From contig NZ_JACBXB010000001.1 in assembly GCF_013870575.1 (NCBI RefSeq), positions 1 to 64,000 of the forward strand: a DNA stretch of 64,000 nt. The letters run 5' to 3'. The DNA is from Pseudonocardia pini (GTDB taxonomy: Bacteria > Actinomycetota > Actinomycetes > Mycobacteriales > Pseudonocardiaceae). A program made the translations under genes and the position numbers. This document shows positions 1 through 64,000 of this stretch, piece after piece (the first letter of the stretch is position 1; every line of letters begins with the position of its first letter). Under the pieces are notes generated by a model, which worked only from the letters and a program-made list of their open reading frames with translations, was not told where the DNA came from and searched no databases.

Positions 1-1676
1 ACCGGGCCTGCGCCTTCGCCGCCGGGCTGCGCGCACTCGGCCTGCGGCGCGGCGACCGGGTGGTGCTCATGATGACCAACCGCGCCGAGTTCCACATCGC
101 CGACCTGGGCACGCAGCTCGCGGGCGGGGTGCCGATCTCGATCTACAACACCTCGGCGCCCGAGCAGATCGTCTACCTGCTCAACCAGAGCGAGGCGGCG
201 GTGGCGGTCGCGGGCGGCCACCCGTTCCTCGACCGGTTCCTGGAGGTCCGGGACCGTCTGACCCACCTGCGCGAGATCGTGGTGATCGACGACCCGGACC
301 AGGCGCCGCCCTCGGTGCGTTCCTTCGCCGACCTGCTCGCCCACGAGCCGCTCGACCTCGCCCGGGCCGTCGAGGCGAGCAGACCGGACGAGCTGGCCAC
401 CCTGCTCTACACCTCGGGCACGACCGGGATGCCCAAGGGCGTCATGCTGACCCACGCCAACCTGTGCTGGACCCTCGAGTCGCTGCACCGAGCGCTGCGC
501 CTGCCGACGACGGGCTGGCGGCTCATCTCCTACCTGCCGATGGCCCACATCTCCGACCGGGTCTTCAACCACTACCTGCACGTCAGCACCGGCACCGAGG
601 TCACGATCTGCCCGGAGCTGGCACGGCTGGACGAGTTCCTGCTCGCCGTGCGGCCGCACTGCCTCGGCGCCGTGCCCCGCACCTGGGAGAAGCTGCACGC
701 CCGGATGACCACGGCCATCGAGTCGCTGCCGCCGGACCGGCTCGCCGCAGTCCGCGAGGCCCTCGACCTGGGCCTGAGGCTGAACACGGCCCGCTCGCGC
801 GGCCAGGCGGTCGACCCCGAGCTCGCCCGTCGCTGGGACGAGCTCGACGAGACCGTGCTGCGGCCGCTCAAGGCCACCGTCGGGCTGGACAGCTGTGTGG
901 CGGCGTTCTCCGGCGGCGCGGCGCTGGCCCGCCACCTGTTCGACTTCTACCTCTCCCTCGGCATCCCCCTGCTGGAGCTGCTGGGGATGACCGAGTCGCC
1001 GATGATCACGACCTGGGACATCCAGTCGGTGCGTCCCGGCACCGTCGGTGTCCCCGCACCGGGGGTCGAGGCAGCGCTGCTGCCCGACGGCGAGCTGCTG
1101 CTGCGCGGCGGCCAGCTCTCGCCCGGCTACTTCAACGATCCCGTGCGCACCGCGGAGTCCTTCGACGCCGACGGCTGGCTGCACACCGGCGACGTGGTCC
1201 GGGAGGTCGGGGACGGCTACCTGCAGGTGATCGACCGCAAGAAGGAGCTGATCATCACCTCCGGCGGCAAGAACGTCTCCCCGGCCACGATCGAGGGCGC
1301 TCTCAAGAAGCTCGACCTGGTCGGCCAGGTCGCCGTCGTCGGCGACGACCGCCCGTACATCGCCGCGCTGATCGTCCTGGACCCCGTCTACGCCGCAGCC
1401 TGGGCGCAGCGCCGCGGCATTCCCGAGGACGTCACCTCCGTCGCCGCCCACCCCGACTGCCGGGCCGAGATCCAGGCGGGGGTGGACGCGATCAACGCGA
1501 CCCTCTCCCGGCCCGAGCAGCTCAAGAAGTTCGTGGTGCTGACGCGGGACTGGACGCCGGACTCGGGGGAGGTGACGCCGACGATGAAGCTCAAGCGGCG
1601 CGCCATCCAGGCCCGCCACGCCGTGGAGATCGACTCGATGTACGCCGGAGCACCCCTCCCCCGGTCCGAGAGCTGA
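1..1676 (+). CDS. Long-chain acyl-CoA synthetase (FadD15-type), 5' end outside window
   Basis: Activates long-chain acids to acyl-CoA through an acyl-adenylate, using ATP and CoA in the cytoplasm. The reading frame is open to the window edge (codon phase from base 3), so the start lies upstream; about 557 residues are visible. The P-loop YTSGTTGMPKG is at about 408-440, the adenine-binding LGMTES at about 981-998, the hinge IDRKKEL near 1230-1250 and the catalytic-lysine region TPTMKLKRR near 1573-1600. All key residues are present, so the enzyme looks active. The long insert between P-loop and TES is typical of the roughly 600-residue long-chain subfamily. It faces the next gene convergently, with a terminator between them. 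Substrate cannot be told from sequence. Confidence 0.93.
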   Translation, partial: RACAFAAGLRALGLRRGDRVVLMMTNRAEFHIADLGTQLAGGVPISIYNTSAPEQIVYLLNQSEAAVAVAGGHPFLDRFLEVRDRLTHLREIVVIDDPDQAPPSVRSFADLLAHEPLDLARAVEASRPDELATLLYTSGTTGMPKGVMLTHANLCWTLESLHRALRLPTTGWRLISYLPMAHISDRVFNHYLHVSTGTEVTICPELARLDEFLLAVRPHCLGAVPRTWEKLHARMTTAIESLPPDRLAAVREALDLGLRLNTARSRGQAVDPELARRWDELDETVLRPLKATVGLDSCVAAFSGGAALARHLFDFYLSLGIPLLELLGMTESPMITTWDIQSVRPGTVGVPAPGVEAALLPDGELLLRGGQLSPGYFNDPVRTAESFDADGWLHTGDVVREVGDGYLQVIDRKKELIITSGGKNVSPATIEGALKKLDLVGQVAVVGDDRPYIAALIVLDPVYAAAWAQRRGIPEDVTSVAAHPDCRAEIQAGVDAINATLSRPEQLKKFVVLTRDWTPDSGEVTPTMKLKRRAIQARHAVEIDSMYAGAPLPRSES

Positions 1677-1682
1677 CCGTCT

Positions 1683-1714
1683 CCGGCCGCCCGTGGATCC
1701 CCACGGGCGGCCGG
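1683..1714. terminator. Bidirectional terminator hairpin between convergent genes
   Basis: A perfect 14-bp stem (CCGGCCGCCCGTGG, loop ATCC, then its exact complement) fills the 42-bp gap between the stop of the plus-strand FadD (1676) and the stop of the minus-strand ligase (1719). There is no clear U-tract, which is usual for actinobacterial terminators. Position and symmetry suggest it serves both transcripts. Confidence 0.8.
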
Positions 1715-1718
1715 ACGG

Positions 1719-3287
1719 TCAACCGCGCGCGGTCACCCGGATCCCTGCGGCCTCCCGGTCCCAGGTGTCCGGGGTGAGTCCGGCCTCGCGCAGCCGGAAC
1801 TTCTCGACCTTGTTCGACGGTGTGCGGGGCAGGTCGTCCACGATCCGCACGTAGCGGGGAACCATGTAGTACGGCACCCGCGGACGGAGGAACTCGACCA
1901 ACGCTTCCGGGGCGAGCTCGGCACCCGGCTTCGGGACGACGACCGCCAGCACCTCGTCCTCGGAGAACTCGCTGGGCACGGGCACCACCGCGGCGTCGCC
2001 GATCGGCGGGTAGGCCAACAGCTCGGCCTCCAGCTCGATGGAGGAGATGTTCTCGCCGCGGCGCCGGATCGCGTCCTTCTTGCGGTCCACGAAGAAGTAG
2101 TCGCCCTCCGGCGTGCGGCGCACGGTGTCCCCGGTGTGGAACCAGCCGTTGCGCCAGGCCCGTGCGGTGGCCTCGGCATCGTTCGCGTAGCCCGCGTTCA
2201 TCGACCACGGCCGGTCGGCGCGCAGGATCAGCTCGCCCGGTACCCCGTCGGGGACCTGGAGGTCGTGCTCGTCCACCACCCGCGCGTCGACGCCCGGTCG
2301 CACCCGCCCGAGGATCCCCTGGCGCGACGGCCCCGGCGCGGACTTCAGCGGCAGCGACGCCTCGGTCATGTTGAAGATCGTGATGACCTCGAGCCCGAAC
2401 CGCTCGGCCAGCGCGGGGGTCGCGTCGGTCACCGGGCCGAGGATCGCCCGGCGCAGCGTGTGGCCCCGATCGCGCGGGTCCGGCGCCCGGTTCATCAGGA
2501 AGTGCCCCATCACGCCGAGGATGGTGGCGTGCGTGGACCGGGTCGCCCGGACGACGTCCCAGAAGGTCGCGGTGTCGAAGCGGTCCATCACGCCGATCGA
2601 CGCCCCGCCGAGCAGGCCGTTGGCGACCGCGAAGACGCCACCGGCGTGGAAGACCGGCAGGCTGACCAGGTAGCGGTCCGCCGAGCCGAACCAGCCGCCT
2701 TCGGCGACCACCTCGGCGGTGGTGGCGATGTGCACGTAGGGGCACACGACGCCCTTGGACGGGCCGGTGGTCCCCGAGGTCAGCAGGATCATCGAGGTGT
2801 CCCACGGCTGCACGGGCCGCTCGGGCTCGACGACCACGTCGACGCGGGCCAGGTCCGCATCGGCGAAGGGAGGCAGCACGTGCTCCAGGTGCCGCCGCTC
2901 GGTCACGTCCAGGCGCGGATGCAGCTCGGGGTCGGCCACCATCACCCTGGCCCGGGAGACGGTGTCCACCGCGTGCGCCAGGATCCGCCCGCGCAACGCG
3001 GGGTTCAGCGGCACGTGGACGGCGCCGAGCAGGTTCGTCCCGAACCAGACCCGCAGGGTGTCCCCCACCGAGGTGCACCAGCTGATCACCTCGTCCCCTG
3101 GCCCGATCCCGAGGTCCCGCAACGCCGCCGCGACCGCGTTCGCCTCTCGCCACATCTGTCGGTAGGTCCAGGCACGTCCGTCCGGGAAGGCCGCGAAGAC
3201 CTTGTCCGGGGTCCGCTGTGCGTGTGCTCGCAGGGCCGCGGGGAAGACGCACTCCTCCACGGCGGGGATGCTGCCCGCGACTGTCAT
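1719..3287 (-). CDS. AMP-dependent acyl-CoA synthetase/ligase (CaiC-like)
   Basis: Acyl-adenylate-forming CoA ligase of 522 residues, the usual family length. It has the P-loop LTSGTTGPSKG (residues about 169-179), an NMTEAS motif, the hinge VDRKKDAIRRRGEN and the C-terminal lysine segment PSNKVEKFRLRE. All are intact, so it is predicted active. The ATG is preceded by GAGGAG at good spacing. It is the last gene of a five-gene minus-strand operon (luciferase-like monooxygenase, SMP-30, cyclase-family hydrolase, BVMO, ligase). In that setting it would convert a ring-opened hydroxy acid to its CoA ester (inference). Related crotonobetaine/carnitine and fadD3-like ligases show the same motifs, so the substrate is open. 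Confidence 0.92.
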   Translation of the reverse strand: MTVAGSIPAVEECVFPAALRAHAQRTPDKVFAAFPDGRAWTYRQMWREANAVAAALRDLGIGPGDEVISWCTSVGDTLRVWFGTNLLGAVHVPLNPALRGRILAHAVDTVSRARVMVADPELHPRLDVTERRHLEHVLPPFADADLARVDVVVEPERPVQPWDTSMILLTSGTTGPSKGVVCPYVHIATTAEVVAEGGWFGSADRYLVSLPVFHAGGVFAVANGLLGGASIGVMDRFDTATFWDVVRATRSTHATILGVMGHFLMNRAPDPRDRGHTLRRAILGPVTDATPALAERFGLEVITIFNMTEASLPLKSAPGPSRQGILGRVRPGVDARVVDEHDLQVPDGVPGELILRADRPWSMNAGYANDAEATARAWRNGWFHTGDTVRRTPEGDYFFVDRKKDAIRRRGENISSIELEAELLAYPPIGDAAVVPVPSEFSEDEVLAVVVPKPGAELAPEALVEFLRPRVPYYMVPRYVRIVDDLPRTPSNKVEKFRLREAGLTPDTWDREAAGIRVTARG

Positions 3288-3326
3288 GCCGGTCTCCTCG
3301 TTCGGTGGTCGCGGGCCGGTCCCGCC

Positions 3327-4934
3327 TCAGGACGTGCTCAGCACGAACCCCGTGTAGCCGTCCGCCCGGATCCCGTTCAGCCGGTCCACGTAGGCCCTGA
3401 GACCGCCTGCGTAGAGGCCGAACGCGCGGGCCTTGCCCGGGGTGTTCGACCCGTACATCCAGGACTGTCCGGTCCGGTACAGCGTGGTGTCCACGACCTC
3501 CTCGACGTGGTCGGTCCAGGCCTGCGCCGCCTCCTGGGTGACCTCGACGCGCCGAACACCGTCGTCGAGCGCTCGGCCCACCAGCTCGGACACGAACTCC
3601 ACCTGGTGTTCGACCACCCGCGGGATGTTGCCGACCAGGCTCTGCGGACCCCCGACGTACAGGAGGTTCGGGAACCCCGGTGTGGCCACGCCGACGTGGG
3701 TGAGTGCGCCGGCCTTCCAGACGTCCCGGTGGCTCACGCCCCGTGCGCCGGTGATGTCGATGCGATCGAAGGAGCCGGTCACCGCGTCGAAACCGGTGGC
3801 GTAGACGAGGACGTCGAGGTCGTAGTCCTGCGCCGCGGTGCGGACCCCGGTGCGGGTGATCCGCTCGATCGGCTCTTCGAGCAGGTCCACCAGGGTGACG
3901 TTGTCCCGGTTGTAGACCTCGTAGTAGCCGGTCTCCAGCGGTGGCCGCTTCACCCCGAAATGGTGCCGCGGGACGAGTCTCTCGGCGACGGCGGGATCGT
4001 CCACCCGGGCCCGGATCCGGTCGGCCAGCACCGCGGCGAACTCCCGGTTGAGCCCGGGGTCGACCATCACCTCCACGAAGTTGGCGTAGAGGGACGCCAG
4101 GCCACGCTTGCTGTCCAGCAGGTCCTCGAAGAAGGTCCGGCGCTGCGCCGGACTGAGGTCCGAGGCCGGGTGGGCGGGGGCGGCGTACACCGAACCGAGC
4201 GCCTGGCACGCGGCCCAGATCTCCTGGTACCGCCCGCGGAGATCGGTCATGTCCGCGGCCGTGAGGGGGCCGTTGTTGAGCGGTGGGCACCAGTTCGGCG
4301 TCCGCTGGAAGACCGTCAGCTCACCGACCCGGTCCGCGATCGCCGTGATCAGCTGCACGCCGCTGGACCCGGTGCCGATCACCCCTACCCGCCTGCCCTC
4401 GACCTCGACGGGCTCGTGCGGCCATCGCGCGGTGTGGGCCGAGACGCCCTGGAAGTCCTCGCGCCCCGGCGCTGCCGGGTACTGCGGCGCGGAGAGGATG
4501 CCGACCGCGGTGATGACGAACCGGGCCCGGCGGTGGGTGCCGTCGTCGAACCGGACGGTCCACGTGTCCGTCCCGTCGTCGTAGGTCGCCGCGGTCACGG
4601 CCGTGCGGAGCCGGATGTGCTCGCGCAGTCCGAACCGGTCCACCACGTGGTTGAGGTAGGCCTCGTTCTCCGGCTGGCTGCAGAAGTGCTCGGTCCAGGT
4701 CCAGTCGGCGAGGAGCTCCTCGGAGAAGTAGTAGCCGTAGGTGTAGCTCTCCGAGTCCACCCTGGCGCCCGGGTAGCGGTTCCAGTTCCAGGTTCCGCCG
4801 ACCCCGGGTGCAGCGTCCACCGCGAGGACGGTGCGGCCCTGCTCCCGGAGCCGGTGGAGCTGGAGGATGCCGGCGACCCCGGTGCCGATGATCAGCGCGT
4901 CGAGGAGGTCGTCGGACGGCGCGGGTTCGGTCAC
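3327..4934 (-). CDS. Flavin-containing Baeyer-Villiger monooxygenase
   Basis: NADPH- and FAD-dependent enzyme that inserts oxygen next to a ketone, giving an ester or lactone. It has 535 residues, close to cyclohexanone monooxygenase. FAD site GTGVAG is at residues 17-22, followed by GGTWNWNRYPGARVD at about 46-60. The type I BVMO fingerprint FQGVSAHTARWP is at 161-172, and the NADPH site GTGSSG at 187-192. The GTG start overlaps the stop of the upstream cyclase-family gene (GTGA), implying translational coupling. The reading frame extends upstream, but that part is antisense noise over the neighbour. With two lactonase/hydrolase-like genes just before it in the operon, a cyclic ketone to lactone role is plausible. 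Confidence 0.93.
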   Translation of the reverse strand: MTEPAPSDDLLDALIIGTGVAGILQLHRLREQGRTVLAVDAAPGVGGTWNWNRYPGARVDSESYTYGYYFSEELLADWTWTEHFCSQPENEAYLNHVVDRFGLREHIRLRTAVTAATYDDGTDTWTVRFDDGTHRRARFVITAVGILSAPQYPAAPGREDFQGVSAHTARWPHEPVEVEGRRVGVIGTGSSGVQLITAIADRVGELTVFQRTPNWCPPLNNGPLTAADMTDLRGRYQEIWAACQALGSVYAAPAHPASDLSPAQRRTFFEDLLDSKRGLASLYANFVEVMVDPGLNREFAAVLADRIRARVDDPAVAERLVPRHHFGVKRPPLETGYYEVYNRDNVTLVDLLEEPIERITRTGVRTAAQDYDLDVLVYATGFDAVTGSFDRIDITGARGVSHRDVWKAGALTHVGVATPGFPNLLYVGGPQSLVGNIPRVVEHQVEFVSELVGRALDDGVRRVEVTQEAAQAWTDHVEEVVDTTLYRTGQSWMYGSNTPGKARAFGLYAGGLRAYVDRLNGIRADGYTGFVLSTS

Positions 4935-5911
4935 TTCATCGCCACCGGGTTGATCGGGGAGCCCACGGCTCCGGTGATGGACAGCGCGGGGGCGCAGAGC
5001 AGGAACTCGTACCGGCCGTCCTCCGCGCAGTCGGCACCGATCGCCTCGAGATCCCAGATCTCGCCGAGCGTCAGACCCATGTCCCGCAACGCCAGCATGT
5101 GCAGCACGAGCATCTCCCCCTCCACCGGGACCATGGCCTCCACGCACACGTTGTCCGCCGCGACCGCGGCGATCTCGTGCTCGTGCAGCCACTCCGCGCA
5201 CTCCCAGGACAGGCCCGGGGTCTGGGCGAGCCACTCGTCGGGCGTCGCCCGGCCGTCCCGGAAGACCGGCCACCAGCCGGTACGGACGACGACCACGTCC
5301 CCGGTGCCGATGGTGACCCCCTGTGCCGCCGCGACGGCGTCCAGTTCTGCCGGGTCGATCGTCTGGTTGGGGTCCAGGTGCGGGACGCCTCGGTGCCGGG
5401 CCACGTCGAGCAGCACTCCGCGGGCGCAGACGCCGCCCGCGTCCGCGACCGCGTCGATCCCGTTGCGGACCGCGCCCAAGCTGGTCACCGCCGAGGCGGG
5501 CACGCCGTTGTACAGCTCGCCGTCGTAGTAGACATGCGCCAGGGCGTCCCACTGCGTGGCGGCCTGGGTCGGCATGATCAGGTAGTCGTCGTTGAAACGC
5601 AGCGACCCTGCGCCGAACAGGCCGCCGACCTCGGCTGCCGACCGGCCGCCCCACGAGCCGAGCCTGCCCGCGATGTCCGAGTCGGCGCCGTCGACCTGCA
5701 TCAGATGGACGGGGTTGCGCCGGATCCCGTGCGCGCCCTGCGGACCGTCCGCCGAGATCGGGGCGGACAGCGAGACGGTCCGCCCCGACCGGACGGTTCC
5801 GGCCGCACGGCGCAGCGCCTCCGGTGTGATGTGGTTGAGGGTGCCCCGTTGGTCGTCGGGGCCCCACCGGCCCCAGTTCCGCACCTTGTCACCCAGGTTC
5901 CGCCAGCTCAT
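4931..5911 (-). CDS. Cyclase-family (kynurenine formamidase-like) metal-dependent hydrolase
   Basis: 326-residue member of the cyclase/formamidase fold family (PF04199-type). This family hydrolyses amides, lactones or related bonds with a divalent metal. The metal-site region is seen as ATQWDALAHVYYDG (about residues 118-131), a common actinobacterial variant of the HTGTHxDAPxH motif in which the first His is replaced. The N-terminal WGPDDQRGTLNHI signature is typical of the subfamily. The 3' end overlaps the BVMO start, and the gene sits between SMP-30 lactonase and BVMO, so lactone or ester opening is a reasonable guess. The kynurenine pathway is unlikely, as no other kyn gene is near. Confidence 0.87.
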   Translation of the reverse strand: MSWRNLGDKVRNWGRWGPDDQRGTLNHITPEALRRAAGTVRSGRTVSLSAPISADGPQGAHGIRRNPVHLMQVDGADSDIAGRLGSWGGRSAAEVGGLFGAGSLRFNDDYLIMPTQAATQWDALAHVYYDGELYNGVPASAVTSLGAVRNGIDAVADAGGVCARGVLLDVARHRGVPHLDPNQTIDPAELDAVAAAQGVTIGTGDVVVVRTGWWPVFRDGRATPDEWLAQTPGLSWECAEWLHEHEIAAVAADNVCVEAMVPVEGEMLVLHMLALRDMGLTLGEIWDLEAIGADCAEDGRYEFLLCAPALSITGAVGSPINPVAMK

Positions 5912-5932
5912 CGTCGATCACTCCAGTGTGGT

Positions 5933-5962
5933 CGAGGCCGAGGCCGAGGCCGAGGCCGAGGC
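5933..5962. repeat. Five tandem copies of the hexamer CGAGGC
   Basis: Five exact copies of CGAGGC sit in the 68-bp gap between the SMP-30 gene (stop 5980) and the cyclase-family gene (start 5911). On the transcribed strand they form a GCCTCG run within the leader of the downstream gene, about 22-51 nt before its ATG. Possibly a slippage-prone spacer; no known protein site is recognised. Confidence 0.8.
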
Positions 5963-5979
5963 CGCGTCGTCGCTTCCCG

Positions 5980-6879
5980 TCAGGCCGGCACCGGCACCCG
6001 GAAGGCCAGCACCGACGCCTCCGCAGCCGCGGAACGCGCGGTGTCGTCGAAGTCCGGCGCGCTGCAGACGTAGAGGTCCTGTCCGTCCGGCCCGCCGAGC
6101 GCGCAGGCGTAGGCCCCGCTCGCCGCCAGCACGATCTCGTCCACGATCTCGCCACCCTCGCGGACGCGCAGCACCCGGTTGTGGAAGGAGTCCGCCACCC
6201 AGATCGCCCCCTCGGAGTCCGCGCAGATCCCGTCCGGACCCACGGCGAGCGCGCCGATGCGCTCCATCACGTCCGTGGTCTCCGGGACGTCCCCGAACGT
6301 CGCCCAGATCCGGTGGTCGACCAGGGTGCCGTCGGTCGCCTGCCGGAAGGCGTGCAGCCGCTGGCGCATGGTCTCGGCGACGACGAAGGTGCCGTCGGGG
6401 AGGAAGAGGCTCCCGTTCGGCACGATCAGCCCCTCCGACGAGGCCACGCCGGTGCTGCCGTCCGGGCGGACCAGCAGGACGTTGCTCTCCCGCATCGGCT
6501 CGCCGCGGTAGGGGTCGAAGCCGATCGTCGACACGTAGGCGTTGCCCGCCGCGTCCACCCGCATGTCGTTGATCATGTAGCCGCCGGTGAGCGGTGAGAG
6601 GTCCGCGTGCACGGACAGCCTCCCCGCCGCGTCCCGCACGAGTATCAGCTGGTCCAGCATCGACACGACCAGCAGTCGCCCGTCGGGCAGCCAGCCCAGG
6701 CCGGAGGGGCGGTTCTCGACCTCGGCCTCGACCCGCACGTCCGTGCCCGCCCCGTCGGCCGAGACCACCCGCTTGCCGAAGAAGTCCGAGACCCACAGCC
6801 GCCCGTCGCGCCACCTGGGTCCCTCGAAGAAGTGGCCGCCGTCCAACACCACGCGCGGCGACGCCTCGACCTGCACCAT
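5980..6879 (-). CDS. SMP-30/gluconolactonase/LRE-family lactonase
   Basis: Six-bladed beta-propeller hydrolase, typically opening lactones with a bound divalent metal. It has 299 residues, the family norm. The N-terminal metal-ligand Glu lies in FFEGPRW (about residues 17-23). Conserved NDMRVDAAGNAYV, LPDGTFVVAE and DGICADSEGAIWVAD segments supply the Asn/Asp ligands. ATG is preceded by GAGGACGTGGG. It is the second gene of the operon starting at 7997, 35 bp after the luciferase-like gene, and upstream of a BVMO. The pairing of a BVMO with a lactonase suggests hydrolysis of the BVMO product. Exact lactone unknown. Confidence 0.9.
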   Translation of the reverse strand: MVQVEASPRVVLDGGHFFEGPRWRDGRLWVSDFFGKRVVSADGAGTDVRVEAEVENRPSGLGWLPDGRLLVVSMLDQLILVRDAAGRLSVHADLSPLTGGYMINDMRVDAAGNAYVSTIGFDPYRGEPMRESNVLLVRPDGSTGVASSEGLIVPNGSLFLPDGTFVVAETMRQRLHAFRQATDGTLVDHRIWATFGDVPETTDVMERIGALAVGPDGICADSEGAIWVADSFHNRVLRVREGGEIVDEIVLAASGAYACALGGPDGQDLYVCSAPDFDDTARSAAAEASVLAFRVPVPA

Positions 6880-6914
6880 CCCACGTCCTCCTCGTCAGTA
6901 CCGCTCCGTACCGA

Positions 6915-7997
6915 TCAGAACCCGCCGGGCAGATCGCCCTGCTTCTCCTTGAACTGCGGCATGACCTCCTCCGCGAAGATCTTCATCGACTCGCGGACGT
7001 CCTTGTCCGGCATCCCGCCGAACCGGAAGTGCAGCGTCATCTCGTTCTGTCCGATCGTGGTCCGCGCCCGCTCGACGACCGAGCACATGCCCTCGGCCGT
7101 CTCGGCGAGGAACAGCCCGGAACCGAGCAGATCGTCCACGGTGGCACTCGCGCCTGCCGCGAACTGCTGCGCGAAGAACTCGTAGCCCTCGGGCGCGGCG
7201 TGGGTGGAGCCGCCGGGGAAGATCTGGGCAGCGGTGGTGAAGTGCCACTGCAAGGCGGGTGCGATCTTCTGGATCGCCGCGTCCTTCGTGTGACCGAGGG
7301 CGGTCAGGCAGAACAACGGATACCGCAGAGCAGCGGCGTCGAGACCGCGTGCGGCGAGGTCCCGTTTCGCCTTCAGCACGTGGTCCATCACGACGTCGAG
7401 CGGTTCCAGACCCACCAGCGCCATGCCGTCGAGCCCGTACTCGCCCATGAGGTCGAAGGTGCCGGGGCTCAGCGCTGCGACGAAGATCGGCGGTCGCGGT
7501 CGCTGCACCGGTCGTGGCGTGATCGAGACGTCCTCGATCGAGTAGAACTCGCCCTGGTACGAGAACGTCTCGTTCTCGTAGAGCCCGATCAGGATGTCCA
7601 GGCTCTCGCGGAACACCTTGCGACTGACCGGCTGCCGCTCGGTGAGACCGAGCATCGCGTACTCCGGCGGCTGGTAGCCGCGACCGACGCCAAGGTCGAG
7701 CCTGCCGTTGCTCAGCACGTCGACCATCGCCCAGTCCTCCGCGACCCGGACCGGGTTGGCGAACGGGAGCACCGACACCGCGGCACCGATCCTGATCCGT
7801 TCGGTCGCCCGGGCGGCCGCGGCCGCGAAGATCTGCGGCGAAGGCATGGAGCCGTAGTGGCTCCCGTGGTGCTCGGCCAACCAGACGTTGTCGAAGCCCA
7901 GCTCCTCGGCGTACTCGACCTGACCCATGACCTCCTTGTAGGCCGCCTGGTGGTCGCCGTCCCTGGTCTCGATCAGAGTGAAGATCCCGAACCGCAT
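6915..7997 (-). CDS. LLM-class flavin-dependent oxidoreductase (luciferase-like monooxygenase)
   Basis: Bacterial luciferase-family protein of 360 residues, using reduced FMN (or F420) from a separate reductase. It starts with MRFGIFTLIETRDGD and carries the AEHHGSHYGSMPSP segment and the LDLGVGRGYQPPEY loop typical of the alkanal/ketone monooxygenase branch. ATG is preceded by GAGAGAGGG; longer upstream frames lack coding character. It is the first gene of the five-gene catabolic operon, downstream of a strong sigma-70-like promoter with a built-in palindrome (8096-8125). Luciferase-type oxygenases such as the diketocamphane monooxygenases do Baeyer-Villiger chemistry, so it may complement the BVMO of the same operon (inference). 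Confidence 0.92.
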   Translation of the reverse strand: MRFGIFTLIETRDGDHQAAYKEVMGQVEYAEELGFDNVWLAEHHGSHYGSMPSPQIFAAAAARATERIRIGAAVSVLPFANPVRVAEDWAMVDVLSNGRLDLGVGRGYQPPEYAMLGLTERQPVSRKVFRESLDILIGLYENETFSYQGEFYSIEDVSITPRPVQRPRPPIFVAALSPGTFDLMGEYGLDGMALVGLEPLDVVMDHVLKAKRDLAARGLDAAALRYPLFCLTALGHTKDAAIQKIAPALQWHFTTAAQIFPGGSTHAAPEGYEFFAQQFAAGASATVDDLLGSGLFLAETAEGMCSVVERARTTIGQNEMTLHFRFGGMPDKDVRESMKIFAEEVMPQFKEKQGDLPGGF

Positions 7998-8041
7998 ACG
8001 TAGCCCTCTCTCACCGTCGGGAGCGTGCTCACGCAGACAGG

Positions 8042-8080
8042 GCTGCCGGCGGGTCGACCGCTCGGGACGCCGCCGGCAGC
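8042..8080 (-). promoter_or_regulatory. Hairpin in the 5' leader of the LLM/lactonase/BVMO operon
   Basis: A perfect 11-bp inverted repeat (GCTGCCGGCGG, 17-nt loop, CCGCCGGCAGC) lies inside the predicted roughly 92-nt untranslated leader, between the promoter (8096-8125) and the ATG at 7997. No U-tract follows. It may stabilise the mRNA or act as an attenuator; no known riboswitch is recognised. Confidence 0.5.
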
Positions 8081-8095
8081 GCCTCGATGTGACCC

Positions 8096-8125
8096 AAGAT
8101 ACATCCATCTCTGAATGTATGTCAA
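8096..8125 (-). promoter_or_regulatory. Sigma-70-type promoter with embedded inverted-repeat operator
   Basis: On the minus strand TTGACA (8125-8120), an 18-bp spacer and TATCTT (8101-8096) form a near-consensus housekeeping promoter for the operon starting at 7997. The spacer and first -10 bases carry a dyad, ATACAT (minus strand 8120-8115), 10 bp, ATGTAT (8104-8099). This placement is where TetR- or GntR-type repressors bind. It is the most AT-rich patch in the region. Confidence 0.7.
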
Positions 8126-8160
8126 AGCCCGACCCTCGGCGGGGTCGGCAGCGGCCGAGG

Positions 8161-9144
8161 TCAGCCGTCGAGCGGGACGCCCAGCGCCTTCCCCAGCACC
8201 GCGACCCGCTCGGCCGCCTCCCTGCGGGAGATCGCGGCGGGGAGGAGGCCGGAGCCGTGGAAGGTGCCCGGGAAGAGGTGCAGCTCGACCGGGACACCTG
8301 CCGCCTGCAGGGCGAGCGCGTAGGCGATCCCCTCGTCGCGGAGGGGGTCGAGCGCCATCACCGAGACGTAGGCGGGTGGCAGTCCGGTGAGATCGGTGGC
8401 GCGGGCGGGGGCGGCGTGGGGCGAGACGTCCGCGGCGCCGCGTCGGCCCGCACCGAGGTAGGCCTCCCAGCTCAGCTCAGCCGCCTCTCGGGTCCACATC
8501 GGAGTATCGACGAAGGCCCGGGCGCTCGGGGTCTCGACGCGGTCGTCGAGCTCGGGGATGGACAGGAACTGGAAGGCGGGGGCCGGGCCGCCGCGGTCCC
8601 GCAGCCGGAGAGCGAGCGCGGCGCACAGTCCCGCGCCCGCGCTGGAACCGTGGAGCGCGAGGCGCCTGGGGTCGATGTCGGGCTGGTCGACGAGCCAGCG
8701 GAAGGCGGCCTCGCAGTCGTCGAGCGCGGCCGGGTAGGGGTGCTCGGGCGCGAGCCGGTAGTCCACGCTCACCACGGTCACGCCGAGCGCGCGGACGAGG
8801 GCGACGTTCACGGCGTCCCCGTCCCGCGCCTCGCCGCAGACGAAACCGCCGCCGTGGACGTCGAGCACTGCGGCCGGGACGCCACCCCCGGCGGGCCGCA
8901 GGACCCGCACCGAGACCGCCCCGGGGATCTCGCGGGTCTCGATCGCGACGCCACTGGCGTCCGGCGCGGGCAGCGCGGCGAACGTACGGCGCAGGACGTA
9001 CCGCGCCCGCTCCGGGTCCCGAAGGTCGGCGGGACGCAGCCGCGGAGCGAGGGGGGCGAGCTCGGGATCCACCGGAGAGTGAGTCTTGATTCTCTGCTTG
9101 GCGACCGGCATCGCCGGGTCCGAGCTGGTCTCTATGCCAGTCAC
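8161..9144 (-). CDS. Alpha/beta hydrolase, hormone-sensitive-lipase-type esterase
   Basis: Cytoplasmic carboxylesterase of the HSL (bacterial family IV) group, about 327 residues. The oxyanion-hole motif HGGGFVCG, the nucleophile elbow GSSAGAG, an acidic residue in ALDPLRDEG and the histidine in FPGTFHGS make a complete catalytic triad. The GTG at 9144 is chosen because a TATCGT -10 lies seven bases upstream (leaderless arrangement) and the next ATG (9111) has no ribosome-binding site; starting at 9111 gives 316 residues. It diverges from the FadD at 9189 across a perfect 14-bp palindrome. It probably frees acids or alcohols from esters for the adjacent CoA ligase (inference). Confidence 0.88.
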   Translation of the reverse strand: MTGIETSSDPAMPVAKQRIKTHSPVDPELAPLAPRLRPADLRDPERARYVLRRTFAALPAPDASGVAIETREIPGAVSVRVLRPAGGGVPAAVLDVHGGGFVCGEARDGDAVNVALVRALGVTVVSVDYRLAPEHPYPAALDDCEAAFRWLVDQPDIDPRRLALHGSSAGAGLCAALALRLRDRGGPAPAFQFLSIPELDDRVETPSARAFVDTPMWTREAAELSWEAYLGAGRRGAADVSPHAAPARATDLTGLPPAYVSVMALDPLRDEGIAYALALQAAGVPVELHLFPGTFHGSGLLPAAISRREAAERVAVLGKALGVPLDG

Positions 9145-9149
9145 GTGAA

Positions 9150-9163
9150 GGACGATATCGTCC
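9150..9163. promoter_or_regulatory. Perfect 14-bp palindrome between divergent genes
   Basis: GGACGATATCGTCC is an exact palindrome in the 44-bp gap between the esterase start (9144) and the FadD start (9189). It contains a TATCGT -10-like hexamer on both strands. Likely an operator controlling both genes; the regulator is not encoded next to it. Confidence 0.65.
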
Positions 9164-9188
9164 CTGGCAGTACTCAGGAAGGACGACG

Positions 9189-10736
9189 ATGTACCTGACC
9201 CAGGCCCTGCACCGCGCCGAGCAACAGACTCCCGACCTCGCCGCCACCGTCTGCGGGGACCGGGTGCGGACGTGGCGGGAGTGTCACGACCGGGTCGCCC
9301 GGCTGGCGGCCGCATTCCGGGCACGGGGCGTCCGAGCCGGTGACCGGGTCGGCATCCTCGCCCTCAACTCCGACGACTACCACGACGTGCAGCTCGCGGT
9401 GCCCTGGGCGGACGCGGTGACCGTCCCGGTCAACACACGCTGGAGCGCCCAGGAGATCGCCTTCTCGCTCGAGGACTCCGGCACCGGGCTGCTCGTGGTC
9501 GACGACGCCTTCGCCGGGCTCGTCGAGCGGGTGCGCGAGCTCGCGCCGGGCGTGCACACCTATGTCCACTCGGGCACCGGGCCCCGCCCCGAGGGAGCCC
9601 TCGGACTGGAGGAGCTCGTCGCGGCGCACGAGCCGGTCGAGGACGCCCGACGCGGCGGCGACAGCCTCGCCGCGATCTACTACACCGGCGGCACCACCGG
9701 TACGCCGAAGGGCGTGATGCTCAGCCACACCAACCTGGTCACCGCCGCGCTCGGTGCCGCCGCCACCGGCGAGTTCATGACCCCGGGCGGCAGGCTGCTG
9801 CACAGCGCCCCGATGTTCCACCTGGCCGACGGGGCGGGCTGGATCGCCCGCAACCTCGTGGGCGGGACCCACGTCGTCCTCCCGGCGTTCACCCCGGCCG
9901 CCGTCGCGGACGCGGTCGAACGGCACCGGATCACCGACATGTTCCTGGCGCCCACGATGATCCAGATGTTCGTGGACTCCCCGGAGGCCCGGGAGAAGGA
10001 CCTCTCCAGCCTGCAGCACCTGCTCTACGGCGCCTCCCCCATCTCGGAGGCCGTGCTCGCCCGGACCATGGCGCTGCTGCCCCGCGTCCGGCTGCTGCAG
10101 GCCTACGGGATGACCGAGCTCTCCCCCAGCACCACGATCCTGACCTGCGACGACCATCTCAAGGACGGGCTGCGGCGGTCGGCGGGTCGCGCGGTGCCCT
10201 ACGCCGAGGTCCGGATCGTCGACACCGCCGACCACGAGGTCCCGCGCGGCACGGTCGGCGAGATCGTCGCCCGGGGCCCCCACGTGATGCTGGGGTACTG
10301 GAACCGCCCCGAGGAGACCGCCGCCGCGGTACGGGACGGCTGGATGCACACCGGGGACGGGGGCTACATGGACGACGCCGGCTACGTCTTCGTCGTCGAC
10401 CGGATCAAGGACATGATCGTGTCCGGGGGCGAGAACGTGTACTCGGCGGAGGTGGAGAACGCGCTGGCCCAGCACCCGGCGATCGCCGCCTGCGCGGTGA
10501 TCGGGGTGCCCGACGCGGAGTGGGGCGAGCGGGTGCACGCCGTCGTCGTCCTGCAGGAGGGGGCCACCGTCGCGGACGGGGAGCTGCGAGAGCACTGTGC
10601 CGGGTTGATCGCCCGGTACAAGGCGCCGCGCACCGTCGACGTCGTGGACGCCCTGCCGCTCACCCCCGCCGCGAAGGTGAACAAGCGGGCGCTGCGGGCG
10701 CGGTACTGGGACGGGGCGGCCCGGGGGGTGTCGTGA
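9189..10736 (+). CDS. Acyl-CoA synthetase (FadD family, medium/long-chain)
   Basis: 515-residue adenylate-forming CoA ligase. Motifs: P-loop YTGGTTGTPKGVMLSHTN (GG in place of SG, a frequent variant), YGMTELSP, the hinge VDRIKDMIVSGGENVYSAEVE and the lysine segment LTPAAKVNKRALR. All catalytic positions are kept. ATG is preceded by AGGAAGG. Divergent from the esterase at 9144, with which it probably shares the palindromic operator. Its last 24 bases are part of the terminator stem. The sequence resembles short- or medium-chain and aryl CoA ligases more than FadD15. Substrate unknown. Confidence 0.92.
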   Translation: MYLTQALHRAEQQTPDLAATVCGDRVRTWRECHDRVARLAAAFRARGVRAGDRVGILALNSDDYHDVQLAVPWADAVTVPVNTRWSAQEIAFSLEDSGTGLLVVDDAFAGLVERVRELAPGVHTYVHSGTGPRPEGALGLEELVAAHEPVEDARRGGDSLAAIYYTGGTTGTPKGVMLSHTNLVTAALGAAATGEFMTPGGRLLHSAPMFHLADGAGWIARNLVGGTHVVLPAFTPAAVADAVERHRITDMFLAPTMIQMFVDSPEAREKDLSSLQHLLYGASPISEAVLARTMALLPRVRLLQAYGMTELSPSTTILTCDDHLKDGLRRSAGRAVPYAEVRIVDTADHEVPRGTVGEIVARGPHVMLGYWNRPEETAAAVRDGWMHTGDGGYMDDAGYVFVVDRIKDMIVSGGENVYSAEVENALAQHPAIAACAVIGVPDAEWGERVHAVVVLQEGATVADGELREHCAGLIARYKAPRTVDVVDALPLTPAAKVNKRALRARYWDGAARGVS

Positions 10737-10750
10737 CCCCGGGCCGCCCC
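10713..10750. terminator. Terminator hairpin overlapping the FadD stop codon
   Basis: A perfect 14-bp inverted repeat, GGGGCGGCCCGGGG (10713-10726), 10-nt loop holding the TGA stop, then CCCCGGGCCGCCCC (10737-10750). It separates convergent genes ending at 10736 and 10756 and should end both transcripts. Confidence 0.78.
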
Positions 10751-10755
10751 GGGTC

Positions 10756-12696
10756 TCACTCGGCCGCGGCGGGGACCGCGGCCGGGGTGGTACGGAAGTC
10801 GGCGGGATCGGGGGCGGCCGTCATCGTCCAGTACCGCAGCACCGGCCAGGGCGCGTTGGTGACGACCCGGCCGGTGGCGTTGCGGTAGTAGTTGTCCACG
10901 CCGTCGATCCCGTAGACCATCTGGGCGTTCGCCTCGTCGAGCTCGCGGTTGTAGGCCTCGAACGGCTCCTGCCGCACCTCGACGGCGCCGACGCCCGCGC
11001 GCACCATCCCCACGAGGGTCTCGGTGACGTACTTGGCCTGGGCCTCGGCGATCGTGATCCAGCTGCCGCCCGGCGGGTTCGTGTTGGGGCCGTAGAGGAA
11101 GAACAGGTTCGGGAAGCCCGGCGCGGTGATGCCCAGGTGCGCACGGCCGTCCTCGTCCGCCCACTCGCGGCGCAGCTCGCGCCCCTCCCGGCCGGTGATC
11201 TCCAGCGGCGCGAGGAACCGCTGCTGGTGGAAGCCCGTGCAGAGGATGACCACGTCCACCTCGACCTCGGTGCCCGCGCTCGTCACGATCCCCTTCGGGG
11301 TGTACCCGGCGAGCCCCTCGGTGAGCAGCTGGACGTGGGGCTTGCGGAGTGCGGCGAACCAGCCGTTGTCCAGCAGCAGCCGCTTGCCGAGCACTGGGTA
11401 GTCCGGCAGGGACTTCTCGACGAGGTCCTCGCGGCCGTCGAGCTGCATCCTCAGGTACCCGGTGAAGAGCTTGCGGAAGGCGTCGGACAGCCCGTTGACG
11501 GAGTTCCTCCCCCGGTCCCACCCGGGGTCGACGACCTGCGCCGGGTACAGCCGCTCGGTGTAGAGCCAGTACAGCCGGAAGCGGTACCAGCCCCGGTAGT
11601 AGGGCACGTGGTCGAACAGCCAGTGCTGATCCGGCGGCACCGGGCGGAAGTAGTACTCGTTGGGCGCCACCCACTGCGGCGCCCGCTGCAGCACGGTCAG
11701 CTCCGCGACCTCGTCGACGACCGCGCTCACGACCTGCATCGCGCTGGCGCCCGCACCCACCACCGCGACGCGCTTGCCTGCGAGGTCGACCCCGTCGGGC
11801 CACTGTGCGGAGTGGAAGACCTCACCGGCGAAGTCCTCGCGCCCCGACAGCTCCGGGATGCGCGGCCGGTTGTGCAGGCCGACGGCGGTCACCACGGCGG
11901 CGGCGTGCAGGGTCGCCCGGGTCCCGGAGCCGTCCACGGTGGACACCTGCCAGCGCTGGGCCGCCTCGTCCCACTCCGCGGACTGGACCTCCACGCCGAA
12001 CCGGATCGAGCGACGGACGTCGAAACGGTCGGCCAGGTCGGCGAAGTAGGCGGAGATCTCGTCCCGGCGGGAGAAGTGCTCCGACCAGTTGTGCGGCGCG
12101 AACGACACGGAGTAGAGGTTCGACGGGATGTCCACGCGCGCCCCGGGATAGCGGTTCTCCCACCAGGTCCCGCCGACCTCGGAGTTCTTCTCCAGCACCG
12201 TGAACGGGATCCCCGCCCGGCGCAGGTCGATCGCCGCCAGCAGGCCGGACACCCCGGCGCCGACCACCACGACCGGGAACTCGCGACCGGAGTCCGCCAG
12301 CCGCGAGGACACGTCCTCCGGCACGTACGGTCGGATCCCCGCCTGCTCGGCGACGAGCGGCGCGTACGCCGGGTCCACCCGCTCCCCCATGGTCGTGCTC
12401 ATCAGCCGCGCCATGACCTCGTCGGACGGGTCCGGCACAGCTGCGGGGGTACCGCGGTGCCAGGCCAGGACCGCCGCGACCGCCGCCTCCCGGACCACCG
12501 CCTGCCGCTCCGGATCGAGGCCGCCGTCGTTGAGCTCCTCGAAGCCCTTGGTGCGGGCGGGCCGATAGTCCTCGGACACCCAGCGGTCCTCGCCGGTCAG
12601 CTGGTGGAGCACCGAGAGCAGGGTGGGGATGTTGCCCGCCTGCTCGACGGCGGCCCGCAGCCGCTGGGCGTCGAGGGCGGGATCGGGGATCGTCAC
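10756..12696 (-). CDS. Baeyer-Villiger monooxygenase with N-terminal extension (HAPMO-like)
   Basis: FAD/NADPH monooxygenase of 646 residues. An extra N-terminal domain of about 140 residues precedes the FAD site GAGVSG (146-151); this layout is known from 4-hydroxyacetophenone monooxygenase. GGTWWENRYPGARVD, the BVMO fingerprint FAGEVFHSAQWPDG and a second Rossmann motif GAGASAM follow. The GTG start has a strong GAAGGAGG site; the upstream ATG at 12729 overlaps the previous stop but lacks one. Third gene of an operon after an acyl-CoA dehydrogenase and a luciferase-like oxidoreductase. The N-terminal domain is shared with the BVMO at 35381 (both carry LTGEDRWVS), so the two are paralogues. 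Confidence 0.93.
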   Translation of the reverse strand: MTIPDPALDAQRLRAAVEQAGNIPTLLSVLHQLTGEDRWVSEDYRPARTKGFEELNDGGLDPERQAVVREAAVAAVLAWHRGTPAAVPDPSDEVMARLMSTTMGERVDPAYAPLVAEQAGIRPYVPEDVSSRLADSGREFPVVVVGAGVSGLLAAIDLRRAGIPFTVLEKNSEVGGTWWENRYPGARVDIPSNLYSVSFAPHNWSEHFSRRDEISAYFADLADRFDVRRSIRFGVEVQSAEWDEAAQRWQVSTVDGSGTRATLHAAAVVTAVGLHNRPRIPELSGREDFAGEVFHSAQWPDGVDLAGKRVAVVGAGASAMQVVSAVVDEVAELTVLQRAPQWVAPNEYYFRPVPPDQHWLFDHVPYYRGWYRFRLYWLYTERLYPAQVVDPGWDRGRNSVNGLSDAFRKLFTGYLRMQLDGREDLVEKSLPDYPVLGKRLLLDNGWFAALRKPHVQLLTEGLAGYTPKGIVTSAGTEVEVDVVILCTGFHQQRFLAPLEITGREGRELRREWADEDGRAHLGITAPGFPNLFFLYGPNTNPPGGSWITIAEAQAKYVTETLVGMVRAGVGAVEVRQEPFEAYNRELDEANAQMVYGIDGVDNYYRNATGRVVTNAPWPVLRYWTMTAAPDPADFRTTPAAVPAAAE

Positions 12697-12725
12697 GGGG
12701 TCCTCCTTCGCTCGGGGTGGGCCGC

Positions 12726-13766
12726 TCATCCGGCCAGGTCGCGCAGCGTCTCGATGTCACGCAACCGCGTGCTGTGGTCCGGGGCCAGCGGCGACAGGTT
12801 CACCAGCGTGACTCCGGCCTCGGCGAAGGCGGCCAGCCGCTCCGCCACCGCGCCCCGCGGCCCGACCAGTGAGGTGGCGTCCACCAGCTCCTGGGGCACC
12901 GCCGCGGCGGCCTCGGCTGCCTTGCCGCTGAGGAAGAGGTCCTGGATGACGCGCGCCTGCTCCGGGTAGCCGTAGCGGACCGCGAGGTCGTTGTAGAAGT
13001 TCTTCCCGCGCGAACCCATTCCGCCGATGTAGAGCGCGAGCTGCGCCCGCACGGCACCCTCGAGGTGGGCGACGTCGTCGCCGATGGCCGTGGGGACCCG
13101 CACGACGATGTCCAGGGACCCCAGCTCCTCCGCCCGCTTCGCCCGGCCCTCGGCCAGGGCCTCCCCCCAGACGGCAGCGGCTCGGCCAGGGTGGAAGAAG
13201 ATCGGCTCCCAGCCCTCGGCGACCTCCGCGGCGAGGGCGGCGTTGCGCGGGCCGGTGCCCGCGATCGTGATCGGGATGCGGTCGCGCACCGGCCGGTTGA
13301 TCAGCTTGAGCGGCTTGCCCTCGCCGCTCCCCACGCCGGCGGGCAGCGGCACCTGGTAGCGCCTGCCCTGGTGGACCACCTTCTCCCGCCGCCAGACCGC
13401 GCGGCACACGTCGACCGTCTCGCGGGTGCGACCCAGCGGGGCGTCGTACAGGACGCCGTGGAAGCCCTCGATCACCTGTGGGCCCGACGCGCCGATGCCC
13501 AGCCGGAACCGACCGTCCGAGGCGTAGTCGAGGCCCGCCGCGGTCATCGCGGTCATCGTGGGGGTGCGCGAGAAGAGCGGCAGGATGCCGGTGGCCAGCT
13601 CGACCGTGCGGGTGCGCGCGGCCAGGTAGCCGAGCTGGCTGACGGCGTCGAACGTGTAGGCCTCGCCCACCGTGACCGACTCCAGGCCCGCGGCCTCGTA
13701 CTCGGCGACCTCGGTGGCGAGCTCCGCCATGGGCCGCCCGTAGTCCAGCATCAGTCCGATTCGCAT
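12726..13766 (-). CDS. LLM-class (probably F420-dependent) oxidoreductase
   Basis: Luciferase-like TIM-barrel protein of 346 residues beginning MRIGLMLDYGRPM. The segments TRTVELATGILPLFSRTPTM and FRLGIGASGPQVIEGFHG match actinobacterial F420-type LLM enzymes rather than FMN luciferases. It sits 29 bp after the acyl-CoA dehydrogenase and 29 bp before the BVMO start, so it is co-transcribed with them. It likely oxidises or reduces an alcohol/ketone or enone of the same pathway (inference). Cofactor choice cannot be settled from sequence alone. Confidence 0.88.
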   Translation of the reverse strand: MRIGLMLDYGRPMAELATEVAEYEAAGLESVTVGEAYTFDAVSQLGYLAARTRTVELATGILPLFSRTPTMTAMTAAGLDYASDGRFRLGIGASGPQVIEGFHGVLYDAPLGRTRETVDVCRAVWRREKVVHQGRRYQVPLPAGVGSGEGKPLKLINRPVRDRIPITIAGTGPRNAALAAEVAEGWEPIFFHPGRAAAVWGEALAEGRAKRAEELGSLDIVVRVPTAIGDDVAHLEGAVRAQLALYIGGMGSRGKNFYNDLAVRYGYPEQARVIQDLFLSGKAAEAAAAVPQELVDATSLVGPRGAVAERLAAFAEAGVTLVNLSPLAPDHSTRLRDIETLRDLAG

Positions 13767-13795
13767 GTCCGCGCTCTCCGTCGTGGTCGCCGGTC

Positions 13796-14947
13796 TCAGA
13801 GCCCCAGGCCCCGGCCGACGACCTCCTTCATGATCTCGGTGGTCCCGCCGTAGATGCGGGTGATCCGGGCGTCCGCGTACGCCTTGGCGATCGGGTACTC
13901 GAGCATGTAGCCGTATCCGCCGTGCAGCTGCAGACAACGGTCCACCACCCGCCCCTGCAGCTCGGTGCACCACCACTTCGCCTGCGCCGCCTCCTCCGCG
14001 CTCAGCTCGCCGCGGACGTGGGCGCGCACGCAGTCGTCCACGAAGCTCTGCGCCACCGCCACCTCGGTCGCGATCTCGGCGAGCACGAACCTGGAGTTCT
14101 GGAAGCTGCCGATGGGGCGCCCGAAGGCCTTGCGCTGCTTCACGTACCCGAGCGTCTGGTCCAGCGCCGCGCGCGCCGCGGCGACCGCGAGCACCGCGAT
14201 GGACAGCCGTTCCTGGGGCAGGTTCGCCACGAGCTGGACGAAGGCGCCACCCTCCTCGCCGAGCAGGTTCACCTCGGGGACCCGGACGCCGTCGAACGCG
14301 AGCTCGGCGGTGTCCTGCGCGTGTTGGCCCAGCTTGTCCAGGTTGCGACCGCGAGTGAAACCGGGCATCCCCCGTTCCAGGACCAGCAGACTCAGCCCGC
14401 CGTGGCGCGACGACCGGTCGGTGCGGACCACCGTGATCACCAGGTCCGCGTTGATCCCGTTGGTGATGAAGGTCTTCGCCCCGTCGACGACGTAGGCCCC
14501 GCCCTCGCGGCGCGCGGACGTCCGGATCCCCGTGAGGTCGGAGCCCGTGCCCGGCTCGGTCATCGCGATGGCGGCGACGAGCTCGCCGGACGCGAGGCCC
14601 GGCAACCACCGCTCGCGCTGTTCCGCCGTGGCCAGCGCGAGCACGTAGGGCAGGCAGATGTCGTTGTGCGTGGCCAGGCCGAGCCCGGCCCCGCTGATCC
14701 CGCCCGCGCCGATCTCCTCGGCGACGACGGCGCTGAACCGGAAGTCCGGGACTCCGCCGCCGCCGTACTCCGCGGGGACGGCCATGCCGACGAAGCCCGC
14801 CTCGCCCGCCGCCGCGAAGAGCTCGCGCGGCACGATGCCCGCCGCCTCCCACTCCGCGAGGTGCGGGGTGATCTCGGCCCGCACGAAGGCCCGAAACGCC
14901 GCCCGGAAGTCCTCGTGCTCGGTGTCGTAGAGGCTCCGCCGCATCAC
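13796..14947 (-). CDS. Acyl-CoA dehydrogenase (FadE family)
   Basis: FAD-dependent enzyme making 2-enoyl-CoA, about 383 residues. It shows the substrate/FAD-binding AMTEPGTGSDLTGI, KTFITNGINAD, the QHAQDTAELAFDGVRVP strand and the C-terminal IYGGTTEIMKE. The common catalytic Glu of the IYEGT motif is Gly here, as in other YGGT-type FadEs whose base lies on another helix. A GTG at 14947 directly followed by ATG (14944) lies seven bases after a TACTGT -10 box, suggesting a leaderless mRNA. First gene of a three-gene operon. It is closely similar to the enzyme at 41777 (shared LHGGYGYM/LFGGYGYM and TEPGTGSDL blocks). Confidence 0.92.
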   Translation of the reverse strand: MMRRSLYDTEHEDFRAAFRAFVRAEITPHLAEWEAAGIVPRELFAAAGEAGFVGMAVPAEYGGGGVPDFRFSAVVAEEIGAGGISGAGLGLATHNDICLPYVLALATAEQRERWLPGLASGELVAAIAMTEPGTGSDLTGIRTSARREGGAYVVDGAKTFITNGINADLVITVVRTDRSSRHGGLSLLVLERGMPGFTRGRNLDKLGQHAQDTAELAFDGVRVPEVNLLGEEGGAFVQLVANLPQERLSIAVLAVAAARAALDQTLGYVKQRKAFGRPIGSFQNSRFVLAEIATEVAVAQSFVDDCVRAHVRGELSAEEAAQAKWWCTELQGRVVDRCLQLHGGYGYMLEYPIAKAYADARITRIYGGTTEIMKEVVGRGLGL

Positions 14948-14954
14948 GCCGTGA

Positions 14955-14983
14955 ACAGTAGTTACAGCGGTGATCGTCGTCAA
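14955..14983 (-). promoter_or_regulatory. Leaderless-type promoter of the acyl-CoA dehydrogenase operon
   Basis: Minus strand TTGACG (14983-14978), 17-bp spacer, TACTGT (14960-14955), then seven bases to GTG-ATG. A weak dyad, GTGAACA/TAGTTAC (plus strand, 14951-14965), covers the -10 box and resembles, at a distance, the TGAACA-containing sites of the 37-42 kb block. Transcription is expected to begin at the start codon. Confidence 0.6.
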
Positions 14984-15103
14984 CACAGATGTATCCGCAC
15001 GTCAGAGCCTGGTGCGTGAAGAGCGATTCTGTTAGCGTCGCCACAGCTCGGGGATGTGGGCGCGCCGTGCGCGCCTCGCCGGCTCACTCGACATGGAGGT
15101 CAG

Positions 15104-15994
15104 ATGGCCCGATCCGAAGCCCTCGCCCGCGCCGAACGCGTCTACCTGGACGGGTTCCCGTCGAAGGAGGACGCAGGCCTCGACGAGCTGCGCGCCCAGT
15201 ACGACGCGATGCTCCTGCAGTTCCCGCTGCCCGCGGACGCCGTGGTCGGCGACGTGGACGCCGCCGGCGTCCGCATCCGCACGGTCGCCGCGCCCGGTGC
15301 CGCCGCCGGCTCCGTCCTGGTGTGGTTCCACGGCGGCGGGTACGTGCTCGGCAGCCCGGAGGGGTTCAGCGAGCTCGGGTACGCGCTCTCCCGCGCGACC
15401 GGGCGAACCGTCCTGCTGCCGGACTACCGGCTGGCACCGGAGCACAAGTTCCCGGCCGCCGTCGACGACGGCACCGCGACCGTCGAATGGGCGGTCGCGA
15501 CCTACGGCGCCGAGAACGTGGCCGTGGGTGGCGACTCGGCGGGCGGCGGGTTGGCCGTCTCCGCGCTCACCGTTCTGCGAGACCGCGGCGCGGCACTCCC
15601 CGCCGCCGTGGCCGTGGTGTCCCCGCTGGCGGACTTCGCGGCCACCGGCGACAGCATCGACACCAACGCGGACACCGACGTCGCCGTCTCCCGCGGCTCG
15701 ATCGGCAACCTCGCGGCGGGCTACCTGCAGGGCCACGACCCGAACGACCCGCTCGCCTCGCCGATCCACGCCAAGCTCGGCGGCCTCCCGCCGCTGCTGG
15801 TCCTCGCGTCGACCACCGAGGTCCTCGTCGACGACGCCCGCAGGCTGGTCTCCGGGGCCACCGAGGCGGGCGGCACGGCGACCCTGTCCACCTACCCGGA
15901 CATGTGCCACGTCTGGCCGCTGTTCTCCTCCTTCCTCCCCGAGGGCCGCGAGGCGATCGACGAGATCGCCCGGTTCCTCCCCTCCCCCCGCTGA
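15104..15994 (+). CDS. Alpha/beta hydrolase (HSL-type esterase)
   Basis: 296-residue esterase with HGGGYVLG (oxyanion hole), the nucleophile elbow GGDSAGGG, an acid in TTEVLVDDARR and the final His in DMCHVWPLF. Complete triad, so predicted active. GGAGGT lies just before the chosen ATG; an upstream in-frame ATG at 15056 has no such site. First gene of a plus-strand operon with a luciferase-like oxidoreductase and an MFS transporter, divergent from the acyl-CoA dehydrogenase operon across about 155 bp. Probably hydrolyses an ester or lactone made by the monooxygenases (inference). Confidence 0.9.
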   Translation: MARSEALARAERVYLDGFPSKEDAGLDELRAQYDAMLLQFPLPADAVVGDVDAAGVRIRTVAAPGAAAGSVLVWFHGGGYVLGSPEGFSELGYALSRATGRTVLLPDYRLAPEHKFPAAVDDGTATVEWAVATYGAENVAVGGDSAGGGLAVSALTVLRDRGAALPAAVAVVSPLADFAATGDSIDTNADTDVAVSRGSIGNLAAGYLQGHDPNDPLASPIHAKLGGLPPLLVLASTTEVLVDDARRLVSGATEAGGTATLSTYPDMCHVWPLFSSFLPEGREAIDEIARFLPSPR

Positions 15995-16016
15995 CCGACC
16001 GAAAGGACGACGACCG

Positions 16017-17108
16017 GTGAAGGTCACCTACCAGATGTTCTTCTCGAACTCCTCCGGGCAGCTCTCCGACCAGGAGTTCTACGACGCAGAGCTGCGGCTG
16101 GCCGAGCTCGCCGAGCCGCTCGGCTTCGATGGGATCTGGTGCGTGGAGCACCACTTCGACGGCGAGTACTCGATGTGTCCGGACAACCTGATGGTCCTGG
16201 CGCACCTGGCCGCGAAGACCGAGCGGGTCACGCTGACCACCGGCGGGGTGATCCTGCCGTGGAACGACCCGCTTCGCGTCGCGGAGAAGATCACCCTGCT
16301 GGACACACTGTCCGGCGGTCGCGCCCAGCTCGGCGTCGGACGCGGCTTGTCGAAGATCGAGTACGACACGTTCGGGATCGAGATGGGCGAGGCTCGGGAG
16401 CGCTTCGACCAGTCGCTGGCCATCGTGCTCGACGCGCTGCGGGCGGGCACCGTCCGCGCCGACGGGCCGATCTACCGCCAGCCGGAGGCGGACCTGCGGC
16501 CGCGGCCGCAGCGCGACCTGTCTGACTCGGTGGTGAGCATCGCGATGTCCGAGGACTCCCGCACCGCCGCCGCCGACGCGGGACTGGCCATCGCCTCCTT
16601 CGCGCAGTTCCCCACGGAGGAGCACGCCCGCACCATCGGCGAGTACCGGGCCCGGTTCGAGGAGAAGCACAGCAGGCAGGCTCCGCCGCCGGTGATGACC
16701 GACCACATCTACTGCGCCGCGGACGAGGCCGAGGCGGCCGAGGTCTCCCGGGACTACATCACCCGGCACTTCATGCTGACCATGCGGCACTACTCGTTCG
16801 ACAAGGCGGGCCACTTCGACAACCTCAAGGGCTACACCTCCTACGCCGCGATGGCCGACGCCATGCAGGCGGCGGGCAAGCAGGCCGCCGCCGACGGGTA
16901 CGTGGCCGCGCAGATCACCGGCACCCCGCAGCAGATCGTGGACCGCATCCAGGAGCGGGTCGACGCCTTCGGCGACTACGACCAGAACTTCGGCTTCTCC
17001 TACGGCGGCCTCCCGCACGACAAGATCGAGTCCAGCATGCGGCTCTTCGCCGCCGAGGTGCTCCCCGAGCTCGAGCGGCGCGGTCTGCGGGTCTCCACCG
17101 CACGATGA
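16017..17108 (+). CDS. LLM-class flavin-dependent oxidoreductase (luciferase-like)
   Basis: 363-residue luciferase-family monooxygenase. VEHHFDGEYSMCPDN and RAQLGVGRGLSKIEYDTFGI match the FMN-dependent alkanal-monooxygenase branch; the C-terminal GGLPHDKIESSMRLFAAEVLP resembles the ending of the LLM gene at 6915, suggesting common ancestry. GTG start with GAAAGGACGACG upstream. It lies 22 bp after the esterase and overlaps the MFS gene by four bases (ATGA). A separate flavin reductase would be needed and is not seen in this window. Confidence 0.9.
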   Translation: MKVTYQMFFSNSSGQLSDQEFYDAELRLAELAEPLGFDGIWCVEHHFDGEYSMCPDNLMVLAHLAAKTERVTLTTGGVILPWNDPLRVAEKITLLDTLSGGRAQLGVGRGLSKIEYDTFGIEMGEARERFDQSLAIVLDALRAGTVRADGPIYRQPEADLRPRPQRDLSDSVVSIAMSEDSRTAAADAGLAIASFAQFPTEEHARTIGEYRARFEEKHSRQAPPPVMTDHIYCAADEAEAAEVSRDYITRHFMLTMRHYSFDKAGHFDNLKGYTSYAAMADAMQAAGKQAAADGYVAAQITGTPQQIVDRIQERVDAFGDYDQNFGFSYGGLPHDKIESSMRLFAAEVLPELERRGLRVSTAR

Positions 17109-18451
17109 CCGCACCGTCCCACGCCGCCGTGTTCGCGAAGGCACGGCGGCGTCTCGTGCCGTTCTGCATGCTGATGCTGTTCCTGTCCATCTGGGACCGG
17201 ACGAACGTCAGCCTGGCCGCGTTGCAGATGAACGCGGACATCGGGCTGAGCACCGCGGCGTTCGGGCTGGGCGCCGGGATCTTCTTCCTCGCCTACGCCC
17301 TGCTCGAGGTGCCCAGCAACCTGCTGCTGGCCAAGGTCGGGCCCCGGGTGTGGCTCGCCCGGATCATGCTCACCTGGGGCCTGGTCACCGTCGCCACGGC
17401 GGCGGTCCAGGGTCCGGGGAGCTTCTACACCGTGCGCGTGCTGCTCGGCGTCGCCGAGGCCGGGCTGATGCCGGGCATGATCGTGTACCTGTCGACGTGG
17501 TTTCCCGCCGAGATGCGGGCCCGGGTGATCTCGCAGTTCTCGATCGGGGCCCTGCTCGCGCTGCTGCTCGGCAACCCGCTCTCCGGCTGGATCCTGAGCT
17601 GGACCGGGCCGCTGCCGGGATGGCGATGGTTGTTCCTGGTCAGCGGCGTGGCCACGCTCGTGGTCGGGGTCGCGGTGCTGCGGTTCCTCCCGGGTTCCCC
17701 GGCCGAGGCCCGCTGGCTGAGCCCGGCGGAACGGCAGGTCGTCGAGTCCGCGGGCGCGGCGGCGGAGCCGGGCGACCACTCCCTGCGCACCCAGCTCGCC
17801 GCCTTCCGGGTCCTGGTCCGACAGCCGAGCCTGCTGGCGATGACCGTGGTGCTGTTCCTCCTGCTCACCACCGGCTACGCCCTGACCTTCTTCCTGCCCA
17901 CCCTGCTCAAGGGCTTCGCAGGCCTCGACACGACCACCATCAGCCTGCTGGTGTCGGTGCCGCCGCTGATCGCGGTGGTGGCCTGCCTGATCGTGGGGCC
18001 GCTCGCGGAGCGGACCCGTCGGCATCTCACGATCCTGGTCGTGATGTGCCTGATCGGCGCCCTGGGCGTGCTGCTGATGGTGCCGGGTGAGTCGCAGCTT
18101 CTGCTGCTCGTCGCGGGTGCCGCCGCGATCGCGATCCCGACCACCGCCTACACCGGGGTGTTCTGGGCGGTCGTCACCCCCCGGCTCGGCCGAGCCCAGA
18201 CCGCGGCGGGCACGATCGCCCTGGTCAACGCGGTCGGGATCACCGGTGGCTTCGTCGGTCCGTTCGCCTTCGGGTGGGTCCTGGCCGCGAACGAGGGCAG
18301 GCTGCTCGCCACTCCGCCGATCGTCGCAGGGATCCTGGCCGCGTGCGCGGTGGTGCTCGCCGCCGTCGGGTTCGCGTGGCGGCGGGGCCGGGACGAGTCG
18401 CGGGTGCCTGTCGGGCTAGCTGCGCACGACGGCGGTGGCCAGCAGGCGTAG
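17105..18451 (+). CDS. MFS transporter, anion:cation symporter-type
   Basis: 448-residue inner-membrane secondary transporter with about 12 hydrophobic helices. WDRTNVSLAALQMNADIGLSTA after helix 1 and RVLLGVAEAGLMPGMIVYLS between helices 4 and 5 are hallmarks of the ACS family (tartrate, phthalate, 4-hydroxyphenylacetate and similar carboxylates). Couples organic anion uptake to protons. Overlaps the preceding oxidoreductase (ATGA). Its 3' end overlaps the convergent TetR gene by 36 bp, with no strong hairpin between. Likely brings in the acid or ester handled by its operon partners (inference). Confidence 0.9.
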   Translation: MTAPSHAAVFAKARRRLVPFCMLMLFLSIWDRTNVSLAALQMNADIGLSTAAFGLGAGIFFLAYALLEVPSNLLLAKVGPRVWLARIMLTWGLVTVATAAVQGPGSFYTVRVLLGVAEAGLMPGMIVYLSTWFPAEMRARVISQFSIGALLALLLGNPLSGWILSWTGPLPGWRWLFLVSGVATLVVGVAVLRFLPGSPAEARWLSPAERQVVESAGAAAEPGDHSLRTQLAAFRVLVRQPSLLAMTVVLFLLLTTGYALTFFLPTLLKGFAGLDTTTISLLVSVPPLIAVVACLIVGPLAERTRRHLTILVVMCLIGALGVLLMVPGESQLLLLVAGAAAIAIPTTAYTGVFWAVVTPRLGRAQTAAGTIALVNAVGITGGFVGPFAFGWVLAANEGRLLATPPIVAGILAACAVVLAAVGFAWRRGRDESRVPVGLAAHDGGGQQA

Positions 18452-19594
18452 CTCGGCCGCGATCCCCGGACGGGCCCGCAGGCCCGGGGTCTGGGCGAGG
18501 TCGGTGACGAGTCCCATCGCCGACTGCGCCAGGCCCCGGGCCTCGGCCGCGGACAGCTCCGGACGCAGCGCGCAGAGCGCCGCGACCCACTCCTCGACGA
18601 ACTCCCGCTCGGTCTTGCGGATCGCCCGCTGGCCCTCCGCGGGGAGATAGAGGACGTCCGCGGCGAGGATGCCGAGCAGCCTGCGGTGGGGGCCCAGGGC
18701 CAACTCGACGAACGTCCCGACGAGCGTGTCGACCGCCTCGGCGGGCGTGCGGGTGTACGCGAGGCGGTGGGCGGCGACGTACGGCGCACCCTCGGCCCCC
18801 CGCACCAGCACGGCCTGCAGCAGCTCGGTCTTGCCGGTGAAGTGCTGGTACACGGTCGCGATGGCCGCGTCCGCGGCGGCGGCGATGTCCTCGATGGACA
18901 CCGCGTAGTAGCCGTGCCGGTCGAACAGCACCGCCGCGGCGTGCAGGATCCGTTCCCGCCGCCCTGCGGGGACGCGCTCCTCGGGCGTGCGCCGGTCCCC
19001 CGCGGGCACGGGGACGGCGGCCACGTCACAGGCCACGATCGCGCTCGCCATCCGCTCCAGGAGCGCGGGCATCGCGGCGCGGTCCAGGGCGTGCCGGTAG
19101 TCGCGGGTGTTCGAGTACACGCTCAGCACGCCCCAGCCGACCATGTCGGCCTCCTGGTCCGCGAGCTCGGGCCGCACCGCCCGCACGACCCGGACGGTGA
19201 GGGCCAGCGCCTCGCGCAGCCGCGCGCGGAACTCGAGCTGCTCGTCCCCCGTCAGGTGGCGCCGCTCCCGTTTCCAGAGCAGTGCCTCCTCGCGGTTCAT
19301 GACGACCGTGCACAGCTCCTGCCCGAACCGCTCCCAGCGCTCGTCCGGCGGCGCGTCGGCCGCCGCGCGCACGGCCACCTCGACGGCCGCGAGCTGGTCC
19401 AGCAGGGCCTGGGCCAGCACGTCGTGCTTGTTCCGGAAGTGCCGGTAGAGCGCGGGCCCGGTGATCCCGACGGCGGTGGCGACGTCGTCCATGCTCACGT
19501 TGTGGTAGCCGAACTCCTGGAACAGCCGTGCGGAGGCGGCCAGGAGCTGTGTCCTGCGCAGCGTGGCGCGTTGTGACCGGACCTGCTGTGCCAC
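18416..19594 (-). CDS. Double-domain TetR-family transcriptional regulator
   Basis: 392 residues holding two full TetR modules in one chain. The first helix-turn-helix is at about residues 10-55 (SMDDVATAVGITGPALYRHF), the second at about 205-250 (SIEDIAAAADAAIATVYQHF), each followed by its own helical ligand domain. Usual TetRs have about 200 residues, so this is a fusion or internal duplication; both DNA-binding helices look intact. GTG start behind a GGGGGAGG site. Encoded downstream of the thiolase-MaoC-SDR operon and convergent with the MFS gene; it may repress its neighbours. A second protein of the same layout is at 37355. Confidence 0.9.
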   Translation of the reverse strand: MAQQVRSQRATLRRTQLLAASARLFQEFGYHNVSMDDVATAVGITGPALYRHFRNKHDVLAQALLDQLAAVEVAVRAAADAPPDERWERFGQELCTVVMNREEALLWKRERRHLTGDEQLEFRARLREALALTVRVVRAVRPELADQEADMVGWGVLSVYSNTRDYRHALDRAAMPALLERMASAIVACDVAAVPVPAGDRRTPEERVPAGRRERILHAAAVLFDRHGYYAVSIEDIAAAADAAIATVYQHFTGKTELLQAVLVRGAEGAPYVAAHRLAYTRTPAEAVDTLVGTFVELALGPHRRLLGILAADVLYLPAEGQRAIRKTEREFVEEWVAALCALRPELSAAEARGLAQSAMGLVTDLAQTPGLRARPGIAAELRLLATAVVRS

Positions 19595-19610
19595 GCGTCG
19601 ACCTCCCCCT

Positions 19611-19653
19611 CCCGCCGCGGCGGGATCACTCACGCTACCGGCGCCGCGGCGCC
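19611..19653. terminator. Two adjacent 14-bp perfect palindromes after the SDR gene
   Basis: GGCGCCGCGGCGCC (19640-19653) directly abuts the SDR stop codon and probably ends that operon. CCCGCCGCGGCGGG (19611-19624) lies 17-30 bp upstream of the TetR GTG and could be a second terminator or an operator. Between them on the minus strand is a TAGCGT -10-like hexamer. Confidence 0.5.
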
Positions 19654-20439
19654 TCAGCCGACGGACGTCAGCCCGCCGCCGCACAGCAGGACCTGGCCGG
19701 TGACGTAGTCCGACTCGGGCGCACACAGCATCCAGACCGCGCCTGCGGCCTCCTCCGGTGTGCCCGCCCGCGCCAGCGGGGCCGCTGCCGCGCCGCGGCG
19801 CAATGCCTCCTGCGCCTCCGCCCCGCCCTCCCGGGTCATCCGGGTGTCGACGATCCCGAAGGCCACCGCGTTGACATTCACCCGGTAGCGGCCCCACTCC
19901 TTGGCCAGGGTGCGGGTGAGGCCGAGCAGCCCGGCCTTGGCCGACGCGTAGTTGGCCTGGCTCGGGCTGCCCGCGGTGCCGACGATCGACGACACGTTGA
20001 CCACCTTGCGGTGCCGGGGTCGGCCCGCGGCCTCCTCCGCCCTCGCCGCGGCCGACAGGACCGGCTGCGCGGCCCGCAGGATGCGGAAAGGGGCGGTCAG
20101 GTGCACGTCGAGGACCGTGGACCAGTGCTCGTCGGACATCCGGGCGAGGTAGGAGTTCCGGACGATGCCCGCGTTGTTGACCACGACGTCGATCCCGCCG
20201 TAGGTGTCCACGGCGGTGGCCACCAACCGCTCCGGGAGGTCCGCCTCGGTGACCGAACCCGCGCACACGACCGCCGTGCCGCCCGCAGCCTCGATCGCCT
20301 CGACCGTCTCCTTCGCCGGGCCCTCGTCGAGGTCGTTGACCACCAGGAGGGCCCCCTCGGCGGCGAGCTTCTCGGCGGCGGCGCGGCCGATCCCGCGTCC
20401 GGCCCCGGTGACCAGGGCGACCCGGCCCGCGAGGGTCAC
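19654..20439 (-). CDS. Short-chain dehydrogenase/reductase (FabG-like)
   Basis: 261-residue NAD(P)-dependent SDR. Cofactor motif TGAGRGIG (about residues 11-18), NNAG, the catalytic Ser in VSSIVG and YASAK make a complete active site. The GTG start overlaps the MaoC stop (GTGA). It follows thiolase and two MaoC-type subunits, so a 3-hydroxyacyl-CoA dehydrogenase step of beta-oxidation is the best guess. It is strikingly similar to the SDR at 22662 across the divergent promoter (shared NDLDEGPAKETV and LDVHLTAPFRILRAAQPV), so the two arose by duplication. Confidence 0.92.
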   Translation of the reverse strand: MTLAGRVALVTGAGRGIGRAAAEKLAAEGALLVVNDLDEGPAKETVEAIEAAGGTAVVCAGSVTEADLPERLVATAVDTYGGIDVVVNNAGIVRNSYLARMSDEHWSTVLDVHLTAPFRILRAAQPVLSAAARAEEAAGRPRHRKVVNVSSIVGTAGSPSQANYASAKAGLLGLTRTLAKEWGRYRVNVNAVAFGIVDTRMTREGGAEAQEALRRGAAAAPLARAGTPEEAAGAVWMLCAPESDYVTGQVLLCGGGLTSVG

Positions 20440-20852
20440 GGCAGCACCACCGTGGCCGTGCCGGAGAGAGTGACGGTGCCGTCGGCGAGGGTGACCTTCA
20501 GGTCCACCGTGGCCAGCCTGCCGTCACCCGCCGCCTCGACGGCGGTGACCGTGCCCGTGCAGGTCGGCTCGCCGTGCACCGGGGTGATCGCGGTGAACCG
20601 GGCCGACCAGTGCCGCAGGCGGGCCTGCGGCACCCAGGAGGTGAGCAGCCGCCCGAGGTAGGCCATGGACAGCATGCCGTGGGCGAAGACGTCGTCGAGG
20701 CCGGCGTCGTGCGCGGCGTCGGTGTCGATGTGGATCGCGTTGTGGTCGCCGGAGGCGCCCGCGAACAACGCGAGCGTGGTCCGGCTGATCGGCGGGAGGG
20801 CGAGCGGGGACAGCTCGGTGCCGACGGCGACCTGCTCGAGCACGGTGGTCAT
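20436..20852 (-). CDS. MaoC-family (R)-hydratase subunit
   Basis: 138-residue hot-dog-fold protein with the hydratase-2 signature: GDHNAIHIDTDAAHDAG followed by FAHGMLSM supplies the Asp/His catalytic pair. Adds water to 2-enoyl-CoA. Single-domain MaoC proteins of this size often work as a heterodimer with a non-catalytic hot-dog partner; the adjacent gene at 20849 encodes such a partner. Overlaps both neighbours by four bases (ATGA before, GTGA after), typical of subunits made together. Comparable pairs are HadAB and ChsH1/ChsH2 of mycobacteria. Confidence 0.9.
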   Translation of the reverse strand: MTTVLEQVAVGTELSPLALPPISRTTLALFAGASGDHNAIHIDTDAAHDAGLDDVFAHGMLSMAYLGRLLTSWVPQARLRHWSARFTAITPVHGEPTCTGTVTAVEAAGDGRLATVDLKVTLADGTVTLSGTATVVLP

Positions 20853-21316
20853 GCGGCGGCCCCGTTCCGGATGACGGCGGTGTTGTCCAGCTCGGCGACG
20901 AGCTCGCCGCCACGGGTCACGCGGGTGCGCCGGACCAGGAAGTCCAGCTTTCCGCCCGCCTTGGAGTACGCCTCGGTGAACTCCGAGGCGAAGGTCAGCG
21001 TGTCCCCCGCGTACACCGGGACGTGGTAGGTGAAGGCCTGCTCGCCGTGCAGGACGGCGCCGAGGTCGATGCCGTGCCCCGCCAGGAAGCCGAGCGTGTC
21101 CGCCCGCTCCAGGTCCAGTCCGAACAGGATGGTCGGCGGAGCGGGCAGGTCGGGGTGGCCCGCCGCGCGGGCGGCGGCGACGTCGGAGTAGACGGGGTCG
21201 GTCTCGCCGATCGCCTGCGCGAACATCCGCAGCCTGCCGCGCTCGACGTCGACGGTCACCGGCTCCTGACGCCGCCCGACCACCGCCGCGACGACGGCGC
21301 TCGCGGGGGCGGGCAT
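20849..21316 (-). CDS. MaoC N-terminal-type hot-dog protein (FAS1-DH-like), hydratase partner
   Basis: 155 residues, matching the MaoC_dehydrat_N type (PF13452-like). VDVERGRLRMFAQAIGETDP and DLPAPPTILFGL are family signatures; the full Asp/His motif of the catalytic subunit is absent. It therefore probably forms the substrate-binding half of a heteromeric enoyl-CoA hydratase with 20436. Its ATG shares one base with the stop of the thiolase gene and its own end overlaps the MaoC start, so all four genes (thiolase, partner, MaoC, SDR) are tightly coupled. Confidence 0.88.
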   Translation of the reverse strand: MPAPASAVVAAVVGRRQEPVTVDVERGRLRMFAQAIGETDPVYSDVAAARAAGHPDLPAPPTILFGLDLERADTLGFLAGHGIDLGAVLHGEQAFTYHVPVYAGDTLTFASEFTEAYSKAGGKLDFLVRRTRVTRGGELVAELDNTAVIRNGAAA

Positions 21317-22503
21317 CAGGCCACCTTCTCGTAGAGCGAGACCACGCACGCCCCGCCGAGGCCCAGGTTGTGCTGCAGGCCCAGCCTGGCCCCCTCGACC
21401 TGGCGACCGCCCGCCTGGCCCCGCAGCTGCCAGACCAGCTCGGCGCACTGCGCGAGCCCGGTGGCGCCCAGCGGGTGCCCCTTGGACAGCAGCCCGCCCG
21501 AGGGGTTGGTGACGACGCGGCCGCCGTAGGTGTTGTCCCCGTCGAGCACGAACTTCTCCGCCGTGCCCTCTGGGGTGAGGCCGAGGCCCTCGTAGGTGAT
21601 CAGCTCGTTCGCGGTGAAGCAGTCGTGCAGCTCGACGACGGGGATGTCCTCCGGGCCCACGCCCGCGGCCTCGTAGACCTGGGCCGCCGCCTTCGCGGTC
21701 ATGTCGTAGCCCACGACCTTGCGCATGTCCGTCCCGTCGAACGCCCCGGGCACGTCGGTGACCAGGGACTGGGCCCGCAGCCGCACGCTCGCGTCCAGCC
21801 CGTGGCGTCGGGCGAACTCCGCGCTGCACACCACCGCCGCCGCCGCACCGCACGTGGGTGGGCAGCACTGCAGCCGGGTCAGCGGGCCCCAGACGGCGGG
21901 CGAGCCCATGACCTCCTCGAGCGTCACGGGCGCACGGAACACGGCGTACGGGTTGTGCGCGGCGTGCCGGCGCGCCTTGACCGAGATCCGTCCCAGGGTC
22001 TCCGGCTTCGTACCGAACCGCTCCATGTGCGCGAGCCCGGCACCGCCGAACAGCTGCGCGGCCATGGGCGCCTTCGGGTCGGCGCCGGGCCTGCCCGCCG
22101 CGACCTCCTCGAACCGGCCGGTGGAGCTCGGCCGGTCGTCCCACACCGCGACGAGCGCCCCCGGCCGCATCTGCTCGAAGCCGAGCGCGAGCACGCACTC
22201 CGCCGCGCCGGACTCCACGGCCTGTCGGGCCAGCCACAGGGCCGAGGACCCGGTGGAGCAGTTGTTGTTCACGTTCACCATCGGGATCCCGGACAGCCCC
22301 AGCTCGTAGAGCGCCGACTGGCCGGAGGTGGAGTCGCCGTAGACGTAGCCGACGTAGGCCTGGGCGACCTGCTCGTACGCGACGCCTGCGTCCGCGAGCG
22401 CGGCCCGGGCGGCCGATGCGCCCATCTCCTGGTAGCTCGGGCTCTTCCCGGGCTTGCCGAACGGGATCATCCCGACCCCGCTGATCACGACCGTGCGCTC
22501 CAT
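21316..22503 (-). CDS. SCP-x-type thiolase / lipid-transfer protein (Ltp family)
   Basis: 395-residue thiolase-fold enzyme of the sterol-carrier-thiolase branch. Nucleophilic Cys in NNNCSTGSSA (C82), ELHDCFTANELITYEGLGL, the active-site His in KGHPLGATG and a C-terminal GLGGAC motif are all present. Cleaves 3-ketoacyl-CoA, or in Ltp relatives catalyses retro-aldol cleavage with a DUF35 partner; no DUF35 domain is encoded here, so thiolysis is favoured. ATG has a GAGGTGG site; a longer upstream frame is not convincing. First gene of the thiolase-hydratase-SDR operon, pointing to degradation of a branched or sterol-like side chain (inference). Confidence 0.91.
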   Translation of the reverse strand: MERTVVISGVGMIPFGKPGKSPSYQEMGASAARAALADAGVAYEQVAQAYVGYVYGDSTSGQSALYELGLSGIPMVNVNNNCSTGSSALWLARQAVESGAAECVLALGFEQMRPGALVAVWDDRPSSTGRFEEVAAGRPGADPKAPMAAQLFGGAGLAHMERFGTKPETLGRISVKARRHAAHNPYAVFRAPVTLEEVMGSPAVWGPLTRLQCCPPTCGAAAAVVCSAEFARRHGLDASVRLRAQSLVTDVPGAFDGTDMRKVVGYDMTAKAAAQVYEAAGVGPEDIPVVELHDCFTANELITYEGLGLTPEGTAEKFVLDGDNTYGGRVVTNPSGGLLSKGHPLGATGLAQCAELVWQLRGQAGGRQVEGARLGLQHNLGLGGACVVSLYEKVA

Positions 22504-22591
22504 CGAGCACCACCTCGTCTCACTGTGCGATTCGCCGTTCGGAGCAGAATGTTGACTAACCCTACACGAGAAGATCCAGCTAGAGACCATC

Positions 22592-22620
22592 TTGACCGGC
22601 CGACTGTGCGCAACTAGCTT
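22592..22620 (+). promoter_or_regulatory. Sigma-70-type promoter of the 22.6-30.2 kb operon
   Basis: TTGACC (22592-22597), exactly 17 bp, TAGCTT (22615-22620). Predicted start near 22627 leaves a 35-nt leader with an AGGAGGAG ribosome site before the ATG at 22662. The rest of the 158-bp divergent gap (22504-22661) is AT-richer than its surroundings; no clear minus-strand promoter could be assigned. Confidence 0.75.
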
Positions 22621-22661
22621 TCACTCATCGGTCCGTCGAGGCACCAGGAGGAGCCCCCGCG

Positions 22662-23483
22662 ATGAGCAAGCTCGAGGACAAGGTCGCGCTGATCTCCGGA
22701 TCCGGCCGCGGGATCGGCCGCGCCGTGGCGGAGAAGCTCGCGGCGGAGGGCGCCCGCGTCGTGGTGAACGACCTGGACGAGGGTCCGGCCAAGGAGACGG
22801 TCGCGGCCATCGAGGCCGCGGGCGGTGCCGCGGTGGCCTGCGCGGGATCGGTCACCGAGCCGGACTTCGGCGAGCGGTTCGTCCAGACCGCGGTGGACGC
22901 CTTCGGCGGCGTGGACATCGTGGTGAACAACGCCGGCTACACCTGGGACACCGTCATCCAGAAGATGTCCGACGAGCAGTGGTCGGCGATCCTGGACGTG
23001 CACCTCACCGCGCCGTTCCGGATCCTGCGCGCCGCCCAGCCGGTGATCAGCGCGGCGGTGAAGAAGGAGCGGGCCGCGGGCGTCGAGATCCCCTGCCGCA
23101 AGGTCGTGAACATCTCGTCGATCGCGGGACTGGACGGCAATGCCGGGCAGGTCAACTACGCCGCGGCCAAGTCCGGCATCGTCGGGCTGACCAAGACGCT
23201 GGCGAAGGAGTGGGGCCGCTACAACGTCACCGTCAACGCGGTCGCCTTCGGCGTGATCTCCACCCGGCTCACGGTCGCGGCCGACGGGGGCTCGACGATC
23301 GACGTGGCGGGCAACGAGATCACCGTGGGGATCAACCCGTCCGTGTTGGCCGCGGCGGAACAGATGATCCCGCTCGGCCGTGCGGGCACTCCGACCGAGG
23401 CCGCGGGCGCGGTCTACCTCCTGTGCACCCCCGAGTCGAGCTACGTCACCGGTCAGACCCTCATCTGCAGCGGCGGGCTCTGA
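22662..23483 (+). CDS. Short-chain dehydrogenase/reductase
   Basis: 273-residue SDR with GSGRGIG cofactor site, NNAG, Ser in ISSIAG and YAAAK. It is close to the SDR at 19654 but has a roughly 12-residue insert (TVAADGGSTIDVAGNEITVG region) near the substrate loop. Probably oxidises a hydroxyacyl-CoA or sterol-like alcohol. AGGAGGAG precedes the ATG. First gene of an eight-gene plus-strand operon that includes enoyl-CoA hydratase, CoA ligase and an lva-like kinase pair. Confidence 0.92.
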   Translation: MSKLEDKVALISGSGRGIGRAVAEKLAAEGARVVVNDLDEGPAKETVAAIEAAGGAAVACAGSVTEPDFGERFVQTAVDAFGGVDIVVNNAGYTWDTVIQKMSDEQWSAILDVHLTAPFRILRAAQPVISAAVKKERAAGVEIPCRKVVNISSIAGLDGNAGQVNYAAAKSGIVGLTKTLAKEWGRYNVTVNAVAFGVISTRLTVAADGGSTIDVAGNEITVGINPSVLAAAEQMIPLGRAGTPTEAAGAVYLLCTPESSYVTGQTLICSGGL

Positions 23484-23487
23484 ACCC

Positions 23488-24315
23488 GTGTCCGAGCAAC
23501 CCGTCCGCTACGAGGTCGACGCCGGGGTGGCGGTCCTGACGCTGAACCGCCCGGACCGCCGCAACGCCATGACCGTCCCCTTCATGCACGGCATCGAGGA
23601 CGGGCTGGCCCGCGCGGACGCGGACCCGGCCGTGCGCGCCGTCGTCGTCACCGGGGCCGGCCCCGCGTTCTGCGTGGGTGCCGAGCTGAACGGGCCCGAC
23701 ACGCTCCGGCTAGCGATGGAGGCGGACACCCGCGGTCACACGCCGTCGGGCTACCGCGAGCCCGCGGGCCGGATCACCGAGCGGATCGCCGCCATGCGCA
23801 TCCCGGTCATCGGTGCCGTGAACGGGGACGCCGTGGGCGGCGGGGCGACCATCGTCGCCGCGATGGACCTGCGCATCGCCGCCGACACGGCACGCTTCGG
23901 CTTCGTGTTCACCCGTCGCGGGGTCGTCGCCGAGGGGGCGTCGACGTGGTTCCTCCCCCGGCTCGTCGGGCTGGGCCGGGCCACCGACTGGCTGGTCTCC
24001 GGCCGGGTCTTCGAGGCCGCCGAGGCCCTGGAGTCGGGCTTCGTCTCGCGGCTGCTGCCCGCGGCCGAGGTGCTGCCCGCCGCGCTGGAGTACGCCCGGC
24101 AGTTCACCGGGACGACCTCGCCCGCGTCGGTGGCCGCCGTGCGTCGCCTGCTGGCGGCGTCCTGGGGCGCGGCGACACCCGCCGAGTCGGCCCGGGCGGA
24201 GTCCGCGGTCTACTCGGGTCTGCTCGACTCGCCCGACGCCAAGGAGGGTGTGGTGTCCTTCCTCGAACGGCGGGCGCCGTCGTTCACGACCACCGGCACG
24301 GAGGAGGCCCGATGA
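23488..24315 (+). CDS. Enoyl-CoA hydratase/isomerase (crotonase family)
   Basis: 275-residue crotonase-fold protein. Oxyanion-hole segments GPAFCVGAELNGPD and GDAVGGGATIVAAMDLRIA are clear. The catalytic Glu region (GRRGVV...GASTWFLPRLVG) has one acidic residue in VVAEGASTW, in the place expected for one of the two hydratase glutamates. Hydration or isomerisation of an enoyl-CoA is likely. GTG start four bases after the SDR stop; the end overlaps the next gene (ATGA). Confidence 0.9.
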   Translation: MSEQPVRYEVDAGVAVLTLNRPDRRNAMTVPFMHGIEDGLARADADPAVRAVVVTGAGPAFCVGAELNGPDTLRLAMEADTRGHTPSGYREPAGRITERIAAMRIPVIGAVNGDAVGGGATIVAAMDLRIAADTARFGFVFTRRGVVAEGASTWFLPRLVGLGRATDWLVSGRVFEAAEALESGFVSRLLPAAEVLPAALEYARQFTGTTSPASVAAVRRLLAASWGAATPAESARAESAVYSGLLDSPDAKEGVVSFLERRAPSFTTTGTEEAR

Positions 24316-25289
24316 GTGCCCCGTTCACCGCCTGCAAGTACGGCGCGGACGCCGAGCGCACCCACGACCACGGTGGGGTCCGGAACTACAACGAGAGCGT
24401 GTACGTCAACTTCCTCGACCCGGTCACGCAGGTCGGCGGCCTGCTACGGGTGGGCAACCGGCCCGGGCTGGGCTACCGCGAGGCGTCCGTGCAGCTGACC
24501 CTGCCCGGTGGCGCCATCGCCTTCCGGGCCGGACGGGAGCAGAGCACGTCGAACGCGGACTTCGCCAGCCAGGGCCTGGAGTTCGCGGTCAAGGACCCCA
24601 CCCGCACGCTGGAGATCCGCTACGAGCGCAGCGTCGCCCGGATCGCCACCCCGGCACTCATGGCGGACAAGCCGAAGCGGGTGCTGAAGAACAGCCCCGC
24701 CGAGGACTGCGTGATCGCGTTGACCTGGGAGGCGACCTCGCCGCTGTTCGACACGGCGGAGGACGGGGACTGCACCCCGGGCAGCTCGGTGATCGCGGCG
24801 GACCACTACGAGCAGTTCGGCACCGTGACCGGGGAGATCACCGTCGGGCCGCGGTCCTGGCGGCTGACCGGCGCCCGGTCGATGCGGGACCACTCGTGGG
24901 GCCCGCGGGAGTGGTCGTCGTTCACCGGGGAGTGGCTGTGCGCCTACCTGGCCGACGGGACGTCGATCACGGCGTACGCCGAGCTCGAGGACTCCGGCGC
25001 CCGGTCGATCGGCGGGATGGTCCACTTCGCCGGGAACCTGCACCCGATCACCGACTTCACGGTGTACACCGACTACGCGGGCGAGGCGACCTGGTCCGGC
25101 CGCTACCGCGCCGTCGTCCAGGCGGAGGGGTTGCCGCTCATCCCGCTCGACGGCACGATCCGCCACCTCACCCCGGTCACCCAGGCCACCGAGGACCGGG
25201 CCGTGCGGATGGCTCAGATGACCGTCGACTTCGTGGGGCCCGACGGCGGTTGGGCCGTCGCCGAGTTCCTGCGCCCCATCCGGATCTGA
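24312..25289 (+). CDS. DUF7064/DUF7065-like protein (function unknown)
   Basis: 325-residue protein with no known reaction. Beta-rich with conserved SVYVNFLDPVTQVGGLLRVGNRP at the start and SMRDHSWGPREWSSFTGEW in the middle. This RDHSWG signature is seen in lipocalin-like proteins of the CrtC/AttH type and in DUF7064/7065 proteins often found in actinobacterial lipid or steroid clusters. No signal peptide. ATG overlaps the hydratase stop; GAGGAGG precedes it. It may bind or isomerise a hydrophobic intermediate (weak inference). Confidence 0.72.
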   Translation: MSAPFTACKYGADAERTHDHGGVRNYNESVYVNFLDPVTQVGGLLRVGNRPGLGYREASVQLTLPGGAIAFRAGREQSTSNADFASQGLEFAVKDPTRTLEIRYERSVARIATPALMADKPKRVLKNSPAEDCVIALTWEATSPLFDTAEDGDCTPGSSVIAADHYEQFGTVTGEITVGPRSWRLTGARSMRDHSWGPREWSSFTGEWLCAYLADGTSITAYAELEDSGARSIGGMVHFAGNLHPITDFTVYTDYAGEATWSGRYRAVVQAEGLPLIPLDGTIRHLTPVTQATEDRAVRMAQMTVDFVGPDGGWAVAEFLRPIRI

Positions 25290-25304
25290 CCCGCAGGAGG
25301 CGGA

Positions 25305-26849
25305 ATGTACCCCGGCGAACACGCCCGGAGGCACCCGGAGCAGCCCGCGCTGATCCTGGCGGGCAGCGGCGAGGTCGTGACCTTCGCCGAGTTCGAGGCC
25401 CGCGCCAACCGGCTCGCGCAGCTGTTCCGCGCGCAGGGCCTGCAGCGCACCGACCACGTGGCCTACCTGATGGAGAACCACGTCGAGCTGCTGATCGCCA
25501 TGGCGGCGGCGGAGCGGTCGGGGCTCTACTACACCCCGATCAACTCCTACCTGTCCGCCGCCGAGGCGGCGTACATCGTCAACGACTCCGGCGCGAAGCT
25601 CGTGATCAGCACGGCCGCCAGACGCGAGACCGCGCGGGAGCTGCCCGCCCTGTGCCCCGGCGTCGAGCGCTGGATCATGGTGGACGCCACGGAGCCCACG
25701 GACGGCTTCGAGCCCTACGCCGCCGCCCTGGGCCCGTACGGCACCGAACCGCGGCCGGACGAGCGGCTCGGCACCCCGATGTTCTACTCCTCCGGCACCA
25801 CCGGGCGGCCGAAGGCGATCGTGCGCGGCCTGCCCGACGCGAGGCCGGACGAGATGCTGGAGATCGAGGAGTTCGGCAGGATCGTCTTCCACCTGCGCGA
25901 GGGCATGACGTTCCTGTCCCCCGCCCCGCTCTACCACTCCGGCCCACAGTCCAGTGTGGCCATCGCGCTCCGGCTCGGCGCCACCTCGGTGATCATGGAG
26001 CGGTTCGATCCCGAGACCTTCCTGCGGCTCGTCGCCGAGCACGGCGTGACCCACACGATGGTCGTGCCCACGATGTTCTCCCGGCTGCTCAAGCTGCCCG
26101 CGGAGGTCCGGGCGGCCGCGGACACGACCTCGCTGGAGGCGGCGGTGCACGGCGCCGCACCGTGCCCCGTCCCGATCAAGCAACAGATGCTGGACTGGTG
26201 GGGCCCGGTGATCTACGAGTACTACGGCGCCACCGAGGCCAACGGGATCTGCGGGGTCACGCCACAGGAGTGGCTGGAGCGGCCCGGCACCGTCGGGCGT
26301 CCGATCCTCGGCGAGCCGGTCATCCGGGACGAGGAGGGGCACGAGTGCCCGCCGGGGGTGCCGGGCACGATCTGGTTCAAGGGCGGCAACGCCAACTTCA
26401 CCTACCTCAACGACCCGGAGAAGACCGCCGCGGCGCGCGACGCGAGCGGCACGATGACGATGGTCGGCGACATCGGCTACCTCGACGAGGAGGGCTACCT
26501 CTTCCTCACCGACCGGCACGCTTTCGTCATCATCTCCGGCGGGGTGAACATCTACCCGCAGGAGGTCGAGAACCTCGTGATCGGGCACCCGTCGGTGCTC
26601 GACGCCGCGGTGATCGGCGTGCCGGACGAGGACATGGGCGAGGCGGTCAAGGCCGTCGTGCAGCTCGCGCCCGGAGTCTCCGGAGGCCCCGAGCGGGAGC
26701 AGGAGCTGATCGCCTACTGCCGGGCGAACCTGGCCCGGTTCAAGTGTCCGCGCAGTGTCGACTTCGTGGAGTCCCTCCCGCGGCTGCCCACCGGCAAGCT
26801 CTACAAGCAGCAGCTGCGCGAGCGGTACTGGAAGGCGGTGGACGCGTGA
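25305..26849 (+). CDS. Acyl-CoA synthetase (AMP-dependent)
   Basis: 514-residue adenylate-forming ligase. P-loop FYSSGTTGRPKAIVRG, adenine motif YYGATEANG, hinge LTDRHAFVIISGGVNIYPQEVE and the catalytic-lysine segment LPTGKLYKQQLR are intact; the hinge has RH in place of the common RKK. AGGAGG precedes the ATG. Directly followed by an APH-type kinase (GTGA overlap) and a small partner protein. This order resembles the lva locus, where the ligase LvaE makes the CoA ester that the kinase LvaAB then phosphorylates. It may activate a 4-hydroxy acid (inference). Confidence 0.92.
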   Translation: MYPGEHARRHPEQPALILAGSGEVVTFAEFEARANRLAQLFRAQGLQRTDHVAYLMENHVELLIAMAAAERSGLYYTPINSYLSAAEAAYIVNDSGAKLVISTAARRETARELPALCPGVERWIMVDATEPTDGFEPYAAALGPYGTEPRPDERLGTPMFYSSGTTGRPKAIVRGLPDARPDEMLEIEEFGRIVFHLREGMTFLSPAPLYHSGPQSSVAIALRLGATSVIMERFDPETFLRLVAEHGVTHTMVVPTMFSRLLKLPAEVRAAADTTSLEAAVHGAAPCPVPIKQQMLDWWGPVIYEYYGATEANGICGVTPQEWLERPGTVGRPILGEPVIRDEEGHECPPGVPGTIWFKGGNANFTYLNDPEKTAAARDASGTMTMVGDIGYLDEEGYLFLTDRHAFVIISGGVNIYPQEVENLVIGHPSVLDAAVIGVPDEDMGEAVKAVVQLAPGVSGGPEREQELIAYCRANLARFKCPRSVDFVESLPRLPTGKLYKQQLRERYWKAVDA

Positions 26850-27877
26850 CGGCGGTGCTGGTCGAGCAGGAGTCCGGCTTCGGCGCGGAGCTGGCCGGGT
26901 TCGTCCGGGAGCGTTTCGGGCCCGGGGCGCGGATCACCGAGATGGACCGGCGCGGCGAGGGCTGGTCGTGGGAGACCTATCTGGTCGCGGTCGAGACCGC
27001 GTCCGGGACCGTGCGGCTCGCGGTGAAGCGGGAGCCCGCGGACGGCATCCTCGGCAGCTACGACGTCGGGCTGGAGGTCGCGCTGCTGGAGACGGCGGCG
27101 GCGATCGGGATCCCGGTGCCCGCCGTGTACGGCTCGCGGACCGGGGCCCGGGACTTCTACGTGATGGAACGGGTACCCGGCTCGGTGCCGATGCCGTGGG
27201 ACGTCCGGAAGCGGATCCCGGACCTCGACCGCCGTCGGGCCCTGGGCACCGAGATCGCGTCGATCATGGCCCGGCTGCACACCGCAGACATCCGGGCGAT
27301 GCGGCTGCCGCCCTTGGAGATCCCGACGGACGCCGCGGCGACCGGCGCCGAGGAGGCCGCCCGCTGGCGGCGGGTGTACGAGGAGAACCGCACCGTCCGG
27401 ATCCCGTTGATCGACCTGGCGCTGGCCTGGCTCGAGGCGCGTGCCGATCACGTGTCCGGGCGGCTCGCGCTGGTGCACAACGACCTCCGGATCGGCAATG
27501 TGATCGTCGACGGAGACGGCTCGGTCGCCGCGGTGCTCGACTGGGAGACCGCGCGCTTCACCGACCCGGCCGCCGACCTCGCCAAGTTCGACATCCCGAC
27601 CTTCCGGGGCCGCTCGCCGTTGGCAGGCCAGGTGATCGAGATGGAGCGCTACCTGGCGGCCTACGCGGACCTCACCGGGTGGCGGCCCGAGGAGCGGGCG
27701 CTGCGCTACTGGACCTGCATGGAGCTGACCAAGGGGATCATCGGCTCGATCAAGGCCTCGAAGTCCTTCGAGCGCGGCACCACGGCGGACGTGCGCTACC
27801 TGAACATGGCCTACCAGATGCACCACGCGCTGCGCTGGCTCCTGGAGACCCTGCGCGACGGCGAATGGGGAGACTGA
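26846..27877 (+). CDS. APH/ACAD10-type phosphotransferase, possible 4-hydroxyacyl-CoA kinase (LvaA-like)
   Basis: 343-residue kinase-fold protein of the aminoglycoside-phosphotransferase superfamily. The Brenner motif is LVHNDLRIGNVI and the metal-binding Asp is in VLDWETARFTDP; the N-lobe lysine lies in RLAVKREP. Full length and apparently active. Known relatives in lipid operons (LvaA of Pseudomonas putida; the APH domain of human ACAD10/11) phosphorylate the hydroxyl of 4-hydroxyacyl-CoA. The adjacent ligase, small partner protein and SDR support the same role here rather than antibiotic resistance. GTG start overlaps the ligase stop. Confidence 0.85.
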   Translation: MTAVLVEQESGFGAELAGFVRERFGPGARITEMDRRGEGWSWETYLVAVETASGTVRLAVKREPADGILGSYDVGLEVALLETAAAIGIPVPAVYGSRTGARDFYVMERVPGSVPMPWDVRKRIPDLDRRRALGTEIASIMARLHTADIRAMRLPPLEIPTDAAATGAEEAARWRRVYEENRTVRIPLIDLALAWLEARADHVSGRLALVHNDLRIGNVIVDGDGSVAAVLDWETARFTDPAADLAKFDIPTFRGRSPLAGQVIEMERYLAAYADLTGWRPEERALRYWTCMELTKGIIGSIKASKSFERGTTADVRYLNMAYQMHHALRWLLETLRDGEWGD

Positions 27878-27878
27878 C

Positions 27879-28283
27879 GTGACCCTGCACAGCATGTCCC
27901 TGCCCGCGGTCCTCGCGGGTGTCGCGCGCGCCCTGCGGGAGGAGGTCCTCCCCCAGGTGACGGACGACTACGCCCGGATGCAGGTCAAGGCCATCGCCGA
28001 GCTGATGGGCAACCTCGTGCCCCGTGTCACGTGGGACACGGGGCTGGTCGCGGCCACGGCCGAGCGGTCCGAGGCGGCGGCGGGCGCGCAGGTCCGCGGC
28101 GAGACCCCGGAGGAACGCCTGCGGCTGGCCCGCGAGGCGGTCGGTGCTCTCGTCGACGGTCTGTACGACGGCGACGGCGACGGCGACGGCGACGGGGTAG
28201 GGGCCGCAGCCGTCCGGGCCCTCGTCGAGGCGGAGTTCACCGCCGAGGAGGAGCTCGTGACCACCGGCTCCCTGAAGGCCTGA
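27879..28283 (+). CDS. Small DUF6285-like protein, probable kinase partner (LvaB-like)
   Basis: 134-residue, mainly helical protein with no catalytic motif. ALREEVLPQVTDDYARMQVKAIAELMGN resembles small proteins (DUF6285 type) that accompany APH kinases in actinobacteria and proteobacteria; in P. putida LvaB is needed by LvaA. Starts with GTG one base after the kinase stop, so the two are coupled. Contains a run of Asp-Gly repeats (about residues 97-106), probably a surface loop grown by hexamer slippage. The family assignment is from pattern memory and should be checked. Confidence 0.65.
   Translation: MTLHSMSLPAVLAGVARALREEVLPQVTDDYARMQVKAIAELMGNLVPRVTWDTGLVAATAERSEAAAGAQVRGETPEERLRLAREAVGALVDGLYDGDGDGDGDGVGAAAVRALVEAEFTAEEELVTTGSLKA
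28167..28196 (+). repeat. Five hexamer units (GACGGC) encoding an Asp-Gly run
   Basis: Four exact GACGGC copies and a fifth GACGGG inside the small kinase-partner gene, giving DGDGDGDGDG. The in-frame hexamer means copy-number changes would not break the gene. Confidence 0.85.
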
Positions 28284-28287
28284 GCCC

Positions 28288-29061
28288 ATGACGCTCCAGG
28301 GTCGGACCGCCCTCGTCACCGGCGGGTCCCGCGGCGTCGGGCGCGGGATCGCGCTGCGGCTCGCCGCGGGCGGTGCCGCCGTCGCCGTGAACTACCGCCG
28401 AGACGCCGACGCCGCGAAACAGACGGTGGCGGACATCGAGGCCGCGGGGGGCACCGCCGTCGCCTACAGCGCGTCGATCGACGATCCCGAGTCCGTCGCG
28501 GCGATGGTGGACGCCGTGCACGCCGACCTCGGGCCCGTCGACCTGGTGGTCAGCAACGCGGGGACCGCGAGCCGCGGCAGCACTATCGCCCACACCGACC
28601 AGGACGAGTACCTGCGACTGTTCCGCGTCCACGCCCTCGGCCCGCTCGACCTCGTCCACCGGCTGCTGCCCGACCTGCGTGCGGCGGGCCGGGCGGACGT
28701 CGTGATCGTGTCGAGCGTGCTGAGCACGCAGTTCCCGGTGAACAGCGCCCCCTACACGATGGCGAAGGTCGCGATCGAGGCCGCGGCGCGCACGCTGGCC
28801 AAGGAGGAGCGCGCGCACGGGATCCGGGTCAACATCGTCGCCCCCGGGCTGGTGGCCACCGACATGGGCGAGCGGCTGGTCGCGGCCACGGGAGGCGGCA
28901 GCATCGCCGAGGTCGACGCCCGCTTCCCCTTCGGCCGTGTGGCCCGGCCCGCGGACGTCGCCGGCGTCGTCGCCTTCCTCGCCTCCGCCGAGGCGGAGTA
29001 CCTCACCGGCCAACGCGTGGAGATCGACGGCGGCGGCCCGGACGCCGGGCTCATGACGTGA
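28288..29061 (+). CDS. Short-chain dehydrogenase/reductase
   Basis: 257-residue SDR: cofactor motif TGGSRGVG (about residues 11-18), SNAG, catalytic Ser in VSSVLS and YTMAK. Complete active site. ATG lies five bases after the preceding stop. As the fourth gene of the ligase-kinase-partner set, it matches the position of LvaD, the dehydrogenase of the levulinate pathway, though the LvaD equivalence is inference. It is not closely similar to the SDR pair at 19654 and 22662. Confidence 0.9.
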   Translation: MTLQGRTALVTGGSRGVGRGIALRLAAGGAAVAVNYRRDADAAKQTVADIEAAGGTAVAYSASIDDPESVAAMVDAVHADLGPVDLVVSNAGTASRGSTIAHTDQDEYLRLFRVHALGPLDLVHRLLPDLRAAGRADVVIVSSVLSTQFPVNSAPYTMAKVAIEAAARTLAKEERAHGIRVNIVAPGLVATDMGERLVAATGGGSIAEVDARFPFGRVARPADVAGVVAFLASAEAEYLTGQRVEIDGGGPDAGLMT

Positions 29062-29084
29062 TTCCCCTCGAGAAGGAGCTGTCG

Positions 29085-30254
29085 ATGACGACATCCGGAA
29101 CCGAAGCCCTCGTCAGCGGCGACAGCGCCGCAGACTTCCACGAGGTGCGTGAGGTGTTCGAGCGGGCGGTCGCCTCGGGAGCCGAGCTCGGGGCCTCCCT
29201 CACGGTGGACGTCGACGGGGAGACCGTGGTCGACCTGTGGGGCGGGTACCGGGACGAGGCGCGCACCGTCTCATGGACCGAGGACACGATCACCAACGTC
29301 TGGTCGCTGACCAAGACCGTCTCGAACCTGGCGGTCCTGGTGCTGGCGGACCGCGGGTTGCTCGACGTGCACGCCCCCGTCGCCGAGTACTGGCCGGAGT
29401 TCGCCGCGGCGGGCAAGGCGGACATCCGCGTCGCACAGGTCATGGGTCATACCTCCGGGCTGAGCGGCTGGGCGCAGCGGCCGTTCGCGACCGAGGACAT
29501 GTACGACCGCGAACGTTCCGTCGCCCTGCTCGCCGCCCAGGAACCCTGGTGGGAGCCGGGCACGGCGTCGGGCTACCACGGCAACACGCAGGGCCATCTG
29601 CTCGGCGAGATCGTCCGGCGCATCTCGGGCCGGTCGCTGCGCGAGTTCGTGGCGGAGGAGCTCGCCGCCCCGGTCGGCGCGGACTTCCAGATCGGTTGTC
29701 GCCCTACCGACCGCGGCCGCGTCGCGGACATCGTTCCGCCGCCGCCCCTGCCGTTCGACGTCTCGGCGATGGACCAGGACAGCCCCGCGTACAAGTCGAT
29801 GACCGGGCCCGCGTCGACCGCCGAGGACGCCAACACCGAGGCCTGGCGCGACGCCGAGATGGGCGCACTGAACGGTCACGGGAACGCCCGTGGCGCCTGT
29901 CGCCTCCTGCGCTCGATCACACTGGACGGCTGGTCCGGCGGCACTCGCCTACTCTCCCCCTCCACCATCGAGCTGATCTTCGAGGAGCAGGCGAACGGAG
30001 TGGACGTCGTCCTCGGGATGCCCCTGCGCTGGGGCACCGGGTACGCCCTCCCGCTGCCCGCGAGCGTGCCCGCGGTGCCCGAGGGCCGGATCTGTTTCTG
30101 GGGCGGCTGGGGCGGGTCCTTCGGTCTGATGGACCTCGACCGCCGCCTCACCTTCACCTACGTCATGAACCGGATGGGACCGGGTCTGATCGGCTCCGAC
30201 CGCAGCGACTCCTACCTCACCGCGACGCTGCGCGCGCTGCTCAGTCGCCGGTGA
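29085..30254 (+). CDS. Serine hydrolase of the beta-lactamase/EstB family
   Basis: 389-residue penicillin-binding-protein-fold esterase. Nucleophile motif SLTK (in [11 protein letters not shown], about residues 76-79), the Tyr motif GYHGNTQG and a C-terminal [14 protein letters not shown] in the place of the KTG box. Such proteins hydrolyse esters or lactones (EstB, lactone hydrolases) in the cytoplasm; no signal peptide is seen, arguing against a beta-lactamase. ATG at 29085 with AAGGAG is preferred over the GTG at 29058 that overlaps the SDR stop. Last gene of the operon; it ends convergently with and overlaps the next gene by 14 bp. Confidence 0.88.
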
Positions 30255-31017
30255 AGACCGGCGGTCTCCTCTGCTGGAAGGCGGCTACACCCTCCGCGAA
30301 GTCCGCGCTCGCGAGCAGCCGGGACTGGCCGACTCGTTCGCGTTCGAGCGTCTCGGCGAACCCGGCGATCGACGCGGCGTTGACAGCGGACTTCGTGTGC
30401 CCGAGTGCACCGGTGGGTGCCCCGGCCAACCGCACTGCGATCCGGTCGAGCTCCGCGGCGAAGTCCGCCGTCGGGACCACCGTCGACACGAGGCCGGCCT
30501 CGGCCGCCGCGTGCACGTCCAACCTCTCGGCCAGCAGCGCGAGCCGCAGGGCTCGGTGTCGCCCCAGCGAGGCTGCGACGAGCGCGGTCGCTCCGCCATC
30601 CGGCATCAGGCCGATCTTCGTGAACGCCAGCAGGTAGTACGCCGACTCGTCGGCCACGATCAGGTCGCAGGCGAGCGCGAGTGAGACACCGACCCCGACG
30701 GCGAGACCGTTGAGCCCGCAGACCACCGGTTGGGGAGCGGACGTGATCGCCGAGACGAGCCGGTTCGCGGCCTCGAGCACCGACGTGTCGACACCCGACC
30801 CAGCCGGGTCGGGTTCCCCGCCGATGTTCGCGCCGGCGCAGAAGGCCCGGCCTGCCCCGGTGAGCACGACGACCCGGGTCTCGGCGTCGTCGGCCGCCTG
30901 CTCGACGGCGTCGGCCGCGGCACGGAGCATGGGCTCGTCGACCGAGTTGAGCGTCTCCGGAGCGTCGAGCACCAGCCGCAGGACCCCGTCGTGGGGTCGC
31001 TCGGACCTCACGGCCAT
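30241..31017 (-). CDS. Enoyl-CoA hydratase/isomerase (crotonase family)
   Basis: 258-residue crotonase. Oxyanion-hole segments RAFCAGANIGGEPD and GLAVGVGVSLALACDLIVA. The stretch KIGLMPDGGATALV holds Asp rather than the two Glu of classical hydratases, so isomerase or another crotonase activity is possible. The ATG at 31017 follows the upstream stop by one base and has GGAG at a fitting distance; an ATG at 31035 would add six residues. Sixth and last gene of the operon led by the BVMO at 37318. A weak 7-bp hairpin (30246-30263) at its end may be the shared terminator with the EstB gene. Confidence 0.88.
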   Translation of the reverse strand: MAVRSERPHDGVLRLVLDAPETLNSVDEPMLRAAADAVEQAADDAETRVVVLTGAGRAFCAGANIGGEPDPAGSGVDTSVLEAANRLVSAITSAPQPVVCGLNGLAVGVGVSLALACDLIVADESAYYLLAFTKIGLMPDGGATALVAASLGRHRALRLALLAERLDVHAAAEAGLVSTVVPTADFAAELDRIAVRLAGAPTGALGHTKSAVNAASIAGFAETLERERVGQSRLLASADFAEGVAAFQQRRPPVFTGD

Positions 31018-31018
31018 C

Positions 31019-31786
31019 TCAGACGGCTCCGTCATGGAGAGCGAGGATCCCCTCGACCTGGGCGACCGCGGACTCACCGTGCCTGCCGAGCGCACCGAGC
31101 ACCAGGCTGAGGCGTTGACGGGCCAGCGCGAGCAACGGCGCCCGCCGCCCGCCGGACACGGCGGTGGCGGCGCCGACGGCCTCGTTCGCCGCGTTCAGGG
31201 CCCGCGTGAGATCGCCTTCGACGAGGCGGTTGTCGGCGAGGGTGATGAGCACCCACGCGAGCTCGGCCGGACAGTTCTCCCGACGCAGGTCGTGTGCCAG
31301 GTCGTCGATCTCGGGGACCGGCATGTCCGCGCAGCGTCGGACGGCGGCACGAACGAGTCGCTCGCCCACTGTCGCGGGCCCGTCGCCCCGGTGGCGGCGT
31401 GCTTCACCGAGATGCCACGCCGCTGCGCCCGGGCGGTGGGCGTGCAGCAGCGCCATGCCGAGGTTCGACGTCATCCGTGTCGCCTCCGGCCAGGGGCCGT
31501 CGGCGACGGTGGCCAGCGCCGCGACGAGCGGGGCGACGGCTCCACCCTCGAGGAACAACGTGTCGGCCAGGAGTAGGGCTGTCGCGGCGTCGACGGCCGG
31601 TTCGAGGACCTGGGGGACGGGTGTGCCGAGCTCGGCCCGGATCGCATCGGCGAAGGCCGTCGCGGCTCGGTCCGCGCGCCCGTCGGCCGCGAGCGAGCGA
31701 CCGAGCTCGTAGAGGGCGACGGCCGGGGTCCACGGAGTGCAGGCGGGCAGCGTGGCGAAGGCTCCGAGCAGCGGGTCGGTGGACAT
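31019..31786 (-). CDS. Hypothetical helical-repeat protein
   Basis: 255 residues, not recognised as a known enzyme. Ala/Leu-rich with regularly spaced helices (ALYELGRSLAADGRADRAATAF; NLGMALLHAHRPGAAAWHLGEARRH; ALNAANEAVGAATAV), which looks like degenerate TPR repeats. A scaffold or regulatory role would fit that fold. Two bases after the SDR stop and one base before the hydratase start, so clearly part of the six-gene operon. No signal peptide or membrane segment. Confidence 0.75.
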   Translation of the reverse strand: MSTDPLLGAFATLPACTPWTPAVALYELGRSLAADGRADRAATAFADAIRAELGTPVPQVLEPAVDAATALLLADTLFLEGGAVAPLVAALATVADGPWPEATRMTSNLGMALLHAHRPGAAAWHLGEARRHRGDGPATVGERLVRAAVRRCADMPVPEIDDLAHDLRRENCPAELAWVLITLADNRLVEGDLTRALNAANEAVGAATAVSGGRRAPLLALARQRLSLVLGALGRHGESAVAQVEGILALHDGAV

Positions 31787-31788
31787 CG

Positions 31789-32550
31789 TCAGAGCCTCGT
31801 CGCCGCGTCGAGGCGGACGACCTCGCCGTTGATCAGCTCGTTCTCCATGAACGACCGCACGAGCTGGGCGAAGTCGGCGGGCGTGCCCAGCCGCTTCGGG
31901 AAGACGTGCAGGTCCAGCAGCGCCTCGCGACGCTTGTCGTCGGCGCCCGCCAGCATCCCGGTGTCCATGATCCCCGGGCAGACGGTCATGACGCGGATTC
32001 CCCAGATCGCCAGGTCCCGAGCGAGGGGCAGGGTCAACGACACCAGACCGCCCTTCGATGCGGAGTAGGCGGCCTGCCCGACCTGGCCTTCGAGAGCGGC
32101 CGCCGAGGCCACGTTGACGATCAGGCCGCGCTCGCCGTGCTCGCCGGGCTCGTTGCGTGCCATCACGGCCACCGCTCGCCGCAGCACGTCGAAGGCACCG
32201 GCGAGGTTGATGTCGAGGGTCTTCTTGAAGACGTCGAGTGGGTGGAGGTCGCCCTTGCGCGACAGCACCCTCGCCGCCGGGCTGATGCCGGCAGCGTTCA
32301 CGCAGACGTCGATCCGGCCGAAGTGCTCGGCGACCGTCGCGACGGCCTTCTCGACGCCGGCCTCGTCGGAGACGTCGCACGGAACGAAGATCGCGTTCTC
32401 GCCCAGTGCGTCCGCGAACTCCTCCCCGGCCGACGACGGGAGGTCGAGGATCCCGACCCTGCCGCCGCGCTCGGTCAGCATGCGCGCGGTTCCGCCACCG
32501 AGCCCGGATGCTCCGCCGGTGACCAGTCCGACCGCGTTCTCGATCTGCAC
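31789..32550 (-). CDS. SDR, 3-hydroxyacyl-CoA dehydrogenase type II-like
   Basis: 253-residue SDR. Cofactor site TGGASGLGGGTARML, NAAG, catalytic Ser in VASAAA and YSASK. The CDVSDEAGVEKAV segment and VCPGIMDTGMLAG loop match the type II 3-hydroxyacyl-CoA dehydrogenase/17-beta-HSD10 group. GTG start with GAGGAGAGA upstream. It follows the degenerate FadD-like gene by 22 bp. Likely oxidises the 3-hydroxyacyl-CoA of this pathway. Confidence 0.91.
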   Translation of the reverse strand: MQIENAVGLVTGGASGLGGGTARMLTERGGRVGILDLPSSAGEEFADALGENAIFVPCDVSDEAGVEKAVATVAEHFGRIDVCVNAAGISPAARVLSRKGDLHPLDVFKKTLDINLAGAFDVLRRAVAVMARNEPGEHGERGLIVNVASAAALEGQVGQAAYSASKGGLVSLTLPLARDLAIWGIRVMTVCPGIMDTGMLAGADDKRREALLDLHVFPKRLGTPADFAQLVRSFMENELINGEVVRLDAATRL

Positions 32551-32572
32551 GTGCGTCTCTCCTCGGTAGGGG

Positions 32573-33988
32573 TCAGGGGTGTCTGCGGTGCACGCGGGGA
32601 TGCGGCACCGTGTTCGTTCGCCCTCTGGCGGGCCAGAGGTAGCCGGCATCGTCCGTTCCCGCCGGACGGCCGGTGTGCAGCCAGCCCTCCGGGCCGACCG
32701 CCTCGTTCGTGCGCACAGGATCTCCGCGATACCCGCGCATCACGTGCGGGCCGCGCACGAGGAGCTCGCCGTCGGCGGCGATGCGGGCCTCGGTCCCCGG
32801 GAGCGCGGTGCCGACGCTCCCGACCCGGATGGCACCGGGCGGCGGCAACGCCGCCAGCCCCGAGGTCTCGGGTGCGCCCCAGAACTCGGCCAGCGGGAGG
32901 CCGAGCGCGTGCAGGAGGTCGTGGGTCGTGGGTGCCGGGCCGGTCTCGGTGAGCAACAGGTCGCAGCGGTCCAGCCCGAGTTCCGCCCGGACCGCCGCGA
33001 GGTGCTGGACGTCGACCCGCTCGCAGGTGCGTTCCAGCTCGGCGCCGACCCACTCGCCGCGCTCGGCCAAGGCGAGTCTCCGGGTGACCGCCGCGACGGC
33101 CTCCGCCACCCCGGACAGCCGATCCCGCAGGTCTGAGGCGAGCCGGTCCCACGTCTGCGAGGCGCCCAACAGCCAGGTCGGCCGGGTCCGGGCGATCGCG
33201 GCGACGAGCTGCTCGGGATCACCGACGGTCGTGAGCGCGTATCCGGAGACCATCTGCAGGTAGTGCCCGAAGACTCGTGCCGCAGGTCGGCTGTGGGGCA
33301 GGTGCGACAGACACGTTCCCCGCTCGCGGAACGGAAACCACTGTCTGCAGGCATCCAGTACGTACATCAGGTTCGCGTGGGTGAGCTCGACCGCCCCTAC
33401 CCGGCCTGCCGGGCCGACCTCGTAGACCAGTGTCGCGACGTCGTCGGGATGCACCCTCTGCCACGCACCGAGGAAGTCGAACCCGGCTTGCCTGTGGTGG
33501 CGCAACTGGTCCAGCCCGACCGTGCCCGCCGTCGGTGGACCGCCGACGAGGACCACGTGGCGCACCGAAGGTGTCCAGGCGCTGCTCACCGTCTCGAGGA
33601 AGGCCGGCTCGCACACCACGACCTCGCACTCGGCGTGCTGCAGCACCGCTTCGACCGCGGTGACCGGGGCATCCGTGTCGAGCGAGAAGGGAATCGCGCC
33701 CAGGTGCAGTGCGGCCGCATCGACCAGGTGGAACTCCGGGCGGTTGGTGAGCATCAGGCCGACCGGATCGCCGCGCCCTATCCCTAATCCGTGGAGCCCG
33801 CCCGCGAGCTCGGCGACCGCGCGCGCGTACTCCGCGCGGGTGAGGCCGCGCCCACGGCCGTGAGCGCGAAGGGCGGGTGCCATCGGGTCAGCGGCGATCG
33901 TGCGCTGGAACGCGCCGCACAGAGTGCCCGCCGCCGCCTCCGGTACGGGGGCGGCGGTCCTGTGGTGGGCGTCGACGGTGACGGCCAT
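32573..33988 (-). CDS. Degenerate, C-terminally truncated FadD-like protein (probable pseudoenzyme)
   Basis: 471-residue open frame clearly homologous to the FadD at 42934 (shared GRGDPVGLMLTNRPEFHLVD and RGPHVMRGYR) but missing its chemistry. The P-loop YTSGTTGPPKG is replaced by YEVGPAGRVGA, the TSET/YGMSE motif by GAPETSG, and HTGD by HTGR. The protein stops at about the hinge (GYLWPARGRTN), so the RKKEL hinge and the whole C-terminal domain with the catalytic lysine are absent. No stop or frameshift interrupts the remaining 471 codons. It lies mid-operon, 16 bp after the ALDH. It could be decaying, or retained for binding or regulation. Confidence 0.85.
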   Translation of the reverse strand: MAVTVDAHHRTAAPVPEAAAGTLCGAFQRTIAADPMAPALRAHGRGRGLTRAEYARAVAELAGGLHGLGIGRGDPVGLMLTNRPEFHLVDAAALHLGAIPFSLDTDAPVTAVEAVLQHAECEVVVCEPAFLETVSSAWTPSVRHVVLVGGPPTAGTVGLDQLRHHRQAGFDFLGAWQRVHPDDVATLVYEVGPAGRVGAVELTHANLMYVLDACRQWFPFRERGTCLSHLPHSRPAARVFGHYLQMVSGYALTTVGDPEQLVAAIARTRPTWLLGASQTWDRLASDLRDRLSGVAEAVAAVTRRLALAERGEWVGAELERTCERVDVQHLAAVRAELGLDRCDLLLTETGPAPTTHDLLHALGLPLAEFWGAPETSGLAALPPPGAIRVGSVGTALPGTEARIAADGELLVRGPHVMRGYRGDPVRTNEAVGPEGWLHTGRPAGTDDAGYLWPARGRTNTVPHPRVHRRHP

Positions 33989-34004
33989 CCTCGGCCTCGC
34001 CCGG

Positions 34005-35384
34005 TCAGCCCATGACCCGACGCAGCAGCTTCTGTGCGCCGGGGCCGTAGGGCGGGTAGGCGAACGACGGGTCGATCGCGGTCGGCTTCTGCAGCACGGC
34101 ACGGAGGTGGCTGAAGGTGTCGAAACCGTGTTGCCCGTGATAGCTGCCGATACCGGACGCGCCGACTCCACCGAACGGCAGATCCGGCACCAGCAGCTGG
34201 TAGAGCAGGTGATTGACGCAGAAGGAACCGGAGTTCGTCAGGTCTTGGACCCGTTCGACGGTCGCGTCCGAGCTCGTGAACAGGTAGAGCGCGAGCGGGT
34301 GCGGCCGCGCCACGACGAACCGGACCGCGGACGCCAGGTCCGGCACGGCGATGACCGGCAGGACCGGCCCGAAGATCTCCTCCTGCATCAGCGGGGAGTC
34401 CGGGTCCGGGTCGGTGACGACGGCCGGGGCGAACCTGCGCGTCGCCCGCTCACGGGCCCCGCCGGTGACCTCGCCGCCGTGCCCGGACAGCAACCCGTCC
34501 AGCCGGTCGAAGTGCGCTTCGGACACGATGCGAGTCGGCTCGGCCTGGCCGGCGAGCTCGATGTGGTGCAGCAGCCGTTCGACGAAGGCCGGACGGACGG
34601 CGTCCTCGACCAGGACGTAGTCGGGCGCGATACAGGCCTGGCCTGCGTTCACGGACTTCGCCCAGGCGATCCGCCTGGCGGCCACGTCCAGGTCGGCGTC
34701 CCGCGCGACGATGACCGGGCTCTTGCCACCGAGCTCCAGCGTTGCGGGCGTGAGGTCCTTCGCGCAGGCTTCGAGCACGATGCGCCCCACGCGGTCGGAA
34801 CCGGTGAAGAAGACGTGATCGAACCTCTCGGCGAGGAGCGACGTGCTGACCGCCGCATCGCCGGTGACCACCGCGACGGCGGCAGGGTCGACGTAGCGCG
34901 GCAGCAGGTCCGCGAGGAGTGCAGCCGTCGCCGGCGCGAGCTCGGACGGCTTGAGGACGACGGTGTTCCCCGCCGCGAGCGCGCTGACCGCGGGCTGGAG
35001 CGTGAGCAGGATCGGGAAGTTCCAGGCCCCGATGACGAGCACGACGCCCTTGGGGGTCGGGACGACGCGCGCCTTCCCGGGCTGCTGGCCGGCGGGAAGC
35101 CGTACCTTCCGCGGAGCGGCCCAGCTCGTCAGCTCGGCCAGGGTGTGGGTGATCTCCGCGGTGACCGGGGCGATGTCGCCCATGAACGTGCCCATGGCGT
35201 TGCGCCCGAGGTCGGCCTCGAGCGCCGCCGCGATGTCGCTCTCCCGCTCGGTCAGCAGCCTGTGCAGGCCTTCGAGTTGGTCACGGCGCCAGGTCAGCGA
35301 GCGGGTCCGACCGGCCTCGAAGGTGGCACGCAGCCGGGTGACGGTGGCACCGACCACGCTGTGTCCGTTCACGACGGCAGTCAC
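34005..35384 (-). CDS. Aldehyde dehydrogenase (ALDH3-like)
   Basis: 459-residue NAD(P)-dependent enzyme oxidising an aldehyde to an acid. Cofactor-loop FFTGSDRVGR, catalytic Glu in LELGGKSP and the nucleophilic Cys in GQACIAPDY are present. The length, the absence of an N-terminal extension and the C-terminal PFGGVGASGIGSYHG fit the class 3/coniferyl-aldehyde group. GTG start overlaps the BVMO stop (GTGA). A BVMO ester, once hydrolysed, gives an alcohol that could be oxidised via aldehyde to acid; this enzyme would do the second oxidation (inference). Confidence 0.92.
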   Translation of the reverse strand: MTAVVNGHSVVGATVTRLRATFEAGRTRSLTWRRDQLEGLHRLLTERESDIAAALEADLGRNAMGTFMGDIAPVTAEITHTLAELTSWAAPRKVRLPAGQQPGKARVVPTPKGVVLVIGAWNFPILLTLQPAVSALAAGNTVVLKPSELAPATAALLADLLPRYVDPAAVAVVTGDAAVSTSLLAERFDHVFFTGSDRVGRIVLEACAKDLTPATLELGGKSPVIVARDADLDVAARRIAWAKSVNAGQACIAPDYVLVEDAVRPAFVERLLHHIELAGQAEPTRIVSEAHFDRLDGLLSGHGGEVTGGARERATRRFAPAVVTDPDPDSPLMQEEIFGPVLPVIAVPDLASAVRFVVARPHPLALYLFTSSDATVERVQDLTNSGSFCVNHLLYQLLVPDLPFGGVGASGIGSYHGQHGFDTFSHLRAVLQKPTAIDPSFAYPPYGPGAQKLLRRVMG

Positions 35385-37318
35385 GCGGTCACCTCCGCCC
35401 GCTCGTCGACGGCCCGCAGGTGGAAGTCCGCCAGCACCGGTTCATGGGTCCTCCTCCAGTACTCGATGTACTGCCACGGGCTGTTGGTGACGATGCGGCC
35501 CTTGCTGTTGCGGTAGTAGGTGTCCATCCCGCGGTGGTTCCAGATCGTGCGGTCGAGCGCCTCCCCGAGCTCCGCGTCGTACCGGTCGAACGCCTCCTGC
35601 CGCACCTCGACGGAGGCCAGGCGTTCGTCGACGAGGGTGGAGAGCAGGGCCGTCACGTGCTGGACCTGGATCTCGGTGCCCGCGATGACGGTGCCGCCGT
35701 GCCCGGTGTTGGTGTTGGGCCCGTACAGGCAGAAGAAGTTGGGGAAGCCGGGCACCGAGATGCCCAGGTGGGCGCGCCCGTCGTCAGAGCCCCAGAGCTC
35801 GTGCAGGGCACGACCGTCGCGCCCACGGATGTCGAGGGTCTCCAACACCTTGACGGCGTTGAAGCCGGTGGCGAGCACGACGACGTCCGCCTCGTGCTCG
35901 ACGCCGTCGGCCGTACGGACGCCCTTCGGTGTGACCTCACTGATTCCGTCGGTCACCAGCTCGACGTTGTCCTTGAGCAGCGTGCGGTACCAGCCGTGGT
36001 CGACGAGCAGCCGCTTGCCGTAGGGCGGATAGGTCGGGAGGCTCTTCTCCAGCAGGTCCGGGCGGTCCTTCAACGATGCCTGGACGAAGCCCGTCAGCAA
36101 CCTGCGCAGACCGTCGTTACCCCGGTTGATCGCGCGGTCCGGGTGCGCGAAGTCGGGATCGATCTGCAGCAGGCCGTGCAGCTTGTCACCCATCCGCCAG
36201 AAGAGCCGGAGCCGGTACCAGCCCTGGTACCAGGGCACGTGCCGGTTGAGGAAGTGGACGGCCTCGGGCACCTCGCGAGGCTGCAGCGGGTGCGGCATGG
36301 CCCACTGCGGCGAACGCTGGAACACGCGCACCTCCGCCGCGACCTTCGACGCCGCAGGGACCAGTTGCATGGCGCTGGCGCCGGTCCCGATGACGGCGAC
36401 GCGCTGACCGGTCAGGTCGAGGTCGGCGTCCCAGCGCGCGGTGTGCAGGCAGGGCCCCTCGAAGGAGTCGAGTCCGGCGATCGCGGGGATGCTGGGCACG
36501 TTCAACAGGCCGACCGCGCTGACCAGCGCGGTCGAGCGGATCTCCTCGCCGGTCGAGAGCGTGGTGACCCACTCGGCCGCGTCGTCGTCCCAGGTCGCAC
36601 CCGTGACCTCGGTCCCGAACCTGATCTTCGAGCGGACACCGTGCTCGTCGGCCAGGTCACGCCAGTACCGGGCCAGTTCGCCTCGGCGGGCGAAGTAGCG
36701 CGACCACTGCGGGTTCGGCGCGAAGGACAGCGAGTAAAGGTGGCTGGGCGTGTCGACCCCGCAGCCGGGGTAGGTGTTGTCGTTCCAGGTACCGCCGACG
36801 TCGTGGCCCTTCTCGAGCACGACGTAGGGAATACCCGCCTCCGCCAGCCGGACGGCCAGACACAGACCTGAAGCGCCGGCCCCGACGATGACCACCGACA
36901 CCTCACGGTCGGGATCCGGCCGCGAGGGGACCGACGCCCGCGGGTAGGCGCCGAGCTCTTCTCCCAGCAGTCGCCCGTAGTCTTCGGGCAGTCGATCACC
37001 CACGGTAGCGGAGAGCAGGCGGACCAAACGCTCGGGCGACGGCGTCGGCGCCGGGGTGAGCTCGCCGTCACGCCAGGCACGCAGGGTGTCGAACGACGCG
37101 GCGAGCACAGCTGCACGGGTCTCGTCATCGAACCCCGCAGAGTCGTGATCACCCAGGTCAGGAGGTGGAGTCGGCTGCCACGGCGGGGAGACCCACCGAT
37201 CCTCCCCGGTGAGGTGCGCGAGTGCCGCGAGCAGAGAGGGCAGGTTCGCCGACTCGAGTGCGTCGCGCAGGTCTTCGTCTCTGAAGTCCGCCGACACCGG
37301 CGAAGGAAGCGACTGCAT
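35381..37318 (-). CDS. Baeyer-Villiger monooxygenase with N-terminal extension (HAPMO-like)
   Basis: 645-residue FAD/NADPH monooxygenase. An N-terminal domain of about 145 residues (with LTGEDRWVS, as in the 10756 paralogue) precedes GAGASG, GGTWNDNTYPGCGVD, the BVMO fingerprint FEGPCLHTARWDAD and the second Rossmann motif GTGASAM. All fingerprint residues are kept. The ATG at 37318 lies exactly six bases after a TATGGT -10 box and has no ribosome-binding site, so a leaderless mRNA is likely. It heads a six-gene operon (BVMO, ALDH, degenerate FadD, SDR, hypothetical, crotonase) and carries a copy of the block's operator-like motif in its promoter. Confidence 0.93.
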   Translation of the reverse strand: MQSLPSPVSADFRDEDLRDALESANLPSLLAALAHLTGEDRWVSPPWQPTPPPDLGDHDSAGFDDETRAAVLAASFDTLRAWRDGELTPAPTPSPERLVRLLSATVGDRLPEDYGRLLGEELGAYPRASVPSRPDPDREVSVVIVGAGASGLCLAVRLAEAGIPYVVLEKGHDVGGTWNDNTYPGCGVDTPSHLYSLSFAPNPQWSRYFARRGELARYWRDLADEHGVRSKIRFGTEVTGATWDDDAAEWVTTLSTGEEIRSTALVSAVGLLNVPSIPAIAGLDSFEGPCLHTARWDADLDLTGQRVAVIGTGASAMQLVPAASKVAAEVRVFQRSPQWAMPHPLQPREVPEAVHFLNRHVPWYQGWYRLRLFWRMGDKLHGLLQIDPDFAHPDRAINRGNDGLRRLLTGFVQASLKDRPDLLEKSLPTYPPYGKRLLVDHGWYRTLLKDNVELVTDGISEVTPKGVRTADGVEHEADVVVLATGFNAVKVLETLDIRGRDGRALHELWGSDDGRAHLGISVPGFPNFFCLYGPNTNTGHGGTVIAGTEIQVQHVTALLSTLVDERLASVEVRQEAFDRYDAELGEALDRTIWNHRGMDTYYRNSKGRIVTNSPWQYIEYWRRTHEPVLADFHLRAVDERAEVTA

Positions 37319-37324
37319 GGCGTG

Positions 37325-37354
37325 ACCATACAGTGTGTTCAGACGGAGCGTCAA
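37325..37354 (-). promoter_or_regulatory. Leaderless promoter with operator-like motif (site A)
   Basis: Minus strand TTGACG (37354-37349), 18-bp spacer, TATGGT (37330-37325), six bases, ATG. The spacer and -10 contain TCTGAACACACTGTATGG (37343-37326), one of four similar sites in the block. Bound regulator would block RNA polymerase; the TetR gene ends one base upstream. Confidence 0.75.
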
Positions 37355-38671
37355 TCAGCCTGTCCGCGACACCCACGGGGCGTCGAGGACGGCGCCGAGC
37401 AGCTCACCCAGCACGTCCGCGACCTGATCGAGGTCCTCGAGATGCGGCTCTCCCGCAAGGCTTCCCGCGATGCTGCGCTCGATCGTCCACACCAGACTCG
37501 CCGCCAAGGGCGCGACCGTCGGCCCCGTCACCCCCGTCTCCCGGCGATCGGCCTCGATCTGCGCTGCCAGCGCTTCGGCGCACCGGACCTGTCCGGCGAG
37601 GTAGGGCTCGCGGAGCTCGGGGCGGCGGGGCCACTCGTGCAAGGCGTTGCGCATCATCGCCGGACTCGTCCAGCTCCCGACCCAGTCCCTCAACGCGGTG
37701 CGGATGGCACCACGGTCCGCGCGGTGGTTCTCCACGGCGGCCACGAAGACTTCGGCCTGCGCCTGGGACACCCGCCGGAACAAGGCGGCGAAGGCGTCGT
37801 CCTTGCTGCTGAAGTAGGCGTAGAACGTGGCTCGCGAGACGGTGCCGTCGGCGATGATGCGCTCGACACTGAGATCCTCGAGCGACACCTCGTCCAGCAA
37901 CCGCTCGACGCGCTGCAGGATCTGCTCGGCCGTGGGGTTCGCGGCGTCCCGGTTCCCGGTCGACCCGCCCGGGACCGGCGGCAGCGCTGCGGTGGGGCTC
38001 ACCTCCGAGCCGTCGACGTCGAGCGGCGCGACCGATCGGAGCACGCCGTAGATCGCGGCGAAGGTGAGTTCGGTGAATGCCTCGAACCTCGCTCCACCCG
38101 AGACGAGTGCCGGGTCGAATCCGCGTGCTCCGACGTGGAAGGTGCGCTCGACACCGCAGACCAGCACGGCCGCGAGCGTCTCGGCGGCCGGCCCCGAGGG
38201 GGCCCGCCCTCCGGCTCGCTCGTGCTCGATCTGCTCCGAGACGGCTCCGATGAAGCGCTCACGCATGCCGAGCCAGGCGGCGGTGACCTGCGGGACCGAG
38301 AAGATGTTCTCGATCGCCGCGCAGCTGACCGCGCCGCGTTCGGCCCACATGCCCACGGTCTCGCGAAGGCTCGCGTCCAACGAGCGGGCTCGATCCTTAC
38401 CCGGCTGAGCCTGCCACGGCGACTCCGCGACCTCGTAGGTCTCGTCCAGCAGCCGTGCGAGCAGGGCCGCTAACACGTCGGCCTTCGACGCGAAGTAGTG
38501 GTAGAAGTTCGCCCGCGACACGCCGGCCCGTTTGATGATCTTCGCGACGGTGATGTCCTGCAGGGAGAGCTCGCCCAGCAGCCCTTCCGTCGCCGTGAAG
38601 ACGGCCTGTTCCGACGCGGAGCGACCGTTGTGCGCTCTGGGTCGCTGCCGCGTCACCGGGTTCACGCTCAC
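37355..38671 (-). CDS. Double-domain TetR-family regulator, likely controller of the 30-48 kb block
   Basis: 438 residues with two TetR modules in tandem: helix-turn-helix one at about residues 40-65 (ITVAKIIKRAGVSRANFYHYF) and two at about 250-275 (LSVERIIADGTVSRATFYAYF). Both recognition helices are intact. The GTG at 38671 is chosen since a TACGCT -10 sits six bases upstream (leaderless, as for two other promoters of the block); an ATG at 38689 would add six residues. Its own promoter carries site D of the shared motif, implying autoregulation. Same architecture as 18416 but only distantly similar. Confidence 0.9.
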   Translation of the reverse strand: MSVNPVTRQRPRAHNGRSASEQAVFTATEGLLGELSLQDITVAKIIKRAGVSRANFYHYFASKADVLAALLARLLDETYEVAESPWQAQPGKDRARSLDASLRETVGMWAERGAVSCAAIENIFSVPQVTAAWLGMRERFIGAVSEQIEHERAGGRAPSGPAAETLAAVLVCGVERTFHVGARGFDPALVSGGARFEAFTELTFAAIYGVLRSVAPLDVDGSEVSPTAALPPVPGGSTGNRDAANPTAEQILQRVERLLDEVSLEDLSVERIIADGTVSRATFYAYFSSKDDAFAALFRRVSQAQAEVFVAAVENHRADRGAIRTALRDWVGSWTSPAMMRNALHEWPRRPELREPYLAGQVRCAEALAAQIEADRRETGVTGPTVAPLAASLVWTIERSIAGSLAGEPHLEDLDQVADVLGELLGAVLDAPWVSRTG

Positions 38672-38677
38672 CCGGGA

Positions 38678-38708
38678 AGCGTATCCCATGTCTGAACAGT
38701 GTGACTGG
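38678..38708 (-). promoter_or_regulatory. TetR gene promoter with operator-like motif (site D)
   Basis: Minus strand weak -35 GTCACA (38705-38700), 16-bp spacer, TACGCT (38683-38678), six bases, GTG. On the plus strand TCTGAACAGTGTGACTGG (38691-38708) overlaps spacer and -35. A further look-alike, CCGAACACTCGGTG, lies at 38716-38729. Confidence 0.6.
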
Positions 38709-38753
38709 ACACGCGCCGAACACTCGGTGCGATCGCGTGGACACAGCACGGAG

Positions 38754-39557
38754 TCAGGCGGACACAGCCTTCTGCAGGACGACGTCGAACTCGTCCGGGC
38801 ACTCGAACATCGGGTAGTGGCCGCACTCCAGCTCCACCAGCACGCCCTCGGTACGCTCGTGCACCCATCGCGCGCCCTCGACCGGCGAGAACGGGTCCTT
38901 GAGCCCCGCGATCTGGGTGAGCGGCACGGCCAGTCCGTCGAGAGCGTCGACCTGCTCGGACCGCAGCAGAGTGGTCATGCACTCGTTCGCGGCCCAGCTG
39001 GGAGTCTGCAACGAGATCGCGAGCAACCAGTCGACGAGATGGGGCGCGGGAGCCGAACCGAACGTGTCGATCAACGACTGCCTGCGGAAGCCGACCCGAT
39101 CGCCGTGCTCTCCGCGGTGCATGGCCGACTCCACGACACCGGGTGGCGGGCCGAACGAGAAGCCGCTCTGCCGCGCGCCGGCGACTCCCGCCGACCCGAC
39201 CAGGACGAGGCGTCCGACGAGATCGGGGAAGTCCGCGGCGAGGCGCAGGGCCGTCATCCCGCCGAGCGACCAGCCGACGACCGCCGCGGGCTCATGGGTC
39301 CGCGCACGCAGCACGGCCGCGGCATCGGCGGCGAGACGATCGATCCCGTAGCCGCGGAAGGGGGCGTCAGACCGACCGTGGCCGCGGAGGTCCATCGCCA
39401 GGACGTGGTGTCCGGCGTCGGCGAGAACGCGGATCTGCCGGTCCCAGGCCTCGAGGCTCAGGGTCCAACCGTGGATGAGCAGAACCGGATCTCCGTCGCC
39501 GACCTCACGCACGGCGACACAGACCCCCGGCTCGACCTCCACGCGGCGCAGCGTCAT
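38754..39557 (-). CDS. Alpha/beta hydrolase
   Basis: 267-residue hydrolase of the classical alpha/beta fold (DhaA/BphD/3-oxoadipate lactonase type). HGWTLS near the start provides the oxyanion hole, GWSLGG the nucleophile Ser, KDPFSP the acid and the final His lies in GHYPMFECPDEF. The ATG at 39557 has GGGGG upstream; a GTG one codon earlier is possible. Nine bases after the nitroreductase stop, so co-transcribed with it. Could open a lactone or C-C bond in the pathway controlled by the nearby TetR (inference). Confidence 0.9.
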   Translation of the reverse strand: MTLRRVEVEPGVCVAVREVGDGDPVLLIHGWTLSLEAWDRQIRVLADAGHHVLAMDLRGHGRSDAPFRGYGIDRLAADAAAVLRARTHEPAAVVGWSLGGMTALRLAADFPDLVGRLVLVGSAGVAGARQSGFSFGPPPGVVESAMHRGEHGDRVGFRRQSLIDTFGSAPAPHLVDWLLAISLQTPSWAANECMTTLLRSEQVDALDGLAVPLTQIAGLKDPFSPVEGARWVHERTEGVLVELECGHYPMFECPDEFDVVLQKAVSA

Positions 39558-39566
39558 CACATCCCC

Positions 39567-40268
39567 CTAGTCGTCGATGATGGTGGCGAGATCCGCGACC
39601 GACTGGCGGTCGGTGCGGTACGAGTTGGTGGGGTGCTCGTCGTCGGGGTACCCGAACGAGATGCCGACCAGCACGCGACGCTCCTCGGAGAGCCCGAGGA
39701 ACTCACGGATGAACGGGGCCTGGCTCGCGAGAGCGGCCTGCGGCACGGTTCCGACCCCCCGGGCGTAGGCGGCCAGCAGGAAGCTCTGCACGAACAACCC
39801 ACAGTCGACGGCGCCGTAGAGCCCCAACTCGGCGGCGGTGGTCACGATCGCGACGTGCGGAGCGCCGAAGCAGTCGAAGTTGCGGAGCATCTCCCGCCCG
39901 GACGCCGCACGGTCGCCCTTGCCGATACCCACCGCGTCGTAGAGCTGCCAGCCGGAGGCGCGTCGACGCTCGGCGTGGACGCCGGTGTACTCGCCGGGGA
40001 AGGGGAAGTCCGATTCCTCGCGCGGACCAGCCGCGACCCGGGCCGCCAGACCCTCCCGGAAGCGGCCGATCGCGGCCCCCGAGATCACGTGCAGGTGCCA
40101 CGGCTGCGTGTTGCACCACGACGGGGCGTGCCGGGCGGCCCGCAGGATCTCCTCGACGACGGCCGGGGCCACCGGCTCCTCCCGGAAACCACGGCAGCTC
40201 CAGCGCTCGCGGAGCAGCCGGTCCAGCACGTCGCTGTCGACTCGGTCACCGACGGTCGGAACGCTCAC
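39567..40268 (-). CDS. Nitroreductase-family FMN oxidoreductase
   Basis: 233-residue flavoprotein. RWSCRGFREEPV and RHAPSWCNTQPWHLHV carry the FMN-binding Arg/Ser and Asn-Gln-Pro motif, and GVGTVPQAAL plus ISFGYPDDEHPTNSYR the C-terminal phosphate-binding part. Such enzymes reduce nitro groups, quinones or enones with NAD(P)H. GTG start with GAGGAGGA. Divergent from the oxygenase at 40407 and preceding the alpha/beta hydrolase. In a catabolic setting an ene- or quinone reductase function is more likely than nitroaromatic reduction (inference). Confidence 0.9.
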   Translation of the reverse strand: MSVPTVGDRVDSDVLDRLLRERWSCRGFREEPVAPAVVEEILRAARHAPSWCNTQPWHLHVISGAAIGRFREGLAARVAAGPREESDFPFPGEYTGVHAERRRASGWQLYDAVGIGKGDRAASGREMLRNFDCFGAPHVAIVTTAAELGLYGAVDCGLFVQSFLLAAYARGVGTVPQAALASQAPFIREFLGLSEERRVLVGISFGYPDDEHPTNSYRTDRQSVADLATIIDD

Positions 40269-40303
40269 TGGTCCTCCTCGTTGTACGTACGGCGGACTCG
40301 ATG

Positions 40304-40347
40304 AACATACACGGCATGTAGACACAGTGTTCAATAGGCCGTAGGGT
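40304..40347. promoter_or_regulatory. Divergent promoters with operator-like motif (site B)
   Basis: Plus strand TAGACA (40319-40324), exactly 17 bp, TAGGGT (40342-40347) for the oxygenase gene. Minus strand TTGAAC (40334-40329), 19 bp, TATGTT (40309-40304) for the nitroreductase; that spacer is longer than ideal. GACACAGTGTTCAATA (40321-40336; complement TATTGAACACTGTGTC) lies in the plus spacer and over the minus -35. A half-site, GATGAACATAC, starts at 40300. Confidence 0.65.
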
Positions 40348-40406
40348 TCGTGTCGGCGTTGTCACACATAGTGACGGACCTGGCTCATCGACGAGGAGGA
40401 GTGCTC

Positions 40407-41738
40407 ATGACCGGCACGATCGCGGACCGAGACCAGCGAGAGCAGGGCCGGGAGCCGCGGCGCGAGGGCAGTCTGGACGTCCCGGAGGGCCTGCCGAAGG
40501 GCATCGATCTCGGCCGGATCAACAATCGCGACAAGGCGATAGCCATGTTCGGACGGTCGTACGTCGAGGAACTCACGGACCACGCCCTCCTGGGCGACGA
40601 CCCCGCCTACCGCTTCATGCTCGACAGCCGCAACTCCGTGTCCGGCGCTGGGATGAGCAACTTCAACCTGGCGCTGGAGAAGGGCATCGACGCGGTCGAC
40701 TCGCCCTCCCCCGGCCTGGCGGGCCTGTTCGCCGAGCTCGACCACATCCCCGACTGGGTGGACTTCGACCAGCTGCACCGCGGCGCCGTCGCCTTCTGGC
40801 GCGCCGGGCCGATCGTGCCGCCCATCCTGGCCTGGTCGTCCATCGCCACCGGCTTCTCGATGTACTCCTCGACGAGGCCCGTGCTGTTCAGCGGCCGCCT
40901 CCAGGACTCCGAGCGGGTGGGCGGACGACTGATCGAGAGCTTCCGCTACATCGTCGCCGCCTACACCCCGGGTGGGATGAGCCGCTTCGCCGACGGCTTC
41001 CGACTCACCGCGAAGGTCCGCATGATCCACGCGGCGGTCCGCTACGGCCTCTCCCGCTCGGACGCCTGGGACTGGGCGAGCTGGGGCGTCCCCATCAACA
41101 ACCTCGACTCCATGCACACCCAGGCCGGACAGTTCGGCGTGGGCTTCATCGACCCCGTGCAGCGCTCCGGTGTCCGGTTCAGCGACCGAGAGATCGAGGA
41201 CATCATGGCGCTGTCGCGCTATGTCGGCTGGGTCATCGGCGTGCCCGGGGACATCCTCCACACCGACTACGAGGACGCCCGCCGCAAGGCGGCGCTGCAC
41301 AAGCTGATCGAACAGCCCGCGGACGACCTGTGCCGCAAGACGGTCCACTCGATCATGCGTTTCAGCGTCGAGAACCCGCCGGGCGACGTCGAGGTCCTTC
41401 CCGGTCCCGTCGCGAAGTTCATGACGACCGAGCGCAGGCTCAAGCTGGCCTACGGCATGCTGACCGGCTGGCAGCCGAAGTACGTCATCGACATGCTCGA
41501 CATCGAGCCCACGCCCTGGCGCTTCACCGTCCCGGCCATCCGCCCCCTGCTCAAGGCGTACGACCGGATCTCGCGCATCCTCCCGCACGACGACGAGGAG
41601 ACCACTCGCAAGATCCTCGCCACCTTCAACGCCGCCATCGCCGTGGAGAACGGCGACCGCAGCAGCGAGGTCGCGAACCCGGACGAGGTGGGCCACGACG
41701 TCTCGACGAACCTGGGCAAGATGCCCACGGTCGCCTGA
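40407..41738 (+). CDS. Oxygenase of the MpaB/latex-clearing-protein (Lcp) family, DUF2236
   Basis: 443-residue protein of the MpaB/DUF2236 family, which includes the haem enzyme Lcp that cleaves polyisoprene and fungal MpaB'. The family signature is seen as KVRMIHAAVRYGL (about residues 208-220), holding the conserved His and Arg near haem, preceded by RLIESFRYIVAAYTPGGMSRFADG. No Tat or Sec signal peptide is apparent, unlike secreted Lcp, so an intracellular substrate is likely. ATG with GAGGAGGAG; a GTG at 40350 sits inside the promoter. Probably cleaves a C=C bond of an isoprenoid-like compound, giving aldehyde and ketone (inference). Confidence 0.82.
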   Translation: MTGTIADRDQREQGREPRREGSLDVPEGLPKGIDLGRINNRDKAIAMFGRSYVEELTDHALLGDDPAYRFMLDSRNSVSGAGMSNFNLALEKGIDAVDSPSPGLAGLFAELDHIPDWVDFDQLHRGAVAFWRAGPIVPPILAWSSIATGFSMYSSTRPVLFSGRLQDSERVGGRLIESFRYIVAAYTPGGMSRFADGFRLTAKVRMIHAAVRYGLSRSDAWDWASWGVPINNLDSMHTQAGQFGVGFIDPVQRSGVRFSDREIEDIMALSRYVGWVIGVPGDILHTDYEDARRKAALHKLIEQPADDLCRKTVHSIMRFSVENPPGDVEVLPGPVAKFMTTERRLKLAYGMLTGWQPKYVIDMLDIEPTPWRFTVPAIRPLLKAYDRISRILPHDDEETTRKILATFNAAIAVENGDRSSEVANPDEVGHDVSTNLGKMPTVA

Positions 41739-41740
41739 GG

Positions 41741-41770
41741 TATACAGAGTGTTCAGTCGCTCTGTATAGT
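41741..41770 (+). promoter_or_regulatory. Leaderless promoter with 28-bp inverted repeat and operator-like motif (site C)
   Basis: TATACAGAG (41741-41749), 10 bp, CTCTGTATA (41760-41768) is a perfect inverted repeat. Its right arm contains the -10 box TATAGT (41765-41770), six bases before ATG 41777. The complement of 41741-41757, ACTGAACACTCTGTATA, is site C of the shared motif. No good -35 is seen, which may mean activation or weak basal expression. Confidence 0.72.
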
Positions 41771-41776
41771 CAGCCC

Positions 41777-42937
41777 ATGAGCATCGACGCCGCCGCTCCC
41801 CGGCTCGGCCTCTTCGAGGCCGAGCACGAGGACTTCCGTCAGAGTTTCCGCTCCTTCCTCGAGGCGGAGGTGGTCCCCGGCTACCAGGACTGGGAACGGG
41901 AGGGCATCGTCCCCCGCGAGGTCTTCGCCGCCGCGGGCAAGTCCGGCTTCCTCGGCATGGCCCTGCCCGAGGAACACGGCGGCGGCGGTGTGGACGACTT
42001 CAGGTTCAACGCCGTCATCGCCGAGGAGATCGCCGACACCGGCTGCGTCTCGTTCGGCATCAACCTGCACAACGACATCTGCCTGCCCTACTTCCAGGGC
42101 CTCGCCGACGCCGAGCAGCAGGCCCGCTGGATGCCGGGGCTGGCCTCCGGCCAGCTCATCGCCGCGATCGCCATGACCGAGCCCGGTACCGGCTCGGACC
42201 TCGCAGGCATCCGCACCACCGCCCGCCGCGACGGGGACCACTTCGTCCTCGACGGCAGCAAGACCTTCATCTCCAACGGGATGAACGCCGACGTGGTCAT
42301 CGTCGCCGCCCGGACCTCGGAGGACCGCCACACCGGGCTCTCGCTCTTCGTCGTCGAGCGCGACACCCCCGGCTTCACCCGAGGTCGCAACCTCGACAAG
42401 ATCGGCATGCACGCCCAGGACACCGCCGAGCTGTTCTTCGACTCCGCGCGCGTTCCGGCGGCCAACCTGCTCGGCACCGAGGGCGGCGGGTTCAAGGCGC
42501 TCGTGGGCAACCTCGCCCAGGAACGCATGACGATCGCCGTGGCCGGGGTCGCGTCCGCGGCGGCCGCACTGCGTCTGGCGCTGACCTACACGAAGGAACG
42601 CACCGCGTTCGGCAAGCCGGTCAGCAGCTACCAGAACACCCGGTTCGAGCTTGCGGACGTGCACACGAAGGTCGAGATGGCCCGCGCATTCGTGGACTCG
42701 TGCCTGCACGAGCTCGTCGCCGGGACGCTCACCCCCGAGCGTGCGGCGATGGCCAAGCTCGCCGCGAGCGAGCTGCAGTTCTCGGCCGTCGACCGCTGCC
42801 TGCAGCTGTTCGGCGGCTACGGCTACATGACCGAGTACCCCATCGGCCGGGCGTTCGTCGACGCACGGATCGGTCGGATCTACGGAGGGACGTCGGAGAT
42901 CATGCGAGAGATCATCGGAAGGTCGTTGGGCGTATGA
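41777..42937 (+). CDS. Acyl-CoA dehydrogenase (FadE family)
   Basis: 386-residue FAD enzyme introducing the 2,3-double bond into acyl-CoA. AMTEPGTGSDLAGI, KTFISNGMNAD, MHAQDTAELFFDSARVP and the C-terminal IYGGTSEIMREIIGRSLGV are diagnostic. Like the paralogue at 13796 it has YGGT instead of YEGT, so the catalytic base must lie elsewhere. ATG lies six bases after a TATAGT -10 box without a ribosome-binding site (leaderless). Overlaps the FadD start by four bases (ATGA). Leads the operon FadE-FadD-hydrolase-fusion protein. Confidence 0.93.
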   Translation: MSIDAAAPRLGLFEAEHEDFRQSFRSFLEAEVVPGYQDWEREGIVPREVFAAAGKSGFLGMALPEEHGGGGVDDFRFNAVIAEEIADTGCVSFGINLHNDICLPYFQGLADAEQQARWMPGLASGQLIAAIAMTEPGTGSDLAGIRTTARRDGDHFVLDGSKTFISNGMNADVVIVAARTSEDRHTGLSLFVVERDTPGFTRGRNLDKIGMHAQDTAELFFDSARVPAANLLGTEGGGFKALVGNLAQERMTIAVAGVASAAAALRLALTYTKERTAFGKPVSSYQNTRFELADVHTKVEMARAFVDSCLHELVAGTLTPERAAMAKLAASELQFSAVDRCLQLFGGYGYMTEYPIGRAFVDARIGRIYGGTSEIMREIIGRSLGV

Positions 42938-44697
42938 GCACCGTGGAACAGCTCGAGAAGCGCGCCCCGGGCATCGGCGCAGGCACCCTGTGTGCCGCCT
43001 TCCAGCAGACCGTCGCCGCGGACCCGAGCGCCCCAGCGCTCCAGGCGCACGGTGGCGACGCGGTGCTGACCAGGGCGCAGTACGCGGCGGAGGTCGAGCG
43101 CATCGCCGGTGGGCTGGCCGCCCTGGGCGTCGGCCGGGGGGACCCGGTCGGCCTCATGCTGACCAACCGCCCCGAGTTCCACCTCGTGGACACGGCCGCC
43201 CTGCACCTGGGTGCGGTCCCGTTCTCCATCTACAACACCTCGTCGCCCGATCAGATCGAGTACCTGCTCGGGCACGCCGAGAACCGGGTCCTGGTCTGCG
43301 AACCACAGTTCGTCGAGCGGGTCGCGGCCGCCTCGACGCCGCACCTGGAGCACGTCGTGGTCGTGGGCGAGGACTCGTTCGCCGACCTCGCCCCCTCCCC
43401 GGGCTTCGATCTCGCGTCCGCGTGGCGGGCCGTGGAGCCGAGCGACGTCGCGACGTTGATCTACACCTCGGGTACCACCGGGCCACCGAAGGGCGTGGAG
43501 CTGACCCACGCCAACGTGATGTTCGTGCTCGACACCTGCGAGCGCCGGTTCCCGTTCGCCACCGACGGCGCCTGCCTGTCGTACCTGCCGTCGGCGCACA
43601 TGGCGGACCGCATCTTCTCGCACTACCTGCACATGGCGACCGGCTGGCCACTCACCACCGTCGCCGACGCATCGCAGGTCTTCGCCGCGGTCGCCGCTGT
43701 CCGCCCCACCTGGTTCCTCGGGGTGCCGCGGATCTGGGAGAAGCTCCGCCAGGCGCTGCTGCGTGGTTTCGGGGCCCTGCCGGAGGACCAGCGCTCGGCC
43801 GTCGAGCAGGCGTTGGAGGCCGCGCTGGCCGAGGTCCGCCGTCGTCAGGACGGGGCGGGCACGCCCGGACACCTGGAGACGCCGCCACCCGCGCTGGCCG
43901 CCGTGGCGGGCAGGCTCGGGTTCGACCGGATCGCGCTGATGATGACCGGCGCGGCCCCGATCGCACCCGCGGTGCACGAGTTCTTCCTGGCGCTCGGCCT
44001 GCCGCTGATGGAGGGGTTCGGCATGTCCGAGACCGGCGCCCTGGGCATGACCAACCTGCTCGACGAGATCCGCGTCGGCCGGATCGGGCTGCCCATGCCC
44101 GGCACCGAGGCACGGATCGCGGACGACGGCGAGCTGCTGCTGCGTGGCCCGCACGTGATGCGCGGGTACCGCAAGGACGTGGAGAAGACGGCCGAGGCCA
44201 TCGACGCCGAGGGCTGGCTGCACACCGGGGACGTCGCCACCGTCGACGAGGCGGGCTGGTACCGCATCGTCGACCGCAAGAAGGAGCTGATCATCAACGC
44301 GGGCGGCAAGAACATGTCGCCCGTGAACATCGAGAGCGCGCTGAAGGATGCCTCGCCGTTGATCGGGCAGGCGTGCTGCATCGGCGACCTCCGGCCGTAC
44401 AACGTGGCGCTGCTCGTGCTCGACCCCGAGGCGGCGGCGGCGTGGGCCGCGGCGAACGGGCTCCAGGACGCCTCGCCGGGCGCGGTGGCCGTCGAGCCTC
44501 GCGTGCGGGAGGCGATCGCCACCGCCGTCGAGGCGGCCAACACCCGACTGTCGCGGATCGAGCAGGTCAAGCGCTGGGAGCTGCTGGCCACCGAGTGGCT
44601 TCCGGACGGCGACGAGCTCACCCCCACGATGAAGATGCGCCGCAAGGGGATCGCCGACAAGTACGCCGCCACCATCGACGCCCTCTACGAACGATGA
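42934..44697 (+). CDS. Long-chain acyl-CoA synthetase (FadD15-type)
   Basis: 587-residue ligase with every catalytic motif: YTSGTTGPPKGVELTHAN (about residues 178-195), FGMSETGAL, HTGD, VDRKKELIINAGGKNMSP and the lysine segment LTPTMKMRRK. Close to the partial FadD at the window start and to the degenerate copy at 32573, which share NRPEFH and LTHAN blocks. ATGA overlap with the dehydrogenase and again with the hydrolase that follows. Supplies CoA esters to the adjacent FadE. Confidence 0.94.
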   Translation: MSTVEQLEKRAPGIGAGTLCAAFQQTVAADPSAPALQAHGGDAVLTRAQYAAEVERIAGGLAALGVGRGDPVGLMLTNRPEFHLVDTAALHLGAVPFSIYNTSSPDQIEYLLGHAENRVLVCEPQFVERVAAASTPHLEHVVVVGEDSFADLAPSPGFDLASAWRAVEPSDVATLIYTSGTTGPPKGVELTHANVMFVLDTCERRFPFATDGACLSYLPSAHMADRIFSHYLHMATGWPLTTVADASQVFAAVAAVRPTWFLGVPRIWEKLRQALLRGFGALPEDQRSAVEQALEAALAEVRRRQDGAGTPGHLETPPPALAAVAGRLGFDRIALMMTGAAPIAPAVHEFFLALGLPLMEGFGMSETGALGMTNLLDEIRVGRIGLPMPGTEARIADDGELLLRGPHVMRGYRKDVEKTAEAIDAEGWLHTGDVATVDEAGWYRIVDRKKELIINAGGKNMSPVNIESALKDASPLIGQACCIGDLRPYNVALLVLDPEAAAAWAAANGLQDASPGAVAVEPRVREAIATAVEAANTRLSRIEQVKRWELLATEWLPDGDELTPTMKMRRKGIADKYAATIDALYER

Positions 44698-45572
44698 CGG
44701 GGTTGCTGACGCGACAGCTGGTCGTCGGCGGAGTGCGGACGCGGTCGCTGGAGACCCGCGGCACCGGACCGACGATCGTGCTGCTGCACGGCTTCTCCGA
44801 CTCCGCGGACACCTGGCGCCCCCTGCTCGCCGAGCTCGGACGGCGCGGTCGACAGGCCGTCGCGGTGGACATGCCCGGCTTCGGCGAGGGCGGCCCGCTC
44901 GAGCGGGCACCGTTGCTGCCCCAGCTCGACGACTTCACCGCCGCGCTCGTCGACCACGTCGGCGGACCGGTGGTGCTGGCAGGCAACTCCATGGGCGGGC
45001 TCACCGTGCTGCGCGCCGCGGAGAAGGGCCTGCCCGCCGTCGAGGCCTACGCCGCCCTCTCCCCCGCGGGCCTCGGGTTCCACCGGTCCTTCGATCGGAT
45101 GGACGACGCGCTCGCCCGGCTGCGGCCGCTGCTCAAGGTCGCGTACCGGGCACCGGTTCCCGCGCCGGTCGTGCGGGCCTACGCCTGCGCCTTCTACCGG
45201 CTCCGGTTGGCCCGGGGCGCGGTGGATCCCACACTCGCCCGGCGATACGGCTCCCACTTCGGCGGGATGGCCGACTTCCGCCGGTTCGGCGCACTCGGCC
45301 GCCGACTCAGCGACGAGATCAAGGCCGGTCCTCCCGACCTGCGACGGCTGGTCGAGCCGGTGCTGCTGATCTGGGGTGCCGAGGACCACATCTGCGACGT
45401 GCGCCCGGCCGCGGCAGCGGCCGCGGACCTGCACACCGTGCGACTCGAGATCCTGACCGGCTGCGGCCACAGCGCACAGATCCAGCGCCCGGACCGGGTC
45501 GCCGACCTCCTCCTCGCCCTGAGCGGCGAGCCGGCGACACCACCTTCCCCAGCGAGCCGACCAGGAGCGTGA
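44694..45572 (+). CDS. Alpha/beta hydrolase
   Basis: 292-residue hydrolase. HGFSDSADTW forms the oxyanion region, GNSMGG the nucleophile elbow, IWGAEDHICD the acid and GCGHSAQIQRPDRV the final His. Complete triad. Starts in the FadD stop (ATGA) and ends six bases before the next gene. Could be a thioesterase, esterase or C-C hydrolase. The C-terminal ALSGEPATPPSPASRPGA tail is low-complexity. Confidence 0.9.
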   Translation: MTGLLTRQLVVGGVRTRSLETRGTGPTIVLLHGFSDSADTWRPLLAELGRRGRQAVAVDMPGFGEGGPLERAPLLPQLDDFTAALVDHVGGPVVLAGNSMGGLTVLRAAEKGLPAVEAYAALSPAGLGFHRSFDRMDDALARLRPLLKVAYRAPVPAPVVRAYACAFYRLRLARGAVDPTLARRYGSHFGGMADFRRFGALGRRLSDEIKAGPPDLRRLVEPVLLIWGAEDHICDVRPAAAAAADLHTVRLEILTGCGHSAQIQRPDRVADLLLALSGEPATPPSPASRPGA

Positions 45573-45578
45573 CCGCCG

Positions 45579-48491
45579 GTGACGACCGAGGAGCCCGGTT
45601 GGGCCACCCGACTCGCCTCGACCGCGACGAACATCGTCGAGTACGCCCGCTTCGGTGGGCTCGACACCGGTGAGGAGCCCTCACCCTTCGAGATCGCAGG
45701 CCGCGGACCGACTCACCGTCTGCGTCGGTACTTCCCCGACACTCCGTCGGGTCGCCCACCGGTCCTGCTCGTCCCACCGCTGATGCTGACCGCCGAGGTG
45801 TGGGACGTCTCGCCCGCGACCAGTGCAGTCGCCCTGCTCGACCGGGCGGGCCTCGAGCCCTGGGTCATCGATTTCGGAGACCCCGGCAGCGAACCCGGGG
45901 GATCGCGGCGCACGGTCACCGACCACGTCATCGCCCTCTCCGCGGCGATCGACGAGGTCGCCGAGCAGACCGGGCGCCGGGTACACATCGGCGGGTACTC
46001 CCAGGGCGGCCTGTTCTGCTACCAGGCTGCGGCGCTGCGGGCCTGCAAGGACGTGGGCAGCATCTTCGCCCTGGGCAGTCCGTTCCAGCCCTTGTCGATC
46101 CCCGGGGTCGACCTGCCGGAAGAGCTGGTCAAGGAGCTGCAGGGCCTCTGGACCACGGTCCTCGGACATACCGGACTCCCCGGCTGGGCCGCAGCCAACC
46201 TGTTCAAGTGGACCAGCCCGGTCGGGGCGATCCGCGGCCAGGTGCAGTACCTCGCCGCCCTGCGGGACCGGGACTCCCTGCTCCCCCGGGAACGGCAGCG
46301 GCGGTTCCTGGCCCGCGACGGCTGGATCACCTTCCCCGGACCGGCGATCGTCGAGGTCATGGAGAGCATGACCAACGAGCGGTTCCTGCGGGGAGGGCTG
46401 GTGTTCGGCGACCGCACGGTCACCCTCGCGGACCTCACCTGCCCCATCCTGATCTTCACCGGCTCGCAGGACGGGTTCGCCCCCGCGCACGCTGTCCGGG
46501 ACATCGCCCGCGCGGCACCCCGGGCGGAGGTCTACGAGTGCTCTCTGCCGACCGGCCACTTCGGCCTGGGTGTGGGATCACGCGCCAGCCGAGTGACCTG
46601 GCCGACCGTCGGCGAGTGGGCGCATTGGCAGGAGACGGGTGGCCCGCAGCCCGAGGCGGTCGGACCGGTCGGCGACACCGGGCCTGCCGCGCCGACCACG
46701 GCGGCGCCCACCCTCGTCTCCGCGCTGTGGTCGGTCGCTCGGTTGGCGATCGACGCCGGCAAGGCCGCACCGAGCCTTGCCGGGTCGGTGTCCGCGCAGG
46801 TCGTCGACTCGGGGCGGGAGATCGTCCGGGTCGCCGTGGAGCAGCTTCCCCGGCTGGCCCGGCTCGAGCGGATCGGCTCCCACACACGGGTCTCCTACGG
46901 TCTGCTGCTCGACGAGGCCGCCGCGGACCGACCCTCGGCCACCGCGCTCCTGCTGGGCGACACGGCCCACACCCACGCCGCCGTCAAGGAGGGGATCGAC
47001 GACCTCGTCGCCCGGCTCCTCGCGGCCGGGGTACGCCGCGGCCAGCACGTCGGCGTGTCCATCTCGTCCCGACTGCGGGCCCTGACGACAGTCGCGGCGC
47101 TGAGCCGGGTCGGAGCCGTCGCGGTCCTGCTCCGCCCGGAGGGTGACCTCCCCCGTGAGGCCGCGCTGGGCAGGATCGAGTCGCTGCTCGCCGATCCCGG
47201 GGTCACCGGAGTGGACGTCCCCGTGCTCGAGGTCCGCGCCGTCGGGCCCCGCCCGAGTGTGCCGGACTGGTTCACCCCGAATCCCGGACTCGGCGCGGAC
47301 CTCGGGTTCGTCCTGTTCACCGGAGAGGGCGCGGGCACCCGGGCGATGCCGGTCAGCAACCGGCGCTGGGCACTGTCGGCGTTCGGTGCCGCCTCGGCCA
47401 CCGCGCTGTCCCCGGCGGACACCATCTACTCCGCCAGCCCGCTCCACCACCCGTCCGGGCTGCTGTTGAGCACCGCGGCCGCCGTCGTCGCGGGCGCCCG
47501 GCTGGCCCTCGCGCACGGTTTCGACCCCGAGCGCTTCTGGCCGGACGTGCGTCGGTGCGGCGCAACGGTCGTCCCCTACACCTGGGCGATGCTGAGCATC
47601 CTGCTCCGAGCACCGGAGGTGCCCGAGGAGCGACACCATCCGGTGCGGCTGTTCGTCGGGTCGGGGATCCCGCGCGCGGTCTGGCGACAGGCCCTCGACC
47701 GGTTCGCTCCCGCTCGGGTCCTGGAGCTGTTCGCGGTGGCTCGGTCGAACGCGATCCTCGCCAACGTCTCCGGCCGGAAGGTCGGCGCGGCGGGCCGCTC
47801 GCTCCCCGGTACGGCGCGCACCGCGCTGGTCGCGCTCGGTCCGTCGGGCGAACCGGTGCTCGACGCCGAAGGCCACTGGTTGACCGTGGGACCCGGCGAG
47901 GTCGGGATGTTGCTCGCCGAGGTCGATCACGACCAGCAGTTGTGGGACGCCGTCCCACGCCGCGGCGTGTTCGCCGCGGACGACGCCTGGCTCGTCACCG
48001 GCGAGCTCTTCCGAGCGGACGCCGACGGCGACCTCTGGTACGTCGGACGCCAGGACTCGGCCCTGCCGTCCGGTACGGGCGCACTGCATCCGCGAGAGGT
48101 CGAGGATGCCCTCGGGGAGCTACCCGGGGTCGGCCTGGCCGTGTGTCACCGCGGCCCTGGAGGCGACGTGGTGGCGGCCGTGCAGGCCGCCGCTCTCACG
48201 CCGCGTGCTCTCGACCAGGCCTTCGGTGCGCTGCCGGGGCCAGGGCGGCCGGACGTCGTCCATCTCGTTCCCGAGATCCCGTTGACGGCATGGTTCCGCC
48301 CGGATCTCGCCGCGCTCCCGGCACCCGGTGAGGCGGGTCGCGTGTGGAAGCGCTCTCGCGCAGGCCGGTACGCGGCGCGGCGGCGACGCACAGAGGAAGG
48401 GGGTCCTGCCGCCCGCGGGCAGCAGGACCCCTCTCCTCGTGGGGAGCGAGCCCGGTCAGGTGGTGTGCACGACCAGCACGTCGACGGGTGA
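45579..48491 (+). CDS. Fusion of a PhaC-like alpha/beta hydrolase and a degenerate AMP-binding domain
   Basis: 970-residue two-domain protein. Residues about 1-350 form an alpha/beta hydrolase like polyhydroxyalkanoate synthases/depolymerases: VLLVPPLMLTAEVWDVSP, nucleophile region GGYSQGGLFCYQ (Ser, not the PhaC Cys), SQDGFAP and GHFGLGVG. Residues about 430-930 follow the adenylation fold but have lost core motifs: the P-loop reads FTGEGAGTRAMPV without Lys, the TE motif is FAVARSN, and HTGD becomes VTGELFR. So CoA-ligase activity is doubtful while the hydrolase looks competent. GTG start with AGGAG. The last 30 or so residues are encoded by the terminator hairpin and overlap the convergent stress-protein gene. 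Last gene of the FadE-FadD operon. Confidence 0.85.
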   Translation: MTTEEPGWATRLASTATNIVEYARFGGLDTGEEPSPFEIAGRGPTHRLRRYFPDTPSGRPPVLLVPPLMLTAEVWDVSPATSAVALLDRAGLEPWVIDFGDPGSEPGGSRRTVTDHVIALSAAIDEVAEQTGRRVHIGGYSQGGLFCYQAAALRACKDVGSIFALGSPFQPLSIPGVDLPEELVKELQGLWTTVLGHTGLPGWAAANLFKWTSPVGAIRGQVQYLAALRDRDSLLPRERQRRFLARDGWITFPGPAIVEVMESMTNERFLRGGLVFGDRTVTLADLTCPILIFTGSQDGFAPAHAVRDIARAAPRAEVYECSLPTGHFGLGVGSRASRVTWPTVGEWAHWQETGGPQPEAVGPVGDTGPAAPTTAAPTLVSALWSVARLAIDAGKAAPSLAGSVSAQVVDSGREIVRVAVEQLPRLARLERIGSHTRVSYGLLLDEAAADRPSATALLLGDTAHTHAAVKEGIDDLVARLLAAGVRRGQHVGVSISSRLRALTTVAALSRVGAVAVLLRPEGDLPREAALGRIESLLADPGVTGVDVPVLEVRAVGPRPSVPDWFTPNPGLGADLGFVLFTGEGAGTRAMPVSNRRWALSAFGAASATALSPADTIYSASPLHHPSGLLLSTAAAVVAGARLALAHGFDPERFWPDVRRCGATVVPYTWAMLSILLRAPEVPEERHHPVRLFVGSGIPRAVWRQALDRFAPARVLELFAVARSNAILANVSGRKVGAAGRSLPGTARTALVALGPSGEPVLDAEGHWLTVGPGEVGMLLAEVDHDQQLWDAVPRRGVFAADDAWLVTGELFRADADGDLWYVGRQDSALPSGTGALHPREVEDALGELPGVGLAVCHRGPGGDVVAAVQAAALTPRALDQAFGALPGPGRPDVVHLVPEIPLTAWFRPDLAALPAPGEAGRVWKRSRAGRYAARRRRTEEGGPAARGQQDPSPRGERARSGGVHDQHVDG
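48400..48431. terminator. Terminator hairpin inside the 3' end of the fusion gene
   Basis: A 32-nt near-perfect palindrome: GGGGTCCTGC...GCAGGACCCC around a GC-rich centre, with one C/A mismatch pair that becomes a G-U wobble on the minus-strand RNA. It lies between convergent genes, within the coding frame of the plus-strand gene and 25 bp past the minus-strand gene's stop. Confidence 0.8.
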
Positions 48492-48905
48492 GCGGCGGGC
48501 CGCATCGGAGGGGACCGACCCGAGTACACGGTCGGCGAGGGTGCCCAGCCCGCGGTTGCCGACCACCAGCAGGTCGGCGTCGTGGTCGGCCACGACGCGA
48601 AGCAGGACCTCCACCGGGCCGCCGTCGGCCGCCGTCGTCGTGACTCGATCGGCGGGCAGGATCGCCACCGCCCGGTCGCGCGCCGTGCGGAGGCTGTCCT
48701 CGGCCGGGGTCCAGCCGTGTACCAGGTACGACTCGCCCTTGAGCGCGTCGTCCGCAGCGCCGGGGGCTCCGTCGTCCGGGTGGTAGGCCGAGGCGATGAC
48801 CAGCGCGGCTCCGCTGCCGGCGGCGACCGCGGCCGCCCGCTCGACGGCCGCGTAGGAGGTGTCGGAGCCGTCCGTGCCGACCACGACGGTTGTGTAGTGC
48901 GCCAT
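48456..48905 (-). CDS. Universal stress protein (UspA family)
   Basis: 149-residue single-domain Usp. The N-terminal VVVGTDGSDTSYAAVERA and the ATP-binding GNRGLGTLADRVLGSVPS (G-2x-G-9x-G-S/T pattern) are clear, so it is an ATP-binding type. Starts 11 bp after the MceG stop on the same strand, so it is probably the last gene of the mce transcript. Overlaps the convergent fusion gene by 36 bp. Confidence 0.92.
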   Translation of the reverse strand: MAHYTTVVVGTDGSDTSYAAVERAAAVAAGSGAALVIASAYHPDDGAPGAADDALKGESYLVHGWTPAEDSLRTARDRAVAILPADRVTTTAADGGPVEVLLRVVADHDADLLVVGNRGLGTLADRVLGSVPSDAARRSPVDVLVVHTT

Positions 48906-48916
48906 GGGTGCTCCCG

Positions 48917-50023
48917 TCAGCGGTGGTGGTGGCGGCCGGGACGCTCCACCGGGGCACCGAGCGGTGGCTCGGTGACGCGAGGGAGCTCGGTGGTGGGGGC
49001 GTCGTCGGGGCGGCCGTAGGGGGCCGCGCCGACGACGGCGGTCCGCTCGTTCGCGTGTTCCTGCTCGGCGAAGGAACGCTGGATGGCCTCCTGCGCAGCG
49101 GGCGGCAGGGTGTGCAGCATGTCGCGGACCCGCCGCTGGCGGCGGGCGACCGCCTTGCGCTCAGGCATCCCCCTGCTGGCCTCGATCTGCGGCTTGAGCG
49201 GGGGCAGCCCTGACAGCTCGTCGACCTCGGCCATCTCACGCTGGGCCTGGGCGGTGTCCTTCTCCTCGCTCATCCCGATCGGGCCCTGACGACGGCCGTT
49301 GAGGAACTGCGACACCACGGGATCGTCGCTGGTCAGCAGGACCTCGCGGGGGCCGAACATGGCCAGGTGCTTGCGGTAGAGCATGCCGATGTTGTCCGGC
49401 ACGGTCTGCGCGGTGTTGATGTCGTGGGTGACGATCAGGAACGTCGAGTCCGTCTGCGCGTTCAGGTCGATGATGAGCTGGTTCAGGTACGCGGTGCGGA
49501 CGGGGTCGAGGCCGGAGTCCGGCTCGTCGAACAGGATGATCTCGGGGTCCAGCACGAGCGCGCGGGCCAGGCCTGCGCGCTTGCGCATGCCGCCGGAGAT
49601 CTCCCCGGGCAGCTTGGACTCGTCGCCCTTGAGACCCACGAGGTCGAGCTTCTCCATGACGATGTCACGGACCTCGGACTCGTTCTTGCGGGTGTGCTCG
49701 CGCAGGGGGAAGGCGACGTTGTCGAAGAGGTTCATCGAGCCGAACAGGGCACCGTCCTGGAACAGCACGCCGAAGAGCTTCCGGATCTCGTAGAGCTTGG
49801 ACTCGTTGCAGCGCACCAGGTCCGTGTCATGGATGACGATCGAACCCTTCTCCGGCTTCAACAGCCCGATCAGGGACTTCAGGAACACCGACTTCCCTGT
49901 CCCGGAGGGGCCGAGCAGCACCGACACCTCGCCCGGGGGCAGGGTCAGGGTCACGTCGGACCAGATGTTCGCGCGGCCGAAGGACTTCGACAGCCCTTCG
50001 ACCTTCACCTCGACACCGGGCAC
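48917..50023 (-). CDS. mceG: Mce-system ATP-binding protein (MceG/Mkl)
   Basis: 368-residue ABC ATPase energising Mce lipid import on the inner face of the membrane. Walker A GPSGTGKS (about residues 38-45), signature ISGGMRKRAGLARA, Walker B IILFDEPDSGLDPV and the switch His in VTHD. A C-terminal extension of about 120 residues (LPPLKPQIEASRG...RVRDMLHTLPPAAQEAIQ) is typical of actinobacterial MceG and absent from proteobacterial MlaF. GTG start with AAGAGGA. It is encoded at the end of the mce gene row, whereas in mycobacteria mceG is unlinked from the mce operons. Confidence 0.94.
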   Translation of the reverse strand: MPGVEVKVEGLSKSFGRANIWSDVTLTLPPGEVSVLLGPSGTGKSVFLKSLIGLLKPEKGSIVIHDTDLVRCNESKLYEIRKLFGVLFQDGALFGSMNLFDNVAFPLREHTRKNESEVRDIVMEKLDLVGLKGDESKLPGEISGGMRKRAGLARALVLDPEIILFDEPDSGLDPVRTAYLNQLIIDLNAQTDSTFLIVTHDINTAQTVPDNIGMLYRKHLAMFGPREVLLTSDDPVVSQFLNGRRQGPIGMSEEKDTAQAQREMAEVDELSGLPPLKPQIEASRGMPERKAVARRQRRVRDMLHTLPPAAQEAIQRSFAEQEHANERTAVVGAAPYGRPDDAPTTELPRVTEPPLGAPVERPGRHHHR

Positions 50024-50043
50024 GGGGTCCTCTTTCTCTCTTG

Positions 50044-50580
50044 TCAGACGGGGGTGAGCTCGGAGACGAGCCAGCGGTCGTCGGGCCGTTCGAGGGTCGC
50101 CCGGACCCGGCTGCCCGCGACGTCCGGAACCTGGCCCTGCGCGCCGGTCGACTGGTTCAGGAACAACAGCACGGTCACGGTGTCCGGCCCGTCCTCCGTG
50201 ACGACGCCGGAGTCGACGAGCTCGGTCGAGGTGATCAAGCTGCTCTGCCGGGCGGCAGGCAGCACGACGTCACGCATCAGCTGGGCGTAGTCGTCCTTGA
50301 ACGACCCGGTCAGCAGCTCCAGGCGTTGCGGGGTCTCGGCCTCGAGCGTGGTGTGGTCATAGGAGAGCAGCCGCGGCACGGCCTCCTCCGCCGCCGCGAC
50401 GGCGTCCACCCGAGCCTGCTGCACCGCGGACCCGTTCAGAGCGAGCAGCCCGAACGTGACGGTCCCCGCGACGAGCACGAGCGCCAGTGCGGCCGCAGCG
50501 ATCCCGACGGCTCGGGGCCGGGTGGCGAACCGCCCGGGTGCCTGGGTCAGCCTGCGAACGTCAAGGTGGCGACGAGCCAT
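50044..50580 (-). CDS. Mce-associated membrane protein (type B, second copy)
   Basis: 178-residue protein with one membrane segment (AVGIAAAALALVLVAGTVTFGLLA, about residues 25-48) and an extracytoplasmic domain of the Mce-associated (Mam) type. It shares LLSYDHTTLEAETPQRLELLTG and a FLNQS segment with the type B copy at 51146. Such proteins are thought to stabilise the Mce complex. Overlaps the upstream type A gene by 34 bp and lies 20 bp before mceG. Confidence 0.87.
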   Translation of the reverse strand: MARRHLDVRRLTQAPGRFATRPRAVGIAAAALALVLVAGTVTFGLLALNGSAVQQARVDAVAAAEEAVPRLLSYDHTTLEAETPQRLELLTGSFKDDYAQLMRDVVLPAARQSSLITSTELVDSGVVTEDGPDTVTVLLFLNQSTGAQGQVPDVAGSRVRATLERPDDRWLVSELTPV

Positions 50581-51119
50581 CGGTCCCCCTCCTTCACCAG
50601 GTCCATCTGCATCCGGTACAGCCGCGGCTGTGGATCGGGGCTCTGGGAGTTCCGCACCTCGCTGCGCACCGCCACGAGCGCCTTCGCCGAGTCCTCATCG
50701 GCCTCGCTCAGCGCCGCGGCGGTGACCTCGCCGGTCGAGCCGACCTGGGAGTCCTTGACCATCTGCACGTAGGAGCCCAGGTTCTGGCGGAACAGGTCGC
50801 CGAACTCACCGGTGCCGGAGTCGAGTACCCGCTGCACGTCGGCGTCGGCGGTGTCGGCCGAGATCGAGCTGAGCGAGACGGCTGCCGCCCGGGCTGCGTC
50901 CAACGCTGCGGCGCGGTCCGCCTCCACGCCGCGTCCGGACAGCCAGAGGACGCCGGTGGCGATCGTGCTCGCGAGCAGCAGGGCCAGGACGACCAGCACG
51001 ATCACGCCGCGCCTGCCGAAGCCGCTCGGGCGAACCGGCTCCTGTGTCGGCGCCGGCTCCGCGGTGTCGGCCGGCAGGACCGTGGTGGGCGCCTCGTCGG
51101 GCGGGGCTGTGTCGGGCAT
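50547..51119 (-). CDS. Mce-associated membrane protein (type A, second copy)
   Basis: 190-residue protein: short Pro-rich cytoplasmic start, one membrane helix (GVIVLVVLALLLASTIATGVLWL, about residues 40-62) and an outer domain with SISADTADADVQRVLDSGTGEFGD. That block matches the first type A copy at 51778. ATG preceded by GAAGGAGG. Its 3' end runs 34 bp into the next gene. Supports the Mce importer; molecular role unknown. Confidence 0.87.
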   Translation of the reverse strand: MPDTAPPDEAPTTVLPADTAEPAPTQEPVRPSGFGRRGVIVLVVLALLLASTIATGVLWLSGRGVEADRAAALDAARAAAVSLSSISADTADADVQRVLDSGTGEFGDLFRQNLGSYVQMVKDSQVGSTGEVTAAALSEADEDSAKALVAVRSEVRNSQSPDPQPRLYRMQMDLVKEGDRWLVATLTFAG

Positions 51120-51145
51120 CCCGCGGCCTCCTTCGGTTCGGGTCG

Positions 51146-51781
51146 TCACACGGGCTCCAGGTTCGACGTGAGCCAGCGACCGTCGACGTCCTGCAGTGTC
51201 ATGACGATCCGGCTGCCGGTCAGCAACGGCTCGGCGAGTCCGGGCGCCTCGGAGCTCTGGTTCACGAACAGCAGCAGGGAGACCTGGTCGGGTCCGTCGT
51301 CGTCGACGACCGACGAGCCCACGACGGTGCTGGTCGTGACCACCTGTCGGGCCTTGGCGGCAGGTGCGACGGTGTCGGTGACCAGCTGTCGGTAGCGGTC
51401 GCGGAAGTCGCCGGTCACCAGACCCATCCGCTGGTCGACGGCGGCATCGAGGGTCCGGTGGTCGTACGACAGCAGCTCGGCGGCCGCGGCCGTACCGGCC
51501 TGCAGGGCCTCGGCCCGGGCGGTGTCCGTCGCGTGCTGCCGCCACGCCATCCCCCCGAACACTCCGCCCGCGACCAGGGCCAGCAGCCCTACCACCGCGC
51601 ACACCCGGATCGGGGTGCGCCGCCACAGCGGCCGGGACGGCGCCTCGCCGGGGTGGGTCTCGGTGGCCCTGGACTCGGTGGACTCGGTGGACTCGGTGGA
51701 CTCGGTGGGCTCGGTGGCCCTGGACTCGGTGGGCTCGGTGAACTCGGCGGCCTCGGTCGTCTCGCCGGTCGGGGCGCTCAC
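51146..51781 (-). CDS. Mce-associated membrane protein (type B, first copy) with Thr-Glu-Ser repeats
   Basis: 211 residues. The cytoplasmic N-terminus is a low-complexity stretch rich in TES triplets (about residues 11-40), then a membrane helix (VCAVVGLLALVAGGVFGGMA) and the outer domain with LLSYDHRTLDAAVDQRMGLVTGDF. The GTG start overlaps the preceding stop (GTGA). Paralogue of 50044. Confidence 0.87.
   Translation of the reverse strand: MSAPTGETTEAAEFTEPTESRATEPTESTESTESTESRATETHPGEAPSRPLWRRTPIRVCAVVGLLALVAGGVFGGMAWRQHATDTARAEALQAGTAAAAELLSYDHRTLDAAVDQRMGLVTGDFRDRYRQLVTDTVAPAAKARQVVTTSTVVGSSVVDDDGPDQVSLLLFVNQSSEAPGLAEPLLTGSRIVMTLQDVDGRWLTSNLEPV
51672..51749. repeat. 9-bp tandem repeat in an Mce-associated protein gene
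   Basis: Four exact copies of GACTCGGTG (51672-51707), then diverged units to 51749. On the coding strand each unit is CACCGAGTC, encoding Thr-Glu-Ser; the period keeps frame. Confidence 0.9.
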
Positions 51782-52392
51782 GGGACGAACTCCACCCGGT
51801 CGGCGAGCCAGCGCCCGTCGGGCTGCTCGGTGACCTCCACCGCCATCCGGTAGGTCCGCTCCTCGCCCTGCGGGGCCTGCTGGTTGGTGACCGTGGCCCG
51901 CATGGCGACGAACGCCCGGGCCGTGCGGTCGTCGATGCGCTCCAGCCCCGCCGCGGCGACCTCGCCGTTCGCCTGGACGCCACCCTTCCGGACGATGTCC
52001 ACATAGGATTCCAGGTTCTCGGAGAAGATCTTCCCGAAGTCGCCGACGGCTCCGTCGAGGATCCGGCGCACGTCCTGGTCGGCGGTGTCCGAGCTGACCG
52101 ACACCAGGGCCACTGCGATGTCCTGCGCGGCCGACAGTGCTGCGGCGCGCCGCTCCTCGGCATGCCTGCCCGCGTTCCACCACACCGCGGTCGCGACGGC
52201 GCCTGCGACCAGGAGCAATAACAGGAACGCGGCCGTGAGGGTGGCCGGTCGCGGCAGCCGAGTCCGACGCGGCGCGTCGGTCTCACCTGCCTCCGCGACC
52301 GCGACCGCGTCGGCGTCGGGCGGGTTCTCCGTCGTGCCCTCCTCCGCCGCAGCCGGCGCCGTGGAGGGGGCGTCCTTCTCGTCGGTCAGCAT
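51778..52392 (-). CDS. Mce-associated membrane protein (type A, first copy)
   Basis: 204 residues: acidic cytoplasmic N-terminus, one membrane helix (TLTAAFLLLLLVAGAVATAVWW, about residues 52-73) and an outer domain with SVSSDTADQDVRRILDGAVGDFGKIF. ATG at 52392 chosen for the GAGGTG site eight bases upstream; that site lies in a short dyad (GAGGTGTCACCTC) which could fold over it. An ATG at 52416 lacks a site. First of four Mam genes, 71 bp after mceF. Confidence 0.87.
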   Translation of the reverse strand: MLTDEKDAPSTAPAAAEEGTTENPPDADAVAVAEAGETDAPRRTRLPRPATLTAAFLLLLLVAGAVATAVWWNAGRHAEERRAAALSAAQDIAVALVSVSSDTADQDVRRILDGAVGDFGKIFSENLESYVDIVRKGGVQANGEVAAAGLERIDDRTARAFVAMRATVTNQQAPQGEERTYRMAVEVTEQPDGRWLADRVEFVP

Positions 52393-52430
52393 GGAGGTGT
52401 CACCTCGTCTCGTCATCGAGTGGTCGGGCT

Positions 52431-52450
52431 GTCCATACAACGTGTCCAAC
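52431..52450. promoter_or_regulatory. Possible operator-like motif before the Mam genes
   Basis: GTCCATACAACGTGTCCAAC matches 14 of 20 positions of site A (GACCATACAGTGTGTTCAGA, 37324-37343). It is in the only sizable gap (71 bp) between mceF and the Mam genes. No convincing promoter boxes were found beside it. Confidence 0.35.
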
Positions 52451-52463
52451 GACCGTGGTCGCC

Positions 52464-53813
52464 TCAAGGTGACGGCGGCAGCAGTAGCCCTCGCAGGTCG
52501 CTCGGTGCCGTGCCCGGTGGGCCGGGATCGGCACCGACGAGCGTGTCGGCGGGCGTCGGCGTCGTGGTGAGCGGCAGGTCGTTGAGAGGCCCGCCGATCT
52601 GCAGCTGGGTCCCCGGTCCCACTCCCGAGGTGAACCCGTCGCCGCGGCACTGCTCGACCGTGGCCGACCGTCGGTCGACGGGCGAGCCCGGCTCGAAGCA
52701 CGGCAGGTTGCGCGAGCCGCGGACCAGGCGATCGTCGTCCTGGGCGAGCTTGCAGTACTGGTCTGCCGGGAACGGCATGTCGGAGAGTTCGAAGGCGTCT
52801 CGCGGGCCCAGCTCCGTCCCGGGTCCGACCCAGCCCTCGTAGCAGGCGGGCCGGTTCGGGTTGAGCTTGATGTTGAAGTTGATCGACTCGCGACCGTTCG
52901 GGCCGAGCGCCGACTGGTAGAAGGCGGCGAACGCCGGGTAGGTGACCAGGACCTGCTCGATCGGAGCGTGGTAGGCCTCGGCCAGCCTCGTCAGGACGAG
53001 GGTGTTGTCGATCAGCGTCGGCGTGGGGCCGCGGAGCTGGTCGAGCAGGTTGCCCGCCTGCTGCCCCGCCGCCTCGCCGTTGCGCAGCGCGCCGCGAAGG
53101 TCGCTGTCGCTCTGTTCGAGCTGCTCGGTGACCCGGGCGAGACGGGCGGACCAGGCCCGGGCGTCGTCCGCGGACGCGACCTGGCTGTCCAGGAACGGCT
53201 CCGCGTCACGGATGAGCTGCTCGGTCTGCGCGTAGTTCACGTCCGCGGTGTCGAGCAGCAGCTTCGTGTTGTCCGCGATGGAGGCCAGGTCCGGGCCGAT
53301 GCCGCGGAAGGCGGTGTCGAACTCCCGCAGGACGACGCTGAGGTCGTCTGGGTTCACCGTCTTGAGCAGGGTGTCCACGTCGTCGAGTACGGCCGCGGTG
53401 GGCAGCGGGATCGACGTGCGCTCCTCCGGCACGAACGCGCCGTCCGCCAGGGCCGTCGACGAGGGCGTGTCCGTGGGCACGAAGTCCACGAACTGCTCAC
53501 CGATGGCGGACACGGAGTGGATCTCGGCCCGGCTGTCCTCCGGCGGGGCCTGGGCGGCGTCGACGGACATGACGACGTCCACCCCGCCGTCCTCGGCCAA
53601 CCGGACGTCGGTGACCTTGCCGATGGTGGCGCCGCGGTAGGTGACGTTGGCGTTCGGGTAGATCCCGCCCGCCACCGGCACCCGCGCGGTCACGCTCATC
53701 TGGCCGAGGCCGAGCAGCGTCGGCACCCTCAGGTAGCCGAACGCGATGATCGCGAAGGCCGCGACGGACAGCACGGTGAAGATCACCAGCTGCCGTTTGA
53801 CGAACGAGGTCAT
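52464..53813 (-). CDS. mceF: Mce family protein MceF
   Basis: 449-residue MCE-domain subunit. N-terminal membrane anchor (LVIFTVLSVAAFAIIAFGYL), the MCE domain (about residues 38-115, VTARVPVAGGIYPNANVTYRGATIGKV), a long helical region that builds the lipid tunnel and a Pro-rich C-terminus. ATGA overlap with MceE. The C-terminal Cys-containing region (ACYEGW, YCKLAQ, LPCFEPG, EQCRGDG) is typical of actinobacterial MceF. Part of the hetero-hexamer MceA-F. Confidence 0.93.
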   Translation of the reverse strand: MTSFVKRQLVIFTVLSVAAFAIIAFGYLRVPTLLGLGQMSVTARVPVAGGIYPNANVTYRGATIGKVTDVRLAEDGGVDVVMSVDAAQAPPEDSRAEIHSVSAIGEQFVDFVPTDTPSSTALADGAFVPEERTSIPLPTAAVLDDVDTLLKTVNPDDLSVVLREFDTAFRGIGPDLASIADNTKLLLDTADVNYAQTEQLIRDAEPFLDSQVASADDARAWSARLARVTEQLEQSDSDLRGALRNGEAAGQQAGNLLDQLRGPTPTLIDNTLVLTRLAEAYHAPIEQVLVTYPAFAAFYQSALGPNGRESINFNIKLNPNRPACYEGWVGPGTELGPRDAFELSDMPFPADQYCKLAQDDDRLVRGSRNLPCFEPGSPVDRRSATVEQCRGDGFTSGVGPGTQLQIGGPLNDLPLTTTPTPADTLVGADPGPPGTAPSDLRGLLLPPSP

Positions 53814-55081
53814 CGGATCCCTCCGGTGAGGGGGTCGAGGAGCCCACCGAGCGGGCCCGGCGAGGGGGCGTTCGGGTCGATCGGGTCCGGCGCCTGGGTG
53901 TTCGCGTCCGGCGCGGGGTTGGGCGCGGGCCGCCCGTCGGCGGGCGAGAGCCCCGGCAGCGGCGGGATCGCCGGGAGCCGGTTCTCCTCGGGGAGCGGAG
54001 CGGGCAGCAGCGGGTCGACGGCCTGGGTGACCGTGCCGCCGTTGGCCAGGATGGTCTCCACCTGCCCCAGCGCCCCCGCGAACGGGGTGTTGGTGAGGAA
54101 GTTGTGGTCGAGTGTGCCCAGTGTCAGGTCCACGGTGACGGAGAAGTTGATGAAGTCGCCGCGAACGTACTTGTCGAAGGTGCGCAGCGGGAACGCCACC
54201 GTGCCGAGCAGGTAGAGCGAGTCCACCATGGAGGGACCGGCGTCGGCCAGCCCCTTGAGCGCGGGCTCCAGGTTGGCCAGGTTCTGAGCCAGGTCGTCTC
54301 CGGCCGCGCCGAGGACACGGTCGGTCTCGGCCCCGAAGCCGCCGAGCGCGTCGAGGGTGTCCACCAGGTCGGCGCGCTGCGCCTCCAGTTCCTCCAGCGC
54401 GGGCGGAACGGCGTCGAGTGCCTCGCGCAGGGCAGGGTCCTGGTCGGCGAAGGCGGCACCCATCCGGTCGAGTCCGTCGATCGCGCGGACGATCTCGCCC
54501 TTCTGCTCGTCCAGGCCGGTCACGAAGGTGTCCAGCTGGGTCAGCAGGTCTCGGATCTGCGGGGTGCGGTCGGACAGGGCCCGGTCCAGCTCCCCGGTGA
54601 TCGTCTTGATGTGCTGCAGCCCGCCGCCGTTGAGCAGGGCGGCGACCGACGCCAGGACGTCCTCGGTCTCCGGGTAACGCCCGGTCTGCGCCAGCGGGAT
54701 GACGTCCCCGTCGGCGAGCCGGGGCGACGCGGAGGCCTCCGGGGCGTCGAGCTGCACGAACTTCGCGCCCAACAGGCTGCCCTGCCCGATCTTCGCCCGC
54801 GTGTCGCGGGGCAGCTCGACGTCGGGGTTGAGGCTGACCGTCACGACGGCGTTCCAGTCGTCGAGCCGGATGCCGGTGATGGTGCCGACGTTGACGTCCC
54901 GGAGCCGGACGGGGTTGTTGGCCACGAGGTTGCCGACATCCTCCATCTGGATGTCGACGCTGTAGGAGCCGCTCACCGAGCCCTGGGTGCCGGGCAGGTG
55001 GAAGGAGTTGACCCCGCCCCACGAGCATCCGGACAGGGCGAGTACGGAGCTCGCCACCAGGGCGCCGACGACCCGCTTCAT
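53810..55081 (-). CDS. mceE: Mce family lipoprotein MceE (LprK-like)
   Basis: 423 residues. Lipoprotein signal with lipobox LSGC at about residues 16-19, which is the hallmark of MceE in this operon type. MCE domain at about residues 38-115 (SYSVDIQMEDVGNLVANNPVRLRDVNVG), helical tunnel region and a Pro/Ala/Asn-rich tail. Start shares one base with the MceD stop. Anchors the importer at the outer face of the membrane. Confidence 0.94.
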   Translation of the reverse strand: MKRVVGALVASSVLALSGCSWGGVNSFHLPGTQGSVSGSYSVDIQMEDVGNLVANNPVRLRDVNVGTITGIRLDDWNAVVTVSLNPDVELPRDTRAKIGQGSLLGAKFVQLDAPEASASPRLADGDVIPLAQTGRYPETEDVLASVAALLNGGGLQHIKTITGELDRALSDRTPQIRDLLTQLDTFVTGLDEQKGEIVRAIDGLDRMGAAFADQDPALREALDAVPPALEELEAQRADLVDTLDALGGFGAETDRVLGAAGDDLAQNLANLEPALKGLADAGPSMVDSLYLLGTVAFPLRTFDKYVRGDFINFSVTVDLTLGTLDHNFLTNTPFAGALGQVETILANGGTVTQAVDPLLPAPLPEENRLPAIPPLPGLSPADGRPAPNPAPDANTQAPDPIDPNAPSPGPLGGLLDPLTGGIR

Positions 55082-56307
55082 CAGTTGCCTCCCGTCAGCA
55101 GGCCGCCGAGGCCCGGGATGTCCGTCGAGGGCACGAGCTTGTCGTTCGCCGGCGCCACACCCGAGGGGGTCTCGACGACGCCGGGGCGCTCCGAGGAGAC
55201 GCCGCCGCCGGGCCGCGCGATCGGGTTGACCCCGATCGGCGGCTGCTGCACGCGCAGCAGGTTCAGCAGCGGGCCGAGGTAGGTGACGCACGAGTCCGTG
55301 CCCTCCTTGGCGCTGTGCGCCGCGGCCGCCGCGAACGCCGAGCAGACGAAGTCCGCCGGGGTGTCGAGGTTGTTGACCGTCAGCGTCCCGGTCACCGCGT
55401 GTCCGGTCGGCGAGAACACGTTCATGAAGTTCTGCAAGGTGTTCGGGCCGACGTGCAGGATCTGGGCCAGGTCGTCGCGCTGCTGGGCGAGCTCTCCGTT
55501 GAAGCGGCCCAGCTTGTCCACCGTCGCGGTGAGCTCGGGGCCGTTGGTCTGCACGAACTCGTCGATCGCGGCGCCCGCCCGGTCGATCCCGGCGATGGCC
55601 TGGGCCAGCTGGTCCCGGTTCTCGTCGAAGACACCCGAGACGTCGGCGAGCCTGCTGTTGAACTCGGTGATGTCGTCGCCCATGCCGGAGAGCGTGGAGA
55701 CCAGCACCTGCAGGTTTCGCACCGTCCCGAACAGGTCCTCACGGCCGTCGGCGAGGGTCTGCAACGCCTTCGAGGCGTCCTGGACCATCGTGCGGAACTC
55801 CTGACCGCGGCCGTCGGCGTTCTGTGCGGAGACGTCGAGGAAGTGGTTCAGCGCGCCTCGCGGGTCCTCGCCGTTCGGCCCGATCTGGGTGGCGACCCGG
55901 GAGAGCTCCTTCTTGAGGTCGTCGAACTCCAGCGGCGAGACGGTCCGCTCCTGCGGGATCTCGCCCCCGTCCTCCAGGACCGGGCCGCCCTTGTAGGCGG
56001 GCGCGATCTGGAGGAACCGGGTGGCGACCAGCGTCGGCGTGACGACGGCGGCGCCGGCGTCCGCCGGGATGTCGTACTGCGAGTCGTAGCTGAACTCGAC
56101 GCGGACGCGGCCGGGCTCGGGTGTGATCGACTCGATCCGCCCGACGTCCACCCCCTGGATGCGCACCCGGTCGAGCGGGTAGACGTTCTTGACCGTGGTG
56201 AAGTACGCCGTGCCCGTCTTGGTGCCGGTCTGCAGGAACACGACCACGGCACCGACGACGAGCGCCAGCACGACTCCGACCAGCACGAACCGCACGGTGG
56301 GCTTCAC
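55081..56307 (-). CDS. mceD: Mce family protein MceD
   Basis: 408 residues: N-terminal anchor (FVLVGVVLALVVGAVVVFL), MCE domain (about 30-115, GTAYFTTVKNVYPLDRVRIQGVDVGRI), long helical region and a Pro/Gly-rich end. GTG start overlapping the MceC stop. A C-terminal DFVCSAFAAAAAHSAKEGTDSCV pair of cysteines may form a disulfide outside the membrane. Confidence 0.93.
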   Translation of the reverse strand: MKPTVRFVLVGVVLALVVGAVVVFLQTGTKTGTAYFTTVKNVYPLDRVRIQGVDVGRIESITPEPGRVRVEFSYDSQYDIPADAGAAVVTPTLVATRFLQIAPAYKGGPVLEDGGEIPQERTVSPLEFDDLKKELSRVATQIGPNGEDPRGALNHFLDVSAQNADGRGQEFRTMVQDASKALQTLADGREDLFGTVRNLQVLVSTLSGMGDDITEFNSRLADVSGVFDENRDQLAQAIAGIDRAGAAIDEFVQTNGPELTATVDKLGRFNGELAQQRDDLAQILHVGPNTLQNFMNVFSPTGHAVTGTLTVNNLDTPADFVCSAFAAAAAHSAKEGTDSCVTYLGPLLNLLRVQQPPIGVNPIARPGGGVSSERPGVVETPSGVAPANDKLVPSTDIPGLGGLLTGGN

Positions 56308-57314
56308 CGGTCACCTCCGGGCAGGGGCAGGGTGAGGGAGGGCACGAACTGCGCGGTCGGGAACACCCCGAGTCCGCCGAGCTCGGCGTAGCCGGTGAAC
56401 GAGGTGCCGTGCTGGAGCCCCTCGCCGAGGCCGGTGATGAAGGTGGACACCCGCTCGACGGCGGCACCGATGTTGCCTTCGTTGCGCTGCAGGATGTCGA
56501 TCGTGTGGTTCAGCTCGGCCAACGCGGGCTGCAGCCGACCGCGCTGCTCCTCGTTCAGCGCGATGATCTGCTCGGTCACCCGCGTGGTGTCGCGCAGCAG
56601 GCTCGCGATCACCTCGCGGCGGGACTGCAGCTCGCCGAGGAGGGCGTTGCCGTCGACGAGCAGGGTCGACAGCTGTGCGCTGCGCTCGCTGAGGATGCCG
56701 CTGACGTCGTTCGCCTTCCCGAGCAGATCCCGCAGTGCCTGGTCGCGCGAGGCGATGGTCTCGGAGATCCGACTGATGCCCTGGAAAGCCGCCGACAGGT
56801 CGTCGGGCGTGTCCTTGAACGTCTCGGCGAAGACGTCGAGCGCGTCGCCGACCTGCCGGGTGTCGATCTCCCCGGTCCGCCGGGTGACGTCCTCGATGCC
56901 CTCGGTGATGCTGTACGGCGCGGTGGTCCGGGCGAGCGGGATCCGGTCGCCCGCGGACATCTCTCCCCCGCCGCGCGAGGTCACCTCGAGGTTCCGCTCG
57001 CCCAGCAGGGTCTGGGTGCCGATGGTGGCCACCGACTCGTCGCCGAGGCCGACGCCCTTGACGGTGAAGGTGACGACGACGTCGCCGTCCTCCAAGGTCA
57101 CGTCGGTGACCTGCCCGGCCTCGGTGCCGGCGAGCTTGACCTTGTCGCCGGTGTTGAGCCCGCCCGCCTCGCTGAACACGGCCTCGTAGCGGCTGCCCGC
57201 GATGAAGGGCAGCGCGGCGATCTGGAAGGAACCGAAGATGATCACGAGGATCGCCCCGACGCCGACCAGGGCGATGGTGACCGGGTTCTTCTCCCGGAAC
57301 TTCAGCTTGCTCAT
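56304..57314 (-). CDS. mceC: Mce family protein MceC
   Basis: 336 residues, the shortest Mce subunit here. Anchor (TIALVGVGAILVIIFGSFQIAALPF), MCE domain (about 42-120, YEAVFSEAGGLNTGDKVKLAGTEAGQV) and helical region with no long Pro-rich tail. ATGA overlap with MceB. Forms the tunnel with the other five subunits. Confidence 0.93.
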   Translation of the reverse strand: MSKLKFREKNPVTIALVGVGAILVIIFGSFQIAALPFIAGSRYEAVFSEAGGLNTGDKVKLAGTEAGQVTDVTLEDGDVVVTFTVKGVGLGDESVATIGTQTLLGERNLEVTSRGGGEMSAGDRIPLARTTAPYSITEGIEDVTRRTGEIDTRQVGDALDVFAETFKDTPDDLSAAFQGISRISETIASRDQALRDLLGKANDVSGILSERSAQLSTLLVDGNALLGELQSRREVIASLLRDTTRVTEQIIALNEEQRGRLQPALAELNHTIDILQRNEGNIGAAVERVSTFITGLGEGLQHGTSFTGYAELGGLGVFPTAQFVPSLTLPLPGGDR

Positions 57315-58414
57315 CGTCCACCGCCCTCGTTCGCGATGCGCTGTTCGGGGGTCTCCAACGGGGCGACGTCGTCGGGGCGGCAGCGCTCGACGTTGTCGCT
57401 CGGGCCGACCATCGGCGAGTACAACGGCTGGCCGTCCGGGCCGGTGACCTTCACCCGCAGCGAGCAGATGAACAGCTGGTACATGGCACCGCGGGAGGCG
57501 ACCCGGCTGACCCGCAGGTACGCGCCGGGCAGCATCGACAGCACCTCGTCGATCTTCTCCTCGCCCTCGTTGGCCAGGTCCGCGACGCGCTTGACCTGGT
57601 CGACGGTCCCGACGAGTGGCCCGCGGGCCTTGCCGAGGAAGTCGTCGACGCTGGTGACCAGCCGCTGCGAGGACTCCAGTCCCCGGCCGATCCGCTCGCG
57701 GTCCTCGGCGAGGCCGGTGACGAGCACCTGCAGCCGGTCGAGCGTGCGGTCCAGCTCGGGCCCCTTCTCCGACAGCGTGCCGAGCACCGTGTTCAGGTTG
57801 GCGACGACCTGCCCGATGACCTGGTCCCGGTCGGCGAGGGTGTTCGTCAGCGAGCCGATCCGGGACAGGATGGACTCGAACGTCCCGCCCTGGCCCTGCA
57901 ACACCGAGATCAGGTCGCTGGTCAAGCCGTTGATCTCCTCGGGGGCGAGGCCCTCGAAGAGCGGGTCGAACCCCGCCAGCAGGATGTCGAGGTCCAGTGC
58001 AGGCGTGGTGTGGGCGACCGGGATCAGGGCGCCCTCGTCGAGGACGCCGCTGCCGCCACCACGGCCGACCTCCAGGTACCGGTCCCCGGTGAGGTTGAGG
58101 TAGCGGATGACCAGCTGGGCGTCCGCGGGCAGCGGACGGGTGCGGTCGACGGTGAAGGCGACGGTCGCCAGGTTCGCTTCCGCCAGCTCGACGTCCGTCA
58201 CCTCGCCGACGTCCACGCCCGCGACCCGGACCGAGTCTCCGACCTGCAGGTCGGAGGTGTCGGTGAACTCCGCGGAGTACTCGACCCGGTCGTGCAGGCC
58301 CGCCACGTTCGCGCCGAGCTCGAGCGAGATGACCAGCAGGACGACCAGGGAGAAGGCGACGAAGACCGCGCTCTTGAGGGCGGGCTTGACCACCGCCTGC
58401 GAGGTGGAGCTCAT
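57311..58414 (-). CDS. mceB: Mce family protein MceB
   Basis: 367 residues: anchor (SAVFVAFSLVVLLVISLEL), MCE domain (about 45-120, YSAEFTDTSDLQVGDSVRVAGVDVGEV), helical region, and a short Cys-bearing end (FICSLRVKVTG, ERCRPDD). ATGA overlap with MceA. Component of the Mce tunnel. Confidence 0.93.
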   Translation of the reverse strand: MSSTSQAVVKPALKSAVFVAFSLVVLLVISLELGANVAGLHDRVEYSAEFTDTSDLQVGDSVRVAGVDVGEVTDVELAEANLATVAFTVDRTRPLPADAQLVIRYLNLTGDRYLEVGRGGGSGVLDEGALIPVAHTTPALDLDILLAGFDPLFEGLAPEEINGLTSDLISVLQGQGGTFESILSRIGSLTNTLADRDQVIGQVVANLNTVLGTLSEKGPELDRTLDRLQVLVTGLAEDRERIGRGLESSQRLVTSVDDFLGKARGPLVGTVDQVKRVADLANEGEEKIDEVLSMLPGAYLRVSRVASRGAMYQLFICSLRVKVTGPDGQPLYSPMVGPSDNVERCRPDDVAPLETPEQRIANEGGGR

Positions 58415-59640
58415 CGCGGACCCGCCGATCCCGGGGTGGTGAGGGCACCGGTGGCTCCCGGGTCCGTCGTCAGCGGCGCACCGGCCAGTGGTCCGAACAG
58501 CTGCACGACGAGCGGCGGGTCACCGACGCGAACCGACTCGCGCTGGTCGTTCGTCCCTGCGGGCGGGGTCTGGGCCTCGACCGCGGAGTTCGGGACCGCG
58601 CGGCCGTCGAGGTCCGGCAGGCCGTAGCAGTCCGGTCCGCGGGCGTTGTCGATCTCCGGCAGGTCCGTGGGGTTGCGGTAGACCTCCTCGCCGGGCTCGA
58701 ACGTCACGTTGCCGCTGATCGCGGCCACGCTGCCCTCCCCGCCGAAGAACCTCTCCGCGCGCCGGTTCGAGTGGTCGACACCCTGCAGGAAGCAGGCGAA
58801 CTCCGGCGAGTACTCACTGAGCAGCGACGTCGTCGGCAACGCCGTGCGCACCGTCTCGATCAATCCGTCCCCGTTCACGGCGAAGAAGTCCTGCCCGATC
58901 CGCGAGGCCCGCGTGACCTGGTAGAGGAACCCGTCCACCTGAGCCTGCTGCTCGACGATCGTGCGGCTGGTCGTGGAGAAGCTGTCCAGCACCCGTCCGA
59001 GGTCCGGGGCGATGTCGGCGTAGGCGTTCGCGGTGTCCGCACCCTTGGCGAAGTCGCGCTCGAGGGTGGGCAGGTTCTCGTTGAACTTCCGCAGGTAGTC
59101 GCCGAGCCGGACCAGGGTGTCCCCCAGCTCGTCGCCACGGCCGTCGAGCGCCTGGGCCATCGAGCCGAGCACGGCGTTGACCTTGGCGGGCTGGGCGGTG
59201 TCCAGCACCTCGGTGAGGTTCTCGAAGAGGTTGTCCACCTCGACGCTGACCCGCCCGGTGGAGAGGAGGTCTCCTGCAGCCAGGGTGCGGACGGTGGGCT
59301 GGGTCGGCTCCACGAGCGCGACCGACTTCTGCCCGAACGCCGTCAACTGGTTCAGGGTGACCCCCACGTTGGAGGGGATCATCCCCAGCAGCTCGGGGTC
59401 GATGTCGAGAGCGATGTCGACGGACCGGCCGCCGTCGGCAAGGGTGACGGACTCGACCTTGCCGACGTCGACGCCGCGCATCTGCACCCGGTTGCCCGAG
59501 TACATCTGCAGGCCGGCCCGATCAGCGCTCAGCATGACCCGGGCATAGGGAGTGAACGCCTCGTTGGCTGCGCCGACGCACAGCGCGACGAATCCCCCGA
59601 CGATGCCGAGGAGCACGAGGGCGTAGATCTTGTACTTCAC
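58411..59640 (-). CDS. mceA: Mce family protein MceA
   Basis: 409 residues: anchor (IYALVLLGIVGGFVALCVGA), MCE domain (about 33-110, ARVMLSADRAGLQMYSGNRVQMRGVDVGKV), helical region and C-terminal domain with ACFLQGVDH and GPDCYGLP. GTG start four bases after the YrbEB stop region (stop 59645). The first of six mce genes in the standard A-F order. Confidence 0.93.
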   Translation of the reverse strand: MKYKIYALVLLGIVGGFVALCVGAANEAFTPYARVMLSADRAGLQMYSGNRVQMRGVDVGKVESVTLADGGRSVDIALDIDPELLGMIPSNVGVTLNQLTAFGQKSVALVEPTQPTVRTLAAGDLLSTGRVSVEVDNLFENLTEVLDTAQPAKVNAVLGSMAQALDGRGDELGDTLVRLGDYLRKFNENLPTLERDFAKGADTANAYADIAPDLGRVLDSFSTTSRTIVEQQAQVDGFLYQVTRASRIGQDFFAVNGDGLIETVRTALPTTSLLSEYSPEFACFLQGVDHSNRRAERFFGGEGSVAAISGNVTFEPGEEVYRNPTDLPEIDNARGPDCYGLPDLDGRAVPNSAVEAQTPPAGTNDQRESVRVGDPPLVVQLFGPLAGAPLTTDPGATGALTTPGSAGPR

Positions 59641-59644
59641 GTCG

Positions 59645-60487
59645 TCACCCCGAGATCCGGAAGACGTCGGAGTTGGTGTAGAGCGCCATCGAGATCACGA
59701 GCTCCATCGCGAGCACGGCGATCAGGCTCGTCCGCACGGCCTTGCCCACGGCCTGGCCCACGCCCGCGGGCCCGCCCTTGGCCGTGTAGCCGTAGTAGGT
59801 GTGGATGAGGATGACCACCACGGCGACCCCGAGTGCTTGCGCGAAGGAGAAGAGGATGTCCTGCCACTGCATGAAGGTGTCGAGGTAGTGGTTGTACGTC
59901 CCTTCGGACAAGCCGAAGAAGTTGACTTGCGTGACCTTCCACCCGACCCAGGCCCCGACCATCGCCATCGCGAAGATCGGGATGATCGTGATCATGCCCG
60001 CCACCAGGCGCGTCGTGACGAGGTACGGCAGCGAGCGGACGCCGATGACCTCCAGCGCGTCGATCTCCTCGGCGACGCGCATGGCACCGAGCTGGGCGGT
60101 GAAGCCCGAGCCGACGGTGGCGGCCAGCGCGGCGCCCGCGACGATCGGCACCAGCAGCCGCGGGTTGATGATCGCGCTCGTGAAGCCGCCCAGCGCCTCC
60201 AGCTGCAGGTCCTTGAGAGCACTGAAGGACTGCAGGCCACCGGTGACGCCTGCGAACAGCGTGATGAAGAGGGTGATGATCGACGAACCGCCGATGACCG
60301 CGAGCGCGCCCGTGCTCATGCCGACCTCGGCGATCAGCCGGACCTGCTCACCCTTGTAGCTCTTGACGGCCTTGGGGGTCCAGGCGATCGACTTGCCGTA
60401 GAACTCGGCCTGCCGGCCGAGGTCGTCGAGCAGGCGCAGCGGGGCGCCCGCGACCTTCTTGACCCCGTTGAGGAACCTCGACTCCAT
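59645..60487 (-). CDS. yrbEB: Mce permease YrbEB
   Basis: 280-residue integral membrane permease (MlaE/YrbE fold) with about five to six helices. The EIDALEVIGVRSLPYLVTTRLVAG segment is the cytoplasmic coupling helix that contacts the ATPase. ATG preceded by GGGGAAG; reading frame upstream of it overlaps YrbEA out of frame. Pairs with YrbEA to form the membrane channel beneath the Mce hexamer. Confidence 0.94.
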   Translation of the reverse strand: MESRFLNGVKKVAGAPLRLLDDLGRQAEFYGKSIAWTPKAVKSYKGEQVRLIAEVGMSTGALAVIGGSSIITLFITLFAGVTGGLQSFSALKDLQLEALGGFTSAIINPRLLVPIVAGAALAATVGSGFTAQLGAMRVAEEIDALEVIGVRSLPYLVTTRLVAGMITIIPIFAMAMVGAWVGWKVTQVNFFGLSEGTYNHYLDTFMQWQDILFSFAQALGVAVVVILIHTYYGYTAKGGPAGVGQAVGKAVRTSLIAVLAMELVISMALYTNSDVFRISG

Positions 60488-60498
60488 CGCTCTTCCCC

Positions 60499-61266
60499 TC
60501 ACACGATCCCGAGCGAGTACGGGATCTGGGTCAACATGATGTTGAGCGGGAACAGCGCGAGGAAGGTGTAGACCACCGTCTCGTTCACCGCGTTCCCGAC
60601 ACCACGGGGGCCCGCGCCGCAGGTCATCCCCCGGTAGCAGCCGATCAGGGCGCCGACCACGCCGAAGCACACCGCGCGGATCTCCCCGTGCACCAGGTCC
60701 TTGAAGCTCACGAGCAGGTCGAGCGAGTCGACGTACTGCCCGGGGCTGGCCCCTTGCAGATAGACGCCGAAGACATAGCCGCCCGCCAGTCCGATGAGGA
60801 TCATGACGCCGTTGAGCATCGCGGCGTTGAGCGCAGTCGCCAGCACGCGCGGCGCGACCAGACGCTGCACCGGGTCGATGCCGAGGACCTCCATGGCGTC
60901 GAGCTCCTCGCGGATCTTCCGCGCACCGATGTCCGCACAGATCGCCGTGGAGCTCGCTCCCGCGATGATGAAGGTCGTGGCCACCGGGCCGATCTGAGTG
61001 ATCGTCGCGAAGCCCGAACCCGCCCCCGAGAGGTCGATGGCCCCCAGCTCGACCAGCACGATGTTGAACTGGAAGGTCACCAGCGCCACGAACGGGATGC
61101 CCAGCAGGATGGTCGGACCGAGCGACACACTCGCCACGAACCACGTCTGCTGCAGGAACTCGCGCCACTGGAACGGCCGGCGGAACATCGCCACGAACGT
61201 GTCCAGGGTGAAGGCGAAGAACCCGCCAACCGGTTTGATCGCCTTGCTCAGCACGGGAGTCGCCAT
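60499..61266 (-). CDS. yrbEA: Mce permease YrbEA
   Basis: 255-residue MlaE/YrbE-fold permease. REELDAMEVLGIDPVQRLVAPRVLA is the ATPase-coupling segment; about five membrane helices follow the N-terminal amphipathic part. Starts with ATGGCGACTCCC, preceded by a GGGGCC stretch rather than a strong ribosome site. First gene of the locus, transcribed from the 61.3-61.4 kb region. The order yrbEA-yrbEB-mceABCDEF is the canonical one. Confidence 0.94.
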   Translation of the reverse strand: MATPVLSKAIKPVGGFFAFTLDTFVAMFRRPFQWREFLQQTWFVASVSLGPTILLGIPFVALVTFQFNIVLVELGAIDLSGAGSGFATITQIGPVATTFIIAGASSTAICADIGARKIREELDAMEVLGIDPVQRLVAPRVLATALNAAMLNGVMILIGLAGGYVFGVYLQGASPGQYVDSLDLLVSFKDLVHGEIRAVCFGVVGALIGCYRGMTCGAGPRGVGNAVNETVVYTFLALFPLNIMLTQIPYSLGIV

Positions 61267-61536
61267 CAGCGGCCCCGCCCGTCCCGCGGTGATCGCACTC
61301 GACGCACCGTGCCTCCCGACCTCGACGCCCTCGTCGTGACAGCCACCTCGCGGCCGCCCTACAGGTGACTAAACGATGTGTATGGACGAAGGGTACGGAC
61401 GACGGTCGGAGAGGGCCGCGGACAGGGCCCGGACCTGCGGAACAGTCGGAACTCACCACCCGTTCGGGGTATGTCCTCAGGCGAGCCTGGAGGGGCGTGA
61501 AACAGCCTCACAGTCAGTCGACGGCCGCCGGGTCCA
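61267..61536. other. Upstream region of the mce operon, no gene seen
   Basis: 270 bp without a credible gene. It should hold the mce promoter on the minus strand. Near 61356-61387 the DNA is AT-rich (TGTAGGGC and GTTTAGT on the minus strand) but no clean -35/-10 pair could be assigned. Confidence 0.5.
61368..61387 (-). promoter_or_regulatory. Possible operator-like motif upstream of yrbEA
   Basis: Minus strand GTCCATACACATCGTTTAGT shares GTCCATACA with the site at 52431 and 13 of 20 positions with site A. It is about 100 bp upstream of the yrbEA start. Confidence 0.35.
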
Positions 61537-61620
61537 CTGAGGTTCCCCCGCTTGCTCGGAGATCGACGATCATGGCCGGAGCCGTGTAAGGAGTCTCCGT
61601 GGAAAGCGGGGGAACCTCAG
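61537..61620. repeat. 17-bp perfect inverted repeat around a 50-bp spacer (possible mobile-element remnant)
   Basis: CTGAGGTTCCCCCGCTT (61537-61553) and its exact complement AAGCGGGGGAACCTCAG (61604-61620). Just outside it, on the minus strand, a short frame ending LLQAGVLAPIAADQILKRAA-stop terminates at the repeat, like the end of a coding sequence abutting a terminal repeat. No transposase is recognisable. The surrounding 61621-61921 stretch holds no credible gene. Confidence 0.55.
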
Positions 61621-61921
61621 GCGGCACGCTTGAGGATCTGATCGGCAGCGATCGGGGCCAGGACGCCTGCTTGCAGGAGAGGCCCTCAAGCCTGGAGAAC
61701 GAGACCGGCGCCCGGCCCCGACCACCTTCCGAGCGACCTGTCGATCTTCCCGCTCGTTGGTCGTGACGTGAGCTGTCCGCCGCGGACACCTCTTCCGCGA
61801 TCGGGCGCACCAGCGCTGATCAAGACCGAGGGCCGTGGCGGTCTGCTGGGGTCACGAACCGCCAGTGGGATGCCGGGCCGACGAGCCCTTCCATTAGAGC
61901 GCCAGCGCGCCCTGCCACAGC

Positions 61922-62239
61922 TCACACTCCACCCTCCCCGAGCGAAGGCGAGCAGCGATGACAGTGTTCTGCGGGATCGGCCTCGCACTCCTGGCGCGGG
62001 ATCAGGCCGGACTCGCCCTCTGTGGCCCGGGCGCCGAGCATGTCCCAGACGTTCCAGCCGCTGTAGGCGATCAGGTCGTCGAGCTGCGCGCCGGTGAGCG
62101 ACGCGGGTTCGAGCGACGGGTCCGACAGGGTCAGCACGTCCGTACGGAGGCGCGCGGCGATCTCGGCATGTCCCGCGGACCCCGCCAGGAACCGGGCGCG
62201 GTGTCCCTCGACGAGCTCCGCGATGATCGGTGCGGTCAT
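61922..62239 (-). CDS. Small hypothetical protein next to a broken kinase gene
   Basis: 105 codons starting with ATG behind a strong AAAGGAGG site. The first 72 residues look like a real helical protein (IIAELVEGHRARFLAGSAGHAEIAARLRTDV ending SGWNVWDMLGARA); the remainder is low-complexity and Cys-rich, suggesting a frameshift and read-through into non-coding DNA. Function not recognised. Placement directly after an APH-type kinase gene mirrors the kinase/small-protein pair at 26846-28283, but no clear sequence similarity to that small protein is seen. Confidence 0.5.
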   Translation of the reverse strand: MTAPIIAELVEGHRARFLAGSAGHAEIAARLRTDVLTLSDPSLEPASLTGAQLDDLIAYSGWNVWDMLGARATEGESGLIPRQECEADPAEHCHRCSPSLGEGGV

Positions 62240-62265
62240 CGCGCCTCCTTTCAGCTCGCGGCGCG

Positions 62266-62888
62266 CTACTCGGTCGCCCGGATCGAGTCCCAGTCGTGCC
62301 GGCGATCGACGAGAACGTGCGCAGGTAGCCGTCGAACAGGTCGTGCTCGGTGGCCCGGCGGTCCTCGGCGGACAGGCTGCCGGAGAGGAAATAGCCGACG
62401 TCGTACATCGGGTTGCGCAGGCCTGTGACCTGCCAGTCGATCAAGACGGCGCGGGTGAGACCCTCCGCCTGCTCGAACAGCACGTCGTCCGCCCTCGGGT
62501 CGCCGTGGGAGACGGTGAGCCGGGTCTGTCGCAGTAGGTACCACGAGCGGACGAGCTCGCCCGCCGCTGCGACGAGGTCGAGATCGGCGGTGGAGAGCCG
62601 GCCCTGGTAGCGCTCGACGGCGGCCTGGGCACCCGCTCCGGTCGCGGCGCGGCACCTCGGCCCAGCTAGGCCAGGCCCGCGCCGCGGCCGTGCGACGAGC
62701 AGCGGGTCGGCGTCGCGGCGGCATCGACCTCGTCATTCTCCGCGCGCCGCCCCTGGGCGTGCAGCCTGCGCAGCCACCGCGCCGGCAGTGGGATCTCCCG
62801 GCGGACGAGCCGCTTCGAGTCGTTGTCCCAGCGGAACGCGCGCATGGAGGTCGGGGTGGGCGAGGCCTGCTCGGTCAGGGTTGCTCAT
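62266..62888 (-). pseudogene. Broken APH-type phosphotransferase gene
   Basis: Fragments of one kinase lie in different frames. The start ATG at 62888 overlaps the SRPBCC stop (ATGA). One frame then reads TEQASPTPTSMRAFRWDNDSKR; another gives AQAAVERYQGRLSTADL followed by LTVSHGDPRADDVLF and AVLIDWQVTGLRNPMYDVGYF, the Brenner motif and metal Asp of an APH fold (with D-D in place of the usual D-N). The ending HDWDSIRATE-stop is in yet another frame. At least two frameshifts, and only about 130 codons before HGD where about 200 are usual, so it is inactive. Confidence 0.7.
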
Positions 62889-63295
62889 GCTCCTGCCAGC
62901 ACGGTGGCGAGCTCGTCGAGAGCGCCCCGGTAGATGCCGCTGATGGCCTCGGCCAGCTCCTTGTCGCCCTCGGGCGAGCCCGAGGTGAAGTCGGAGACCC
63001 AGAGAACCTCCGACCCGTCCGCGTGGTCGCGGACGGTGATCCGGGACCGGTACTCCTGCAGCGGGAGCGGGCCGGTCAGGTACTCGTAGACGTAGGTGCG
63101 GCCCGCGTCGTCGTGCTCGACGATCCGCTCGGTCGCGTCGCCCCCGCCACCCGCGAAGGTCGCGTGCCGCACATCGCCCTCGAGGTGGGCCTTCTCGATG
63201 GCGGGGACCCACGCGGCGATCCCGCCCGTGTCGCCGACGATCTTCCAGACGGCATCGGGGTCCGCGGCGTAGGTCTTCGTCTCGGTGATGTTCAT
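62885..63295 (-). CDS. SRPBCC (START/polyketide-cyclase-like) family protein
   Basis: 136-residue lipid-binding-fold protein. MNITETKTYAADPDAVWKIVGD and the C-terminal helix AISGIYRGALDELATVLAGA are typical of the SRPBCC/polyketide-cyclase-2 group, which bind hydrophobic ligands in a deep cavity. Catalytic role cannot be assigned. Overlaps both neighbours by four bases (ATGA), showing it was co-transcribed with the phosphatase and the now broken kinase. Confidence 0.88.
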   Translation of the reverse strand: MNITETKTYAADPDAVWKIVGDTGGIAAWVPAIEKAHLEGDVRHATFAGGGGDATERIVEHDDAGRTYVYEYLTGPLPLQEYRSRITVRDHADGSEVLWVSDFTSGSPEGDKELAEAISGIYRGALDELATVLAGA

Positions 63296-64000
63296 GGTTG
63301 CTCCTCGTCGAGCGGTGGGGCGGGTGAGGTCTCCACGAGGAGCTCTTCGAGCTCCACGAGGGTCTGAGGGGTCACGCCGTGGGCGAGCAGGAACTCGCGG
63401 GGTCCGCCGTGCAGGCGGTCGACGGCGTCGAGGAAGCGCAGGATCGTGTCGGGCTCGAGCTCGAACGTCTCCCGCGGGTAGAGGTCGACGTCGTCGGCGT
63501 AGGACACCATCTCGCGCAGCCGCTCCATCGAGCGCGGCACGTCCTCGGGAAGCAGGCCGTACTCGGTGGCGATCGCGGTCCGATCGACCCCGACGGCGGC
63601 CAGTGCCAGCGCCACGACGACGCCGGTGCGGTCCCTGCCGACCGTGCAGTGCACGAGGACCGGGCTCCCGCCGGGTCGGACCAGCTCGGCGACCGCCGCC
63701 GCGACCGCGTCGGGACCCTCTGCCAGGTAGCGCAGAGAGGTCTCGAGGACCGGATCGTCGCCGACCATCGACGCCACGGCCGACATGGTCGACACGAGGG
63801 AGCCCACCCGGATGGCGTGGGGGTGGTGCGCCACGCCGAGCCCGTCGAGTGGGCCGCGCCCCTCCTGTTCGATCTCGTGGGGAAGCCGCAGGTCCACCGT
63901 CGCGGTGACCCCGGTGTCCGCGAGGAGGCGACGTGCCGTGTCCTCGTCCAGGAACTGCGGCGTGCCACTGCGGTACAGGATGCCGGCCCGCACCCGACCG
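63292..64000 (-). CDS. Tyrosine-protein phosphatase (PF13350-type), 5' end outside window
   Basis: At least 234 residues of a protein-tyrosine/lipid phosphatase. The P-loop HCTVGRDRTG (C-x5-R) is complete. The frame stays open to the window edge, and the visible VRAGILYRSGTP normally follows an NLRDLGG start, so the true start is probably 20-30 codons further out. The GTG at 63993 is unlikely to be the start. Actinobacterial members resemble PtpB, which dephosphorylates phosphotyrosine and phosphoinositides. ATGA overlap with the SRPBCC gene. Confidence 0.88.
   Translation of the reverse strand, partial: GRVRAGILYRSGTPQFLDEDTARRLLADTGVTATVDLRLPHEIEQEGRGPLDGLGVAHHPHAIRVGSLVSTMSAVASMVGDDPVLETSLRYLAEGPDAVAAAVAELVRPGGSPVLVHCTVGRDRTGVVVALALAAVGVDRTAIATEYGLLPEDVPRSMERLREMVSYADDVDLYPRETFELEPDTILRFLDAVDRLHGGPREFLLAHGVTPQTLVELEELLVETSPAPPLDEEQP

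Follow-up and report, generated by a model that had tools for sequence, protein, structure and literature searches.

P0001, a FadD11-like protein of Pseudonocardia pini predicted to be catalytically dead, is probably a pseudoenzyme: we favour its descent from a duplicated FadD11-like synthetase and its retention for a role that depends on the fold, most likely as a partner or acyl-binding regulator of P0002, an intact paralogue. The combination of a conserved fold and lost catalysis, as read from the gene and its homologues, suggests that the protein is retained for a non-catalytic job and is not rotting at random. Both genes lie within a window of 64,000 nt, by which we mean the whole stretch of DNA analysed, on contig NZ_JACBXB010000001.1 of a draft genome of 1246 contigs.

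An open FadD frame with altered catalytic motifs

The gene for P0001 occupies positions 32573..33988 on the minus strand and encodes 471 amino acids followed by a stop. The sequence-only reading had described 471 codons without a stop, which is true of the minus strand, read from 33988 to 32573; on the plus strand the frame is interrupted over the same positions. Residues 27-420 match the Pfam AMP-binding family PF00501 with 144 bits (gathering score 29.9), which places the protein in that family, and its best NCBIfam match, like that of P0002, is FadD11 (NF038343) with 337 bits, short of a 950-bit cut-off that P0002, with 640 bits, does not reach either. P0002 itself (42934..44697, plus strand) is, by alignments, Pfam and NCBIfam, a full-length FadD with intact motifs, and the proposed kinship of the two is borne out by 50.5-53% identity.

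Alignment with homologous FadDs locates the changes, all on the minus strand. At the P-loop (A3, 33386..33424), P0001 has YEVGPAGRVGAVE instead of YTSGTTGPPKGVE, with intact flanks: YTSGTTGPPKG has become YEVGPAGRVGA, and the TSGTTGxPKG pattern is replaced by EVGPAGRVGA. SYLPSAHMADR reads SHLPHSRPAAR at 33275..33307, where SAH has turned into HSR; GVPRIWE reads GASQTWD at 33146..33166, with two invariant residues gone (a segment left out of the motif set in the loss test below); TGAAPIAP reads TETGPAP at 32930..32950, GAAP giving way to ETGP; and in A7 (32666..32677) HTGD has become HTGR, without the aspartate of a catalytic FadD. The A5 region (32864..32881) has changed from FGMSET to WGAPET and keeps the glutamate that a catalytic FadD has there (E366 in P0002 numbering). 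Homology to FadDs ends at codon 451 in the profile alignment, whichever frame is considered, and is undetectable in any frame of the final 20 codons (32576..32635). As the C-terminal domain of P0002, PF23562, is likewise absent from the Pfam matches of P0001, the latter lacks the hinge and catalytic lysine that this domain brings to a catalytic FadD. The roles and A-numbers given to the motifs here follow common usage for the ANL superfamily. For A5 and A7, the assignments are also backed by passages of PMC9342972. The earlier claim that every catalytic motif had been lost is thus too sweeping, since the A5 glutamate survives, as do two of the P-loop's three glycines; it is right for the P-loop as a whole, for SAH and GAAP, for the aspartate of HTGD and for the C-terminal domain.

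The frame of P0001 has no internal stop, and frame-aware profile alignment revealed, at realistic penalties, no frameshift. Compensated frameshifts were considered as a source of the scrambled P-loop and rejected: a frameshift-permitting profile alignment used none at penalties of -12 and -8; relaxing the penalty to -6 brought up a -1/+1 pair in the P-loop and another near the start, worth about 2 bits in total, while for the control, P0002, a pair was proposed too, at both -8 and -6. A frameshifted remnant of the C-terminal domain was sought by the frame-aware profile alignment, and none was found. That P0001 is an artefact of assembly or sequencing seems to us barely credible; a draft assembly in 1246 contigs speaks for it, yet the divergence is spread along the whole of P0001 with silent sites saturated, the flanking genes have open frames, and the alignment calls for no frameshift under realistic penalties.

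The AlphaFold model of P0001 (11 sequences) has a mean pLDDT of 82.6 and a pTM of 0.86, and among the stretches listed pLDDT falls below 50 at residues 1-18 and 456-471 only. Its nearest solved fold is the N-terminal domain of FadD5 of Mycobacterium tuberculosis (8r2r; TM 0.72 by query length), and the likeness is to that domain alone, whereas 8r2r was deposited as part of a ligase with the P-loop YTSGTTGRPKG. The model shows that P0001 is compatible with a FadD N-terminal fold; folding itself is not implied, and AlphaFold tends to give any homologue a fold.

Losses concentrate in the catalytic motifs

The 30 FadDs of the alignment (all aligned rows minus P0001, with columns more than 20% gapped dropped) agree without exception at 65 sites, and of these P0001 has lost 11 of the 19 in catalytic motifs as against 4 of the 46 elsewhere. 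The excess has a Fisher p of 6e-5, a generous value, because the motif list was drawn up after the alignment had been inspected and because motif sites neighbour each other. A circular-shift control, which preserves this clustering, gave a single arrangement as extreme among 65 shifts, namely the unshifted one itself. At sites at least 90% conserved, the losses are 16/26 in motifs and 16/102 elsewhere, with 2 of 128 shifts as extreme, the unshifted arrangement counted.

Twelve more divergent FadDs, not among the 30 that define invariance, served as controls, with gaps scored as losses and one of them, L003, without its N-terminus. They have lost 0-3 of the 19 motif sites and 1-19 of the 46 others, and in all 12 the motif share of losses lies below the non-motif share, the opposite of P0001, though the contrast is slight in L066 (0 and 1) and L030 (3 and 10). 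P0001 therefore shows the pattern by which a pseudoenzyme is recognised, with catalytic residues gone and the other conserved residues and the predicted fold retained.

Selection, drift and the case for recent decay

The chief rival to the pseudoenzyme reading is recent decay: P0001 would be a redundant duplicate of a FadD, now in decay after a recent loss of function, its frame still open owing to the short time elapsed and the high GC. We hold this to be unlikely, though it has a good deal in its favour, namely an intact paralogue (P0002) in the same window, the deletion of the C-terminal domain and the lack of an orthologue in the genomes searched. It also draws on the weakness of an argument made in the sequence-only reading, that the absence of stops over 1.4 kb speaks against decay. 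GC-rich DNA often decays stop-free in simulation, and so this argument carries little weight: at 73% GC, neutral decay left no stop in 51% of runs at 0.1 substitutions per codon, in 30% at 0.2 and in a fraction of 0.155 at 0.3. The absence of frameshifts, for its part, is telling only if an indel rate is assumed.

Rates of change bear more directly on the question. Four-fold silent sites differ between P0001 and P0002 at 80 of 153 positions (0.52), which, as in other FadD pairs (0.44-0.58), amounts to saturation, and in the best-kept segment of P0001, positions 1 and 2 are unchanged in 25 of 30 codons while position 3 differs in 16 of the 30. In a codon model of 11 sequences and 447 codons, repeated on three topologies, omega = 1 on the P0001 branch was worse by 42-45 log units. 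Taken together, the saturated silent sites and the rejection of omega = 1 mean that drift over the whole branch fails to explain P0001. A separate omega for P0001 gains less than 1 log unit in the branch model, which with saturated silent sites yields no reliable omega and cannot tell when catalysis was lost. A two-phase model, fitted on two topologies, does best with a late neutral phase of 0.002-0.09 substitutions per codon, those above about 0.15-0.3 being disfavoured; change at the neutral rate is thus rejected over the whole branch and allowed as a short late phase, and it is within this neutral tail that recent decay would have to fit.

It is the distribution of the losses that weighs against it. 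Decay of 0.2 substitutions per codon alters about 14% of residues anywhere in the protein, yet the motif losses stand at 11/19, for which the binomial probability at a rate of 0.14 is about 1e-5 (a figure that assumes independent sites and so overstates the case), and the non-motif invariants lost are only 4/46. A phase short enough to retain 42 of those 46 sites is not expected to erase 11 of 19 motif sites, which counts against recent decay. The earlier suggestion that selection may keep P0001 consequently draws its strength from the retained non-motif conserved sites and from the rejection of omega = 1 over the branch, and loses the no-stop argument on which it had leaned.

Gene conversion from P0002 was considered as the origin of the conserved stretches of P0001 and rejected, silent sites being saturated in most of the windows compared. 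One 30-codon window differs at 1 of 11 four-fold sites and another at 4 of 13, and in these two low-divergence windows local conversion from P0002 may have taken place.

Operon setting and possible shared control

P0001 lies, as had been proposed, inside a tightly spaced operon on the minus strand: an aldehyde dehydrogenase gene (ALDH; PF00171, 34005..35384) ends 16 bp upstream of it, and a short-chain dehydrogenase gene (SDR; PF00106, 31789..32550) follows 22 bp downstream. The gene order is nitroreductase, alpha/beta hydrolase, double TetR, BVMO, ALDH, P0001, SDR, a 254-aa protein and enoyl-CoA hydratase, with gaps of -32 to 36 bp save for 103 bp ahead of the double TetR, a gene for which we chose the start ourselves. 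BVMO stands for a Baeyer-Villiger-type flavin monooxygenase (35381..37318, minus strand), a type that is our own reading of matches to Pfam FMO-like and related families, and the 254-aa protein (31019-31783, minus strand) has no Pfam or NCBIfam family match at E 0.001. Across the divergent promoter region follow an mpaB/Lcp-type oxygenase, an acyl-CoA dehydrogenase (ACAD) and P0002. P0001 has a GC3 of 0.875, in agreement with its own operon (0.863-0.921 for the minus-strand genes at 30241-40334); of seven plus-strand neighbours tested, six range from 0.918 to 0.969 and one has 0.891, which hints that the two sets differ in origin or expression.

This setting lends some colour to the idea that P0001 was neofunctionalised, performing ATP-free chemistry or ligand binding in the same pathway independently of P0002; acyl-CoA or ester binding or hydrolysis might be examples. 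The gene is flanked by the ALDH and SDR of a catabolic operon, and the protein retains the N-terminal domain and the A5 glutamate. We nonetheless find the idea improbable, since no new motif was identified in P0001 and the adenylate-binding residues are gone with no obvious replacement.

A search with P0002 through 301 genomes of another family gave matches at 1e-180 in 13, and the surroundings of all 13 loci were read over about 20 kb each or up to the contig end. Every one has a single full-length FadD of the P0001/P0002 kind and no second, dead partner. The FadD lies directly downstream of the BVMO gene in 11 of them, L108 and L109 being without BVMO, and these 11 BVMO-FadD stretches share a nitroreductase/mpaB pair in ten cases and a double TetR in seven. 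P0001, situated behind BVMO and ALDH, may itself occupy a near-ancestral FadD position. In two cluster-bearing genera, P0001 has matches at 1e-100 or better in 14 of 59 genomes (g61) and in 7 of 150 (g20), and all 21 matching frames are at least 615 aa long. In each of the 11 stretches (L088, L089 and L110-L118), acyl-CoA dehydrogenase genes come as a tandem pair, one 67-73% and the other 53-57% identical to that of the window, where one such gene (41777-42937) precedes P0002. A further FadD relative, L080 (G618:C3:7238-8593), has an in-frame TAG and is possibly decaying.

The window has a 17-mer, TGTAGACANAGTGTTCA (40317..40333, plus strand, 0 mismatches), in the region between its divergent operons, where it may be an operator or promoter element. 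Ten of the 11 BVMO-FadD loci have it too, at 0-1 mismatches, the eleventh, L088, ending at a contig edge before mpaB, and the copies in L089 and L110-L118 fall in the nitroR/mpaB intergenic regions; it was not found in L108, L109 or four further FadD loci (L090-L093). A weaker second copy, with 2 mismatches, lies directly before the ACAD-FadD pair (41739..41755, plus strand), and directly before P0001 there is no copy at up to 3 mismatches. The assertion that the same motif controls both FadDs accordingly gains some support from the copies at 40317 and 41739, and none from the DNA immediately ahead of P0001. Because the 17-mer sits between the operons and a copy precedes the ACAD-FadD pair, the genes for P0001 and P0002 are plausibly under one regulator.

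The double TetR of the window (37355-38650, minus strand) is a single open frame carrying two TetR N-terminal domains. Relatives alignable near full length occur in the seven stretches mentioned, and the frame therefore looks like a conserved two-domain regulator; in L089, L111 and L112 its relative directly follows the FadD.

Distribution and ancestry

No orthologue of P0001 was found among relatives (60 genomes, its own counted; the sets overlap), in the genus (62 genomes including its own, E up to 1e-65), in the order (397 genomes, 1e-85), in the family (390, 1e-85), in the class (374, 1e-100) or in three genera of another, cluster-bearing family (28 genomes at 1e-100; 59 and 150 at 1e-80). 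Four candidates per genome were scored in the order, family and class, and ten in the 150-genome genus, and a weaker second copy could escape such a search. A contig scan with P0001 gave five weak relatives, and among plasmids the best of the matches listed is at 40%. P0001 is thus known from one genome. Absence in close relatives had been named beforehand as grounds for abandoning a functional reading; it is literally what we observe, and it refutes little, because the 61 other genomes of the genus gave no complete FadD of this clade.

Two partial FadDs, both outside the tree, come from one genome of the same genus, G028. One, cut by a contig end, spans 109 residues with 57% identity to P0002 and 51% to P0001, and its YNTSS segment is intact while the P-loop falls beyond the cut. 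No other cluster genes were found on its contig, and no FadD of the P0001/P0002 kind in the fetched stretch of a BVMO relative (47%) in G028.

In the tree, P0001 groups with the BVMO-linked FadDs and P0002 (clade support 100/99), on a branch of 1.22 as against 0.39 for P0002, and the tree program warns of its long branch and odd composition. The first tree set it beside P0002 (92/67), and three alternative groupings inside the clade are not rejected (AU p 0.15, 0.09 and 0.07). The best matches of P0001 are full-length FadDs, those of G914 (451 bits) and G852 (445 bits), both at 51%, scoring above P0002 (425 bits, 53%). With these higher scores and an ambiguous sister grouping, P0001 may have been copied from a FadD other than P0002.

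Known systems and implications

As a pseudoenzyme, P0001 would go back to the duplication of an acyl-CoA synthetase, FadD11-like and encoded in a catabolic BVMO/oxygenase cluster. The copy has lost the residues that handle ATP and the adenylate, together with its C-terminal domain; it is predicted to be incapable of acyl adenylation and would have been maintained for a role dependent on the folded domain, presumably under common control with the active P0002, either as its non-catalytic partner or as a regulator that binds acyl groups. A partnership between the two is possible on the strength of their co-localisation, the shared motif and precedents elsewhere. In a more specific version, P0001 and P0002 would together make up a heteromeric acyl-CoA synthetase in which P0001, the product of a duplication in one lineage, serves as the dedicated non-catalytic subunit; we put this forward very tentatively and think it rather doubtful.

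Whatever its role, P0001 warns that inactive proteins can hide behind open-frame FadD annotations. A search for dead or truncated bacterial FadDs and inactive adenylation domains returned no dead bacterial FadD in open-access titles among the matches listed. A stand-alone dead FadD with an active paralogue would offer a simple two-gene system, one that could show the effects of a pseudoenzyme on substrate choice or on the control of CoA ligation.

With FadD11-like ligases (NF038343) of the ANL superfamily, P0001 shares the N-terminal AMP-binding domain, and it differs from them in that A3, A7 and the C-terminal domain are gone. Another parallel is DIP2, whose second FAAL-like domain is degenerate in A5 and A7, according to passages of PMC9342972, yet both domains are required, and both are said there to retain the ancestral ANL motifs overall. 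On that account, DIP2 and P0001 are alike in keeping a degenerate adenylating domain beside an active one; the DIP2 domains, however, are fused and opisthokont-wide, whereas P0001 is a separate gene, found in one genome and without a C-terminal domain. Within actinobacterial pathways, the portion of PMC11321319 that deals with ChsH1-ChsH2 and HadAB/HadBC describes an inert homologue supporting an active subunit, the very arrangement that we propose for P0001 and P0002. Those proteins, as described there, are MaoC-fold hydratases in described complexes, whereas P0001 is ligase-like and known from its gene. If our proposal is true, the inert-partner plan known for actinobacterial (steroid) hydratases would extend to an activating ligase.
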